Assembly: GCA_963921825.1 (NCBI GenBank)
Contig: OY997592.1
Coordinates: forward strand, 64,500,336 to 64,564,335
DNA from: Erodium maritimum
Lineage: Eukaryota > Streptophyta > Magnoliopsida > Geraniales > Geraniaceae
DNA length: 64,000 nt
Reading direction: 5' to 3'
A model generated the notes under the pieces. It ran no database searches and was not told where the DNA came from. It saw nothing but the letters and a program-made list of their open reading frames with translations. The position numbers were made by a program, and so were the translations under genes. Below, piece by piece: positions 1 through 64,000 of this stretch (the stretch's first letter is position 1; each line of letters opens with the position of its first letter).

Positions 1-945
1 TTTGGGGAATGTGGTCCTGGAGGTATGAATGTGTGCTCCAACGAAAAGTTCCTCGGATGGGAAGAGAAAACATGTCCATGTTGTGTAGAGGCTAGTGAGG
101 GGAAAAAATAGGTGAATAAGGGTATGGGTGAATCATTTCTGGAGTTGAGTGTAATGGGTGAATCATCTCTGAATTAGAACCAGAATTGAACACAGGATGA
201 ACAATAGGTGGAGTGACAGCTATCGATTTACCTCTATCAACTGGATCTGGATCTGCGTTTTGTTGGCCCTCAAACCCAAGGAGTTGTATAGGAGCTCCTA
301 CTGCAGTCGTCCTATCACAAATCAATAGCTCCACATTCTGAGCTTGAAGCTCCAAGTTGCGGCGCATGGCCTTCATCTCCTAGTGTGTCTGCATACACCA
401 TTTCTACATATATGTTCTCAAATCGTCCAAACTTGTGTCACGAGAAGGTTCGTTTGGAGTGGCGTTGGTAGTCATAACTCACAGTCACCGGGGAAAAGCT
501 TTGATACCACTGTTATTTATTGCTTAAAATTATAGAAAAGAAATAGAAATACAAGGGAATTGAGGATTGTATTGTGTGAAAGCTCGAATACAAGATATTC
601 TGCTACAGAACCTTTTTCTAAGCTAGCTAGATAGAGATTACACAATTTCATTCATGCCTCAAAACCCGAACATCGCTAACTATTTATAGCTGCTCAGATA
701 CCCTAACAACGTCAGCAATCCTCTCGCACGATCTTGGCAATTAGCAGGCAGGGACCACTTGAGGAAGATGTACAATGCCACCAACGGTATCCCATTCCTT
801 CTCCAATAGAATGTCAGCACGTGGCGCTCCCATATCCCTCACTGAAGCTCACTTAGCGACTACACGATACACATTGTTTCATTAAACGGTTTATTCAAAA
901 GCAAAGAAGAGGAGAAGGTGCCTTGCATCTGAAGCAATCGTAACA
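1..945 (-). mobile_element. LTR retrotransposon, 5' end only, cut by window edge
   Basis: The 5' LTR of a minus-strand element lies at about 511-945 (tgttattt...taaca). Next to it, at 498-510, is a primer-binding site complementary to initiator-Met tRNA (read on the minus strand: tggtatcaaagc). The internal part runs left out of the window and begins with a gag-like reading frame around 90-480. It is rich in charged residues near its start and in Pro, His and Ser later, with no pol domain visible here, so Gypsy versus Copia cannot be decided. The element is inserted in the endonuclease region of the LINE that follows. The other LTR is outside the window, so age and completeness cannot be judged. 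Confidence 0.7.
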
Positions 946-2019
946 TTTTTTATCTATTCATATTGAAGTTTGCATCATCAATAAATATGGTCCTTGCATT
1001 GCAACAAACATATTACTTCTTTGAAATTTGTTGGTGGAAGAAATTAGATTGGTGGGAGTTCCTTTTATTGTAGCTGGAGATTTCAATTCACTTGTTTACC
1101 TTTTAGAAAGGTCTTGCTTTCTCTCTCAACGTTATGGGTTATCTGAATTTGTAGAATCTATTGGAGCTTTGGATTTACCTCTGGTTAGGGATTTATATAC
1201 CTGGTTTGGCCCAAGGTCAAAAGCTTCGAGACTAGATAGATTTCTCATCTTTCTTGGATTGTCTGATCACAAGCTATTTTTCCTTATTTTTGTTATTGAG
1301 GAATGTGGTCCTAAAATTTCAGATTTCTAAATGTTTGGTAGGATCATCCTAAGTTTTCAGCTGACCGTCAAGCCATGTGCGAAGATATTCATGTACAAGC
1401 TGCCCCACACTTGTCTATTTGGTCTAAATTCAAACAACTCAAGGGCAAGTTGAAAGTTTGGAGGTTATTTGGAAAAGGACATTGAGGATCTCAGTAGAGC
1501 TATTAATACTCTTGACAACTTGTTGTAAATCAGAGAGCTGAGTACTACTGAGTGTTGTGAGAGAGCTTTGCACAGAGCTTCCTTGATTCTGAAAACCAAA
1601 TACTTAACACAAGTTATGTTTAAGCGGCTTAGTGAGGGGGACAAGTTGTACCATACGGTAGCCAATTATAGAGATTCTCGGAAATAAATCAATCGGTTTT
1701 CGGAGCTAGGGGTTGTTTACTTGGCTTCACCTCATTCCAGAGCCAGATTTTCCTCTCCCTCCACATCTGTGGTGGACCTGCAAGGTCTCCCCTTTTCTAA
1801 GTTATCTGTTTCTTAAGCTGTGATATTAGAGATTACTTTTTCAGAAGAAGTATTAGTTGTTATTAGGGATTGTAATGGAGAAAAGGCTTCAAGCCCTGAT
1901 AGGTTCTTCTTGAAATTCTTTCAACATTGTTGGCCTTTCTTTGATGAATTTTCTTTCTAGCTTTCATGCCAATGGTAAGTTAGGGAAATGTGTAAATTCC
2001 TCCTTCATCAAAATTTTAA

Positions 2020-3828
2020 GTACCCTAAAAATATTTGGTTTTCATCCGAGTACCCTAAAAATACTTTGTGACAGATAAGTACCCAAACGTAACATTGTGT
2101 TTAAAATTAATACCCGCCGTTAGTTTTCCATCTATTTTGGATGGAAAATGGTCATGTGCCTGGCACATGACCCCAATTTTTCTAAAAATACCCAAATTAC
2201 CCCTTATCTCTTTAAACCCATTTTCTTTTAAGAAAATAACCCAAAGTACCCAATCTTTTTCTTTAAACTCATCTCATACCATTTAATTTCTATTTAAAAC
2301 TCACCTCAGGACATTTTTTTTTTCTATTTCATCTCAGTTTCGCCGGTGACTCAAAACCCCTTCTCCTTCCTTGTTCCGCCGGCGACTCCATGGCCACCGG
2401 CCATGGATGTCGCCGGTCGTGATCTTGTCCTGTTGCTGCTCCGTTTCCCCAAGCGTTTGCTGGCGTTACATACTCGGGAGGGCCTGCTCTGTCAACCTTC
2501 ATCAGATCTGGCCTTTGTGGTCGGATTCTGGTCGGTTGAGGCTCGGGTAAGGTGGCCGGCCTTGCCCCAGCTTTGATCTGGTACGAGTTCTCTCCCCCCT
2601 CCTCGTTCAGGTCAGATTTGTTCAGATCTGGACTCAGGACACTCTGGCTGTTGCTGGTCAACAACCTGTCGCCGTCGCCGTGGTGTGAGACCCGACCGCC
2701 TTTGTGGTGTGGTGTGAGACCTGGCCATGCAAGGGACTGCACGATTTTTGTTGCCTGAAGTGATTTTTTGTTTGGGTTTGAAATTTTGGTAAAAACTTTT
2801 TTGTTCTGAAATCTTAACATTTGACTGATTTCAGACCCAAAATTATTACCAAATCTGAAAATTTTAGGATTTTGTTCAGTTTGAAATTTGGGTGAGAACA
2901 TTTGTGTCGTTCTTCATGTTTCCTTCATTCGAATCTTAAATCTGGAAATTACCTTTGTTCATCGTTTCTGGAAATTTTGATGGGGTTGAACGGTGTTGGT
3001 GTTGATTAATGGAGTTGGATGGATGGTATATGAATCTGGAAATGGAGTTGGATGGATGGAAATTTCAATTATATTGTTGAATGGTGTTGGATGGTATTGA
3101 ATGTTGTTGGGGTTGGATTGATCCGAGATTGGAGGAGATGGAGAGATTGGTTCAATCAGATTTTAAATGCTATAATCAGAGATTAGGAAATAGAAACCAA
3201 TATAATCAGATTTTAGAATATTAATTAATGAAACTGATTTTTAATTATTAAAACTGATTTTTTGTAATTAAAATCTGATTTTTTTTCTAGTAAATTCTGA
3301 TTTTAAAATAATAAAATTTGAATTTTAAAATAAAACAGGATATTAAAGAATTTTTAATAATAAAAATTGATTTTTTTAAAAAATAAAAACTAATTTGTCA
3401 AAATATAATATATATTTTTTTAAATGATTTTTAAAAATAAAATCTGATTTTTTGAAATAAAAGCTAAATTTCTTTAAAAAATAAAACTTGATTTTTTATA
3501 ATAAAATATTAACTTTTAAAATAAAAACTAATTTGAAAAAAATAATATCTGATTTTTTTTTAAAAAAATTGAGTTTTTAAAAAAAACTGATTTATATAAA
3601 ATAAATAAATAAATAAATTTTGAAATTCAATGGCATGGTTTGAAAATTTGAGTGTTGAGGAGGGGTATTTTGGACTTTTCAACGTTTTGGATGGAAAATA
3701 GACAGAAACTAACGGTGGGTACTGATTTGAAAATAATGTTTCGTTTGGGTACTTATCTGTCACAAAGTATTTTTAGGGTACTCGGATGAAAACCAAATAT
3801 TTTTAGGGTACTCGGATGATAATAACCC
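2020..3828. mobile_element. MULE-like DNA transposon (MULE-1) with gene-like cargo
   Basis: Long terminal inverted repeats of roughly 150 bp begin 'gtaccctaaaaatatttgg' on the left and appear inverted at about 3650-3811 on the right. A 9-bp direct repeat, aaattttaa, flanks the element at 2011-2019 and 3829-3837, as expected for Mutator-like transposition. Joining the flanks restores LINE text (NFNDFRPIN), which supports the boundaries. The right end carries about 17 bp more than the left, from a partial duplication of a 'ggtactcggatga' unit. The inside is a GC-rich block at 2330-2760 followed by very AT-rich sequence. No transposase is seen, so the element is non-autonomous. Confidence 0.8.
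2330..2760. other. GC-rich cargo of MULE-1 (possible captured gene fragment)
   Basis: A block far richer in GC than the element around it, with 'gccggcgactccatggccac'-type words, open in several frames on both strands (for example minus 2329-2901 and plus 2346-2576). None of the translations matches a family I recognise. Proline/arginine-rich compositional openness is common in such DNA, so I do not call a gene. It could be a transduplicated first exon or 5' UTR (Pack-MULE style) or sequence native to the transposon family. Confidence 0.4.
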
Positions 3829-5315
3829 AAATTTTAATGACTTTAGACCTATCAACTTACAAATTGATCTCCAAGTTATTAGCTGCTAGACTCTAACCAT
3901 ATATGGATCAATTGGTGAATGATGTCCAATCTAATTTTATTGGAGACAGACAAATTTTGGATGAGCAACTAAGGTAGTGCAACATATCAAATATTATGGG
4001 GATGAACTGGTTATCATAAAAAACTTATCATCATATGGACTGGTTACTTGTTAAAATTCTTACCAAGATGGGATTTGGTGTTAAATGGTTAATGTGGATC
4101 CAATCTTCCATCCAAGTATGGATTTCAATCCTGATCAATAGTTCCCCCTCCTCAGACTTTCAAATGCATAGAGGTTTAAGACAAAGATGCTCTGTATCCC
4201 CACTTCTCGTTGCATTGACGGTGGAAGCTCTTCATCAACTTATGGTGGTTAGTCTTGAAAAGGGCTTGATTGAAGGGGTTAGTTTTAGCAACAGTTGTCC
4301 TAATGTCTCTCATCTTCAATCTGTATATGGTACATTAATTTTTACGAAAGTGAATTATCAGAAATCTAAATTTGTCCTCTTGAATCCTCATTCTATGTCT
4401 GGCCTCCAGATTTCTTAGCTTCCCTTCCTTTTAACTATTTGGGTTTTCAGTGAGGAGCTAATCCTTCAAGGTTGCAGACTTGGGAGCCTATCATTCTTAA
4501 TTTCAAAAGAAAGTTGGAGCTGTGGCATACAAAAATGCTTTCTTTTGGTGGGAAAGTAACCTTAATTAAATCCACTCTTTGCTCTCTCCCTTTGTATTAC
4601 ATGTCTCTCTTTAGAGCCTTCGCTGGTGTTTTTGAAGAATTAGAAAGTTGGCAGAAGAGATTCTTATGGAAAGGTTCAGTTATCAGAAGAGTTTTAAACA
4701 AGACTAAATGGTTTGTTGTGTGTTCTCCTAAAGCTGGTGGAGGTCTGGAAATTAGGAATTTACACATCATGAATAAAGCTCTATTAGCTAACTGACAGTG
4801 GAGGTTTGCCTTGGAGAAGAAGTCACTGTGGAAGAAGGTTATTTATTTTAAGTATGGGTGGGATGAAACATCAAAGTTGGGTTTTTCCAATAACCAAAGC
4901 TTTTTTAGCTTTGCCAATATTTTTTGTTATAAAGGTTTGTTGTGGAGATTGAGAAATGATGTCAAGATTAGCTTCTGGGAGGATATCTGGCTTACATTAT
5001 CCTTCTCAAGTTCTCTTTCCAAAGATTGTTTCATCTAAGTAGAAAGAAAAGGGGAAAGGTAGCTTTGTTTTGGCAGAATGGTATGTGGTATTTGGACTTT
5101 ACAAGAAGGTTGAGAGGCTGGGAAAGAGGAATATTCAGAAGACTTGCTTTGCTCCTAAAGAAAGTCACTTTATCAGATGATGTTGTCTTGGAAAGCTGAT
5201 TCTAATGGCTTCTCTATCAAAAAAAATGTATGGGTTGCTGTTAGGGGAGGTTCTCAACTGTCCAGAGTGGGCAAAGTTATTGTGATCTACATCTTTACCT
5301 CTTAAAGTAGCAACA

Positions 5316-5689
5316 TTTACTTGGTTGACTTGCTATCAAGCTATTATTACAAGATCTTTGGTCGCTGAGTAGCTTTCCCATTTTGTGCAGTTGAACTGGA
5401 GGATCAAAACAATCTTCTTCGATTCTGCAAGTTCTCTTGGTCTGCCTGATCTAGGGTGATGATGTGGTAGGGAGTGAGGTGGTCTTGTCCTGAGGATATT
5501 GGAGCTCTTATTAGCTCTTGGAATAATCTAGTGGGAAGGAATTCTAACAAGTTCTGGAGCAACATTTTATTTTTGATCCTTTTGGCAGTTATGGATTGCA
5601 ACAAATGGGTTTACTTTCAATGGAACAGTAGTTGATCCTATTCTTGGGGACATTTTCTTAACAATTCAAAGTGAAAGCTACAACTTGGA
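5316..5689 (+). repeat. 374-bp direct duplication of LINE sequence, left copy
   Basis: This stretch of the LINE's 3' part, from 'tttacttggttgac' to 'gctacaacttgga', is repeated at 10932-11305 with the same length and about seven differences (roughly 98% identity). The two copies directly abut the outer ends of the Copia element at 5690-10931, exactly where a 5-bp target duplication would be expected. Confidence 0.9.
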
Positions 5690-8600
5690 TGTTGGGGAAG
5701 ATCGGTAAAGTACGGAAGCGATTTGCTTCTTTCCCCTCTTTGTAGATTTAAGATGGGCACAATAAATTGTAAAACGAAGTAGAGAAAGAACACACACAGA
5801 TTTTACGTGGAAAACCCAAATCGGGAAAAACCACGGTGGACCTCAGTCCGAAAGCTCTTCACTATATGTGAGATTACAAAGGATTCTCTCTACACTCGAC
5901 TATAGGATGACTCACAGATTCTCACTCTCTCAAGTGGCTCACTTTTTCTCTCTACAAGAAGAACTCACAATCTGCTCTCTTAGATGGATATGCAAATATC
6001 TCTCAAATGCATCTATTTATACTACTAAATGGGAGGTTCTAGAAAGAGCGATTCTAACTATCTCCAACACATTCTAGCACCTTCCATCTATTTCCAACAC
6101 ATGCTAGAATGTGTGGTAAGATCTAGAGTTCTCTAACACACTCTACAAAGTGTGGTAGGATGTAGAATTCTCCAACATATTCTAGAAGATGGAATCTTCT
6201 AGAATTTGGGCTTCAAGTTGGGCTTAACACAAATTATGGGCTTCCCTAATTATGGAGGAATACCCAACAAATCTCTTCCTTCCGACTTAGTTAGGGAGCA
6301 TCACCATGCCTGCACCATTGCAACAATCTTCAAGTTTCTTGGCCGAAATTACCTTCGTCATCATGTCTAACCAGTTGTCATCTGTATGTACCTTACTGAG
6401 TTGTAGAAGTTTCTTTTCCAACACATCCCGAATCCAATGATATCGAACATCGATGTGCTTTGATCGGGAGTGAAAAGTAGAGTTCTTGGCCAAATGTATT
6501 GCACTTTGATTATCGCAATGCAATACATACCCTTCTTGTTTATGGCCTAACTCAATCAAGAGATTCTTCATCCATAACATCTCTTTGCATGCTTCGGTTG
6601 TTGCAATGAACTCGGCTTCAATAGTAGATAATGCCACACTTTTTTGGAGCTTTGACTGCCACGATACAGACCCCCCCTGCAAAAGTAGTCAGATATGCTG
6701 ATGTTGATTTTTGAGAATCAATATCACCAGCCAAGTCTGCATCAGTGTAGCCCTCTAGGATAGTATTTCCTCTTCCAAAACATATGCAGCTTCTTGTTGT
6801 CCCACGTAGGTAGCGAAATATCCATTTCACCGCTTCCCAATGTTCTTTTCCAGGATTAGATAAGAAGCGACTTACCACACCAACAGCATAAGCAATGTCT
6901 GGTCTTATGCAAATCATAGCGTACATGAGACTTCCAACCGCTGATGAATATGGAATGTCTCGCATTTCAGCCTTATCCTTCTCACTTGTTGGACTTTGTT
7001 GTCTAGTCAACTTGAAATGCCCAGCCAATGGTGTGTTAACCGGTTTTGCCTCGTGCATGTTGAATCTTTCAAAACTTTTTCAATGTATCTTTCCTGAGAA
7101 AGCCATAGAGTCTTCTTGGATCGATCCCGAGTAATCTTCATTCCAAGGATTTTCTTTGTCGGTCCCAAATCTTTCATGGAGAAGGATGCACTTAATGCTT
7201 TCTTCAGGGCACTTATCTTATTTGAATCTTGTCCAGCAATCAACATGTCATCAACGTAAAGTAGAAGGATAATGAACTCATTATTGGCATACCTTTTTAC
7301 GAAGACGCAGTGATCGATAAGAGTCTTCTTGAAATCATGTTCTGCCATGAATGAGTCAAACTTCTTGTACCATTGTTTTGGTGCTTGCTTGAGACCATAT
7401 AGGCTCTTCTTGAGTCTGCACACCAAATGTTCTTTGCCTGGAACCACGAACCCTTCAGGTTGTTCCATGTAGATCTCTTCATCCAGGTCTCCATGTAAGA
7501 AGGCGGTTTTAACATCAAGTTGCTCAATCTCCAAGTCTAGGCTAGCAGCTAGACTTAAGACCACCCGTATAGATGACATCTTCACCACTGGTGAGAATAT
7601 CTCATCAAACTCGATCCCTTTCTTCTGGTTGCATCCTTTAACGACTATCCGAGCCTTGAATCTGGGATTTGAGTTATTTTCTTCAACCTTGAGCCTGTAC
7701 ACCCATTTGTTCTTGAGGGCTCTTTTTCCTTTAGGCGGCTCCACTAGATCATAGGTGTGATTCTCGTACAGAGACTCCATCTCGTCTTGCTTGGATTTCA
7801 TCCATTCTTCCTTGTGTTTGTCGAGCATGGCTTCCTCATAGCTTTGCGGCTCCCCCTCATCTGTAAGCAACACATAATCTTTTAGTCTGGCAGGAAGTCG
7901 CATGTTCCTCTTAGGTCGGCCTTCTTGTTGTTGCACTGAATCCTCTGATGTAGCGTTTTCTGGCTCGGTTGGTTGATGCCCTATAGATTCCTTTGTTGGT
8001 GATTCAGAGTTATCTACATTGCTTCCAAGGTCTTCTCTTTGGATCTCCGGGGTATCTCTTTCTGAGTTGTCATATAGCTCAGGGATACGACAACGATGAA
8101 TATTTTCCTCCGGTCTTCTATTTTCAGGCCTTTTGTAGTTTTCAATGGTTTGATATTCGAAAAACACCACATCACGACTTCTCACGATCTTCTTGTCTTT
8201 TGGGTCCCAAAGACGATATCCAAATTCGTCCTTCGGTGAGCCAAGGTAGATGCACTGCTTGGTTTTGGAGTCTAGTTTAGCTCGTTCATCTTTAGGGATA
8301 TGAACGAAAGCTAGACAACCAAACACTTTCAGATGGTTGTATGAAGCCTTCTTTCCTGACCAAACTTCCTCTGGGATATCTCCATCCAAAGGTGCTGACG
8401 GTGAGAGATTTATGATATCAACAACAGTCTTGACAGCCTCACCCCAGAATGTCTTTGGTAGCTTGGCGTGGGAAAGCATACATCGCACTCTTTCTTCGAT
8501 GGTGCGGTTCATTCTTTCAGCCACATCGTTCAACTGAGGTGTCTTTGGAGGGGTCTTCTCGAGCTTGATTCCATGTGCTTTGCAATATGCTTCAAATGGG

Positions 8601-10931
8601 CCACGATACTCTCCACCATTATCGGATCGAACGCATTTCAGCGTTAGGCCCGTCTCACGTTCCACTCTCTTATGGAACTCCTTGAATGCTTCAAGTACCT
8701 GGTATTTTGTTTTAAGCAAAAACACCCAAATTCTTCTTGAATGGTCATCAATAAACGTCACAAAGTATAGAGCGCCACCAAGAGATTTTTCAGTCATAGA
8801 GCACACATCAGTGTGTACTAAATCGAGAATATGATTTCTTCTTTTTGGATTAGTAGATTTCAAAAATGAAACTCTATGTTGTTTTCCAGCCAAACAATCG
8901 GTGCATGAGTCAAGTGTCGTACCTTTGATATTGGGAAGCAGTTCTTTTCGTGCGAGAATTTGCAGGCCCTTCTCGCTCATGTGTCCCAGCCTCTTGTGCC
9001 ATAACTCCATGTTTGAGTTGTTATGTGCAACATTTACCTCCGCTTTGTACAACTTTCCTTGCGTGACATACAAGGAGCCTTCCTTTCTTCCTCGAGCTAT
9101 GATCATGTTGCCTTTGGTGAGCTTTCATTTACTACCACCAAAATGACTCACCAATCCTGCATCATCAAGCTTTCCAGCTGAAATAAGATTTAGACGCATA
9201 TCTGAGACATGTCTTACATCCTTGAGGAGTAGCTTGCTTCTTATACCAGTCACCATTGTGATATCGCCAATACCGATAATCTTTCTTGTGACTTGATTTC
9301 CCATTTTTACAAACCCAAACTCTCCATTTTTATAAGATGAGAAAAACTCTCCATGAGGAGTGACGTGGAAGTAAGCGCCCGAGTCTACTATCCAATAGCT
9401 GTCATCATATGCAAGGTTGAGATAATTTTCTTCTCCAATGAGAAAAACATCAACATTATCCCCCGTTGCAACAACTGTGTAATTTTTCTCCTCCTTCCGT
9501 AGCTCTATCTTGTCTGGTTTCACTGTCCCGTTCCTTTGATCCCTTTTGAGATTTCGACACTCTTGTTTCTTGTGTCCAAATCCACCACAATAGTAACATT
9601 CAAGCTTTGAGCGTGATTTGGATCTTCCCCTTGGCTTGTCATAACCTTGAGTCTTGCTTCTTCCTCGAGTGTCATTTCTTCTACGCATTTCACTCCTACC
9701 ACGAATTTCAGCAATGTTAGCATCAAATTGATTGTACGTACCTCGTTCTTTTCTTCGAGCTTCTTCGTTTAACAAGCTGTCAGCCACTAGATCTGTGGTA
9801 AGCTTTCCTTCTGGGGCAGAGTTACTTAGGGTGATGACCAGAGTATCCCAACTCTCGGGAAGTGAACTGAGGAGTAATAGAGCTTGCAACTCATCTTCAA
9901 CCTTCATCTCAGTCTTTGTCAATTGGTTGACAAGACCTTTGAAATTGTTCAGGTGCTCGATCATATTCTCTCCATCTTTATACTCCAACTTCACTAGCCG
10001 CCTCACGAGATGAGCTTTATTTCGAGGTGTCTTCTTTTGAATCATGGACTCGAGCTTTGTCCATAATTCATAAGCATTTGTGTAGGTGGCTACATGCTCA
10101 AACAAACTTCGGTCGATATATTTCTGGGTCATTGCTATGGCCTTGCGGTTGAGCAGCTCCCAATCTTTCTCATTCTTCCCTTCCGGCCTCGTTTGGTTGG
10201 TGATTGGCTCGTGTAGATCTCTGCAATACAGATGGTCCTCCATCATGGGCTTCCAGTATGAATAGTTCTCCGTCGTGAGTTTGAACATGTCGCCATCATG
10301 ACTGACGATACCCTCCATCGTAAGTCGTTGCTAGAACCGGGCTCTGATACCACTGTTGGGGAAGATCGATCAAGTACGGAAGCGATTTGCTTCTTTCCCC
10401 TCTTTGTAGATTTAAGATGGGCACAATAAATTGTAAAACGAAGTAGAGAAAGAACACACAGATTTTACGTGGAAAACCCAAATCGGGAAAAACCACGGTG
10501 GACCTCAGTCCGAAAGCTCTTCACTATATGTGAGATTACAAAGGATTCTTTCTACACTCGACTATAGGATGAATCACAGTTTCTCACTCTCTCAAGTGGC
10601 TCACTTTTTCTCTCTACAAGAGGAACTCACAATTTACTCTCTTAGATGGATATGCAAATCTCTCCCAAATGCATCTATTTATACTACTAAATGGGAGGTT
10701 CTAGAAAGAGCGATTCTAACTATCTCCAACACATTCTAGTACCTTCCATCTATTTCCAACGCATGCTAGAATGTGTGGTAAGATCTAGAGTTCTCTAACA
10801 CACTCTACAAAGTGTGGTAGGATGTAGAATTCTCCAACATATTCTAGAAGATGGACTCTTCTAGAATTTGGGCTTCAAGTTGGGCTTAACACAAATTATG
10901 GGCTTCCCTAATTATGGAGGAATATCCAACT
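5690..10931 (-). mobile_element. Ty1/Copia retrotransposon (Copia-1)
   Basis: The two LTRs, 5690-6269 (580 bp) and 10354-10931 (578 bp), both start tgttgggg and the left ends acccaaca. By eye they differ at about 14 sites (near 97.5% identity), suggesting roughly one to two million years at commonly used plant rates. The primer-binding site beside the right LTR is tggtatcagagcccgg on the minus strand (initiator-Met tRNA); a purine tract lies inside the left LTR. From right to left the parts are gag with a CCHC knuckle (CYYCGGFGHKKQEC), protease (IVDSGAYFHVTP), GAG-pre-integrase, integrase, reverse transcriptase (YVDDMLIAG) and RNase H, the Copia order. The coding region has about three breaks, so it is a fossil, though all domains are present. 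Confidence 0.92.
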
Positions 10932-11305
10932 TTTACTTGGTTGACTTGCTATCAAGCTATTATTACAAGATCTTTGGTCGCTGAGTAGCTTTTCCATTTT
11001 GTGCAGTTGAGCTGGAGGATCAAAACAATCTTCTTCTATTCTGCAAGTTCTCTTGGTCTGCCTGATCTAGGGTGATGATGTGGTAGGGAGTGAGGTGGTC
11101 TTGTCCTGGGGATATTGGAGCTCTTATTAGCTCTTGGAATAATCTAGTGGGAAGGAATTCTAACAAGTTCTGGAGCAACATTTTATTTTTGATCCTTTTG
11201 GCAGTTATGGATTGCAACAAATGAGTTTATTTTCAATGGAACAGTAGTTGATCCTATTCTTGGGGACATTTTCTTAACAATTCAAAGTGAAAGCTACAAC
11301 TTGGA
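10932..11305 (+). repeat. 374-bp direct duplication of LINE sequence, right copy
   Basis: Second copy of the segment at 5316-5689. It starts directly at the end of the Copia-1 right LTR; the LINE then continues uninterrupted with 'aaagtctctcttttacag' at 11306. Its divergence from the left copy is about 2%, similar to that between the two LTRs, which dates both duplications to about the same time. Confidence 0.9.
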
Positions 11306-11517
11306 AAAGTCTCTCTTTTACAGATCCTCTCCCTTCCCCTTTCAGGGTTGGAAATGGTTCACTCATACTTCTTTTAGAATTTCTAAGGACTTTACTTTGG
11401 AACTGATGGTCCAATATTCACTTCAGCTTATTCTATGTGGTTTGGGGAATTGCTTTTTTTTTTTTGTTGAGGAATTTGGGGAATTTCTTTAGTTGCATAT
11501 TGTGTTGTTGGATTATG

Positions 11518-11959
11518 TTTTTCTTTTTTTATATAAGCTCGAAAATTTATTAATAAGACCGATTCTAAATGGACCGGAATGCCCTGTTCAAGTAGAATAA
11601 GGAAAAAGACAACAATTATAAAAGAGCTCTAATAAGGAGGAGTTAAAAGGCCAAGCCTTTTCCTAACACGAAACAAGGAACAGTACCAAAATAGAAAACT
11701 CTTCCAAACCTCGCCTCCCGAAGTCAAAGACGAACAGTCCCTCCTTTCTTCTTGGAAGCCAACTCATGGATTTTAGTCCATGTGTCGGTCCCGTGAGACG
11801 AGGCTGCAAGTTGAGTATTTCCAAGTCGGCCTTGCTCAACCTGTTTTCCAGAATCGATGAGACTAACAATTCTTTCTCGGTCCAAAGAGCGGCTCCTTGA
11901 TTTACACGTAACGGTATAAAATTCCGATAAGTGTTTGGGAGGTCGACTCACCCGTTTAA
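11518..11959 (-). mobile_element. 5'-truncated LINE 3' end (LINE-2), minus strand
   Basis: A 442-bp insertion flanked by the 10-bp target duplication ttggattatg (11508-11517 and 11960-11969). Its left edge is a T-rich tract followed by 'ataagctcgaaaatttatta', the reverse complement of the usual plant LINE 3' end. Short minus-strand frames run through it, but none shows a domain I recognise. A SINE mobilised by the same LINE tail is a less likely alternative. Confidence 0.7.
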
Positions 11960-14900
11960 TTGGATTATGCCTTTGCTGCATAATCTGTGGTGAGAAACAA
12001 TATAGTTGCTACATCTCTTGTGGTTTTTTGCTGTTGAGATTGCTTCTCTTTGGTTGGGGATTTGCTGTTTAAAGTTGTTGTTTTTATGTCTTCTTGTTGT
12101 AGATACCCTTTTCGGTGCAGATTTTGGGTATTTTTTTGGTGTCTGATAGTGTACATTCTGTTAGATTGGGTTCAGTATGTCTCTTGACATTGATTTGTAA
12201 TTGGAGGTGATTTATCCTCCTGGCCTTGTCTTTACTTCAAAGGCAAGATTCGTTTATAAAAAATATCTTTAAAAAAAAGTGTTAGAATTAGAGAGAGAGT
12301 AGAAAGCTATTGATAGAATGTAATATGACGGTAATACAAAGCTGTTTAGGTTATACTAAAGGGAAGGGCTAAATAGCAAATAAGGAAATATATAGGGACT
12401 TTAAATGCTAATACCCCCTCTCAAACTCACGATGCTACAGCGACAAGCATTGAGAGTTTGCTAACTAGAAAACGAAAACGAGAAGATGAAAGCGCCTTGG
12501 TGAAGAGATCGGCAATTTGAACCGATGAAGAGACGAAAGGCAATGTGATGTGATTACATTGAAAGTGATGTCTGACAACATGACAATCAATCTCAATGTG
12601 TTTCGTACGCTCGTGAAACACCGCATTCCTTGCAATCTGAATGGCACTCTTATTGTCGCAAAACAACGAAGTGGCCTGAGGAGAGCTAACACCCATATCT
12701 GCAAGTAACCATCGCAACCAAACAATCTCACATGTCGTATATGTCATGGCTCGATACTCCGCTTCCGTGGACGATCGAGAGATAACATCTTGTTTCTTGC
12801 TCTTCCACGATATAAGAGAATCGCCTAGGAAGATACAGAACCCCGTGGTTAACTTGCGATCAGTGGGATCACCAGCCCAATCAGCATCAGTGTACGCACG
12901 AAGATCCAATGAAGAGCTCGACGATAGAAGTAAGCTTTGAAATTGAGTTCCTCGAAGAAACCGAAGAATACGAAGAACAGCACCCCAATGAACTGTAGTA
13001 GGAACCACAACAAACTGACTAACCACGTGAACGGCATGGGCAATATCGGGACGCGTAATAGTAAGGTAAACCAAACTACCAAAAATGGTACGATACAAAG
13101 CAGGATCAGGTAGAGCTACCCCATCAGTCAAAGCATATCGAGCATTGGTTTTAATCGGAGTATCCACCACTTTGTTGTCGGTAAGCTGGGCACGCTCAAA
13201 CATATCAGCAATATACTTTGACTGAGATAGGATATATCCTTTCGGAGATGAAGCAACCTCAATTCCAAGAAAGTACCGTAGCATACCCAAATCCTTCATA
13301 GCAAAGCAGCGAGCTAACTTAATCTTGAGACATTCAATCTCATCGACATCATCACCAGTAATAATCATATCATCAACATACAAAGAGAGAAGAATACGAC
13401 CTTTTTCGGTGCACTTAATGAATAAAGCATAATCATGATGACTGCGAGAGAAGCCAAGCGATGTGATCACAGTAGAGAACTTCTCAAACCAAGCACGAGG
13501 GGCTTGTTTGAGACCGTAGAGGGCTTTTCGAAGCTTGCAAACTTCACCAACCTTGTGAGTGACACCTGGAGGCGGATCCATATAAACTTCTTCGTGGAGA
13601 TCACCGTTGAGAAACGCATTTTTCACGTCCATCTGAGAGATTTTCCACCCACGAATAGAAGCAACAGCGATGAGAGTTCTAATTGTAGTCATTTTGGCAA
13701 CCGGAGCAAATGTCTCTTCATAATCCATGCCATATTGTTGAGAAAACCCCTTAGCAACGAGTCGAGCTTTGTATCTTTCAACAGATCCATCGGACTTAGT
13801 TTTGATCTTGTAAACCCATCGGGAACCGATGGTGCGTTTTCCCGGTGGTAACAAAACCAAATCCCAAGTACGTGTTTGACGCAGTGCCAAAAGTTCCTCA
13901 TCCATAACATTCTGCCAAAGAGGGTCAAGAACAGCTTCTCGATAGGACGAGGGCTCAGAGATACGATGAATAGATGTTAGGAAAGACACAAAGGAACTAG
14001 AGTAACATGAATATGAGAAATCTGGGAGTTTAGTGGACTTACGGACCCTACTTGATGTGCGAGGTGGAGGATCCACATTCTCTGGAGCTGATTGCGAGAC
14101 CACGGGTTAAGGAGGTGAAGATGTGGCGGGAACAATAGTACCCGAGTTAGTTGCCTCATCACACGGAGCAATAGGAGGTTCGAGATAATCTTCATCAATA
14201 TCAAAAGGATCAATACTGACTAGATCTGATTTTGTCATATTATGGGAATTTTCAGGAACCGAAAAATATGGAATATGTTCAAGGAAGAATACATGACGAG
14301 AGACATACAATTTTTTACCAACAGGATCAAAGCGACGATATCCTTTTTGACCAACCCCATAACCCAAGAAAACACACAACACAGATCGAGAAGTCAATTT
14401 ACTACGCTCAACACTAGGACGTAGCACAAAACAAGCTGACCCAAAGACCCGCAATGCAGAATAATCAGGAGACTGACCATGAATCTTTTCAAAAGGTGAC
14501 AAACCTGAGTTATGTGAAGTAGGAATTCTATTGATTAGATAAACGGAGGTCAGAACAGCTTCTCCCCAAAACACACCTGGAACCTGAGATGATAATATAA
14601 GTGATCGAGCAGTTTCAACGATATGACGATGTTTTCGTTCTGCTACACCATTTTGTTGAGGGGTATCAGTACATGAACTTTGATGAACAGTTCCATCAGA
14701 GTTAAGTAACCCGGAAAAATCATGAGATGTGTATTCCCCACCTAAATCACAACGAAAACATTTTATGACAGACGAATATTGGGTTTTGACAAGAGCTCGA
14801 AACATATCAAATATATTCAGAAATTCAGAACGACGTTTCATAAAATAAACCCAAGTGTAACGAGTGTAGTCATCAACAAAAGATACATAATAACGAGAAC

Positions 14901-16834
14901 CCCCTTTCGTGGGCAAAGGGGAGGGTCCCCAGACATCAGAGTGAATGAGATCAAAAGGTGCAGTTGATTGTGATAAACTTTTAGGAAACGGCAATGCAGA
15001 AAATTTAGCAAGTTGACAACCACAACAATCAGACACATCATGAGTTTTCAAATTACCCAAAACACCCGTAGAAACTAAAAAATTTAAACGAGATTCGGAC
15101 ACATGACCCAAACGAGAATGCCATAAGTAAAAATCAGAAGACGAACGACTCAACCGAAAAGATGACAAATCGACACTAGAAGCAGCAACACTCTCTGGCA
15201 CTTTTAATTCATCCACCACATATAAACCTCCTTCCCTATTGCCTGTCCCAATCAGCTTCTGAGCATATGGATCTTATACAAAACAATGAGATTTAGTGAA
15301 GGTGACAAAATAGTCCAAGTCGCACAATTTACCAACGGAAGCAAGATTCAAAGTAAGACTTGGAATATAGTAAGCATGAGGAAGGTTTAGGTGAGGTGTA
15401 CAAATAGGACCAACACCAACCAAAGGCATATGATTACCATTAGCCGTTGCTATAGATACGGAGGATTTTGGGGACAACGAAGAAAAAAATGATTTCTTAG
15501 GAGACATATGATCAGTAGCACCAGAGTCAAGAACCCAAGTGGGGGAAGATATACCTGAAGGACCAGTTTTTTGGAGAGAGGACAAACCGACAGGGGAAGC
15601 AGCGGATAAGGCTTGAGGTTGCGAGGCGAGAAAATTTTGGAACTGCTCAATCAACGATGGATCTGATGTAGACACTTCAGTACTACTCGTTTGAAAAGCT
15701 TGATTAGTAGCTTTCCATGGAGGCTTCTGAGAGACCGGTGACGAGCGTCGATGCGGCTGTTTTCCTTTATTGACCAAAAAAGGACATTGTCCCTTCCAGT
15801 GCCCTTTTTGCTTACAAAATGCACACTCATCTATGGCCACACGAGTATTGGAGCGACTCGGATGGTTACTAGATGAACTATGAGGGGAAGCAGCAAAAAC
15901 AGATGGAGCGTTCGATGAAGAAATCTCTTTATCAGTGCGAGTCTTGAGCCGAATCTCTTCTGCCATCAATTCATTCACAACCGAGTCAACCGAAGGCAAG
16001 GGATTCCGGTGTAAAATGGACCCGCGTAGAGCCTCAAAGTCATCTTGAAGCGCCATCATAAACTGAACAAGACGTTGTTCCTCTCTGAATTGGATGTATG
16101 GCTCCACTGAGCGTAAATTGGTGGGTTCGATCTGAGCCAACTGATCCCATAAAGCAGACATAGCATAGTAGAATTCTTGTATAGACGAATCATCTTTCTT
16201 GAGAGCCCGAATGTCAGTCTCCAGTTGATAGCGCTGAGCGAAATTAGACTGAGTAAACACTCTCTCAAGATGCTCCCAAATAAGCTTTGTTGTCTCAAAT
16301 TTTGCCAATTGAACGCCCATCGAATGAATTACAGAATTGTTTATCCATGTGATGATTTTCGAATTGTCAACTTCCCAAGTCTCTAGTTGCCCATCATAAG
16401 AATCTGCTGATTTATCAGTGGGCGGCAATTTATTACCCGAAATATACCCCCACATAGATTTTCCTTTCAGAAAATTCTTCATCACATAACTCCAATAAGT
16501 GTAGTTCTTTCCATCTAACTGTGCACTGATCGACTGAAGCGAATCGTCCTTTCGACTAGGCATAACGAACGAGTATCAAGCAAACCAAATCCATGCAACA
16601 AATTGCCAATTAGAGAAACGCGAACAAGTGGAAGCCGAACCCGAACGACGGCAAAATCGTGACAGAAAGATGTACAGTACACAATAAACAATACGTGATG
16701 AACAATACTCGATAAACAGTACCGCGATTCAAATTTCCTTCAAGGCTCATAACCAGGCTCTGTTGATGCCATGTTAGAATTAGAGAGAGAGAGTAGAAAG
16801 CTATTGATGGAATGTAATATGACGGTAATACAAA

Positions 16835-19800
16835 GTTTAAAAACGAATCACTCTTATATGTATCAGGAGATGCTCTCTGCCGGCCCTAGAGGGGAGCTCG
16901 TGAGCAACGGAGGCAGCGGCGCATGGGGGCGAGTGGACGTCTCCGGCGACGGCGGCGGGTGGGAGCAGGTGAGATCTGGTTGTTTATCATTGTATCTCGC
17001 ATGCTTGGGTTTGATTTTGCCTCGTCGAGGCGGTAGTAGGACGATTTCGTGGTCTGGTGTTGCCCCACGTCCGACGATCTTCGGCGGCGTGGTTGGTGGT
17101 GGTTCGATGTGGCGAAGGTCGTGGAGAGCTCGGCGTTAGGTCGATGTGAAGGCTCCGGAGGAGCTGATGCCGAGGGAGGTATCGGAGCCGAGGATGCGAT
17201 TCTCGGCGGTACGGGGTATGAGAGAGGTGAATCCGGGCGGTGGCTGGCGATCCGTGGTGGTGACTGGAGGTCGCCGGTTTCCGGCGAGAGGCCCGCGTCC
17301 TCGGGTACCACGGGGAACGCGGGGGAGGCCGGCGGGGCTTCCGTATGAAGGAGTGGCGGCGGGACGGGACGTCGTCCTAGTCTCGTTGGACACTGTGGTG
17401 GCGATGCTGGAGCCTTCGGCGACGCGGGAATGGAGGCGGCTTAAGGGGAAGGCGGTGGCCGAGGCGCGGTACAACCCTAGCGAGTCGGGGTTGGGCCTGG
17501 GGCAGCAGACTGGGCCGGGCCCGGATGGAGAATCACAAGCAGCGGCGGCGGGGGGCGTCAAGCACCCCCACCTGAAGGAATGAGTCCGAGGTGGCCCGGG
17601 GAGGGGTGGGTCAACTTTGGCCCCTCCCCGGCGGATGGATGGAGACGGCACCATCATCAGTTGATAATTGTCACACCCCAAATCCGGTTCTTGCCCGGAC
17701 TCGAGGCATGACTAGAAATAAATGATTTAAAAGGCAATCACTCAACAATAAGTTCCTGAAAAACTCCAATAAGAAACTCAAATTCACAAAATTCGGTTTA
17801 AAACATAAATAACCCTCCATGGGTGTAATAATAATCCTCCACAAGGTTTGTTCCAAACAGTAATAAAATAAAAGCGAAGTCTCTACCGACACCCACACCA
17901 AGAAGCTCCCGATCCTCTACTCCTCAATCAAGCCTGTAAACACAACAATAAACTCATAGGGGTGAGCTTGCGCTCAGTAGGGAAAATCCATAACCAGGTG
18001 GACTTTAAACGCACTAAGATCAACAGCAAAGTCAACAAGATAGTTCTTAACAAACACGGGTAATAGGTAATCCAGCCAATGCCGTGGCACATGAAGTCAC
18101 CACCCTCCGATCCACAGATGATGTGTCCTCTCGGATTTTCCCTCAAATCCAGAGGAGACGCATATCATTGAGGCGAACGGAAACAACCCTTCGGGGCGCT
18201 TATCATCGGGATTCTCAGAAACGTCTCCAAACGATTTTATGTCCTCGGGAACCAAGGTATTACCCCCATAGGAAGCATACACTTGGACAATTCAATAATA
18301 AACAGATAATAAATGAGTAACACACTCAAACCGAAACACGAAACAATCCAATCCCAACAAACACCAATTCACTGTCACACATAGCTCACAGATCACCAAT
18401 TCACCACAACACACAACACACGAATCACATAATCACACTACGCAAATCACACAATCACAACTTACCGTTCACTTACCAGTCTCGACCCAACGGGGCATCG
18501 ATCACCTGATTGCACCGCTCGGTACAACCAGTCATACTCGATGCTCCAAGCAACCATTTAAGGACAACAAGCAATCATTCAATTACATTCAACTGTCAAG
18601 TACGAGTTTAATCAACCAATCATAAAAACCTTCAATCGAGCATTCACACATGCAATTTAACTAGTTCCGTTAGACTCTTTAGCCTATCCACTAAGCAACC
18701 AACAACCAAGCATGTGATCCTAACACGCAACTAATCCGAGGGTTTTGCCAAGGCCACTCTACCAGTCAAACAATTCCCAAGTATTGAAAGCGAGTTACAC
18801 TAGTGATTGGCATCCTAATCATTCACCACTAGACACTTCCGGTTATTAGTAATTGAAAGACAAGTATGCTAGTTATTCGCATCCTATAGGCATTTCTAGG
18901 ACCTTTCCGATTTTATTAGCCTAACATGCATACTAAGCATCATAAACGAGGGGTTAAGGCTTTCCCTACCTCGAGGTCTTCCTCTCAACACTCTGATGAT
19001 AAGCCCGGTGGTCGCCACTCCGTTCTTCACACGGGTTCCGGCGTGATCTTTGCTCTTCTAGCTCGGGTCCAAGCCCTTGATCTCGGGCGAAGTCCCGTCT
19101 AGATTAGACAAAGAAAAGTCCAATCAATAAAGATAAAAGTCTAATGGTCCTTGATTTAACCAAGAATTTCCCGTTCAAAGTCTCACCTTGAGTTCGTTAA
19201 ACCGGTTAATTAAATCTGATTTTAAAACGGTTTCAATTAAAGTCTGGTTGACCCGGATCCGAACCCGAACCCGGTCCAGACCCGGTCCTGAAGTTCAACT
19301 GGGCCCAAGGCCCGTCTTCTGGTCTGTCTGGCCCGATCTTTCCCCCAGGCCCAAGGCCTTCTCGGCCCAGTTCTCTTCTGGCCTAAGGCCCGGTTTTCCC
19401 TGCCCAATCTGGCCTGGTGAGATCGGCCTGAGCTGGACGTGACGCCGGTGAGCAAAGGTTGCTCCGGCGGTCTTCCACGGTGGCAGGTGAGGTGCGACGA
19501 CGACGAGAGAGGGGCGGAGGAAGGCGGCAGGTCCACGACGAACCCGAGGTCGTGGCGGCGGTGGATCAGGTGAGAACCCACGCTCGCCTCTCGTTCAGAT
19601 CTGATGAGGGCCCGTCTTCTCCGGCGAGTGGAGCGCGACGGAGCTCGGGTTTCCGACGGCGATGCTCGTTCCTACCCAGCTCGTTAGGCTGGTCTTCTGG
19701 CGGTGGGTCACGGAGGAGAGAAGGACGACGAGGGTACCGAGTGAGGTCGAGCTCGGAGACCTCGTACTCCGGCGACGCTTCGATTCCGACCACGGAAGGT

Positions 19801-20555
19801 CCGATTGAAGCTCGGAGGGGAAAAGTGAGGGCTCGGCGCGGCTGATGGCGAGGCCGTAGAGGGAGGGTGAGGTCAGGTCGCCGGCGTCGATCTGGTGAGA
19901 GGGAAGAGGAGCTGCTCACGCGTGAAGGAGAGGTTCGAGAAAGAGAGAGGCGTTCCTCGAAAAGCGTGCGTGAATCTGAAGATAAGGTAGCTGCTGCTAG
20001 GGTTTTGGGCACACCTCCTTGGGCCCGAAACCGGTTGGGCCTGGCACGCACTAGGCTCAGACCCAGTTCTTCTGCTGGCCCAGGTTTGGTCCGGCCTGCT
20101 CTTCTCTTTTTTTTTAGCTTCCAAATGTTGCGAAAACACACCTCAATGTTTCGAATTTCCAAAAAGTTACCCTTTTGAAAGAGTGGGGTATTACAATATT
20201 TGTCTCCCCTGCCAGTCCGGAGTCAGCAATCCCGCGTTCAGGAGCCCTACCATTATCAATCAAGGGAGGACGACGCACGCTGACACACCGGGGGAGATGT
20301 AGGTCCACCAGTATTCCCCTAAACTTGGTTGGCTCGCCTCGTCCCATTTGGAAGAAGCATGTTGTATCGGTGTCACCAGACGCTACCGCAGATATCCCCT
20401 TCGTCCGCAACCCATTACCAGAGCCGAATTTATTGCTTTCAGTTTCATTTCTGATTATTAGTTGGATTTGTTTATGTAGGTGGGGTACATTTGTGTACCT
20501 ACCAAACTATCTTATTTTGTTTTAATACAATTGCAATGGTTATTCTAAAAAAAAA
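16835..20555 (+). mobile_element. LINE-like retroposon inserted in the Copia-2 LTR
   Basis: A clean 16-bp target duplication, atgacggtaatacaaa, lies at 16819-16834 and 20556-20571, and an A-run precedes the right copy, so this is a poly(A) retroposon in plus orientation. Without the solo LTR nested inside it (17669-20195) it is about 1.2 kb. The first 0.8 kb (16835-17668) is GC-rich 5'-leader-like sequence with 'gccggcgacggcggcggg'-type words. The last 360 bp (20196-20555) is an AT-richer 3' tail ending 'gcaatggttattct' plus A. No endonuclease, RT or RRM domain is seen. It may be an internally deleted LINE or a retrocopied host transcript. Confidence 0.75.
17669..20195 (-). mobile_element. 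Long solo LTR (LTR-D), Gypsy type
   Basis: The element runs tgtcacaccccaaatccgg...gtggggtattaca between flanks ataat and atatt (4 of 5 bases match), with no internal coding region, so it is a solo LTR of 2.5 kb. Its 3' two thirds are clearly the same family as the solo LTR at 37917-40627. For example, the blocks at 18065-18290 and 40005-40225 are reverse complements with few differences. Its own 5' end (right side, tgtaataccccactc) is unlike the tgtaaga(c/a)cc start of its relatives. GC-rich low-complexity DNA fills about 19250-19960. Confidence 0.8.
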
Positions 20556-20644
20556 ATGACGGTAATACAAACCTGTTTAGGTTATACTAAAGGGAAGGGC
20601 TAAATAGCAAATAAGGAAATATATAGGGACTTTAAATGCTAATA

Positions 20645-20900
20645 AAAACTACAGTAGCATCGGCTATGATCTTCGTGATCACATTTTTTTTCACACATGG
20701 GGCCAAATGAATGTGATCGATCAAGCACTATACAGACTAAAAAATTCAACTTTAAAATTGTTTATCATGTAGTAATTACACTTCTCTCAATAAATAGATT
20801 GAATTAAGACTCATATGAAAAAGTAAATAACAAAAAAGTAGGTAGTAAGATTAAAGTATGGTTTAATCTAACAACATAACAATATAAATTTTGGGAAACA
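20645..20900. other. AT-rich spacer, nothing recognised
   Basis: Sequence beyond the right end of Copia-2. It is AT-rich, with short stop-filled frames and no recognised repeat end or gene. It may include flank of the old LINE insertion. Confidence 0.4.
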
Positions 20901-21890
20901 ATGGGGAAGAGGAAGCAGATTCTTAGTCGTGTCTCTTTCTCTTCTTTCTGCTCTAACTCGATTGTTCGTTATGGTGCATACTGTCGTATAGTATCATGAT
21001 AAGTCAAGTAGAAGGCTGGTCGGCATAAAGGGCGTGCTCATCGGAGCAAGTCAGTAGCGGTGAAATCTGGGATGGTTGTAGAGAGGGTTGGAACCGACGT
21101 TGTTATCGTATGGGAGTCCAATCTGAATGAGGCATCTTCATCCAGTGTCAGGAAGGTCTCTTCGTCTAGAAACATCAGTTTCGACAAGGACTAGCTACGG
21201 GGAATTATCAAAGCTCCAGAGATCAAACCTCTCTCGAAAAGAAGAGCATCCCAAGGTCTCAATAAAACTAGAGAGACATGTTTAGTTCCTCGTCGTGCAT
21301 TAAAAAAGAGATCAGATCGCAGTGTTCTTCAAGAAGATGAGGTGTTTGTTTGACCATTCGGTGAAATCATCTCTTCATCTGTTTTACATTGGCCAAACCG
21401 AAACGGAAAGTACTTGGGTTTTGTTCAATTCTGAGGAAAGAATGGGGTGAAACCGGTTGTTGATAGTTTGAACAGATTCAAGATCAATGGGTATATCTTA
21501 TTTGTTGTCATCACTCGTCGCTAGAAATCAATTCCTAGTTCAGTGAAGCTTCGAAAATAGCTCAACTAATATGGCCGCTTGTGGTAGTCATGGTTATCAG
21601 ATTCCTGGTCCGGTAGCTGTTCGGTTGGGAGCTCTGAAATCTAGTGATCGACAACCTTCGGGGACCACGGTCTCGTCGGAGACACCGTCTGAAGTAGAGG
21701 CCAGATGCTCGGAGGGGGCGCGAGACGGTGACCTGATTTCTCGAGATCCTCTCGATCGCGACGTTGAATCGATGGATCTGGTTGTTGAGATTTTGGATCG
21801 AGTTGAATCGAAGCAACAAATCGATATTGGCGTGCCTGCGCGTCTTGTCCACACCGTAGAGGTGACACGTCTTCTCCGCTAGAGAGTCAT
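20901..21890 (+). mobile_element. Probable LINE ORF1 (RRM) remnant
   Basis: Around 21345-21430 one plus-strand frame reads PFGEIISSSVLHWPNRNGK followed by YLGFVQF. This resembles the RNP1 region of the RRM in plant L1 ORF1 proteins; compare FGPFGEISSCSVPSRANGG...FYGFVTF in the LINE at 56631-58701. Downstream, 21571-21882 is open for 103 codons (MAACGSHGYQIPGP...), rich in Asp, Arg and Ser, with no known domain, and may be the ORF1 C-terminal part. No poly(A) or target duplication was found. The segment before the RRM has many stops. Confidence 0.45.
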
Positions 21891-21904
21891 GGGATTGGAC
21901 TTCC

Positions 21905-23897
21905 TTTAGAGTGTGTGGCCCAACAAACCCGAATGCACCATCGGTCTAGATGTCTTCTCGGAAACACAACATCGGGGTAAATCTCATAACAAACATACCG
22001 GACCGGCACACACCTCGGTCGGGTATCTTCCCATTGCACGGGGGTACAAGCCACACCACACAATAACATACCAAACATGTTACACCGAACTTATCATACC
22101 ATCAAAGCTTACCGACATAACTTACCAAGCACACCACATCGGTCTATCATTCACCCGATCATATCACAGACAACAATTCATATCACATTCATTCACCCAA
22201 TCATATCACGAGACAACAATTTATATCACATTCATCACATAACCTAATTCTTAAGTTAACCATGGAATATACTATACATCAATTTTAAAGGACTACTAGC
22301 CACAACCAGCACACACAATCCTGAGGCACGACATGGCCACATGTGATTCTACGGCACGGCCATTCCCATAATTTACATACGAGTACACTAGTTAATCACA
22401 TCCTTTATGCAAGCTAAGACTTTACCGGTTATTAACGTCTTATATGCATACTAATAACATTCCTTAATAAAGCGGTAATTACTACTCTTCCCTACCTCAA
22501 ATGCTATCCAAACTCTTAGTCACATGAACCACCTAGAAGTCTCCTCCGCCGTGCTCGGGAACAAAGTCTAAGAGAACAAGCAATACTAGAATTAAGAGTA
22601 ATTCAAGAGCGGTTTAAAGAGTAAATGTCCCAGTTAAATCCCCAAAAGGCTCGGTTATAGATAACCTTACTAATTAACCGAAAACGACTAAAATGGGCCC
22701 AAAATGCCCAATTCTGATCCATCACGGATCGGGTCACGGAGCCTTGACGGACTCCGTGACGGTTCGGGTCACGGAACCGTGAGGCTCCCCGTCATGGGTG
22801 ACGGCACGGAACCGTGACGTGTGCCGTCACGGCCTCCGTCACGGAGCCGTGACGTCTTCCTTCACGGTCCCCGTCACGGATCCATGACGGGTCCGGACAG
22901 ATTCGTCCATTTTCTTCCTCCAGCTTATTCTCCACTAAACCAGATATTCCAAACTCCATTTTTGACCCCCAAAACCTCCAAAAAACGCCCCAAAACCCTC
23001 AATACTCAAAGACCCATAGTGGGTTTCATCAAAACAACAATTACCCAAGTGATTTCCATCCAAAACATCCATTTTCTCCTCACATAACAAGCATTTAAAC
23101 ATCACAAACTCAAACCCATAAAACCTAGCACTAATTCATGCAATTTCTATGAAACCCATAACCCCAATTCAATTGAAAATAGGTTTTTAGATGTTACTTA
23201 CCTTAGAAATGAAGAGATGAAGGAGATTATGAGATTTTGAGAAGATTTGGTGAAGAATTCGATCCAAGCTTCCTCTTTTCCTCCCTTTCTTTTTCCTCAA
23301 GCTATGGAGCTATTCTTCTCTCCTCCCCCTTGTGAATTTCGGCTACAGTGAGAGAGAATGGGCTGAAATGTTTGCTCCATGTGCACTTAAGACCTAGTTG
23401 AGAAAGGTCTAATTTACCCCCTTGCTCTTTCACCTCTGTTTTGGCACATGTGAGGTCAAATGAGTCTTTCTAGACCCATTTCTTCTCCTCCAAGCCACCA
23501 TGGACAAGTGTCCATGTGGGAGCCACCTTGCCCTTACTAATTTCCAGCACAATTAATTTGAAACGGTTTAACCTTTAATTGGGCCTAGTTTGACCCAAAG
23601 TTTACTTTTTCGTAAAATTAGTCATTTGAAAGGAAACGACCAACTAAGCTAACCGTAACGACGACTAAGCTTTTTGGGTCCCAGAAAGGTCCCGAATGAC
23701 TCTCGGAGTCATCGGTTGACTTTTCCGGCGGAAAGTCAACTTTCGCCAGATTTCACCAGTTCTACCGGGATCGACCGAGGGCGGTTCTTACAATCTACCC
23801 CCCTTAAAAGAATTTCGTCCTCGAAATTTAAAACGAACGTACCTCAAGGGTCGAACAGATTGTGGTACCTCACGCGAAACTCATCCTCGCGCTCATA
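21905..23897 (-). mobile_element. 3' end of a Gypsy-type element: truncated long LTR plus end of internal region
   Basis: The right LTR edge is at 23792 (ttcttaca, i.e. tgtaagaaccgccc on the minus strand). Next to it at 23793-23805 lies a purine tract (aaggggggtagat on the minus strand), preceded by the last part of a polyprotein-like frame whose minus-strand text resembles the 3' end of Gypsy pol. So this is a 3' LTR, not a solo one. The LTR matches the solo LTR at 47835-50642 (for example the blocks near 22500-22560 and 49255-49330) and fades out near 21905, short of its expected tgtcacg end. The other LTR and nearly all of pol are missing. It is a broken fossil. Confidence 0.75.
22735..22895. 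repeat. GC-rich 'cacgg/ccgtg' word tract in the truncated long LTR
   Basis: About 160 bp made of permutations of gtcacgg, accgtgacg and gcctccgtcacg. The words are mutually complementary, so the tract can form many alternative hairpins. It starts about 0.9 kb from the LTR's own 5' end, the same offset at which the two solo LTRs of this family carry different GC-rich words. Confidence 0.75.
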
Positions 23898-24887
23898 ATT
23901 TTATGCAAAACGTTAAGTCAATAGACAAAGCCAATACATATACAAAGGATTCAGGAACTTCCACTAAAGCCATATAAGCCAGTGTGAATTTATCAAACAT
24001 GGTCGGAATAGCAGCCACTACTACAATTTCATTTCAACAAACACATAACATAAGAGCCGCCTTATTTGAGGAGGAAAAAATGAGTGTTGAGAGTGGTGAG
24101 AAAGGGGTGAGTGGTGGCTCGGTATGGTCGCTGAGTTGTAGAGGTTTACCCTTTCAGAATTCCAAAAGTGGCTTTTCTTGTTTTGTTTGCAGATTCGAGA
24201 ACGCCATCGATTCTTTGATTCAAGGTCCCCCCCCCCTAGAAAATGTGTCGTACTTTTGGAGCATTTGGACAGATCGCACGATCCTTCATTTGTCCTAGTC
24301 CGAATTCGCGAGGTCGTTCTTTAAATTTTTTTACACACAATAACTGAAGAGGATGCACATACGATGATTGATAAGCGCTTCTCAGGTTTCCATTTACCGG
24401 TAGCCCGCTCTTGGTTGATGTTAGGATCTCAATTGATCCTGACTTGAATTGAAGAGCTGAACCTTTGTTGAAACAACAATTACACCTAAAATCTGAAGTA
24501 ATAATCTGTGCCCATCCCTTTTTTTGTCACTACCCACGATTTCACAAATGATCAAGTATTACTCTCTCTCTCATGGTCACGAGTCTTTGTTTTTAACGAT
24601 AACTCTAGGAAGCAAAGTGCTACGTTGTTTTGCAAAAGAGTCGAGTATAAGAGCGATAGAGGAAGAGAGAGAGAAAGAGAAGAGGAGATGGAGAGTTGTG
24701 TACGAGCCATTAGAGAATAATACTTTCAAAATATATAAGATTCAATTATATGTATGCAAGCAACTAGGCGGTACGTGATTAGCTATGATTTGTGAAACAT
24801 TACTTTTGACCTGTTTGCGCACATCCTATAGCCTAAACAAAGTTTACTTGCCTTGTTATTGACGAAAGTGTGTTGTGCCGTAAAAGG
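23898..24887. other. Unassigned sequence upstream of hAT-1
   Basis: About 1 kb without a recognised gene. A plus frame at 23984-24298 is open for 104 codons. Inside it lies 'cttgttttgtttgcag' (ending near 24192), which looks like a splice acceptor, so a decayed host exon is possible. A C-run sits at 24227-24236. Around 24660-24700 there is a GA-rich microsatellite-like stretch. I recognise no domain. Confidence 0.35.
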
Positions 24888-24895
24888 CTTTCCAC

Positions 24896-25622
24896 TAGGG
24901 ATGGCAAAACGTCCCGTCTCCCGCGGGGATCCCCGTCCCCGTCCCGCGTGGGGTGGGTTTGGGACGGGGATTTTTTAAACGGGACGGGGTACGGGGATTT
25001 AAATGGGGACTTTGACGGGGATGGGGCGGGGACGGGGCAAGCAGTCCCCATCCCGCGGGGATCCCCACCCCGTACTATTTGTTTTAAAATAAATAATTTT
25101 TTTTAATAATATATACATAACACATGGCTGCCACACACAATCACACACGGTTTCAGCAGGTATATTTTCTATTTTCTCTGTAATTTCAGACCTGGTCGAG
25201 GTAGATGTGGCCACTGTTGGGGTATTTTCTGTCCATGGATATACCATTCTTCTGTTACTTTGGGTTATTTTCAAAATGCTTATTTTTTTCTAAAAAAAAA
25301 AACAATTCAAATTTATCAATAATCTGATTCAGACACTTGTGTTTTGACATAGATTTTACATATAAAAATATGAATATCATTTAAAATGGATCAAAATTTG
25401 ACACTTGTGTATTTTTTCGGGTAATGAGAACATGGAAAGAATGGGAGTAGGGAATAAAATCCCGTGCGGGGTGAAAATGGGACGGGGAATAAAATACCCG
25501 TTCCCCGCCCCATCCCCACGGGGTCCCCGCGGGATGGGGTCAACGCGGGGATGGGGCGACTGTCGGTGAGGCGGGACGGGGAACGCGTTCCCCGCCCCAT
25601 ACCCGCCCCATTGCCATCCCTA
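24896..25622. mobile_element. Non-autonomous hAT transposon (hAT-1)
   Basis: The 727-bp element has terminal inverted repeats tagggatggcaa / ttgccatccct(a) and a perfect 8-bp target duplication, ctttccac, at 24888-24895 and 25623-25630. Subterminal regions are long stretches of 'acgggg' and 'cccgcgg' words on both sides with an AT-rich middle. No transposase. The 8-bp duplication and the TAGGG ends place it in the hAT superfamily. One stretch (25017-25037) has four GGGG runs separated by 1-2 bases. Confidence 0.9.
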
Positions 25623-25630
25623 CTTTCCAC

Positions 25631-26480
25631 TATCCGAAGTCTTTATGGTTAAGAAAATTAAAGCTATTTATGTATAGAAAAGCATGAGCCTCTTAAGAGG
25701 ATCTCCACCGGTAAACCACTGGCTAGTAGTCAGGGTATTTCTTTGCTTTCTATCTCTGTCGAATCACTAGTTGATACCACTAGTTCTATGGTGGTAAATC
25801 ACCAATTAGTGGTAGCTACTAGTGGTCAGTTGTTTTTGCAATTTTAATAATTTTCAAACGAATAACAAAACAAACTACGAATTTTATTTGGAGTATTGAA
25901 AGACAACATTTATAAAAACGAAATTTAAACAAACATAGGATAGTTCAACTGCTTAATCGCACCAATGTAGATGCGACACTTTGGTTGATGTCTGAGGAAG
26001 TTCCACCAAACATGTTTTGTGAATTTCTCGTGTTTGTCTTCGTAATCGGCCTCCGTCGGTTTCTTCGTGGTCCCGATAGATGTCATCAAAGTGCATGCAC
26101 TTCTGGTTGCTCTTGCCCCAATAATTCTTGACTTGTATATGCGTCTGTTTAGGAAACTCTTTGTCTTCCAAAGCTATGAAATTGAGGTAAAGGCACTCCC
26201 AATGTATCCCACCGACATCGGCATGTTCTAGCAACATAATCATAAGATGCTTTTCTTCCTCAGCAGATCATATCGGGCCACTAGCCGATGAACTCTATCT
26301 TCGAAAAAAGAAAAGGAGAAGAAGTGCGTGGAGGAGAGGATTGGAGAGAAGTATGTGGGTGAAATGAAGGACGAATGAGGCTTTTGTAGGGAGGGAAGCA
26401 TTGGTTGCGCCGTGGTAGGGGCGACGAGACAACCACTATTCCCCGAATAGAGTTCACAAAAAAAAAACGAGGTCTACTTG
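25631..26480 (-). other. Unassigned region with a minus-strand frame of possible transposon origin
   Basis: The minus strand is open at 25953-26243 (96 codons). It reads QVKNYWGKSNQKCMHFDDIYRDH in part, a spacing of W, C, F and Y that resembles the Myb/SANT-like ORF1 proteins of PIF/Harbinger transposons. This is weak evidence: no inverted repeats or target duplication were found, and 'gaggatctccaccggtaaac' near 25697 has no partner at the other side. It could equally be a fragment of a host trihelix-type gene. The remainder (26280-26480) shows nothing I recognise. Confidence 0.3.
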
Positions 26481-26739
26481 ATATTGAAATACCTTCTTGA
26501 CATCGGTGACCCCACAATATCTTCCAAAAAAAAGTAAACTCACGTGTCTCCTTGTTTTTGCAAACAAATTCTGTTTCGGGCGTAAACTCACTGCAATTTG
26601 TTGACCAACGGTGGGCGTGTTCTCGGGCGATGGCGTGTCGAATGGAACCCCAATCTCAATCCCGACGATCGATGTGATGCCGTAGAGCAACGTGAAACTC
26701 AACAACATCCATACCTGCTAGAACATATCTAGGGCAGAG
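26481..26739 (+). promoter_or_regulatory. Probable promoter and 5' UTR of the nucleoredoxin-like gene
   Basis: About 260 bp directly before the ATG at 26740, outside any recognised transposon. It contains a cacgtg G-box core near 26543 (tcacgtgtctcc), a known bZIP/bHLH site type in plants. No clear TATA box was found at a standard distance, so the transcription start is not assigned. Confidence 0.35.
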
Positions 26740-28522
26740 ATGGCAAGTAGAAGCCCTAGTCCTAAGCGGCCGAGAACGAAATCTGGATCTTCCTCCACGA
26801 TTATTAAACACGATGCCCGCGCAATTGGGTATACTGTCGATACCACCGACCTCCTCTTCACGCCGGAAAGGGACTACCTTGTCAAGAACAACGGCCAAAA
26901 GGTGTGTATGTGTATAACCCTTTGTTTCTTCTTAATTGTGTACTAATTACCAGTGATTCTGCAGGTGAGGGTTGATGAGCTGGTGGGCAAGAGTATTGTC
27001 CTGTTTATCTTCCCATTAGGGCCGGGGTTCACGGGCACAGGGGAGGCTCTGGATATGATACAAGTCTACAATGAGCTTTCTCCTAAGGGCGATGTGGAGT
27101 TTGTTTTAGTGCCTGTTGCTGCTCCTTGTGAGGGTAGATATGTATTTCCATTTCCAGATAGGCGCTTTAGATCCCAAGATGATATTTACCAACACTTGTT
27201 CTACAACCTGCCTTTCCCAGCCATCCCTCTCACCGATATCCAACATTTTGATGGCCCTGTCATGAACACATTCGGCCTGGATGACTCGTTGAATTGCGAA
27301 ATGCCCTATTGGGTGGTCATTGATCCGAGGGGCAAGGTTGTGTTCACTCGATTCCAGTACCCTGGTCTTTTCCAGCTCTTTGGCGGAGCTGAGCTTCATC
27401 CTCTCACACACGAGAACATATCTTCTGCAATCAATAAACATCGGAGTCTATCTAAGCAGGCGCTTATTAACAGCTGGGATGAACTGCTGGCATCTCCTGA
27501 TCGTGATTACGTGCTCTCCCGCAAAGGTAACGAGGTAGTACAAGTACCCATCTCCTCTCTCAAAGGCAATGTCATAGGCTTGTATTTCTGTGATAATGTA
27601 CCAGATCCTCCTTCCATGCGATTGATCAACAAGGTTTATGATGAGGCTAAACCGGGTACTTCTGATTTTAAGATTGTGCAAATCAACCTCCCATGGCATA
27701 GTTTTAAAAAAAGATATCCTAGTGCCAATCCGGAACTAGTGCAGAGTCCCGAAGGTGTCAGCTGGTTCACATTGCCCTTCAAGGACCCAAGTTGTAGGAA
27801 ATTACTCCGCATCTTTCCATCTGAAGTTTTTGATGTTCGCTATGGGACATGGGACATAAACCACCTTGTTATTATTGATGCACGGGCTGATGTTGATAAT
27901 GTCCCTTTTGAATTCTCCGGTGTGGAAATTCTTGAGCAATGGGGGATTGAAGGCTACCCTTTTACACGACCTTCTCTGTACCAGACTGCGTATACGATAC
28001 AGAAGAGAGAGGTGACACTGCAGTTGCTTTTTCCTCCTGGAGAACAACTCCGTCGACCATCGGGTGAACTTGATGATGCCTCTAAACTACTTTCGGGGAA
28101 GAAGGTTCTTGTTTTGTTTTCTGATCACACTGACGGTGATTTTCATCAAGGTAGATTTTTATCCATGCTGAAAGCTGTGTATTGTGCACAAGAGGATGTA
28201 CCAGAAGAAGATAAGTTTGAGGTGGTATATGTCTCCACTCATTATACTGTTTCATCTCCCTTTTGTGACGCCATCCACAAACCAGCCGAGAAGCCATCCT
28301 CTTCCTCATCATTCTCTTCCTCGAGGAGCGGATTACTTGAACAAGGTTTTTAAAGTAAGATTATATTATCCAGCTGCTGCAGCCTTTGACAGCAAAGGCG
28401 AGCCCATTACCAAGGAAGATTCCTTGGATGAAACTTGGGACGGGAACCGTGTGTTCCCCTTCATTTCAAGAGATCTGGGAAGCTACATCCAAAAGGAAGT
28501 TGACTCACTCTTTCTTGAATGA
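26740..28522 (+). CDS. Nucleoredoxin-like protein without CxxC, two exons, frame break near 3' end
   Basis: Exon 1 is 26740-26901 (54 codons, starting MASRSPSPKRPRTK, a basic nuclear-signal-like stretch). The intron is 26902-26964 (63 nt, GTGTGT...GCAG, phase 0) and exon 2 starts at 26965. Three thioredoxin-like repeats follow, each introduced by the nucleoredoxin lead-in: DLLFTPERDYLVKNNGQK (residue ~37), ELLASPDRDYVLSRKGNE (~185) and ASKLLSGKKVLVLFS (~420). Strand-helix text such as HLVIID and IEGYPFT is typical of the family. Plant nucleoredoxins are thiol oxidoreductases of nucleus and cytosol, but here the active-site positions read FPLGPGF, CDNVPDPP and FSDHTDGDF, so no redox CxxC remains. 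The frame ends at 28353. The expected C-terminus (ADYLNKVFKVRLYY...) continues in the next frame from about 28328 to 28522, so an indel lies between about 28265 and 28328. The full length of ~570 residues would match the family. It may be a recent pseudogene or an assembly error. Confidence 0.75.
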
Positions 28523-28873
28523 GAAAGTTATTTTGGATAAGTATCTCGATGCTACTTTACTTGGCTTTCTATATTACTAGTTTTATGCAGATGTTTTGCT
28601 GTTTTTTGTTAATGTTGATTCCCTGCATTACATTTTGGACAACTATGGATTTGTTGTTTGCATGCATATTCTGATTCCAACTATTGGGTTGATCTGTATG
28701 ATGCTTTTCTACACATTTGGTCTCATGAAAATATTCATCTTCTCACACAGATATGAGTGTTGTGCCTAGCTCATCTCTGTTGCAACACTTGCAAACTGAG
28801 ATTCAACTTTGGGGATAGACCTTTTTTCACACTACCCTAATATCGAATATTGCACTAGAGAACAAAGTTTCTC
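28523..28873 (+). other. 3' flank of the nucleoredoxin-like gene
   Basis: AT-rich sequence following the stop codon, presumably the 3' UTR and downstream DNA. No coding frame of note and no repeat ends were seen. It ends at the target site (ttctc, 28869-28873) of the miniature LTR element. Confidence 0.5.
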
Positions 28874-30315
28874 TGTTATGATCCTGCGTGATCGATCGCG
28901 TTATGGGATAGGATACGGGCTCATTAGAAGGGAACCCGAAGACCTTTTGATACAAGCTCATGATTATAGAGGGAACTCGAAGACCTCGTAGGAGAGACCA
29001 AAGTATTTTTTAATTCTCAAGTCTGCTTTATTCATTAATCTCTCTTGGTATATATAGCCAAGAGATTACTTGGAGTCTAAGTTCTAATACACTTAAAAGG
29101 AATACTACTAACTTACCAAATCCTAACACATAATTAAAAAGAAATACATTAAAAGGAAAGACTCTCAAACTAGGACAATTATTAAAAGGAAATAACTAAT
29201 TAAACTCAAACCCTAGTCGATTATCCCTATTTGGCAGCAGCTGCGCAGCAGATTTGGTGTGTTTAGCCCACTCAGTTACGGTCCGTAAGACCCATAACAT
29301 CACTCCCCCCTCGCAGATGGCGCTTGTCCTCAAGCGCATTAGATGGAGTGATGTCCTTCATATGCATGCTGGCAGCTACGTCCTCAATCAAGTTCAGATT
29401 TTTTTTAATATAAACCGCACCCTGCTTATTACCTCCCAAAGTGCCACGTCGCCAATATGTATTTCAATAGGAAGCATAGTTGGCTCTTCTGATATTCCAG
29501 AGTGTTGTGGTCTCTTCAGTGCCTGTTTAGAATCCTCGTGCTGATTCATCGGTGTTGTGTCAGATAAAGGATTGATCCGGACAGCCAAGTCTCCTGCAGA
29601 ACTGTCCTCCTGACAGGGCTTTGTGTGGCATTGGAGTTGCGCTCCGGATTTGGTGGTGGTGGCTGCCGGAGCTGGTGGTGGTTGCTGCCGGCCAGCCGGG
29701 GCTGAGATCGCCTCATGCGGAGGTGCGGACAGCGCACGAACCTGCAGCGCCAATTCCTCTAGCTCTCTTCGATCAGCTTCACTTTGCAGTCGATCAGCTT
29801 CAATTTTCAGCTTATCAGCTCTATATTCGGCCATGAATGCCATAACTTGCTGCTGAAACGATTGCTCTTGGTCCATAACGAGTGGCTCTGATACCAGTTT
29901 GTTATGACCCTGCGTGATCGATCGCGTTATAGGATAGGATACGGGCTCATTAAAAGGGAACCCGAAGACCTTTTGATACAAGCTCATGATTATAGAGGGA
30001 ACTGAAGACCTCGTAGGAGAGACCAAAGTATTTTTTAATTCTCAAGTCTGCTTTATTCATTAATCTCTCTTGGTATATATAGCCAATAGATTACTTGGAG
30101 TCCAAGTTCTAATACACTTAAAAGGAATACTACTAACTTACCAAATCCTAACACATAATTAAAAGGAAATACATTAAAAGGAAACACTCTCAAACTAGGA
30201 CAATTATTAAATGGAAATAACTAATTAAACTCAAACCTATCCCTATTTGGTAGCAGCTGCACAGCGGATTTGGTGTGTTTAGCCCACTCCGTTACGGTCC
30301 GTAAGGCCCATAACA
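28874..30315 (-). mobile_element. Miniature non-autonomous LTR retrotransposon with gag-like frame only
   Basis: LTRs at 28874-29299 (426 bp) and 29900-30315 (416 bp) are about 96-97% identical outside one ~9-bp length change. A perfect 5-bp target duplication, ttctc, lies at 28869-28873 and 30316-30320. The internal region is only 600 bp. The primer-binding site beside the right LTR is tggtatcagagcc on the minus strand, and a C-rich tract (the purine tract on the minus strand) follows the left LTR. The only coding content is a minus-strand frame starting MDQEQSFQQQVMAFM. It is helical and charged (KIEADRLQSEADRRELEELA, coiled-coil-like), then Pro/Ala-rich, and resembles a gag N-terminus. There is no protease, integrase or RT, so the copy depends on another element. 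The structure looks whole for a TRIM-like element. Confidence 0.88.
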
Positions 30316-30320
30316 TTCTC

Positions 30321-30479
30321 CAAGGAGTTCCCCATGAAGTATGAAATAATCTATTACGAAGCCTGAAATTGTTATTGATGTTTCACCATTACTATTGGAG
30401 TGATTATAAATTCCATACATGGCTCTAGTTTTACGAATCACAATTCTGTGTCATATAGTTTGATCATTTCAATCAAACA
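30321..30479. other. Host spacer between the miniature LTR element and Copia-3
   Basis: A 160-bp island of non-repeat DNA. By position it is the sequence that originally followed the DUF1295 gene's 3' part (36423-36711) on the minus strand before Copia-3 inserted, so it may hold the end of that gene. Nothing diagnostic is visible. Confidence 0.35.
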
Positions 30480-30484
30480 CAAAG

Positions 30485-33400
30485 TGTTAGAATATATTAT
30501 TTAAGGGTTATTAATATATTATATTATTCCCTATCATGTGGTCAATTAGAAACCCACCCCTTTTAGGAAACGTGCTATTCTAATTAAATGGTAATTACCA
30601 ATTAATTGGTAAAGAAGTCTTTCCTTATTCAATCTCTACTTTGATGGATGGTAGAGATTGAATCCTAATGAAACCCTAATAAGGAATCTTGGTCCTCTCT
30701 CCACCTATAAATACATGTGGCTTATTCCATTATAAGCACACAATTCACAAACACAGAAAGAGGTGTATAGGAAGGGGAGAGAAACCAAGATCGTAGAAGA
30801 CAAGGAGGCTTTTCTCTACAAGTGCAAATGGGCTTCTCTACAAGGCACCATCACCATGAACGGAGGTAATTCTGAAACTCTTATCAATGTGATTGATTGT
30901 GATGCCCACGATTTAGGGTTCATGTAAATTATAACTTACATGTGGTATCAGAGCACGGTTTAAGGCACACAATTTCTCCTTAATGTAAATATAATTGTTT
31001 CATATTTCTGATGCATGTTTGTGATCGAGAGATATGTGATTTGTTGGGATGAACTGTAATTTTCGGAATGAACAGTGCTTATGAATAGAGATTTCAAAAA
31101 AAAAAAGTGAACAGTATTTTCCGTAACAGTGATTTTGAACAGTATTTCGGGAATAGTACCTCCGATGAACAGTACCCCCCATTTTTTTTGGATGAACAGT
31201 GAATCTGTCTAACAGATTTTTCAAAAAAAAACTTTCGAATGAACGGTACATCCGTTTAACAGTATTTTTTTTTATTTTTTTTTTCGGATGAACAATAAAT
31301 CTGACGAACAGTTTTTTTTAAAAAAATTTTTTCGGATGAACAGTAAATCCGATGAACAGTCTCAGTTAATTATTATTATTTTTTTCTTCTTCAGATGAAG
31401 TCATCCGATGAACAGTACCCAAAAAAAAAATCACTGCCTAATGTTTCCGCATTTATGTTTTTGACCCTTAAGTTTTCAAAAGAAATCTATTAAGCTTTCT
31501 GAATATAATGACATTCATCCCACACGTGATGTTTACATGTAATATGTAATTTATTGTAACAATTATTGTATGAAGTAGGATTGTTATGGCAAAACTTGAG
31601 GTTAGGGATCACCATAGTGAACCTAACCACACTAATTTGCTAATTGCATGTTGTCACCATAATTATGTATGCAACATTGATCAACATGTGTAGTACTTAG
31701 TTACCCACAGGTAGACTATAAACCTCTGATTGATTCAATATCTTATGGAGTTTTGTATAGTTGTAGACCAAGGATATCCACAGATAACTTGATAGTCTAA
31801 TTACCTGAATGCATAACTCAATTAAAGTCAAGTTTGAATATTACAACTATGGTATAATAGAAATATGTTGACTACCCACAGGAGCACCATAATTTCTTGT
31901 TGTAATGTTTCAATTATGTTATGGGTTTGTTGCCTACTTAAATGCTTGTTGTATCTCTATAAACTGCAGCATCTTTTCCTGTTAATATGGCATCCTTTAT
32001 CTCTACTGTTCCATCCCTCATTGGAACCAACTTCTCAGAATGGAAAGAGAAAGTTGAGTTCACTTTAGGAGTACTTGATTTGGACCTGGCTTTTCGGAAC
32101 GAAAAACCAGCTCCACTTACTGATTCAAGTACTAAGGTTGATGAGATTTTTCATGATGCTTGGGAAAAATCGAACAGACTGAGTATTATGTTCTTAAGGA
32201 TGACTATTGCTAGCAACATTAAGAGTTCTCTTCCTCAACCAGAGAACGCTAAAGATTATCTAGAAGTGATAGAAGAACGGTTTAAGACTGCAGACAAATC
32301 CCTTGCAGGGAAACTTATGGCAGATCTTACAACCATGAAATTTGATGGCACACGGTCTATGCATGAACATTGCATTGAAATGACCAACCTAGCGGCCATA
32401 TTAAGAAATTTGGGAATGACAGTGGATGATTCATTTCTCGTTCAATTTATCCTAAATACCTTGCCTCCTCAGTATGGACATTTCCAAATTCATTACAATG
32501 CCATTAAAGATAAATGGGCAGTGAATGAATTGGCTACAAAATTGGTGCAAGAGGAAGCTAGGATGAACCGCGAAGGTATCAAGGTTGCTCATCATGTTCA
32601 AGGAGTTGGACCTAATGCTAGGAACACACGGCCCACGAGCCAGAAGAGAGCACCATCCAGGACGAATAACACCAATGAAGCACGAAAGAGAGCTAAGAAA
32701 GGACCAGTAGACGCATGCAACTTTTGCAGAAAGCGTGGTCACTTTCAGAAGGATTTCCCAAAAAGAAAGGGATGGTTCGAAAAGAAAGGTAACCCCATGG
32801 GTTTTGTAAGCTTTTTCGAAACCAACCTTACTTGTGTTTCATCAACAACATGGTGGATTGATAGCGGTGCTAATGTACATGTTTCTAATTCCATGCAGGG
32901 ATTCCTTTCAACCCAAACCATAAATCCAAGTGAAAACTTTTTATACATGGGGAACCGAGACAAAGCGCCAGTGGAAGCTATTGGCACTTACCGTCTTATT
33001 TTAGAAAATGGATTTTGTTTAGACTTATTGCAAACTCTTTATGTTCCATCTATTTCTCGCAATTTAGTTTCGGTTAGCAAACTTGACCAATGTGGTTTTA
33101 CTATGTCTCTTGGAAATGGCACTTTTAATTTATTTCAAAACTCGTATCCCATTGGTTCTGGAATTTTGGTTGATGGCCTCTATAAGTTGATACTTGCTTG
33201 CAAACCCCTTGAAACTAATATAACCCTGCATACTTATGGAGAAACTAGAAACAAGTCATCCAATCATGACTCTTATTTCTTGTGGCATAAGAGATTGGGA
33301 CACATCTCCCGTGAAAGGATAAGGAGATTGGTAAAGGATGGAATCCTCCCGGATTTAGACTTTACCAATCATAAAGAGTGTGTGGATTGCATTAAAGGCA

Positions 33401-36400
33401 AGCAAACTAAACACACGAAGAAAAAGAGCCACAAGAAGCAAACAACTTCTTGAAATCATCCATACAGACATTTGTGGACCTTTTGACGTTCCATCTTTTG
33501 GAGGTGAAAAGTACTTTATTACCTTTATCGATGATTTTTCACGTTATTGCTACTTATATCTATTGCATGATAAGTCTCAATCTGTGGATGCTGCACAAGT
33601 ATTCATTACTGAAGTCGAGAGGCAATTAGATATGAAAGTGAAAATCATTAGGTCAGATAAAGGTGGTGAGTTTTATGGCAGATATGATGAAACAGGGGAA
33701 CACCCTGGACCTTTTGCCAAACTACTTCAAAAGCTTGGAATCGTTGCTCAATACACAACGCCTGGATCTCCATGGCAGAATGGTGTAGCTGAAAGGCGTA
33801 ATCGTACGTATATGGAAATGGTTAGATCTATGATGAGTCATGCAAACCTACCTATATCCTTGTGGATGGACGCATTACGTACAGCAGTTTATATCTTGAA
33901 CAGGGTTCCCAGCAAATCAGTTCCGAAAACTCCTTTTGAACTGTGGAAAGGTTGGAAACCCAACCTGTCACACCTCCAAATTTGGGGATGTCCAGCTGAA
34001 GCAAGAATTTACAATCCACACGAAAAGAAATTGGTCTTTAGGACAGTTAGTGGTTACTTCATTGGTTACCCTGAAAAGTCCAAAGGATATAGATTTTATT
34101 GCCCTAACCATAGTACGAGAATAGTAGAAACCGGAAATGCCAGATTTTATGAGAATGGCGATATTAGTGGGAGTGTCAAAGTGCAGGATGTAAACATTCA
34201 GGAAATTAGGGTTCATGTTCCTTTACCCTCACTTCCGAGTGTTGTTAGGAGTCCTCTCATTGTTGAAACATTGAACAATGATGATCACCCTACGAATGAA
34301 CATCCACTCCCTGAACACAATACAGCCAGTAATGATCATATCAATGAAGCACTTGTAGATCAGACATTAAGAAGATCTTCTCGTCAGAGGAGATCTGCCA
34401 TTTCTGATGACTACGTGCTTTATGAAGTACAATCTGAGGAAAGGAACATTCAAGATCCGATTTCTTTTTCACAAGCCATTTGCAATGTTAATTCCAGTAA
34501 ATGGATTGATGCCATGAAAGATGAGTTAGAATCTATGGCTCAGAATGAAGTATGGGAAATCGTTCACTTGCCCGAAGGACATAAGCCAGTCGGATGTAAG
34601 TGGGTCTTTAAAACTAAATGCGACTGCAATGGCAACATTGAACGATATAAAGCCAGACTTGTAACCAATGGTTTTAATCAGAAAGAAGGCATTGATTATA
34701 GAGAAACTTTTTCTCCTGTATCCAGGAAAGATTCTCTCAGAATTATCATGGCATTAGTCGCTCATTATGATCTCGAGCTACATCAAATGGATGTGAAAAC
34801 CGCCTTTCTAAATGGAGACTTGGAAGAAGAAGTCTATATGTGTCAACCTGAAGGCTTCGTAATCGAAGAAAAGGAAGACATGGTCTGCAAACTTAAGAAA
34901 TCAATTCATGGACTTAAGCAAGCTTCGAGGTAGTGGTATCTAAAGTTTTATGAAATCATTAAAGTTTTGGATTTCAAAGAAAACATTATAGATCCATGTA
35001 TATACCTCAGGATCAGTGGGAGTAAGTTCATATATCTGACTATGTATGATTGATGATATATTATTGAATGTCATGTTCTTCTAGTACAATCCAAGGGATT
35101 GCTAATTGGCAAGTTACGAAGAAAGTGTTGAGATACTTAAATGAAACAAGGTAATATATGCCAACGTATAGAAAATCAACACATCCACAGATGGTTGGAT
35201 TTTCGATTCAGATATTTTGGTGGATATCATGATATATACATCTACCATGAAGGCTGAATATTTAGCATGTTATGAGGTTTTTATTTAAAGGTCATAATTG
35301 CAGAATAGGTTTAAGTTTTGGGGCATTATTTCGTCCTCAACTCTCTATTATGATAACAAATGTGCAATTGTTTGAGATATCTAAGGTATTAAAGCGATCA
35401 CCTTGCATATCCATCATTGTAACAAGATGTTAAAAGAGGGAAGATTGTCATTGAACACATAGGCACGTATGTTATGGTTGCAGACATATTACCGAGAGAA
35501 CTACCTTACAAAGACTTTCCAGAAGCGCACTGAAAGTATGGGTCTTGACGATAGTTCCTACTTAAGTTGTCTGTCAATAAGTATGCCTATATTTGACATT
35601 TATATTATGAGCTCTTAAGTTATCTTTTACATCTTACATTCTGCTTTCCGAAGTACAACACATTATCGTGGGAAATTATGATAACAGAATGTGTCTTTTA
35701 TAAAGACATTATGGGACCTGTATGACGACTTCTAATTATGGTCTTTTTCTGAAGGTAGACAATGTTTGTAGTACATGGAAGGAATCATGTTGCAAGGTAA
35801 TTTTGCTTATATGTGTGACCGCCATGACTCCCATTGTCTATTGGATTAGTTAAGACGCTTATGACTACCATATACAGATATTAAGTTTAGCACTTTATGT
35901 CGGCCTTATGATCTCTAAAAGGGTGAATAAAGACGCGTTTCTAAATGACCAAGTGGGAGACTGTTAGAATATATTATTTAAGGGTTATTAATATATTATA
36001 TTATTCCCTATTATGTGGTCAATTAGAAACCCACCCCTTTTAGGAAACGTGCTATTCTAATTAAATGGTAATTACCAATTAATTGGTAAAGAAGTCTTTC
36101 CTTATTCAATCTCTACTTTCATGGACGGTAGAGATTGAATCCTAATGAAACCCTAATAAGGAATCTTGGTCCTCTCTCCACCTATAAATACATGTGGCTT
36201 ATTCCATCATAAGCACACAATTCACAAACACAGAAAGAGGTGTATATGAAGGGGAGAGAAACCAAGATCGTAGAAGACAAGGAGGCTTTTCTCTACAAGT
36301 GCAAAGGGGCTTCTCTACAAGGCATCATCACCATGAACGGAGGTAATTCTGAAACTCTTATCAATGTGATTGATTGTGATGCCCACGATTTAGGGTTCAT

Positions 36401-36417
36401 GTAAATTATAACTTACA
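30485..36417 (+). mobile_element. Ty1/Copia retrotransposon (Copia-3)
   Basis: Two LTRs of equal length (30485-30940 and 35962-36417, 456 bp each) differ at about eight sites (near 98% identity), suggesting an insertion of roughly a million years. The target duplication caaag lies at 30480-30484 and 36418-36422. The primer-binding site tggtatcagagc is at 30943, and a purine tract (aagtgggaga) adjoins the right LTR. A ~1-kb leader precedes gag (about 32.0-32.8 kb, knuckle CNFCRKRGHFQKDFP, whose final position deviates from CCHC). Protease (WWIDSGANVHVS), GAG-pre-integrase, integrase and the first part of reverse transcriptase follow to about 34.9 kb. The late RT and RNase H part is decayed. 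About two breaks lie before that region. Fossil. Confidence 0.92.
31040..31430 (+). repeat. Dispersed 'gatgaacagt' repeats in the Copia-3 leader
   Basis: The untranslated leader between primer-binding site and gag contains about ten imperfect copies of (g)atgaacagta, often as 'ccgatgaacagta' or 'cggatgaacagt', separated by T- or A-runs. They are not in strict tandem register. Confidence 0.75.
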
Positions 36418-36422
36418 CAAAG

Positions 36423-36711
36423 GACCCAGAACTAGGACAAACGATGACTTGAACCAAGGAATTCAGACCGAAATTGTTTTCTGATTTTGTTTGTATACTT
36501 CTGCTCTGTAAGCTTGTTTACAAGCAAAGTCACATAAGCTGAGCACATACTGTTGACAAGTGACCCAAAGCTCGGATAACCAGTTTCCACCACCACAATC
36601 GCTAGCCAAACTAAAGTAATTAGGATGTCGAGAGAACCTCCATAATCTCCTGTACTCCTTTTGCTTATTGTTCATGCTCATGAAGCCGAGTGCCAACATC
36701 GTAGGCTACCA
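36423..36711 (-). pseudogene. DUF1295 / steroid 5-alpha-reductase-like gene, 3' half, cut by a hAT insertion
   Basis: The minus strand carries LWRFSRHPNYF, the hallmark of the DUF1295 / 3-oxo-5-alpha-steroid 4-dehydrogenase C-terminal family of multi-pass membrane proteins. Downstream comes QAYRAEVYKQNQKTISV and then, past a stop, IPWFKSS, matching the family's usual C-terminal end (YRAEAYRLYQKTTSVWIPW-like). The segment before the motif reads GTMVAYDVGTRLHE once it is read across the transposon's target site into the other half (45924-46095), as in family members (GIVIAYYADTQLHE). Stops and frame changes interrupt it, and two transposons (hAT-3 upstream, Copia-3 downstream) split it, so it is a pseudogene. 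An intact paralogue elsewhere in the genome is likely. Confidence 0.75.
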
Positions 36712-36969
36712 TAGGGCTGTGCAAGTTTAACCACCGGAATGGCCGACACCGACACCGGGATGAATGCGATCGGCGGCTGTCACAAAAATAAAGAACCGAG
36801 ATATATCCGGTTGGGTGCTGGTTTTGCGTGTCAATCACCGCCGGTTAGCCGGTAAAATCGGCACTGACACCCCTCTCTGGGACGCCATATATCTGGTATG
36901 TCTCTTTTGTGGTGGCTGCGTTTTGTTTCTATATATGGCTTAAGGTAAAAGACGAATATAAACTAGGGT

Positions 36970-37852
36970 TAGGGGTGGGCATCGGTTGGGGTCCGATAAT
37001 ATTTTCATTACCCGTAACCAAATCGAGAGAACCGGTTATTTGAAATCCATAACCGGCACCGCACTGGGTTTTAACGGGAAACTTGAAAACCGACTGTCAC
37101 GGAGCCGACCGGTTACGGTTTTTAACCGGCCCATTGGGGTTTTTTGGGGCCTTCAATTAAAGCCCAAAATAGAAAGAAAAAAAAACATCAATTTATGAAA
37201 CAACTCAAATAATAAAACCAATATACAACAAAAACACAACCAGTTATTACTAGTGATTTGCTATTAAGTTATTACATCAAGAAAAACATCTTTAAAAAAG
37301 TCTTTAATGACCTTCAAAAACAAAAACCTTCAAGTTAAGTACATATCACAAACAATAAATAAAGGATTAAAATGTATTTATTCCAGTAAAAGGATTTAAA
37401 TTCAAGTTCATTACAATTAAATAAACTTTGAACTTTAAAATCAAATAAATTTATTAATATTAGTGTCAACATTTAATTTATTTTAACTTGAACGACCAAC
37501 TTACTACATGATTGTTTATAGGAAAATTTATAATTAAAAGTAAACTAGTCTCCTATATTTTATCTCTGTTAGGCTGTTAATCTAATACTAGTGTCAACAT
37601 GTAATTTAAACTTCTTGAAATACTATAACCATCAAATTAGTAAAAAAAACATACATTTTTATATACGCACCTAAAGTCGGTCGGTTTCTTACCGGTTTGG
37701 AAGATAAAAAACCGTACCCACCCAAAATGGTGTCGGATTGGTATTTTTTAAACCGTAACCGTTACCGATGACACCGATTCGGGTGATTCCGATGATGTGG
37801 ACGGCCGGTGATAGTCGGCTTTCGATGACGGCCGGATATTTGCCCAACCCTA
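36970..37852. mobile_element. Non-autonomous hAT transposon (hAT-2) nested in hAT-3
   Basis: The 883-bp element has ends taggggtgggc / gcccaacccta and a perfect 8-bp target duplication, actagggt, at 36962-36969 and 37853-37860. Both subterminal regions are dense in 'aaccggt' and 'accgta' words around an AT-rich core. No coding capacity. It inserted near the left end of a related hAT. Confidence 0.9.
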
Positions 37853-37916
37853 ACTAGGGTTTATATTTTAGGCTAGAATACGATTGGTTTTTTAATGAAA
37901 AAAATTAGCAAATGGA

Positions 37917-40627
37917 TGTAAGACCCGTCCCCGGTCGATCCCGGTAAAACCGGTGAATCCTAGCTAAGTTTGACTTTCGGCCAGAAAAGTCAACCGATGA
38001 CTCGGAAAGTCAGTCGGGACCTTTCCAGGGCCCAAAAAGCTTAGCCATTAGCACGGTTAGCTTAGTTGGGTCGTTTCCTTCAGTTTGACTGTAATATTGC
38101 TAAAGTCAACTATCGGTCAAACTCGGGCTTAATATCGGTTATTTGTCGATAAATTTTGGAAAGCTTGAAAATTATTAAATAGGAGTGACCTCACATGACA
38201 CTTGTCATGCTTGGCTTGGAGGATGAGATTTGGGGCTTCAAATGACCCTCATACCCTCCTAAGTTACCTTTAAAGGGATAAGACCTTAAGGGCTTTTGAG
38301 TAAATTGACATTTTAGGTCATTTAAAGGAAAGAGAGCAACAAATTCAGCCCATTTGTTGTTGTTTCAGCCGAAATTCACAAGGGAGAGAGGAGGAGGAGC
38401 TCACTTGCTTGAGGAAGAAGATAGAGAGGAAAGCTTGGATTTTGAAGCTTGTTCTTGGCCCCTTTGCCTTCATTTTCACTCCATCTTCTCCATCTCAACT
38501 ATCTAGAGGTAAGGATGCTCTCAACTCTCCATTTCTTCCACTTCCAATCTATGGGTTTTGTGGGTTTTGGCTCAAAAGTTGAAGAACTTGCTCTTGGTTT
38601 GATTGTTTGAAGAAGAAGTAGTGAAGTAGGTTGTTGGATTGAGTTTTGGTTGAAGTTTGATGAACCCATTGAGGGTGTAGTTGCTGGGTATCTTTGGTGA
38701 ATTATTTTGGAGCTAGGAGAGTTTAGAAATGGAGTTTGTGTTGGGATTTTGGTGAAAATCGAGTTGGGGAAGAAAGGGGAAGGAGCTGGTCAGGTCTGAT
38801 ACGGAATCTGACCCGGACCGGGCCAGGTACCGGCACGGTAGGCCGCACGGGACGTGCCTGGTACCGGCACGGTACCCAGCACGGAACGTGCCTGGTACCG
38901 GCACGGCACCCGGCACAGAACGGGCCTGGCACCGGCACGGCACCCGGCACGGAACGGGCGGGAGTCCGGCACGGGACCTGATACGGTCCGTGTCGCTCAC
39001 CGGGCCGGTCTGTGTCTGGTTCCGTTCTGGATTCCGGGCCGGCCTGTGGCAGGTCCCGTTTGGCATTCCGGATCAGATCCCCAGAAACCAAAACCCTTCC
39101 TTTTAGCTCAATTTGATTCTCACTTTTCCTCTTCAAACCTTGATCCATTTCTGAACATTGTGGTGTGTTTTGAGGAGAAGAACACTTGATTGAGGAATTT
39201 AATTTGTGTTCTTTTGGTGGTTCAAAACCTTGGAATCAAGCTAGGAAATGAGGAAGAACGTGGACACGAGTTAGAGGAGCTTTTATCACGCCGGGACCCG
39301 AGTGAAGAACGGAGAGGTGACCACCGAGCTTTCGTCAGAGCGTCGAGAGGAAGACCTTGAGGTAGGGAAAGCCTTAACCTCTCGTTTACGATGCTTAGTA
39401 TGCATGTTAGGCTAATAAAATTGGAAAGGTCCTAGATATGCCTATAGGATGCGAATAACTAGCATACTCGTCGTTCAATTACTAATAATCGGAAGTGTCT
39501 AGTTGTGACCGATTAGGATGCCAATCACTAGTGTAACTCGCTTTCAATACTTGGGATATGATTGTCTGGTAGAGGAGCCTTGGCAAAGCCCTCGGATTAG
39601 TTGCGTGTTAGGATCACATGCTTGGTTGTTGATTGCTTAGTGGATAGGCTAAAGAGTCTAATGAAACTAGTGGATTTGCATGTGTAAATGCTCTCTTGAA
39701 TGTGTTTAAGATTAGTTGATTATACTCGTGCTTGCTCGTTGATTGTATTCAAATGATTACTTGTTTTACTTGAATGGTTGTTTGGAGCATCGAGTATGAC
39801 TGGTTGTACCGGGCGGTGCAATCAGGTGATCGATGCCCCGGTGGTTCGAAACTGGTAAGTGAACGGTAAGTTGGGTTTGTGTGACTGGTGTGCTATGTTT
39901 GCGTGATTACGTGTACTGCTTGTTGGGGTGAATTGGTGGTTGTTGAGCTTGTATTATTTCGTGTTCGGTTGAGTGCGTATTCAATTATTAACTGCTTATT
40001 ATTAAATTGTCCAAGTGTATGCTCTCCATGGGAGTAATACACTTGGTTCCCGAGGACATAAAATCCCTTGGAGACGTTTCTGAGAATCCCGATGATAAGC
40101 GCCCCGAAGGGTTGTTTCCGGTCGCCTCAACGTTATGCGTCTCCTCTGGATTTGAGGTAAAATCCGAGAGGACGCATCATGTGGATCGGAGGGTGGAGAC
40201 TTCATGTGCCACGGCATTGGTTGATTTATCTTTTACCTGTGTTTGTTAAGATGTCTTTGGTTGACTTTGTTGATTGATCTTATTGAGCTGAAGGTCTATC
40301 TTGTTATGTGTTTTCCCTACTGAGCGCAAGTTCACCCCTTCGAGTCTATGGTTGTGTTTACAGGTTTGATTGAGGAGTAGAAGCTCGGGAGCTTCTCGGT
40401 GTGGGTGTCCTTAGAGACTTCATGTTTTATCTTTATTTCAGTTGAACCAGATTTTGTGAACATTTATTATTACACCCCTGGAGGGTTATTGTGTTTTGAA
40501 CTCAGATTTCGGATTTGTTTCTATTATTGGAGATTTTTCAGGAACTGAATGGTAATTTATTAATTTATTGTCTTCTTTTACTCGTCATGCCTCGGGTCCG
40601 GGCGATAACCGGATTTGGGGCGTGACA
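37917..40627 (+). mobile_element. Long solo LTR (LTR-A), Gypsy type, 2.7 kb
   Basis: It starts tgtaagacccgtccccgg and ends ggggcgtgaca, with the perfect 5-bp target duplication atgga at 37912-37916 and 40628-40632 and no internal region, so it is a solo LTR left by recombination between two LTRs. It shares its 5' part with LTR-B (47835) and the LTR at 21905-23792, and its 3' part with LTR-D (17669-20195). Near the 3' end it has the family text 'ctactgagcgcaag' followed by tttacag|g, which resembles a splice acceptor. Short open frames inside are compositional. Confidence 0.92.
38801..39070. repeat. GC-rich 'ggtaccggcacgg' word tract in LTR-A
   Basis: Imperfect repetition of ggtaccggcacgg, cacggaacgtgcc and cacccggcac, open in nearly all frames, beginning about 884 bp from the LTR start. 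The words differ from those at the same offset in the two sister LTRs. Confidence 0.8.
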
Positions 40628-40632
40628 ATGGA

Positions 40633-40811
40633 ACCCATCAATACGTGTAGCCCAATAATAACAACCCATTAACATCAACTCATATCCACTCAACTCTACT
40701 TGACCCCTATTTAAACCAATAATTACTCTCATCTCTGTCCATCTACCAAACCACACGACACAAAATTCTTATCATTCTTATCTCTCTCTTTTTCTATTTC
40801 CAGTATCATTT
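40633..40811. other. hAT-3 interior between LTR-A and LINE-5
   Basis: 180 bp of AT-rich sequence with a TATA-like 'ctatttaaacc' near 40709, followed by a pyrimidine-rich leader and tagggttc. It looks like a promoter and 5' UTR, perhaps of the original hAT transposase gene or a captured gene. No coding sequence can be tied to it. Confidence 0.3.
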
Positions 40812-40827
40812 TTAGGGTTCTCCCTTG

Positions 40828-42693
40828 TTTTTTTATCAGCAAAAATAACGATTTTATTCAACCCAAGACTAAAAATCTCAAAAACAGTTGATACAGAAAT
40901 GGGAAGAGAGAAAGAGCTAACAGATGTCGCAAGAGCACGAACAAAGAGCGAAACAACTAGCTACAGCAAAAAGAAAGAAACCAAACGCCGACAAACACCC
41001 ACATTACGTGATGCTCTCAAACATTTTGATCACTTCGTCCTCGACGATATTGGTAGTGAACCCCATAGATTTGGCTAACTCCAAAAAACGTTTAGCATTA
41101 GACTTCTTGCGATGAGACTTGATAGACGGTTTGGAGACAAGAGCGAGATTGGGAGGCTTTCACCGACCAAACTTCTTGCGCTTTATTTTCCTAATAAAGC
41201 CGGCAAGAGGAACGTCATCATCCAACGATGGGGTGCTGATGTCTGAAATGAATTCTTGGAAAACTGATGGGCCAGAGACTTGAGGCTTGTGGTCAATAGA
41301 GGAGCCCAAGAGAGCTTTTGAGGCTTTGGAGCTTGGGCTTGGGGACCAGAGCCCAACTTCCCTACCTGAACCATAGAGCTGGGGCTTTGTCTTGGGACCA
41401 CGCGATGGAGAAAGAGTAGCACACACGTGCTTCTTGAGACCCAAAAAAACACGAGAATCGGTGGCAGAATCTTCCTTTTCCAAGACGGGCTCCCCGGGAC
41501 CCCGACCTGCAATTTCCAACGCCGGAGACACCGAGCGACGCGCTAGATCGGGATGAGCGAAGACAACCGGAGGAGAGAAAGCTGATGTCAGGGTCGACGG
41601 AGGGGCTGCGAGCGAACTCCGATCTGGGCCTGAGGAAACGGGGTGGAGCGGCACGGAGGAGGCGGGGACAAATTCACCGTCTTCTAGATCCAGAGACGTT
41701 TGCAACGAGGCGGAAACCGGCGGGACCTGCTGGAGTTCCAGGAACTGGATATAGGTGAGGTACGATTTTCCCGAAACCAGAAGCTCCACTGCCAGGGTCT
41801 CCGGCTGCAAAGCCGACGTGAGAACAAAGACGAAGGCCAGTCCAGGCGCCTGAAGGAAGAGAAGCATGGATGAACGAAACAGGGCTTCTCGGCGGCCTTC
41901 GCGATGTTGAGAATCGAAACTTGGGACCAACCGGAGAGAGGGATGCCTACAATGGAGATCAATTTGAGCCTACCACCATTGGCAATCGAGGAGACATCCA
42001 AAAGGAAGTCAGAAAACCAGGTACGAAGCCAACACAAATCCGAGATTGAAGCCACCTTGAAAGCCTCCCCATCTACAAAGGAAATGAGGATGGCTCTATT
42101 GCCCAAATCGGCGAGTTGGACAAGCAGCTTCTGAGCGGGAGAAAAGCGTGACCAGATTGAATCAAGCTCAAGGTCCGAAAAAGCCAAACCAACGATACTG
42201 AGGCCAAGAAGCCTGGACCAGCGCCGGTTCGGGGAACCTGAGCAAGAAGTGGCTGACCTGGTAACAGGAGAAAAAGTCGGAGCAATGGCTAAAACCTTGG
42301 TTGAACCAGAAAGAACGTCTCTGAAAGACGGGCGAGCAATAGACATGTGAAAGTCTGGTTCCAAGGGAGGAGCAATAAAGCCTGTTGAATAGACCAATGA
42401 GAAATCAACAATAAGATTCTCAAAACCCACCTTGGAACGATGAAGGGAGGAGACGGCTTTGGCAGCATCTGTCGAGTTGAGAAAATGAACAAAGCCGAAC
42501 TTCTTCCTTGACTTGTTTAGCTTTCCGGGGAGAAAGCCAAGACGGATAGAGCCAAAATCTGATCTCCAGAGAAGGAAAGGGGAAGGTTGCAAAGGAAGAC
42601 TTTGGGACAAGGGGGCCTGAAGGGTTGGAGGAATGAGGAAGTAAGGAAGAGGAGGGGGAGGGTCGGGAGGGTCGGGAGGTTCCATATGTTTTC
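40828..42693 (-). mobile_element. ORF1-only LINE (LINE-5) with RRM-like ORF1
   Basis: A 16-bp target duplication, ttagggttctcccttg, lies at 40812-40827 and 42694-42709. The left edge is a T-run followed by 'atcagcaaaaataacg', a reversed LINE 3' end. On the minus strand ORF1 starts at 42685 (MEPPDPPDPPPPLPYF) and includes an RRM-like segment, KFGFVHFLNSTDAAKAVSSL, then a region with LSIVGLAFSDLELDSIWSRF. A frame change between about 41930 and 41690 leads to the C-terminal part, which ends in a basic tail (FIRKIKRKKFGR) at 41160. Only ~330 bp follow before the poly(A) end, so endonuclease and RT (ORF2) are absent although both termini and the duplication are intact. It must have been mobilised in trans. 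Confidence 0.82.
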
Positions 42694-42709
42694 TTAGGGT
42701 TCTCCCTTG

Positions 42710-43150
42710 TTAATCTTCTCTTCTATATTCAATATTGTTTTTCTATTATATCTTGACATTTTTCGCCTTTCAGATCACGGATTTGAGTTTCTTTTGTTTG
42801 TACAATTTTATTTCTTCATCTAGTTGGTTTTAAGATTTCGAATAGGTGATGTTTTGAGATCTGGTATTTGTGTAGTGTTCTTCTGTTATTTTTGGCGTTT
42901 TTTATTGTCATGTTTCAAATCTAAAACCCTCCCCTATTTTCTGATATGATTTTGGTCATGTATTTGCTTAGATCTGTCGGTATTTAATTCTGATACATGA
43001 CTTTAGATGATATGAAGATAGTGACTTTTATTATATTTGTTTCATCTAGATTTAAAGGATTCGGATTTGTGATGTTCATAAGTGTCCCAAGGTTTTGAGT
43101 CCAAACTCAAACTGTGCTAATTCTCTAGTCTCTAACTTCCCTTTTTTTTT
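42710..43150. other. AT-rich hAT-3 interior, no gene recognised
   Basis: T-rich sequence with intron-like character (for example 'cgcctttcag' near 42770). It would follow directly on the promoter-like DNA at 40633-40811 if LINE-5 were absent, so it may be the first intron of a gene carried by the hAT. No exon was identified. Confidence 0.3.
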
Positions 43151-45178
43151 CAAAACCCTGCCCCTCTATACACGTCGCCGCCCCTTCTTTGAGCCCCCAC
43201 CGGCGACGGCAGTGGCCTCCGGCCACGGCTGAAGCCGATGGTGACTATCTACCCTCCATCTTTCCCTTTTCTTCTCTCCCATCTTCTTCCTCTTGCTTCT
43301 CTTGTTGCTTTGAAGCTCCCTCGCCTGATGTCTCGGAAGCTCGGTCCGGCCTCCTCCTCAAGCTTCTTGTTCCGACTCCGGCGTGTTTGGCCCAGACTCC
43401 TGCAGATCCGGTCGCCTGCTCTTCGCTGGCTTTTCTTCAGAGTCCGGTTGGCCTCCCTGTTCGTGCCTCCAGATCTACCCATCCTCGGCTGACTGCTCCG
43501 GTGAGGTGGTGGTTTGGTGGTAACTAGCTGCGGTAAGGCGTCGTCTCGTTTGGGTCAGAGACATCGACGACTCTCTTTGGCGGCCGGGTTGGTGGTTCTG
43601 GCATGGGATGGAACCGGGTAGGGTTCAAGTAGGGTCGAGTCGTGTTGGGCTGGTTGGTTGGGCCGGGTGGGGATGGACCGGGCCGGAACAGGTGGGACGG
43701 ATCAGAGCAGTTGGGTCAGGTCTGATCTGTTGGACCGGGTCTGATCTGTTGGACCGGGTCAGATCAGCTAGGCGGGTCAGATCAGATGGGCCGGGTCCGA
43801 ACAGTTGGGCTGGGTCATTTGGGCCGGTTTTCGTCGCCCTTCGTTCCCCTGCTTCTCAGCTCGACTTCTCAGATCTGGAATCGAGTGCCTTAGGTGGAAT
43901 GACGGTTGGTTTTGACCGAGTCTCGATTGATTTTCAGTGGTGTGGGAAGTCTCTCCAGCCTCGTGTTTGATTCCAGTTCTGTCCCGTGACTTGCCGTGTC
44001 CTGCTGCCTGCGGCTTCTACTGTCACTTCCTGCTCCAGGTTGTCTCCCCCTTACTATGTTTTTCTAGTTTGGTTTGAGTTTTGGTGTTGTGGTGTTGGTG
44101 CTTGAGTTTTGGGGTTGAGCTCGAGATGGGAGTTGTTGGTTTGTGTGGTGGGGCTCGGCAATCTGTGGTGATGTTTGACTTTTGGTAGAAGTGGGTTTGT
44201 TTGGTTGCTCCGTTTGGTGGTTGGTTTGGTCGGTGGACCTGCTCTGATCCGAGTTGGTTTCGGCCGGGAGTGTTCGTGCTGGGTTGGAAGCTTTGTGCTT
44301 CTGGGTGCGGTGAAGACGTTGAGACGTGCTTTGTCCACGGATGAGCTTTGGGAGTGCAGTTCAGATCCGATGTGGGACTCCTTTCTCAACCCTCGATTTT
44401 CGATTGTAGCGGCTTTGTTCTCTTTGCTCTGGGAGTTCTTGTCCGCCGATTCCCGTCTCCTTTTCCTGTCCATGGTTTCTATCCGGCGGCTTGTTCTAGG
44501 CCTTGTGTGGGAAGCGTTTCTTCTGTAGAAGATCGTTGGGGTCCTGTCTGAGCTGAACCTTTCGTTGGCTGTCGAGGTGTTGGCCCCAGCTTGTCGGAGG
44601 TTCGCTTCGGTGCTACAGCATTTCTAGAAAGTGGTGACTTCGGAGGATTGGTGGAGGTGTGGCCGTTCCAGTTCAATCGAAGAGCTCCTTTCTGGGTGTG
44701 GCACGCGTTTCTTCTTGGATCGTTGCGGAAGAGGGGCTTGGATGCTGCTCTGCAGGTTTTACTTCTACTTTAGCCCTTGGTTTGAGGTAGGTTTTCTTCT
44801 CCGTTTTCATCTCCCTTCCTTTTATTTTATTTATGTGCCCCCTTCCAATTTTTTGGTCGGAATCGCTGGATTGGTGTTGGCCTCCGGCGAAGGCATGAGG
44901 CGTTTTTCCTGGAAATTGATTGACTGGTTGGTGAGATTGATTAATGTCCCTTCCGTTAGTGGTGTTGGCCCCGACATTTGCAAGGTTCCTCTATCCTTCT
45001 CAGGATTTGGGGATTTTGTGGACATCGGAGTTCGGGTAAATCCGCCTTAGATTAGGGTTATAGGGTTTTGGGTTGGTCTCTGCTTCTTTGGGCTTAATGG
45101 TGGATAAATCAGGGTATCTTAGACCCCGTTTTTACTGAGCTTCAAGTTAGGCAAACCTTGATTTTAAATAAAAAAAAA
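43151..45178 (+). mobile_element. GC-rich retroposon-like insert with poly(A), unclassified
   Basis: A two-kilobase GC-rich block begins after a T-run near 43150 and ends 'ggcaaaccttgattttaaat' plus an A-run at about 45168-45176, like LINE 3' ends. Several long plus-strand frames are open (43189-43527, 43608-43970, 44175-44528, 44631-45050), but neighbouring overlaps on both strands and strong composition bias suggest chance. A word-repeat tract of 'gggtctgatctgttggaccg' type lies at about 43620-43830. No target duplication was found, so the 5' edge is uncertain. No RRM, endonuclease or RT motif is visible. Confidence 0.45.
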
Positions 45179-45923
45179 TTGTCTTTGCATCTATTTCTTC
45201 GGGTGTATCCTGGTTGTTGGTTTGTGGTGTTTTATGGTTTCATTTCATACCCCTACGTGGGTTTCTTCAGTTTGTTGTTTAGCTCTCAGTGTGTTGAGAT
45301 GCTGGTTGTGGTTCTTGTGAGGATCTTCATTTTACTGTAAGCTTCATCCCCTGTTCTTTCTTTCGAAGAACAAGTTTTATAATATGTCTTGCCGAATAAA
45401 AAACTCAAACTATGCTATTGAGATCCATTGTAGAGTTTTGTTAATTATTATTTTAATCTTTCATTAAATTGTTTATGATGTTTGAATATGTCATTCTGAT
45501 TATTTTTGTGGTTTGAACTTCATATCATGTTATTTATTCAATGATTATCAGTTGTGTCATATAAAAACAAGAAAACTAATTTCATTACAGATAAATGAAG
45601 TAAGTAAATAATCAATACTAACGAAGCACAAATGATTTTAAGCCACTGAAAGAGAACATGATTGAAGTGAAAACAAAATGGTCACGTTGGATATGTGTAG
45701 AAATGGTAGTAATTAGGCCCAAATTAGAGGCCCACAAAGAAGCCCATTGGGTTTGGTTTCACTGGTTGAAAACCGACATTAGTGGTAATTATGTCGGCCG
45801 ATGGTTGACTTATCCACCGGTGTTCGATGTCGGTCCCGGTAGTATGACCTGGACCACCTGAGGTCTCGATTCTGGTGGCCGAAATGTATGTTGGTGTCGG
45901 TTAACCGGCCGTGCCAACCCTTA
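45179..45923. other. Right part of hAT-3
   Basis: AT-rich DNA followed from about 45770 by 'gtcggccgatgg' and 'gtcggttaaccggcc' subterminal words leading to the hAT-3 right end. No transposase frame is recognisable. Confidence 0.6.
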
Positions 45924-46095
45924 GGCTACCATAGTGCCAGAAGTATAGATAACAAAGAGAAACCAAATCCAAGACACCCAATGGCTTATCCACGTAGTGA
46001 ATGATATAAAGTGGCAAGCAAAATCCAACCAAAAAGACACGAAGGTTTGACCAACCAAAACGTTCTGTAGTCAGTCCTTTAATCCAAGCATCTTC
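45924..46095 (-). pseudogene. DUF1295 / steroid 5-alpha-reductase-like gene, 5' half, cut by a hAT insertion
   Basis: The minus strand reads SEDAWIKGLTTERFGWSN, then LRVFLVGFCLPLYIIHYVDK and PLGVLDLVS. This matches the membrane segment of DUF1295 proteins just upstream of the conserved RHPNYF box (family text: LPLYVIHSVDKPLSIWDVVA). The next part continues across the hAT-3 target site into 36423-36711. Upstream of 46095 the similarity stops, so an intron boundary probably lies there and earlier exons are missing or unrecognised. A frame change is needed between this part and the GTMVAYD segment. Members are thought to act as membrane reductases on sterol- or fatty-acyl-type substrates; this copy cannot be functional. 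Confidence 0.72.
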
Positions 46096-47829
46096 GCTCA
46101 CCGCCAGTGCTCTATCCTTGTTCCTCTCCCCTCGCCCTCTCCTTCTTCCTGTTTTCTCTAGTCCTTCCCCTTCAACCAAAGTTATGGCGTCTTCTGGTTG
46201 CTCATGCACGATACTTATCATATCTCCTCCTTTAGCCTACCTTGCTCCTCCTCCGCCTCATACCTCTTCCTCTAGCAGTTGCTCCGACTGTACCTGTTTT
46301 ATGGCCGTTGCTCTCTGCTTCCATAATTCTTCGTTTTCGTTGTCGGATTTCTCTACTGGTTGGATGTTGCCCCTTTCTTATTTCCTGAGTTGTTGCACAT
46401 TGGTTTGGGCTCACTGGATCTTTGGGTGTTGGTCTTGAAGATTTCTAGGATACTGATGTGAACGCAAAACACACTTATTTTAGATGTTTTTGTTCCACAT
46501 TCTTGAGATTTTCAGTCCTGGATTGGTGTAATTTGATTTGTGTTTCTCTTCTTTTGTACAGTTGATCGCTCTCTAGATGAATCGTGAAATACAGGGTGGA
46601 AACGGGTCAAATTAAGGAAAAAGGCCAGAATCTCAAGACCACACGCCATACACACAGCGTGTGGTGGACATGAATCATGTACGGCATGCACACGGCGTGC
46701 GAAGAGCGTGCAAACTGGATAGAGAGCCCCAGAATTTGGCCACATGTTCGTTGCCAACGTGCGTGCGTAGTTTTGACGTTTTCCAAGTCGTTTCTTACTA
46801 TTTTGCCTTTAGTTTTAACCCTGTATAAATAAAAAAGTAAGGGCTTTAGAACTAGGATCACAGTTTCAGAGAGGAAAACACTATTTTGGAGAGCGAGGAA
46901 GGTGATATGGAGATTTTAAGGAGTACAAGAGTTTAACATTCGAAGTTATTCATCATTTCATCATTAAATGGTATTTGTATCGTACTTATCGTTTTTGTCC
47001 TTGATAAACATTAATTTTATTCTACCATAAACAAAACTCCAAAAGGAGAAATTATAATGCGAAGAAGAGGGAGATAAAGAAAGGCAAACAGAGAAGAACA
47101 AAAGGTAAATTAGCTAAGTCTTTGGAACATTTGGATGGTGTCTTCATCGCCACAAGATGGGGTGAATCTCAACGACTTACACATGACCCACGCCCTCCTT
47201 GCTTCAGATTTCTTACGTAAGGAGAGAGAGGGACTCACATCTTTGATGCCTCGAACGGGTGCGGAGCAGCCTCGGAAAGTCATTCCTTTCTTACCCAAAT
47301 CCTTTCATAAAATCAGATCCAAACAACCTCAGTTCATTCTTCACTTACCCAAATCCTTTCATATTCTCTAACCCCAAATCCAATCTCCGTTCAATTCCAG
47401 TTCTTCTTCATTCTTCTTCTTCGTGTGTGATAGAGCTTGAGTTCACAGAGGGGTCGTCGGAGCTCGAGTTCACCGTTATAGGCGTTATCTGAAGAGTAGA
47501 GCTCGAGTCCGCAACCCTTCTCCGACGTCATTCGTTGATCTGCGGCGACCTAGACATGTCCGGCGAGGGCTTAACGCCCTCGTCTCTTCCTCTGTCTTTA
47601 CGCGACAACGAGGTCGGTGGCGAGTTCTTCGCGAGGCCATGACTTCAGATCTAAGCGTTCCCGTGTCGGCGAGTTCTCGTTCCCATGCCGACAAGTTCCT
47701 CCTCGACCGAGCCCGATCTTAAGCCAACAACGAGAGGGTCTCACATCTCGGAATATGGTTGTATTTCATTTCTCATTTTTGCAATTTCTTGTTCGATCTG
47801 TATATCTGGAAATTTTCCAACTTCTTATT
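46096..47829. other. Unassigned region, possibly including a decayed LTR
   Basis: About 1.7 kb without a convincing gene. At 46639-46664 ccacacgc and gcgtgtgg form a possible hairpin, followed by more 'cacggcgtgc' words. A TATA-like 'tgtataaataaa' lies near 46822. Together these look like U3/R text of an LTR, but no ends were found. From about 47380 a pyrimidine-rich then coding-like stretch with 'gagctcgagttcaccg' repeats resembles a 5' UTR or first exon of an unknown gene, which LTR-B now separates from 50648. Confidence 0.35.
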
Positions 47830-48717
47830 CGATCTGTAAGAACCGCCCCCGGTCGAACCGGTGAAATTTGGCAAAAAATGACTTTCCGTCGGAAAAGTCA
47901 ACCGATGACTCCGGGAGTCATTCGGGACCTTTTCGGGACCCAAAAAGCTTAGCCGTTGTTACGGCTAGCTTAGTTGGGTCGTTTCCTTCCAAATATGTAT
48001 TTTTGCGAAAAAGTCAAACACGGGTCAAACTAGGTCGAATTAGGGGTCTTAACGAATTAATTTATTTTGAGCTGAGATTTTTTGGGTAGAGGTGGACCCT
48101 ACATGGACACATGTCCATGATAACTTGGAGGGGAAGAAAAAGATGAGAAAAGACCATTTGGTCCCCACTTGTGGACAAGAGAGAGAGGGGGGCTAAATGA
48201 CGAAAAGAACATTTCTACCTTTAGGATAAGACCACATGGGGCAACAATTCAGCACAATTCCTTCACCTTGGCCGAAACTTTAGAGAGAGAGAGAGTGAGA
48301 GGGTGTGAAGCCTACATAGCTTGAAGAAGAAGAAGAGAAGAAAAGTGTCTCCTTTCACTTGTTTTCTACCCCAAAACCTCCTTTTTTTCTTCCATTTTCT
48401 TCATCATCTACCTATTCTCTAAGGTATTCAAACACTTAACTTCCCTTTTGTTAAATTTCTAGTTGTGGGTTTGGTAGAAATTGCTTGAACATGACTTGGG
48501 TGTTATGAGTTTGGGGGTTTGATGGTTAAATAGATGATTTTGTAGAGAAAGTGGAAGAGTTAGTTGGAAATCATTTGAGTTTGTTATTATTTGGATGAAC
48601 CCACTTTGGGTTTGAAGTTTTGGAGTTGTTGAGGTTAATTTTGAGGTTTTAAGACTTAACAATGAAGTCTTGGAGAATCTAGAACTTGTTAGGAACTTTT
48701 TGGAGAAACGGGGGATT

Positions 48718-48860
48718 TTTCCGGCGACCGGAGGTTCGTCGGAGCTCCGGACGGTCACCGGAGTCCGGTCACCGGGGAGGGGAATGACCGGCCATGGTCG
48801 GAGGGAGGCACGAAACCGTGACCGGCCCGGTCCGGTCCGGCCATCCACGACCCATGTGTG
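48718..48860. repeat. GC-rich 'accggagtccggtc' word tract in LTR-B
   Basis: A run of ggtcaccgg, gagtccggtcacc and ggcccggtccgg words starting about 883 bp from the LTR start, at the same offset as the different word tracts in LTR-A and the LTR at 21905-23792. Confidence 0.75.
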
Positions 48861-49803
48861 GTCGTGGGGCCCACTCGGCCGGGAAACGGTTGCGTCATGT
48901 CCGGGTGGTCTTGGATGAACCCCGGGTCGATAATTTCACGCCCGGAACGAACTATGGAAGTGATTCGTGAAATTTCGGGAAACGCAATAATTAGAAACTT
49001 TAATTGTGAAATTAGAACGCTCGGACATCGGAATTTGATTCCGTCAAGTGCGTTGGAGCAAGTAAATTTAATTAGGAATGATAGAAACGAAAAGGGGAAT
49101 TTTTGGAGCCCGAGGGACGTTTTCCTTATTCCGGGCAAAATGGGCCTTCCGGGCCTATTTTGACAAGTTGAGCAATTGGGGGTTAGTTTGGGTTTTTCTC
49201 TGTTTAAACCACACTTGAATTAGTATTAATTCTCGTATTGATTTATGATCTTAGACGTTGGTCCCGAGCACGGCGGAGGAGGCTACTAGGTGACTCGTTG
49301 ATTTCTTGCGTTTGGATAGCTGTTGAGGTAGGGAAAACTAGCGAATACCGGTTTAATTGCGGAAAGTTGCTAGTATGCATATAGGTTGTGAATTCTCGGT
49401 ATAATATAGAATCACATGTAGGATGTGAATAACTAGCCTAATCATATAAAGATGGAACCACTTGCGGCCAGGTCGTGCCGTAGGTGTGGGAATTGTTGTG
49501 CTGTAGTATCACATGTGGGTCCCTGGTTGGGCTCGTAGGATTGGGTGTTGATTGTGTTGTTGTGATTAGCAGCTTGTCATGTTTGATATATGGTATGTCT
49601 GGTGTTAAACTAAGGATCATGATATGCAATGAGAACGTGGTGAATGTTAGTGTGAGTAATAAATTGGTCATGATTAGTCTGTGGTGTGTTTCGGCGTTGA
49701 ATTATTGTCTTGTGATATGATCGGGTGATTGATAGACCAATGTTGTGTGTCCCGGTTTGATATGTTTGACATGATATGTTGGTATGACGTGTACCCGATG
49801 ATA

Positions 49804-50015
49804 AGGTTATGTGATAAGGTACGCCTGCCTTCCGACTAGGTGTCAGTAAAAATGTGCTCAGGTTATGTGATAAGGTACGCCTGCCTTCCGACTAGGTGTC
49901 GGTAAAAATGTGCTCAGGTTATGTGATAAGGTGCGCCTGCCTTCCGAATAGGAGACGGTAAAATGTGCTCGGGTTCCGTGATAAGGTGCGCCTGCTTTCT
50001 GACTAAGTGTCGGTA
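49804..50015 (+). repeat. 56-bp tandem repeat, about four copies, in LTR-B
   Basis: The unit 'aggttatgtgataaggt' + 'acgcctgccttccgactagg' + 'tgtc..gtaaaaatgtgctc' occurs at about 49804, 49860, 49916 and 49971. The first two copies are nearly identical and the last two are diverged and one base shorter, as expected for a growing array. Confidence 0.85.
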
Positions 50016-50647
50016 AAATGGGTTATCGATGTGTGCTCCCTATTGATGTGCGCCCTTATCGATGTGTGATTGCTTTGTCTTACGGTGTGTATTTACTCGG
50101 TGATTCTCTGAAATGTGGGTTGGGTGTGAACGTTGAGAAATTGATAATGGTTGAGCAGGGTTGATTTCACATGCGTAGTGTGGTGATTGGGTAAGTGATG
50201 TGATCACGCGAGGTATGGTTAAGTGAGGATGATTATGGTTGTGATTGTGATTACTGTTCGGTTCGTTAGTTATTGTGCTTTACTAGTATGCCATAATTGG
50301 ACGGTTACTCGTGGTGGTGAGCGGATAGCTCATCCCCTTAACTACTTTTTTCCTACTGAGCGAAAGCTCACCCCCTTCGTTACTGTTTTACAGGTTTCGA
50401 TCATGAGTGGGTTTAGTGGACGTCTCAGAGCTGGGAAGCCTGGCGAGAGTCCTTGTTTTTGGGTTGTCTAGTGACGTACTTCCTTTTTGTATGAAACTTT
50501 TTATTACTTGGTTTTCGAGCTTGAATCTTGCTATCGGTTTAAACTATTATTGGAGATTTATTTCGTTTAAAGTCGCTTTTATTTATTATCATATTTTAGC
50601 TCACATCTCGAGTTCGGTCAAAACTGGATTTGGGGCGTGACACGATC

Positions 50648-52245
50648 TGTAAATCTGGGTTCTATTTGGAAATTTTCCAATTTCTTGTTCGACCTGTAAA
50701 TAAGAATGAGTTATTATTAAATCAAAAGTCAACTAAGTTGACAAAAGGAAAAACAGTCAATCCACATAATTCCGTTAGTTTTTAAACCTCAACGGCTCAA
50801 ATCGTCCGTGGACCGAACATAAAGGTACCAAATTGGAATAAAAAATCATAAGGCTACCAAATCGCTCATGGACTGAACATAAGGGTACCAAAAAGTATTT
50901 CATCCTTTAATATATGCTATTTAACGTTTGACCGATTCTACCCCTTGGTCACATGTCCCGAATCTGCCCTCATAATTACTCCAACCGATTATGCCAAGAT
51001 AAACTTTGGACCGATTTTTTTGACTTTGAATATGAAACCCTAAGCGATTATGCTCCCTTATTTAAACAAACCCATATGGAGAATCGGTCTCCACATATAC
51101 TCTTTAACCCTATCACCAAAACATATTCGACAACACTCCAGTTTACACCACCGAATCCATGGTACCTTTGTGGATCGACGTTGAGGAGATGAGGCTTTGT
51201 GGTGGTGTGGATGATACACGGGAGTGTCACACGAGAGTACTGGCACGATCTTTACACGGTTCGAGAAGCAACTAAAGGACCACTGGCAGAAGACCAATCT
51301 CCGGGTACAACAATTCAAGGTAGCGTTCTTGCAAACCCGACATGAGCTCAGCCCAACCGCCACCGATACCAAGGTGCTCCTCAAGGCCAACCGGGTTTAT
51401 ACCCGGAATGTCGTCCTCCCATTCAACAAGCATGAGGGGTGGGCGACTATTTGAGAATGCCCGAAATGTCGTCAGATCCACAGGTGCCAAACCTCTAGTT
51501 TTTTTCCCGGTTGGGTTGCTCGGGGCTTGTCCGCTATGAGGTCCTTTTTCTATGTTCTAGGGTATTATGTTTTTCGGGTCGTCGTTGTAATGCGGTCATT
51601 GTTTTCTCAGAAATAATAACAATTATTTTCTATATTATTTTATATATTTTTATAGCACATTAAACTTGGAATAGAGTCAATAGATCGAATCGGTCTCGTC
51701 CCACGGTAACACCTTAAAGAACAACCTACCGAATCAAATCGAATTAGACTTTACATTTCTATATTTATAGTCTAAACAGGTCGAGGTTAAACCGATTCCA
51801 CTTAATCCTACCGTGAGAAGGTCTAAACCCACCGGACAATCAACAAATTTTAGAAGAGTTGGACCGAAAATTAATCGACAATAGACATTCTGGTCTATTA
51901 TTTGTGATACTGGTTAACCGTTCGTAGAACACGTGATTGCTTTTTGTCCAGTCACATCGTGAGATTGCATGCCTTTTCCCCAAACCAAAGATTTCTGGGT
52001 CGCAGGCCTTCGTCAACAAGACGTAAATCCCATGGTGGGCTTTGCTTGGCCCATCTGTTCATTCTGGATGGTTCTGGATTGTTCCTGTCATAGGTGCGTC
52101 GCAGGGTAACAGGTCTTGCTCAGCAAGTTTCGGGAAAAAAAAATAATTAAAAAAAACTGAATAAAACTGAAAAGCACCTTTTAGACGTCTTTTCTAACCA
52201 TCTCGTCTCTCTAGCTGTCTTCCTCTCTCAAGAATTTAGGGTTTC
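50648..52245. other. Unassigned region with a MULE-type end fragment
   Basis: At 50740-50905 'ttccgttagttttta', 'aaaggtaccaaattgg' and 'aagggtaccaaaaagta' resemble one end of a MULE of the type seen elsewhere in the window; no opposite end was found. At 50953-51540 short frames are open on both strands without a recognised domain. The rest is AT-rich and non-coding. From about 52150 the sequence is the leader of the gene at 52246. Confidence 0.4.
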
Positions 52246-53523
52246 ATGGCACCAAAAAGGCAGCCGGAGCCGAGGACGGCGAGGGTTACTCGTCGTAGTG
52301 GAAATGCCAGGACTCAAGGAAGAGGAAAGTCCAAGAGGCGCCGACGGCTGCGGCGAAGGTTACTCGCCGTCGCCGAAATGTGATGATCGGAAATCAAGCC
52401 AAAGATGAAGACGACGAGACGAAGACCCACCAGGTGTCCCGGAGTCTCTCCTACTCTGTGATGACCAGAAGCTGGTCTAAGGTGAAGAGTGAAACAGCCG
52501 ATACCCAGAGCCCCATCCTGCCCACCCTCTCAAGAAAGAGGAAGGCGGAGGCAGATGCGGCAACGGCGAAGGCGGCGGAGGCAGATGCGGCGACGGCGGA
52601 GGCGGCGAGTAGCTCCTCTCGGTTGAAGCGAGTAGCTTCTGGTGGTCCTTCGAGCGGCCATAACGTACCAGGTCTGGGAGAAACAAGTTCCGGGGTGACT
52701 GGAGGAGGAACAGGCTCAGGGGCTCAGGGTTGCAGGGAGGAGGAACAGGCTCAGGGTTGCAGGGTTGCAGAGAGGAGGAACAGGCTCAGGGTTGCCGGGA
52801 GGAGGAACAGGCTCAGGGGGAGGAGGAACAGGCTCAGGTGTTCCGGGAGGAGCAGGAGGAGCTCCTGGAGGTCCGATCAGAGATGAGTTGGAGGTGAGGC
52901 ACGGATATCAGATAGAAAAGCTGGAATTGGTTTTGTCCGTCACAAAACTTGTCAACAAAGCAGCACATCCGAGACTTCCTTACCTGCTTGGTCATAATCT
53001 CAGAGCCCTACGGCAATCGACTACAAATTCAAATGAGTTCATTTCAGTTGGTCTGAGTCGGGATGCACTATGGTTGTACAAAAACGATTCTTCTGTAGCT
53101 TGTGTTTACCCTCCTTACGTGAGGCCGAGCGAAAGGGTGAGGCAAGTTCTAATTAACACTTTCGTTGATGCTTGGGGTATTTCTATGTGGCATAGTTCTG
53201 AAAAATTCTGGAAGGATCAGTTTATTAAACATGGCATGGTGCTGGATGGGTTATTTACGTGTGAGACCTATTTCGAGTTGGCTGGAAGAAAAGCGGTTGA
53301 AGTTTTAGATCGGTTGAATGCATTTCTGAATGGAAGTGGTTCTAGGTTATGGTACATTGAAACTCTGTGTGAGGAAGTGAAGAGGATTGTAGGGTTCCTC
53401 CCAAGGATCAATTGGAATAAGTGCTATGAAGTAACAGAAATCAAATTCAGGATGAACCTAGCAGGTGAATTTGAACACTTTCCTACTGACAACAGAACGG
53501 GCACTGTAGTGAGAATAGTCTAG
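52246..53523 (+). CDS. Unknown plant protein, copy 1 of a three-copy family (frame breaks)
   Basis: I do not recognise this family. After a pyrimidine-rich leader (ctagctgtcttcctctctc) the ATG at 52246 starts MAPKRQPEPRTARVTRR, a basic N-terminus shared with copy 3 (MAPHKRQAEPEPSAATRVTR). The conserved middle (ETADTQSPILPTLSRKRKAE) is read from a second frame starting upstream of 52380. A Gly/Thr/Ser-rich linker encoded by a minisatellite (52700-52850) leads, in a third register, to a ~210-residue C-terminal domain (from about 52885) ending FPTDNRTGTVVRIV. That domain is balanced, globular-looking and rich in Leu, Trp and charged residues, with no signal peptide or membrane segment. A partial duplication near 52290-52370 and indels in the minisatellite break the frame twice. 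If only 52765-53523 is translated, the product is a 252-residue Gly-rich plus C-domain protein. Confidence 0.55.
52690..52860 (+). repeat. Coding minisatellite 'ggaggaacaggctcaggg'
   Basis: Five imperfect copies of ggaggaacaggctcaggg with spacers such as ttgcaggga and tgttccggga. In one frame it encodes GGTGSG repeats; in the others EEEQAQG or RRNRLR. Copy-number or spacer-length changes here shift the frame between the N-terminal and C-terminal parts of the gene. Confidence 0.85.
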
Positions 53524-54070
53524 CCATCACTAAATGAGGAGCACTGGGTTAGCTCTTATGTTGGGCTATTGTTTTTTGTTAGTGTTAGTCTCTTATGAAT
53601 TTGTGATTTCTCTGAACAGTTGCACTCATGGCTACTTTCTATAATGTAGATTCTTTAATGTTCTTGTTAGTGCTGGTTTCTATAATGTAGATTCTTTAAT
53701 GTTCTTGTTAGTGCTGGTTTCTAAACATTTATTCCCATGTTCATCTTTCTCATGAAAATATTCATCTTTCTATGAATTTAGAAGTGTGACATAAATATGG
53801 GTTTACTAGGTGCAGTTGTGGACAGATCCGCACTGAAACCCACCATGATCAATTCCAATTTCCCTAAAAAAGAATCAAGCATGTCATGTCTCTCATTAAA
53901 ACGTACGTGGTTACGGTTTAGGTAAAAACGTACGTGGTTACGGTTTCAAAACACACGTTGACACTTCTAAATCGTAGGAAACCACATCTAGCGGTTAAAA
54001 CACATGCATTAGTAGATATAGATTGAGTTGAGAGGCCTCCCATACAATGTTTGTCACCATAGGAATATAC
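53524..54070. other. 3' flank of copy 1 with short tandem duplications
   Basis: AT-rich non-coding DNA. A 41-bp unit (tataatgtagattctttaat...) is duplicated exactly at 53640-53680 and 53681-53721. Near 53910-53950 'aaacgtacgtggttacggtt' occurs twice, about 20 bp apart. No coding frame is convincing. Confidence 0.6.
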
Positions 54071-54564
54071 TGTTGGAAATATTTATGAAAATGTGAGTCT
54101 TTATTGAAAAAATTATTAAAATTAGTCGAAAACTAATTTTAGCTTAAAAACTTGCTGTGTTTCTATTTTTGAGTTGTCTTCCACCCAACTCTTAGAAAGA
54201 TCATGGGAGTGTCAACCTATGATTTCCCTATTTTACTTTCTTGTTTTGGGTTATAAAATACACATCAATTCTTGGGTTTTAAATACACCAAATTCTGAAA
54301 TCATTTCATCTCTCATATATAACTTTTTCTCTCAAACTCTCTTTTACGGTTTTGGTGACGGACCAATCGGAGTCGTGTTCGTCGACGTTAGATGTTGTAT
54401 CCTGGAAGACCGCTGTCATTACAGGACTGCCAAGAGTTTTAAGGAAAATGGACTACCACGTCTCGTTCAAACCCCTTTCCTATTTACCAACGTTTCGATA
54501 AATTGTTTTGCAATTCTTATTGTATATTTATATCTGATTTTCGTTTTATACTAACCACCTAACA
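54071..54564 (+). mobile_element. Possible solo LTR, Copia-like
   Basis: A stretch starting tgttggaaat and ending ccacctaaca, about 494 bp, with a TATA-like 'gttataaaatacaca' near 54250 and a T-rich tail. This is the layout of a Copia LTR. The flanks (tatac and tactc) do not give a clean 5-bp duplication, so the call is tentative. Confidence 0.35.
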
Positions 54565-54574
54565 TACTCCATGA

Positions 54575-54785
54575 GAAATGGAGAAGAAGTAAGCGTTGAC
54601 TCCCCCTTGGTGTCTTTCACTAACATCATAGTGAGATTCAACATTCTAGAAATGGAGAAGGTAATTACAAGTAAACGTTGACTCCCCCTTGGTGTCTTTC
54701 ACTAACATCATAGTGAGATTCAACATTCTAGAAATGGAGAAGGTAATTACAAGTAAACGTTGACTCCCCCTTGGTGTCTCCTTGT
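54575..54785. repeat. 82-bp tandem repeat, about 2.4 copies
   Basis: The unit contains gttgactcccccttggtgtc, ttcactaacatcatagtgag and ctagaaatggagaaggta. Copies start near 54591, 54673 and 54755; the first two are almost identical and the last is cut after 'ttggtgtct'. Confidence 0.85.
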
Positions 54786-55180
54786 GTTGCAACTTCAACT
54801 GTTGTCTAATCCGTCGTATTTTGCAATCGACTATTCGCCTCCTTTTAGACCTTTCAATGATACTAGAGTCTGTCACGATCAAGAAAGGTCAAAGATTGAC
54901 GTGTCTCGATACTTGATATGAATTTTAATTGACTAGCCGAAACCTTAATTGACGATTATGCCTTGGTAGGCTTGTGAATGCTTCCCTGAAGCACAATGTC
55001 TGGTTTGGGAGGTGTTGAGGGGGTAATTGTTGATCCAAAACTCACCCCTTCGACTTCGTACATATTTTTCCTCGACTGCGTTTTGATGACCATCCGGTGG
55101 CTTTATTCCATTTCTTTTATAAACAATCATGTCACCCCTAACAGATCAAACCATACTTTAACTCACTATGATATTTCTAT
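54786..55180. other. Spacer, nothing recognised
   Basis: Non-coding sequence between the 82-bp repeats and MULE-3. Open frames on both strands are short and show no domain. Confidence 0.5.
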
Positions 55181-56559
55181 TGAAAATTTTCATTTTCACA
55201 TTGTCAAACATTTAATTTCATTTTGATACCCTGACATAAATTTTTAACACTTTCATATCCTAACTAAACTTTTAATTTAACTTTCATACCCAACCATTAG
55301 ATTCGGTTAACTTTCCATCCAAAATAGGTAAATTGTCCAAAATATCCCTAACTATTATTCAAATTTTCAAACTCATGCCATTGGTTCAAAACTTGAAAAT
55401 AAGTGAAATGACAATAATACCGTTCATTGTTATGGTATTAAAATGAAAATTTCACTATTTTAAAAATAAAATCAGTTTTTTTATGAAAATTATTTTTAAT
55501 TTTCGAAAATTCAATTTATTTTTTATAAATTCAGTTTTTATTTATGAAAGTTATTTTTATTTTCAAAATTTCAGATTTTAATTTAAAAAATACATAAAAA
55601 TCATTTTTAAAAAAAAATACATAAAACCAGTTTTTATAATTTAATTATTATTTTATTATTATTATTTTTTATTTTTCTACCCTCTTCCTCTCCCGTGCTT
55701 CTTCTCTCTCATAAATAAAAACTGAATTTATAAAAAAAAGGTAATCTTCACCTCAATACCCTAACTATTAATTTTTTTCACCTCAATACCCCAACTATTT
55801 TTAGTGGCACCTCAATACCCTAGAATGCCTTTTTTTCACCTCAATACCCTAATTATTTTTTGTGGCACCTCACTACACTAGAATGCATTTTTGTGGCACT
55901 TCACTACCCTAGAATGCATTTTTTGTGGCACCTCACTACCCTATAATGCATTTTTGTGACATTAAAAACTAATTCTTTAAAGAAAATTTGAAAACCAATG
56001 TCATGCTTTTAAAATTTTGATTGTTAGTGAGTGGTATTATGGACTTTTTAAGTGTTTTCATCAAAAAAAATGGATGACAAATTGACGGCGGGTATCAAAG
56101 TGACAAAAAAATGTCTTGAGGTGCCACTAAACATAGTTAGGGTATTGGGGTGAAAAAAATTAATAGTTAGGGTATTGAGGTGAAAATTAAACACAAAAAA
56201 ACTGAATTTTCGAAAAATAAAAATAATTTTCATAAAAAAAACTAGATTTATAAAAAAAAATTGATTTTATTTTTAAAATAGTGAAATTTTCATTTTAACA
56301 CCCTAACAATGAAGGGTATTATTGTCATTTCACTAATTTTCAAGTTCTGAACCAATGACATGAGTTCGAAAATTTGAGTAATAGTTAGGGGTATTTTTGG
56401 ACATTTTACCTATTTTGGATGGAAAGTTAACAGAATCTAACGGCTGGGTATGAAAGTCAAATTAAAAGTTTGGTTAGCGTATGAAAGTGTTAAAACTTTA
56501 TGCTAGGGTATCAAAATGAAATTAAATGTTTGGCAGAGTGTTAAAGTGAAAATTTCCCT
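55181..56559. mobile_element. MULE-like DNA transposon (MULE-3) with very long inverted repeats
   Basis: Inverted repeats of about 350 bp start near gaaaattttcatttt (55182) and end near aaagtgaaaatttccc (about 56557). They include words such as 'catttaatttcattttgata', 'aactttccatccaaaatagg' and 'gaaatgacaataatacc'. The middle is AT-rich and holds another inverted-repeat element. The flanks (atatttcta and atatttatt) are only a partial match for a 9-bp target duplication. No transposase. Confidence 0.7.
55742..56190. mobile_element. Small inverted-repeat element nested in MULE-3
   Basis: About 90 bp at each end are inverted copies: left 'ttcacctcaataccctaact' and 'agtggcacctcaataccct', right the complement ending 'agggtattgaggtgaa'. 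The phrase 'tggcacctcaataccctaga' recurs four to five times on the left side. No coding content and no clear target duplication. Confidence 0.6.
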
Positions 56560-56630
56560 TATATTTATTATTAAATGTTATTATTAATGATAAGTCGTTA
56601 ATTATAGCATAATGATTATTTTTTGTCTTG

Positions 56631-58701
56631 TTTTTTTTATAAGCGAAAATTTATTAAGTAAATGTTCTACAATGTTGTAGAACAAAGAAAAGAAAACAAT
56701 CCCAAAAAGGATATTTTCTTCAGACCAATACCGCTACAAGAGCAATACAAAAAGTAAACAAAATACACGAAACAATCCAGAAAGTAACAAGAAAATTGCC
56801 CCACTAAGTCAAGCCGGTAAACCGGTTAGAGACCGAAATGGGTGCAATCGCGCTCGGATCAGGACAATCTTCAGTCTCAAAATCCTCAGTGGCCTCCTCA
56901 GACAACTTAGAATTTTTTAGTAACAAAGGAGCCAAGGCAATAGGCTTTTTTTCGATTTTCTTGCTAAAGTGTCACTCACCCGAACTATTCTTCTTAGCAA
57001 TGTCGATCACAAAATTGCCCGAATTACCTCCTTTATCAGAATTATTTGTAGCTCTTGTCTGATAGATAACAACTGGAGGAGCGGGTTTTTTGAGCTGTCC
57101 CTTCTTTGGGCGGCCACTCTTTCTTGGTTGAACAGGTTCGGTGATTGGTGTCGGAGATTTTAGGAGAATATCCTTCCACGGGCTGCTCTGATGATCCCCA
57201 ACAAAATCAGAAATTTCAATGACACCGTCAAGCTAAGTCCCATCACCCAAATCTGATGGGGAGAGGGCTTCATGCGGCTGGGAATGAGGGCCTGAGAACG
57301 AGATTGGGCCATCCTGAGACAGGTCCAGCTCATCAGAAGAAGCTACAACAGCTGGACCAGAAACTACCGTTTGGGCTTCAGTCACGGCTCAAGTAGGAAG
57401 TAAGTCCTGCACGCCGACTTGCTCTGTGTTTACAGCGTCTTCCCCAACGCGACCTTTTCCGTGAGTACTCGGAGTTTAGTGCGACTGGGCTTGAGACACT
57501 GAGCCCAACAGGAGCAGATCAGAGCAACAGGCCTCAACAATCATTTGGGCATCATCCGCAGCCCAATTAGGGTCAGCGTCACTTGCAGCCTTGCCCGAAA
57601 CGAACTCTTCACCTGCGTTTTGGCTTTCTTCTTCATCACGACGCGGATCGACGTCGAGCTTACCAGGATTAGCCAAATCTCGTGAGACAAAATCCCTCGA
57701 AATTAGGGGTATTCGAAAATCGTAATGCCGTGATTCCTGGGTCAAACGAATCAAGAAAGATTCATCAATGGCCGGTATCGTATTCGGAATAACGACCTCC
57801 ATCAACAGATCGTCGGAGCCTGCCAGATTTTTGTGTTTTCCGAGCAGAACCTGAGCCGGAGTAAACTTCTGATTCTTAAAACGAACACCCATTGTCGAAC
57901 GAGGACGCGCCAGAGCAACAAACAAGACATGTCCATTCAACTTAAAGCCATTGTAAGTTTGAACTGCCATAACTGCAGCTGCTGGTGACACGAAGGTTAC
58001 AAAACCATAGAACTTACCTCCCCCGTTTGCACGACTCGGAACAGAACATGACGATATCTCACCAAATGGCCCAAAGGTTTTAAGAACCGAATCCTCCTTC
58101 GTTGCGTAAGGTAAATTACAAATGAAAATCTCATTTGGTATCGTCTGAGTCTCAACCACTACGGCCTGCGAATCCCCAATCGTCGTCTCTGTAGCACACG
58201 CTTGAGGTGCTCTGTTTTTTGCATCCTGAACAGAGTCTCCTTTCTTCGACCTCTGCTCATGTACAAAGCCTACCTTCTCCTTGACTAGGCCTTCCTCTTT
58301 CTCCAAACCATCGGTGCTAGGACGTATAGCTATAGAAACCGACTTGGTGTTGCGTCCCTCCTTGGCTTTAGAAGAATGGCGATCAGAACCTTTGATACCC
58401 TTTCCAGTCGCCTGTTTGCGACCCCCTCCTTGGCCTTGGAAACACGACGAACGGAACCGGTTTTGATCTTCCCAGTCGCCTGAACCTAAGCTGCAACAAT
58501 ACGACAATAGTCTACATAGCACGAGATTATCTCAGATTGGAAAGAGGGGAACGAGAGCAGTCCCATACTTAGTTAGGTTAAGTTTTGATTCCTTGAGAAT
58601 GTTGTTATGAACACATTTAATAAATTAAAGATGAACATCGATCAATGGGATGTTGGACGTTTCTTTTGTAAGAAGTAAGGACATTGGAAGAGAAATAATC
58701 T
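56631..58701 (-). mobile_element. ORF1-only LINE (LINE-4)
   Basis: A 12-bp target duplication, ttttttgtcttg, lies at 56619-56630 and 58702-58713. The undisturbed site can be read in the sister unit near 59975-60000, which confirms the edges. The left end is a T-run followed by 'ataagcgaaaatttattaag', the reversed LINE 3' end. The minus strand carries ORF1 (next entry) followed only by ~0.8 kb that continues ORF1-like text and the 3' UTR. Endonuclease and RT are absent, so, like LINE-5, this copy keeps both termini but only ORF1. Confidence 0.85.
57476..58522 (-). CDS. LINE ORF1 protein with RRM domain (LINE-4)
   Basis: 348 codons on the minus strand. An N-terminal third rich in Lys, Gly, Ser and Glu is followed by an RRM at about residues 130-215. 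Its RNP2-like text is IFICNLPY and its RNP1-like text KFYGFVTF, with FGPFGEISSCSV between. RRM-type ORF1 proteins are known for plant L1 LINEs, where they are taken to bind the LINE RNA. Beyond the stop at 57476 the same kind of text continues with interruptions to about 56830, including an AT-hook-like core (RKSGRPKKGQLKKP near 57110). The original protein was therefore probably longer, about 550 residues, and this frame is a truncated remnant. ATG choice is uncertain; the first residues (MLCRLLSYCC) look like leader sequence. Confidence 0.7.
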   Translation of the reverse strand: MLCRLLSYCCSLGSGDWEDQNRFRSSCFQGQGGGRKQATGKGIKGSDRHSSKAKEGRNTKSVSIAIRPSTDGLEKEEGLVKEKVGFVHEQRSKKGDSVQDAKNRAPQACATETTIGDSQAVVVETQTIPNEIFICNLPYATKEDSVLKTFGPFGEISSCSVPSRANGGGKFYGFVTFVSPAAAVMAVQTYNGFKLNGHVLFVALARPRSTMGVRFKNQKFTPAQVLLGKHKNLAGSDDLLMEVVIPNTIPAIDESFLIRLTQESRHYDFRIPLISRDFVSRDLANPGKLDVDPRRDEEESQNAGEEFVSGKAASDADPNWAADDAQMIVEACCSDLLLLGSVSQAQSH

Positions 58702-58801
58702 TTTTTTGTCTTGTATATTAGAATAAAATAATTTATTTTGAATTTTTTATTATATATTTGTTAATGATTAAAAAAGTATTATTAAATGAAATCCGCCTAA
58801 G

Positions 58802-58870
58802 CCCCGTCTAGTCCCTGCCTAACGTTTAGGAGTCCTCGACGTCCGACTAGCGCCTAACGCCATTTATAAC
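58802..58870. repeat. 'gcctaggccccgtctag' repeat, R1 copy
   Basis: About 70 bp built of gcctaa/gcctagg and gactagcgcctaacgcc words, matched at 61538-61612 in R2. It directly truncates the gene copy that follows on the minus strand. It looks like the end of an unclassified transposon. Confidence 0.5.
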
Positions 58871-58874
58871 CATG

Positions 58875-59310
58875 TTACTTATTGATACCAACAGAAATAT
58901 ACTTTTACGTGGATTCGTCGACGATAGACGTAGAGCCCAGAGGTTCTGAGCCCGGATTCGTCGGCGCACACCCGGACCTTCCTCCCTGCACACCCCGGAG
59001 CTTCCTCCCGGTACTCCCCCGGAGCTTCCTACCGGCACCCCAGAGCTTCCTCCCCCTACATGTTTTGGCCTCCGCTAGAACCTCCAGGACCACCAGAAGA
59101 TAGTTGCTTCTTCAACAGAGAGGAGCTCCTCGCCGCCTTCGCATCCACCGCTTTCCTCTTTGTTGAGCGGTTGGGCAGGATCTGGCTCTGTGTCTCGGTA
59201 GTTTCTCCCTTCTTGGACCAGCTTTGGGTCACCACCAAGCGGATCTCGCTCTGGGTTTTGCCTCCTTCATCTTTCTCCTTACTTCTGGTCACTCGCACCA
59301 GGTCTGGGTT
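58875..59310 (-). pseudogene. Unknown family, copy 2 (truncated)
   Basis: The minus strand from 59298 reads MRVTRSKEKDEGGKTQSEIR and then TTETQSQILPNRSTKRKA. The latter matches copy 1 (ADTQSPILPTLSRKRKA) and copy 3 (TTETQSQILP). A Gly-rich part with several frame changes follows, then AQNLWALRLSSTNPRK (copy 1: GHNLRALRQSTTNSNE). Similarity stops at the 'gcctaggcc' repeat, so the C-terminal domain is missing. The true N-terminus (MAP.KRQ...) and the promoter are also lost, through a deletion near 59298-59320 compared with copy 3. Not functional. Confidence 0.75.
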
Positions 59311-59559
59311 ACCCGCGACCCACCCATGGTAGGAACAATTCAGAACTAACCATTTATTACTACCACACCAAAATGGATTGATCTATTTCACAATAAGATA
59401 AAAATCCTTAATGACACCCCTCCACCAACCATTTACTACTACACTAAGTTGGATTGAACTATTTCACAATCAGAAAAAAAATTCCAAATGCACCCCTTCT
59501 CCATCCTCAAATTAATATTAATATTTGATTTTAATATTAAAGAAATAATTAATAATTTT

Positions 59560-59875
59560 AAAATTATTGAAATGGTAGGTTTTGAAAATTTGATTGGTCT
59601 AAAGGGGTATTTTTGACTTTTTATCTATTTTTAAGTTCAGACCTTCCAATGACATGATTCTGAAAATTTGAGTGATAGTTAGGGGTATTATGGACATTTT
59701 ACTTATTTTCATCAAAAGTTAACAGAAAGTTAACGGTTGGGTATTAAATTGTTATTAAATGTTTGGTTTAGGTATGAAAGTGCAAAAAAAAATTGTTAGG
59801 GTATTATACTGAAATTAAACGTTTGGTAAGGTATCATACTGAAAATTTTCCTAATTAATATTCATACAAAAGAAT
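59560..59875. mobile_element. Single end of a MULE related to MULE-3
   Basis: The words 'cctaatta', 'cgtttggtaaggtatcatac', 'gttaacagaaagttaacgg' and 'ttgagtgatagttaggggta' match the right inverted repeat of MULE-3 at moderate identity. No partner end lies nearby, so this is a deletion relic. Confidence 0.6.
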
Positions 59876-60048
59876 ATAATTGCTAGCAATACAAACAAAG
59901 ATTCTCGGTACATGTTTTTTTTTTCACAGTATACATTTATTATTAATGATAAGTCGTTAATTATAGCATAGTGATTATTTTTTGTCTTGTATATTAGAAA
60001 AAATAATTTATTTTGAATTTTTTTATTATTATATATATTTTTTAATTA

Positions 60049-61503
60049 GGGTAAATTACAAATGCATACCCTTAAGTATGCCCGTTTAACCGATGCATAC
60101 CCTTAAGTTTGAACTTAACCGATGCATACCCTAACGTTTCGTTTATTAACAGCCCCTTCCGTCAGTTGGTTCTGTCTATTTACTGTTCATTTTTCAAAAA
60201 TACCCAAACTGCCCTTAATCCTGTTCATTTTTTATATTTTTAAAATCAAAATTAAATTAATAAACAATAAATAAACAAATACATATATTCCTAAACCTAG
60301 TTCTCTTCTCACACTTTCTCATTCTCGTTCTCAACTCAACAACGACGGCGAGGTCAAGGCATGAGCAGCTCTTCTTCATCGTGTTTGAGCTCAAGTCTCT
60401 TCTTCATCGTGCTCTTCTGCTCCAAGACCTTCTCCGGCGAGACCACAGCAAGCAAGTCGCCGATGAACCCAGATCTGGAGTTCCTCGACCATGAAGGTAC
60501 ACGAACGGGTCGATGGATTTTTTTTTCTTACCATCCCGGCGTCGTGGGAGGAGCTGACAGTATCGACCTCGGCTTCTCCATCCCTCAAACCCCTCTCTTT
60601 CCTTTCTTCTTCTCCAAAACATTACCCGGCATATTCAAGGCTTGCGGCGGCTGGGTTCAAGGCTTGTTCTTCGCTGCAAAATCTGGCGTTTGCTGAATTT
60701 TGGGGGTTTGCTAATTTTTTTGGGTTTTGCTGAAATTGGGTGTAAGAGTTGGATTAGGGGTTTAAAGCTGTTAATACTGGGGGAATTGTGGTTTGGAAAA
60801 AATCGAGAAGTAATGGATGAACAAGGCTTTGGAAGATTGCATCTTGTTTTGGAACAAGAGGGCGTTGATGAACAATTAATCAGTTTTCCGAATTTAGAGT
60901 AAAAGAAAAAATAATAAATTTGTAAAAAGTAAGGTAAAAGAACTATTAAATTAATAATTTTGGTTTTTTAAAAATAATTCAATTTAGATCTAATTTTTTT
61001 AAAATTAAATAAAAACAGAATTATTTTAATTTCTGAAATAAAAAATAATTAACAAAAATGAAAGAAACAAAAAAATAAAGAAAAAGAAATATATAAAAAT
61101 AAAATTGTTTTTTATAAACAAAATATATTTTTAAAAATTATTTATATATATATTTTTAAAATTAAAATTTCAAATTTCAAAAAACAAAATTAGAATTAAA
61201 AAATAATTTAAATTAAAATTTGAAATTTGAAAATTAAAAAAATAATCAAAGAAAAGGAATTAAGAATAAAGAATAAAAAAATTAGTTAAAGAAAAAGAAT
61301 GGCATGACTGTGTAATATTGATAGATAGTTGAGGGCAGTATTGGTATTTTTGAAAAAGTGAACAGTAAACAGACGGATCTGACTGACGGAAGGGGTTTTC
61401 TGTTAATAAACGAAACGTTAGGGTATGCATCGGTTAAGTTCAAACTTAAGGGTATGCATCGGTTAAACGGGCATACTTAAGGGTATGCATTTGTAATTTA
61501 CCC
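60049..61503. mobile_element. MULE-like DNA transposon (MULE-4) with gene-like cargo
   Basis: The ends gggtaaattacaaatgcata and its inverted copy form repeats of about 170 bp, almost perfect over the first 100 bp. A perfect 9-bp target duplication, ttttaatta, lies at 60040-60048 and 61504-61512. Within each repeat the phrase 'cgatgcatacccttaag' recurs two to three times. The cargo (60300-60900) is followed by 400 bp of AT-rich DNA. No transposase; non-autonomous and apparently young. Confidence 0.9.
60300..60902 (+). other. Gene-like cargo of MULE-4 (possible captured first exons)
   Basis: After a pyrimidine-rich leader (ctcacactttctcattctcg) an ATG at 60361 opens 111 codons (MSSSSSSCLSSSLFFIVLFC...), Ser-rich with a hydrophobic stretch SLFFIVLFC near residue 12 that could act as a signal anchor. 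A second frame, 60642-60902, is open for 86 codons and ends GVDEQLISFPNLE. The switch from GC-rich coding-like to T-rich text near 60700 resembles an exon-intron border. I recognise no family. Either a transduplicated host gene start or sequence native to this MULE family. Confidence 0.4.
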
Positions 61504-61537
61504 TTTTAATTATTAAAAAAAATAATAAATGAAATCT

Positions 61538-61612
61538 GCCTAGGCCCCGTCTAGTCCCCGCCTAACGCCTAGGAGGCCTCGTCGTCCGACTAGCGCCTAA
61601 CGCCATTTACAA
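61538..61612. repeat. 'gcctaggccccgtctag' repeat, R2 copy
   Basis: Counterpart of 58802-58870, with the words gcctaggccccgtctag and gcctaacgcctaggagg. It again directly abuts the truncated gene copy. Confidence 0.5.
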
Positions 61613-61614
61613 CC

Positions 61615-62266
61615 ATGTTCCTTACTGATACCACCAGAAATATACTTACGAGGATTCGTCGGCGATAGTCGTAGAGCCCGGAGGTTGTGGGCAACCAGGT
61701 TAGGGTGTTTCGGATTTGCTACCTGGTTCACGAGTTTGGTCACTACTAAAACCAACTATAACTTTACAGTTTGATGTGCGTGCCTACCCTCCAGTTCAGC
61801 TCTCAGATGTACATGAGGTCCTCCTCCCACTCCTCCTCCTCCCGGCGCACCCCCAGAGCTTCCTCCCGGCACCTCGGAGCTTTCTCCCCCTGCATGTTTT
61901 GGCCTCCGCTAAAACCTCCAGGACCACCAGAAGATAGTTGCTTCTTCAACAGAGAGGAGCTCATCGCCGCCTCCGCATCCACCGCTTTCCTCTTTCTTGA
62001 GCGGCTGGGCAGGATCTGGCTCTGTGTCTCGGTAGTTTCTCCCTTCTTGGACTAGCTTCGTGTCACTACCGAGCGGATCTCGCTCTGGGTCTTGCCTGCT
62101 TCAGCTTTCTGCTGCTTCTGGTCACTTGCACCGTGCATGAGGAGGGACTCCGGGTCTGGGTCTTCGTCTCGTCTTGGGCTTCACTTCCGACCATGGCATT
62201 TCGACTTCGAGTAACCCTCGTTGCCGCACTTGGCTCTGGCTCAGCTTGCCTTTTATGGGGTGCCAT
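61615..62266 (-). pseudogene. Unknown family, copy 3 (5' part only)
   Basis: The minus strand starts MAPHKRQAEPEPSAATRVTR at 62266 and continues DETKTQTRSPSS (copy 1: DETKTHQVSRS). After a frame change comes TTETQSQILPSRSRKRKAVD, then SLLKKQLSSGGPGGFSGGQN and, in further frames, VAHNLRALRLSPTNPRKYIS. It is cut at the 'gcctaggcc' repeat about 20 codons into the C-terminal domain, at the same place as copy 2, so the truncation happened before the segment was duplicated. Its promoter region is kept. It gives the best view of the ancestral N-terminus, which copy 1 has in disturbed form. Confidence 0.75.
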
Positions 62267-62460
62267 TGAACCCTAGTTCTTCTTAGTGAACAGAGTGAGC
62301 TAGAGAGAGACAGCTAGGGGAGAGAAGAGAGGGTGAGACAAGACGCATAAAACCTTAATTCTTGGTGAACAGAGACCCAGTGTGAGAGAGAGCTAATAAG
62401 AGAGCAGATGGTGAGACAAGACGCGTAAAGGGTAAATGGTACTGATGCTTTTTCCGTTTT
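62267..62460 (-). promoter_or_regulatory. Leader/promoter region of copy 3, internally duplicated
   Basis: On the minus strand 'cgtcttgtctcacc' occurs twice about 100 bp apart, each followed by pyrimidine-rich 'ctctctcta'-like sequence and then aagaa(t/c)...agggtt before the ATG. The same kind of leader, in a single copy, precedes copy 1 (52170-52245), so promoter and leader travelled with the gene. Confidence 0.55.
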
Positions 62461-62680
62461 TTCATAAGGACACAGTCTTGTTACTCTTGTTACCCGCGAC
62501 CCACCTATGGTAGGAACAATCCAGGACTAACCATTTATTACTACCACACCAAAATGGATTGATCTGTTTCACAATCAGATAAAAATCCTTAATCACACCC
62601 CTTCTCCAACGATTTACTACTACACTAAATTGGATTGAACTATTTCACAATCTAGAAAAAATTCCAAATGCACCCCTTGC

Positions 62681-62895
62681 AATGACATTCCGAGTATAGA
62701 GGAGAAATCTATTGAGAACCACTCTTAACATAGGAACTGTGAAAACCAATCCTAGCCACACACATTTAAGATCCAAGATTCACCATGATACCACATCATC
62801 ATCTCAATTCTAACATAGTTCACGCCACTTTCATCTATTCACACACAAGCAAGGGCATAATTGTAATAGCATGGTGTCATGTGGACAATTGTCCA
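62681..62895. other. Spacer, nothing recognised
   Basis: Unique-looking AT-rich sequence beyond R2. It contains a short palindrome, ggacaattgtcc, at 62883-62894 next to the start of the terminal inverted-repeat element. Confidence 0.5.
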
Positions 62896-62899
62896 TTTT

Positions 62900-63892
62900 T
62901 TTCTACCAATTCACTAATTTAATATTTCCCGATTCGTTTGAACTACGATTAACTTCAAACTTGCGCCAATATTTTTCTTTTTTCAAGGGCTTTAAATCAA
63001 GATCAGTCATGAATATATTTTGAAGCACGAAAATAAAAATTTATATCAAGGTGATAAAAATAATGTTGAGCGTTGATAAATCTTCACTAATAAATGTTTT
63101 ATATCGGAGTACCAAACTAGTGCTAAATGTTGATAAAAAAACATGTAATGAGGTGATAAGAAACAAATAATTAGGTGATAAAAACCATTTTCAATTTTGA
63201 TAATAAGTGTGATACACTAGAGTTTAACGTTGATAAAAAAACTTGTGATGAAGTGATAAAAAACACGTAATTCAATGATAAATCTAGTGTTTAGTGTTGA
63301 TAAAACTGGTGTTCATAAAAAGCATGTGATGAGATGATAAAAGTCATGATCAGTTTTGGAGAATGAGGTGATAAAACCAGTGTAAAGTGTTGATAAAAAC
63401 AGGGTAAAGTGTTGATAAACACAGAGCAAAGTGTGGATAAAAATTACCCATATATAATTCCTTTAAAAGCTAGCCCCGAAATAAATAAAAAAAATTCGTG
63501 TTTCAAAAAAACATGTGATGGGGGTGATAAAACACACGTAATTTGAATGATAAACATAGTGTTTAGTGTTGATAAAACTAGTGTTCATATAAAGCACGCG
63601 ATGAGGTGATAAAATCATGATCAGTTCTGGAAAATGAGGTGATAAAACCAGTGTAAAGTGTTGATAAAACAAGTGTAAAAGTGTTGATAAATCCAGAGCA
63701 AAGTGTTGATAAAAATTACCCTGATTTTTTTTTAAAAAAATCTACCCCGAAATAATTTTTTTTCGTGCTTCAAAATATATTCATGACTGATCTTGATTGA
63801 AAGCCCTTAAAAAAACAAAACTAATGGCGCAAGTTTGAAGCCAATCGGAGTTCAAACGAAGCGGGAAAAATTAAATTAGTGAATTGGTTAAA
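62900..63892. mobile_element. Inverted-repeat element with 'gttgataaa' array, unclassified
   Basis: The first and last ~130 bp are inverted copies: left 'accaattcactaatttaat', 'caaacttgcgccaat', 'gatcagtcatgaatatattt'; right their complements ending 'aaattagtgaattggtt'. The inside is almost entirely words such as gtgttgataaa, gaggtgataaaa and cagtgtaaag. It includes two longer direct copies at about 63360-63455 and 63630-63720, and an internal partial copy of the end sequence (ccccgaaataaa) near 63475. No coding content; target duplication not found. A MULE-type or Helitron-unrelated MITE origin is possible. Confidence 0.65.
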
Positions 63893-64000
63893 AAAAATAA
63901 TATGATAGTTTTACTAAAAAGCCCTTACCACTTACTAAAAAGTGCTGTTTTTTTGCAGTCAACTACTCAATTGCATCTCATTCATTCATTCCTAAAATGG

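Follow-up and report, generated by a model that had tools for sequence, protein, structure and literature searches.

The Copia-1 element at positions 5690-10931 of the window (the whole 64,000-nucleotide stretch of Erodium maritimum DNA analyzed here) has a copy of one 374-bp LINE-like segment on either side, where a 5-bp target site duplication (TSD) would be expected for a Ty1/Copia element. This anomaly is genuine in the sequence, and the locus most likely records a known type of integration accident, in this case involving a Copia element. We favor, with a probability of roughly 0.6, a one-ended integration in which integrase joined only the U5 end of the element and host repair joined the U3 end.

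A BLAST comparison of positions 3001-14000 with the window aligned 5311-5689 with 10927-11305 over 379 bp, gap-free and with 7 substitutions. When the five junction bases are set aside, the flanking copies on the forward strand (5316-5689 and 10932-11305) are 374 bp long and differ at 6 sites (1.6%) without gaps. The first copy is continuous with the LINE-like sequence 5' of it, and its last base, 5689, stands directly before the LTR terminus TGTTGGGG. The second copy starts at 10932, directly after the LTR end TCCAACT, and LINE-like sequence runs on to its right; the continuity past 11305/11306 is supported by a stop-free frame (11193-11492) that crosses this point. The alignment and the junctions thus bear out the initial annotation, in which the two segments abut both LTRs exactly and the LINE continues after the second copy. 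That the duplication takes the place of the normal TSD also held, since no 5-bp repeat adjoins Copia-1 (TTGGA on the left versus TTTAC or TTTTA on the right).

The missing TSD reflects how this copy was inserted and not the nature of the Copia-1 element, which lies on the reverse strand and is otherwise recognizable as a member of its class. Its LTRs are paired and have TG...CA ends, except that the end of the right LTR, CCAACT, is one base off. The left LTR (5690-6269) is the 3' LTR, with the termini TGTTGGGG...CCCAACA, and its U5 end faces outward at 5690. In the right LTR (10354-10931), which is the 5' LTR, the U3 end faces outward and reads TCCAACT, as against CCCAACA in the other LTR. BLAST aligned the pair (5690-6268 with 10354-10930) over 577 bases, with 14 substitutions and a single 2-bp gap (97.2% identity); the terminal base, A at 6269 and T at 10931, lies outside this count. 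The internal region (6270-10353) encodes gag, integrase and reverse transcriptase. Its coding frame is now broken, as the open pieces amount to only 401, 705, 153 and 133 amino acids. Pfam matches fell on two of these four pieces: Retrotran_gag_2 (6e-32; on the 401-residue piece, a copia-type gag), gag_pre-integrs (4.9e-18), Pol_BBD (4.8e-20), rve (9.5e-9), SH3_retrovirus (1.8e-28) and RVT_2 (1.4e-74). The 153- and 133-residue pieces had no Pfam match at E 0.01. In the 705-residue piece, rve (residues 102-196) is followed by RVT_2 (455-695), which places integrase upstream of a copia-type reverse transcriptase. Beside the right LTR the forward strand reads GCTCTGATACCA, which we take to be a primer-binding-like stretch. 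When the Copia reverse transcriptase pieces were compared with viral contigs, three stretches matched a pattern and none was confirmed as a relative.

The identity of the host sequence is less firm. None of four LINE pieces gave a Pfam match at E 0.01. In a test of four pieces, one showed a zf-RVT match at E=0.012, under the curated Pfam cut-off, and this match covers only residues 5-51 of the joined piece, so that it does not bear on continuity across 5689/11306. LINE-1 ORF2 chains in the PDB matched the pieces weakly (E 0.05-0.45), and in a comparison with viral contigs one stretch matched a pattern and none was confirmed as a relative. The LINE label is therefore tentative, as it draws on the weak zf-RVT and ORF2 matches; the argument about integration is unaffected by it. 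Other features lie in and around this sequence. To the right of the duplicated segment, a 442-bp insertion with a T-rich start (11518-11959) is flanked by a 10-bp direct repeat, TTGGATTATG (11508-11517 and 11960-11969), and probably represents a poly-A retroposon on the minus strand that is nested within the tail of the LINE. An AT-rich tract (3240-3621) of degenerate, irregularly spaced AAAATCTGATTTTTT-type repeats lies upstream of the LINE-like sequence. An inverted pair of about 120 bp with 91.7% identity (2019-2138 and 3695-3812) is separated by about 1.6 kb.

The two junctions of Copia-1 are unlike each other. At the U5 end (5689/5690) the LTR terminus is complete and has no bases in common with the continuation of the LINE. 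At the U3 end, the similarity of the flanks extends five positions further to the left (5311-5315 versus 10927-10931, 4 of 5 identical), and on the right side these five bases belong to the end of the LTR. The extra identity is best read as an LTR terminus that resembles the LINE, that is, as microhomology: the left LTR ends in CCCAACA, the LINE before 5316 reads GCAACA, and CAACA is thus common to the intact LTR terminus and the LINE. At the right junction, CCAACT, the last base matches neither the LTR end nor the LINE, and the odd T at 10931 is either a later mutation or an error made at the join. The homology at the aberrant junction (10927-10931, forward strand) is accordingly 4 bp at present, and 5 bp if the fifth base is taken from the other LTR. 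Truncation is hardly present, as no more than one terminal base of the U3 end is missing or altered. Of the 1700 LINE positions from 3990 to 5689, 4 are preceded by a 5-base match to the LTR end and 10 by a match of at least 4 bases, the real site included in both counts; the chance of such microhomology over two junctions is about 0.5-1.2%. The microhomology, a detail absent from the initial annotation, is found at the same end of the element as the 374-bp duplication.

The divergence between the flanks was compared with that between the LTRs. The initial annotation had put the copies about 2% apart, close to a value of about 2.5% for the LTRs, and the alignments agree with this (6/374 versus 14/577, or 1.6% versus 2.4%). 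The rate ratio is 0.66 with a 95% confidence interval of 0.21-1.83 (Fisher p=0.49). These values suggest that the duplication and the insertion are compatible in age, within an interval wide enough that simultaneity is not proven; the proposal that the duplication arose with or near the insertion is thus upheld as far as compatibility goes and no further. If the commoner direction of change (C to T or G to A) is taken as a guide to the list of differences, without an outgroup, the changes seem to be spread over both flank copies.

Five repeat pairs in the window were considered, namely Copia-1, two LTR elements used as controls and two pairs that were dropped. The control elements, which start at 30485 and 28874, have perfect 5-bp TSDs (CAAAG and TTCTC, respectively). 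The second of these (28874-30315) is short, with LTRs of about 427 bp and about 600 bp between them; it shares with Copia-1 the stretch GCTCTGATACCA next to the right LTR, and looks like a small non-autonomous element. The pair at 12280/20553 was dropped because its ends are unclear, and the pair at 22377/49200 because it is inverted and does not represent LTRs. Another inverted pair, 1.4 kb long with 83.6% identity, lies at 17667-19071 and 39261-40629.

In the one-ended integration that we favor, Copia cDNA would have landed in old LINE-like sequence and integrase would have joined its U5 end at 5689/5690, leaving the U3 end free. The 3' terminus of the latter (forward strand ...CCAACA-3') could then have annealed by 4-5 bases to the CAACA at 5311-5315, on either the sister chromatid or the same molecule. 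A host polymerase would have extended the U3 end rightward, copying 5316 through 5689 and beyond, and the extended end would finally have been linked to the homologous flank on the right, by joining or by recombination. The product would be LINE to 5689, the element, and LINE again from 5316, so that 374 bp are duplicated where a 5-bp TSD would normally stand; at an empty allele, the single unit would read GCTACAACTTGGA followed directly by AAAGTC. We infer the order of events, the polymerase and the template molecule. Our preference for this scheme is based on several observations. The LTRs are full-length and one end is exact and canonical, while the other has microhomology and an odd terminal base. 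The long duplication sits at the end with the microhomology, as the scheme requires, and the polarity fits priming by a 3' end, since a free U3 3' end at 5311-5315 copies rightward from 5316. The match counts make chance microhomology rare, and the TSDs of the two control elements are normal. Several points count against it: a single locus is involved, the present microhomology is 4 bp with an inferred fifth base, and published aberrant ends are often truncated whereas the U3 end here is nearly intact.

We prefer one-ended integration to the two mechanisms put forward in the initial annotation, target strands cut far apart and filled in, or two recombined insertions, neither of which predicts 4-5 bp of microhomology at the U3 end. 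A stagger of 374 bp between the integrase cuts, with the gap filled in, fits topologically because a TSD of any length would give this arrangement. It is nonetheless very unlikely, as integrase geometry sets the length of the TSD (PMC5041404) and a survey of 12 plant genomes gave TSDs of 5 bp (12,909), 4 bp (1,722) and 6 bp (182), with no longer class in the passages available from that paper (PMC6911290). Somatic TSDs in Drosophila had medians of 23-26 bp for three LTR elements, but 5 bp for copia (PMC8090852). The alternative of two insertions of the same family and orientation, located 374 bp apart on two homologues and recombined into a hybrid element with a duplicated spacer, has precedents: unequal recombination is given as one source of plant elements that are intact yet lack TSDs (PMC7251063), and recombination yielding a "pseudo-TSD" was proposed for long HERV-K TSDs (PMC5488345). 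It needs two independent neighboring insertions, however, and predicts neither the microhomology nor a terminal base that is non-parental, and we regard it as improbable. Far less plausible still is a LINE that already held the 374-bp unit twice, with Copia-1 inserted exactly at the unit boundary. Tandem duplications from break repair have been reported, among other systems, in A. thaliana (Schiml et al. 2016, as cited in PMC5730883), but a canonical insertion would still have left a 5-bp TSD, absent here, and would have had to hit one exact base.

Two further explanations would produce the observed arrangement in full. A normal insertion at 5689 with a 5-bp TSD could have been followed by a break, or by the stalling of a replication fork, at the LTR end on the U3 side, repaired by a switch to the CAACA at 5311 on an empty homologue so that the right TSD was replaced. 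Such a later, microhomology-mediated exchange leaves an identical structure with identical microhomology, which counts against the one-ended scheme, and the flank divergence (1.6%) is if anything below that of the LTRs (2.4%), although not significantly so. The authors of the HERV-K study likewise allow for later rearrangement as the source of long TSDs, and their text is silent on microhomology (PMC5488345). We nevertheless consider a later rearrangement rather unlikely, as it needs a second event whose breakpoint happened to fall no more than about one base away from the end of the LTR. In an assembly chimera, a filled haplotype would have been joined at the LTR end to an empty haplotype from 5316, and the duplication would be absent from the organism; a divergence of 1.6% would be plausible between alleles. 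This, too, appears improbable. The switch would have been needed at the LTR terminus and at a match of 4-5 bp, too short for an assembly overlap, and the copies are non-identical and hence not one segment assembled twice. Moreover, when the window was compared with itself (E 1e-15 or better, low-complexity filter on), identity of at least 97% was otherwise confined to two pairs of LTRs and a single match of 92 bp. Read-through transduction was set aside, as it predicts LINE DNA at the U5 side of the new site, and the left copy is continuous with the LINE-like sequence 5' of it.

If one-ended integration is correct, Copia-1 is a natural Copia example of an integration accident documented for retroviruses, and it shows that hundreds of target bases can be duplicated by one insertion. 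In two studies of plants, elements are counted only if they have a TSD (PMC2774510, PMC7251063), and cases like Copia-1 may therefore be filtered out. A broader reading is that this Copia lineage often fails at U3 joining and is completed by host synthesis primed at microhomology, which would make a class of plant insertions, flanked by long duplications, that is missed by surveys restricted to elements with short TSDs; we consider this doubtful. It is straightforward to count, across a whole genome, the LTR elements that combine long flanking repeats with microhomology on one side. As judged by titles and the first lines of abstracts, no plant Copia or Gypsy element with a similarly long flanking duplication was among the literature matches listed, which is weak evidence of absence.

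Known systems resemble Copia-1 to different degrees. Plant LTR elements without TSDs that are ascribed to unequal recombination also have two LTRs and no 5-bp TSD, but, unlike at Copia-1, the available passages describe no duplicated flank with microhomology at one end (PMC7251063). HERV-K(HML-2) proviruses are natural germline LTR elements situated between duplications of a hundred to several hundred bp, namely 250 bp at 7p21.2, 111 bp at 6p25.2, 206 bp at 4q32.1 and 450 bp at 21q21.1 (PMC5488345). Empty alleles were determined for the 250- and 111-bp loci and not for the 206- and 450-bp ones (PMC5488345), and the HERV-K loci with long TSDs have been called likely results of inefficient integration (PMC4422153). 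They differ from Copia-1 in being primate endogenous retroviruses, and in that microhomology is not mentioned in the text on them (PMC5488345). When the integrase of HIV is impaired, aberrant proviruses mostly retain a normal junction on one side; on the other, aberrant side the commonest outcome for host DNA is duplication, in repeats of hundreds or thousands of bp, and short homology is usually present there (PMC5041404). According to the mechanism proposed there, the 3' end that was left unjoined primes synthesis on a template in its vicinity, in most cases through short homology, and recombination follows (PMC5041404). A large deletion or inversion of host DNA can take the place of the duplication at such an end. 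Although these retroviral cases come from experimental infections, whereas Copia-1 is an old, degraded insertion with a nearly intact aberrant end, the locus is like the one-ended integrations of HIV with impaired integrase and of ASLV/RSV vectors with one bad end in having one normal junction, one with short homology that would be host-repaired, and a duplication of host DNA at that end (PMC5041404).
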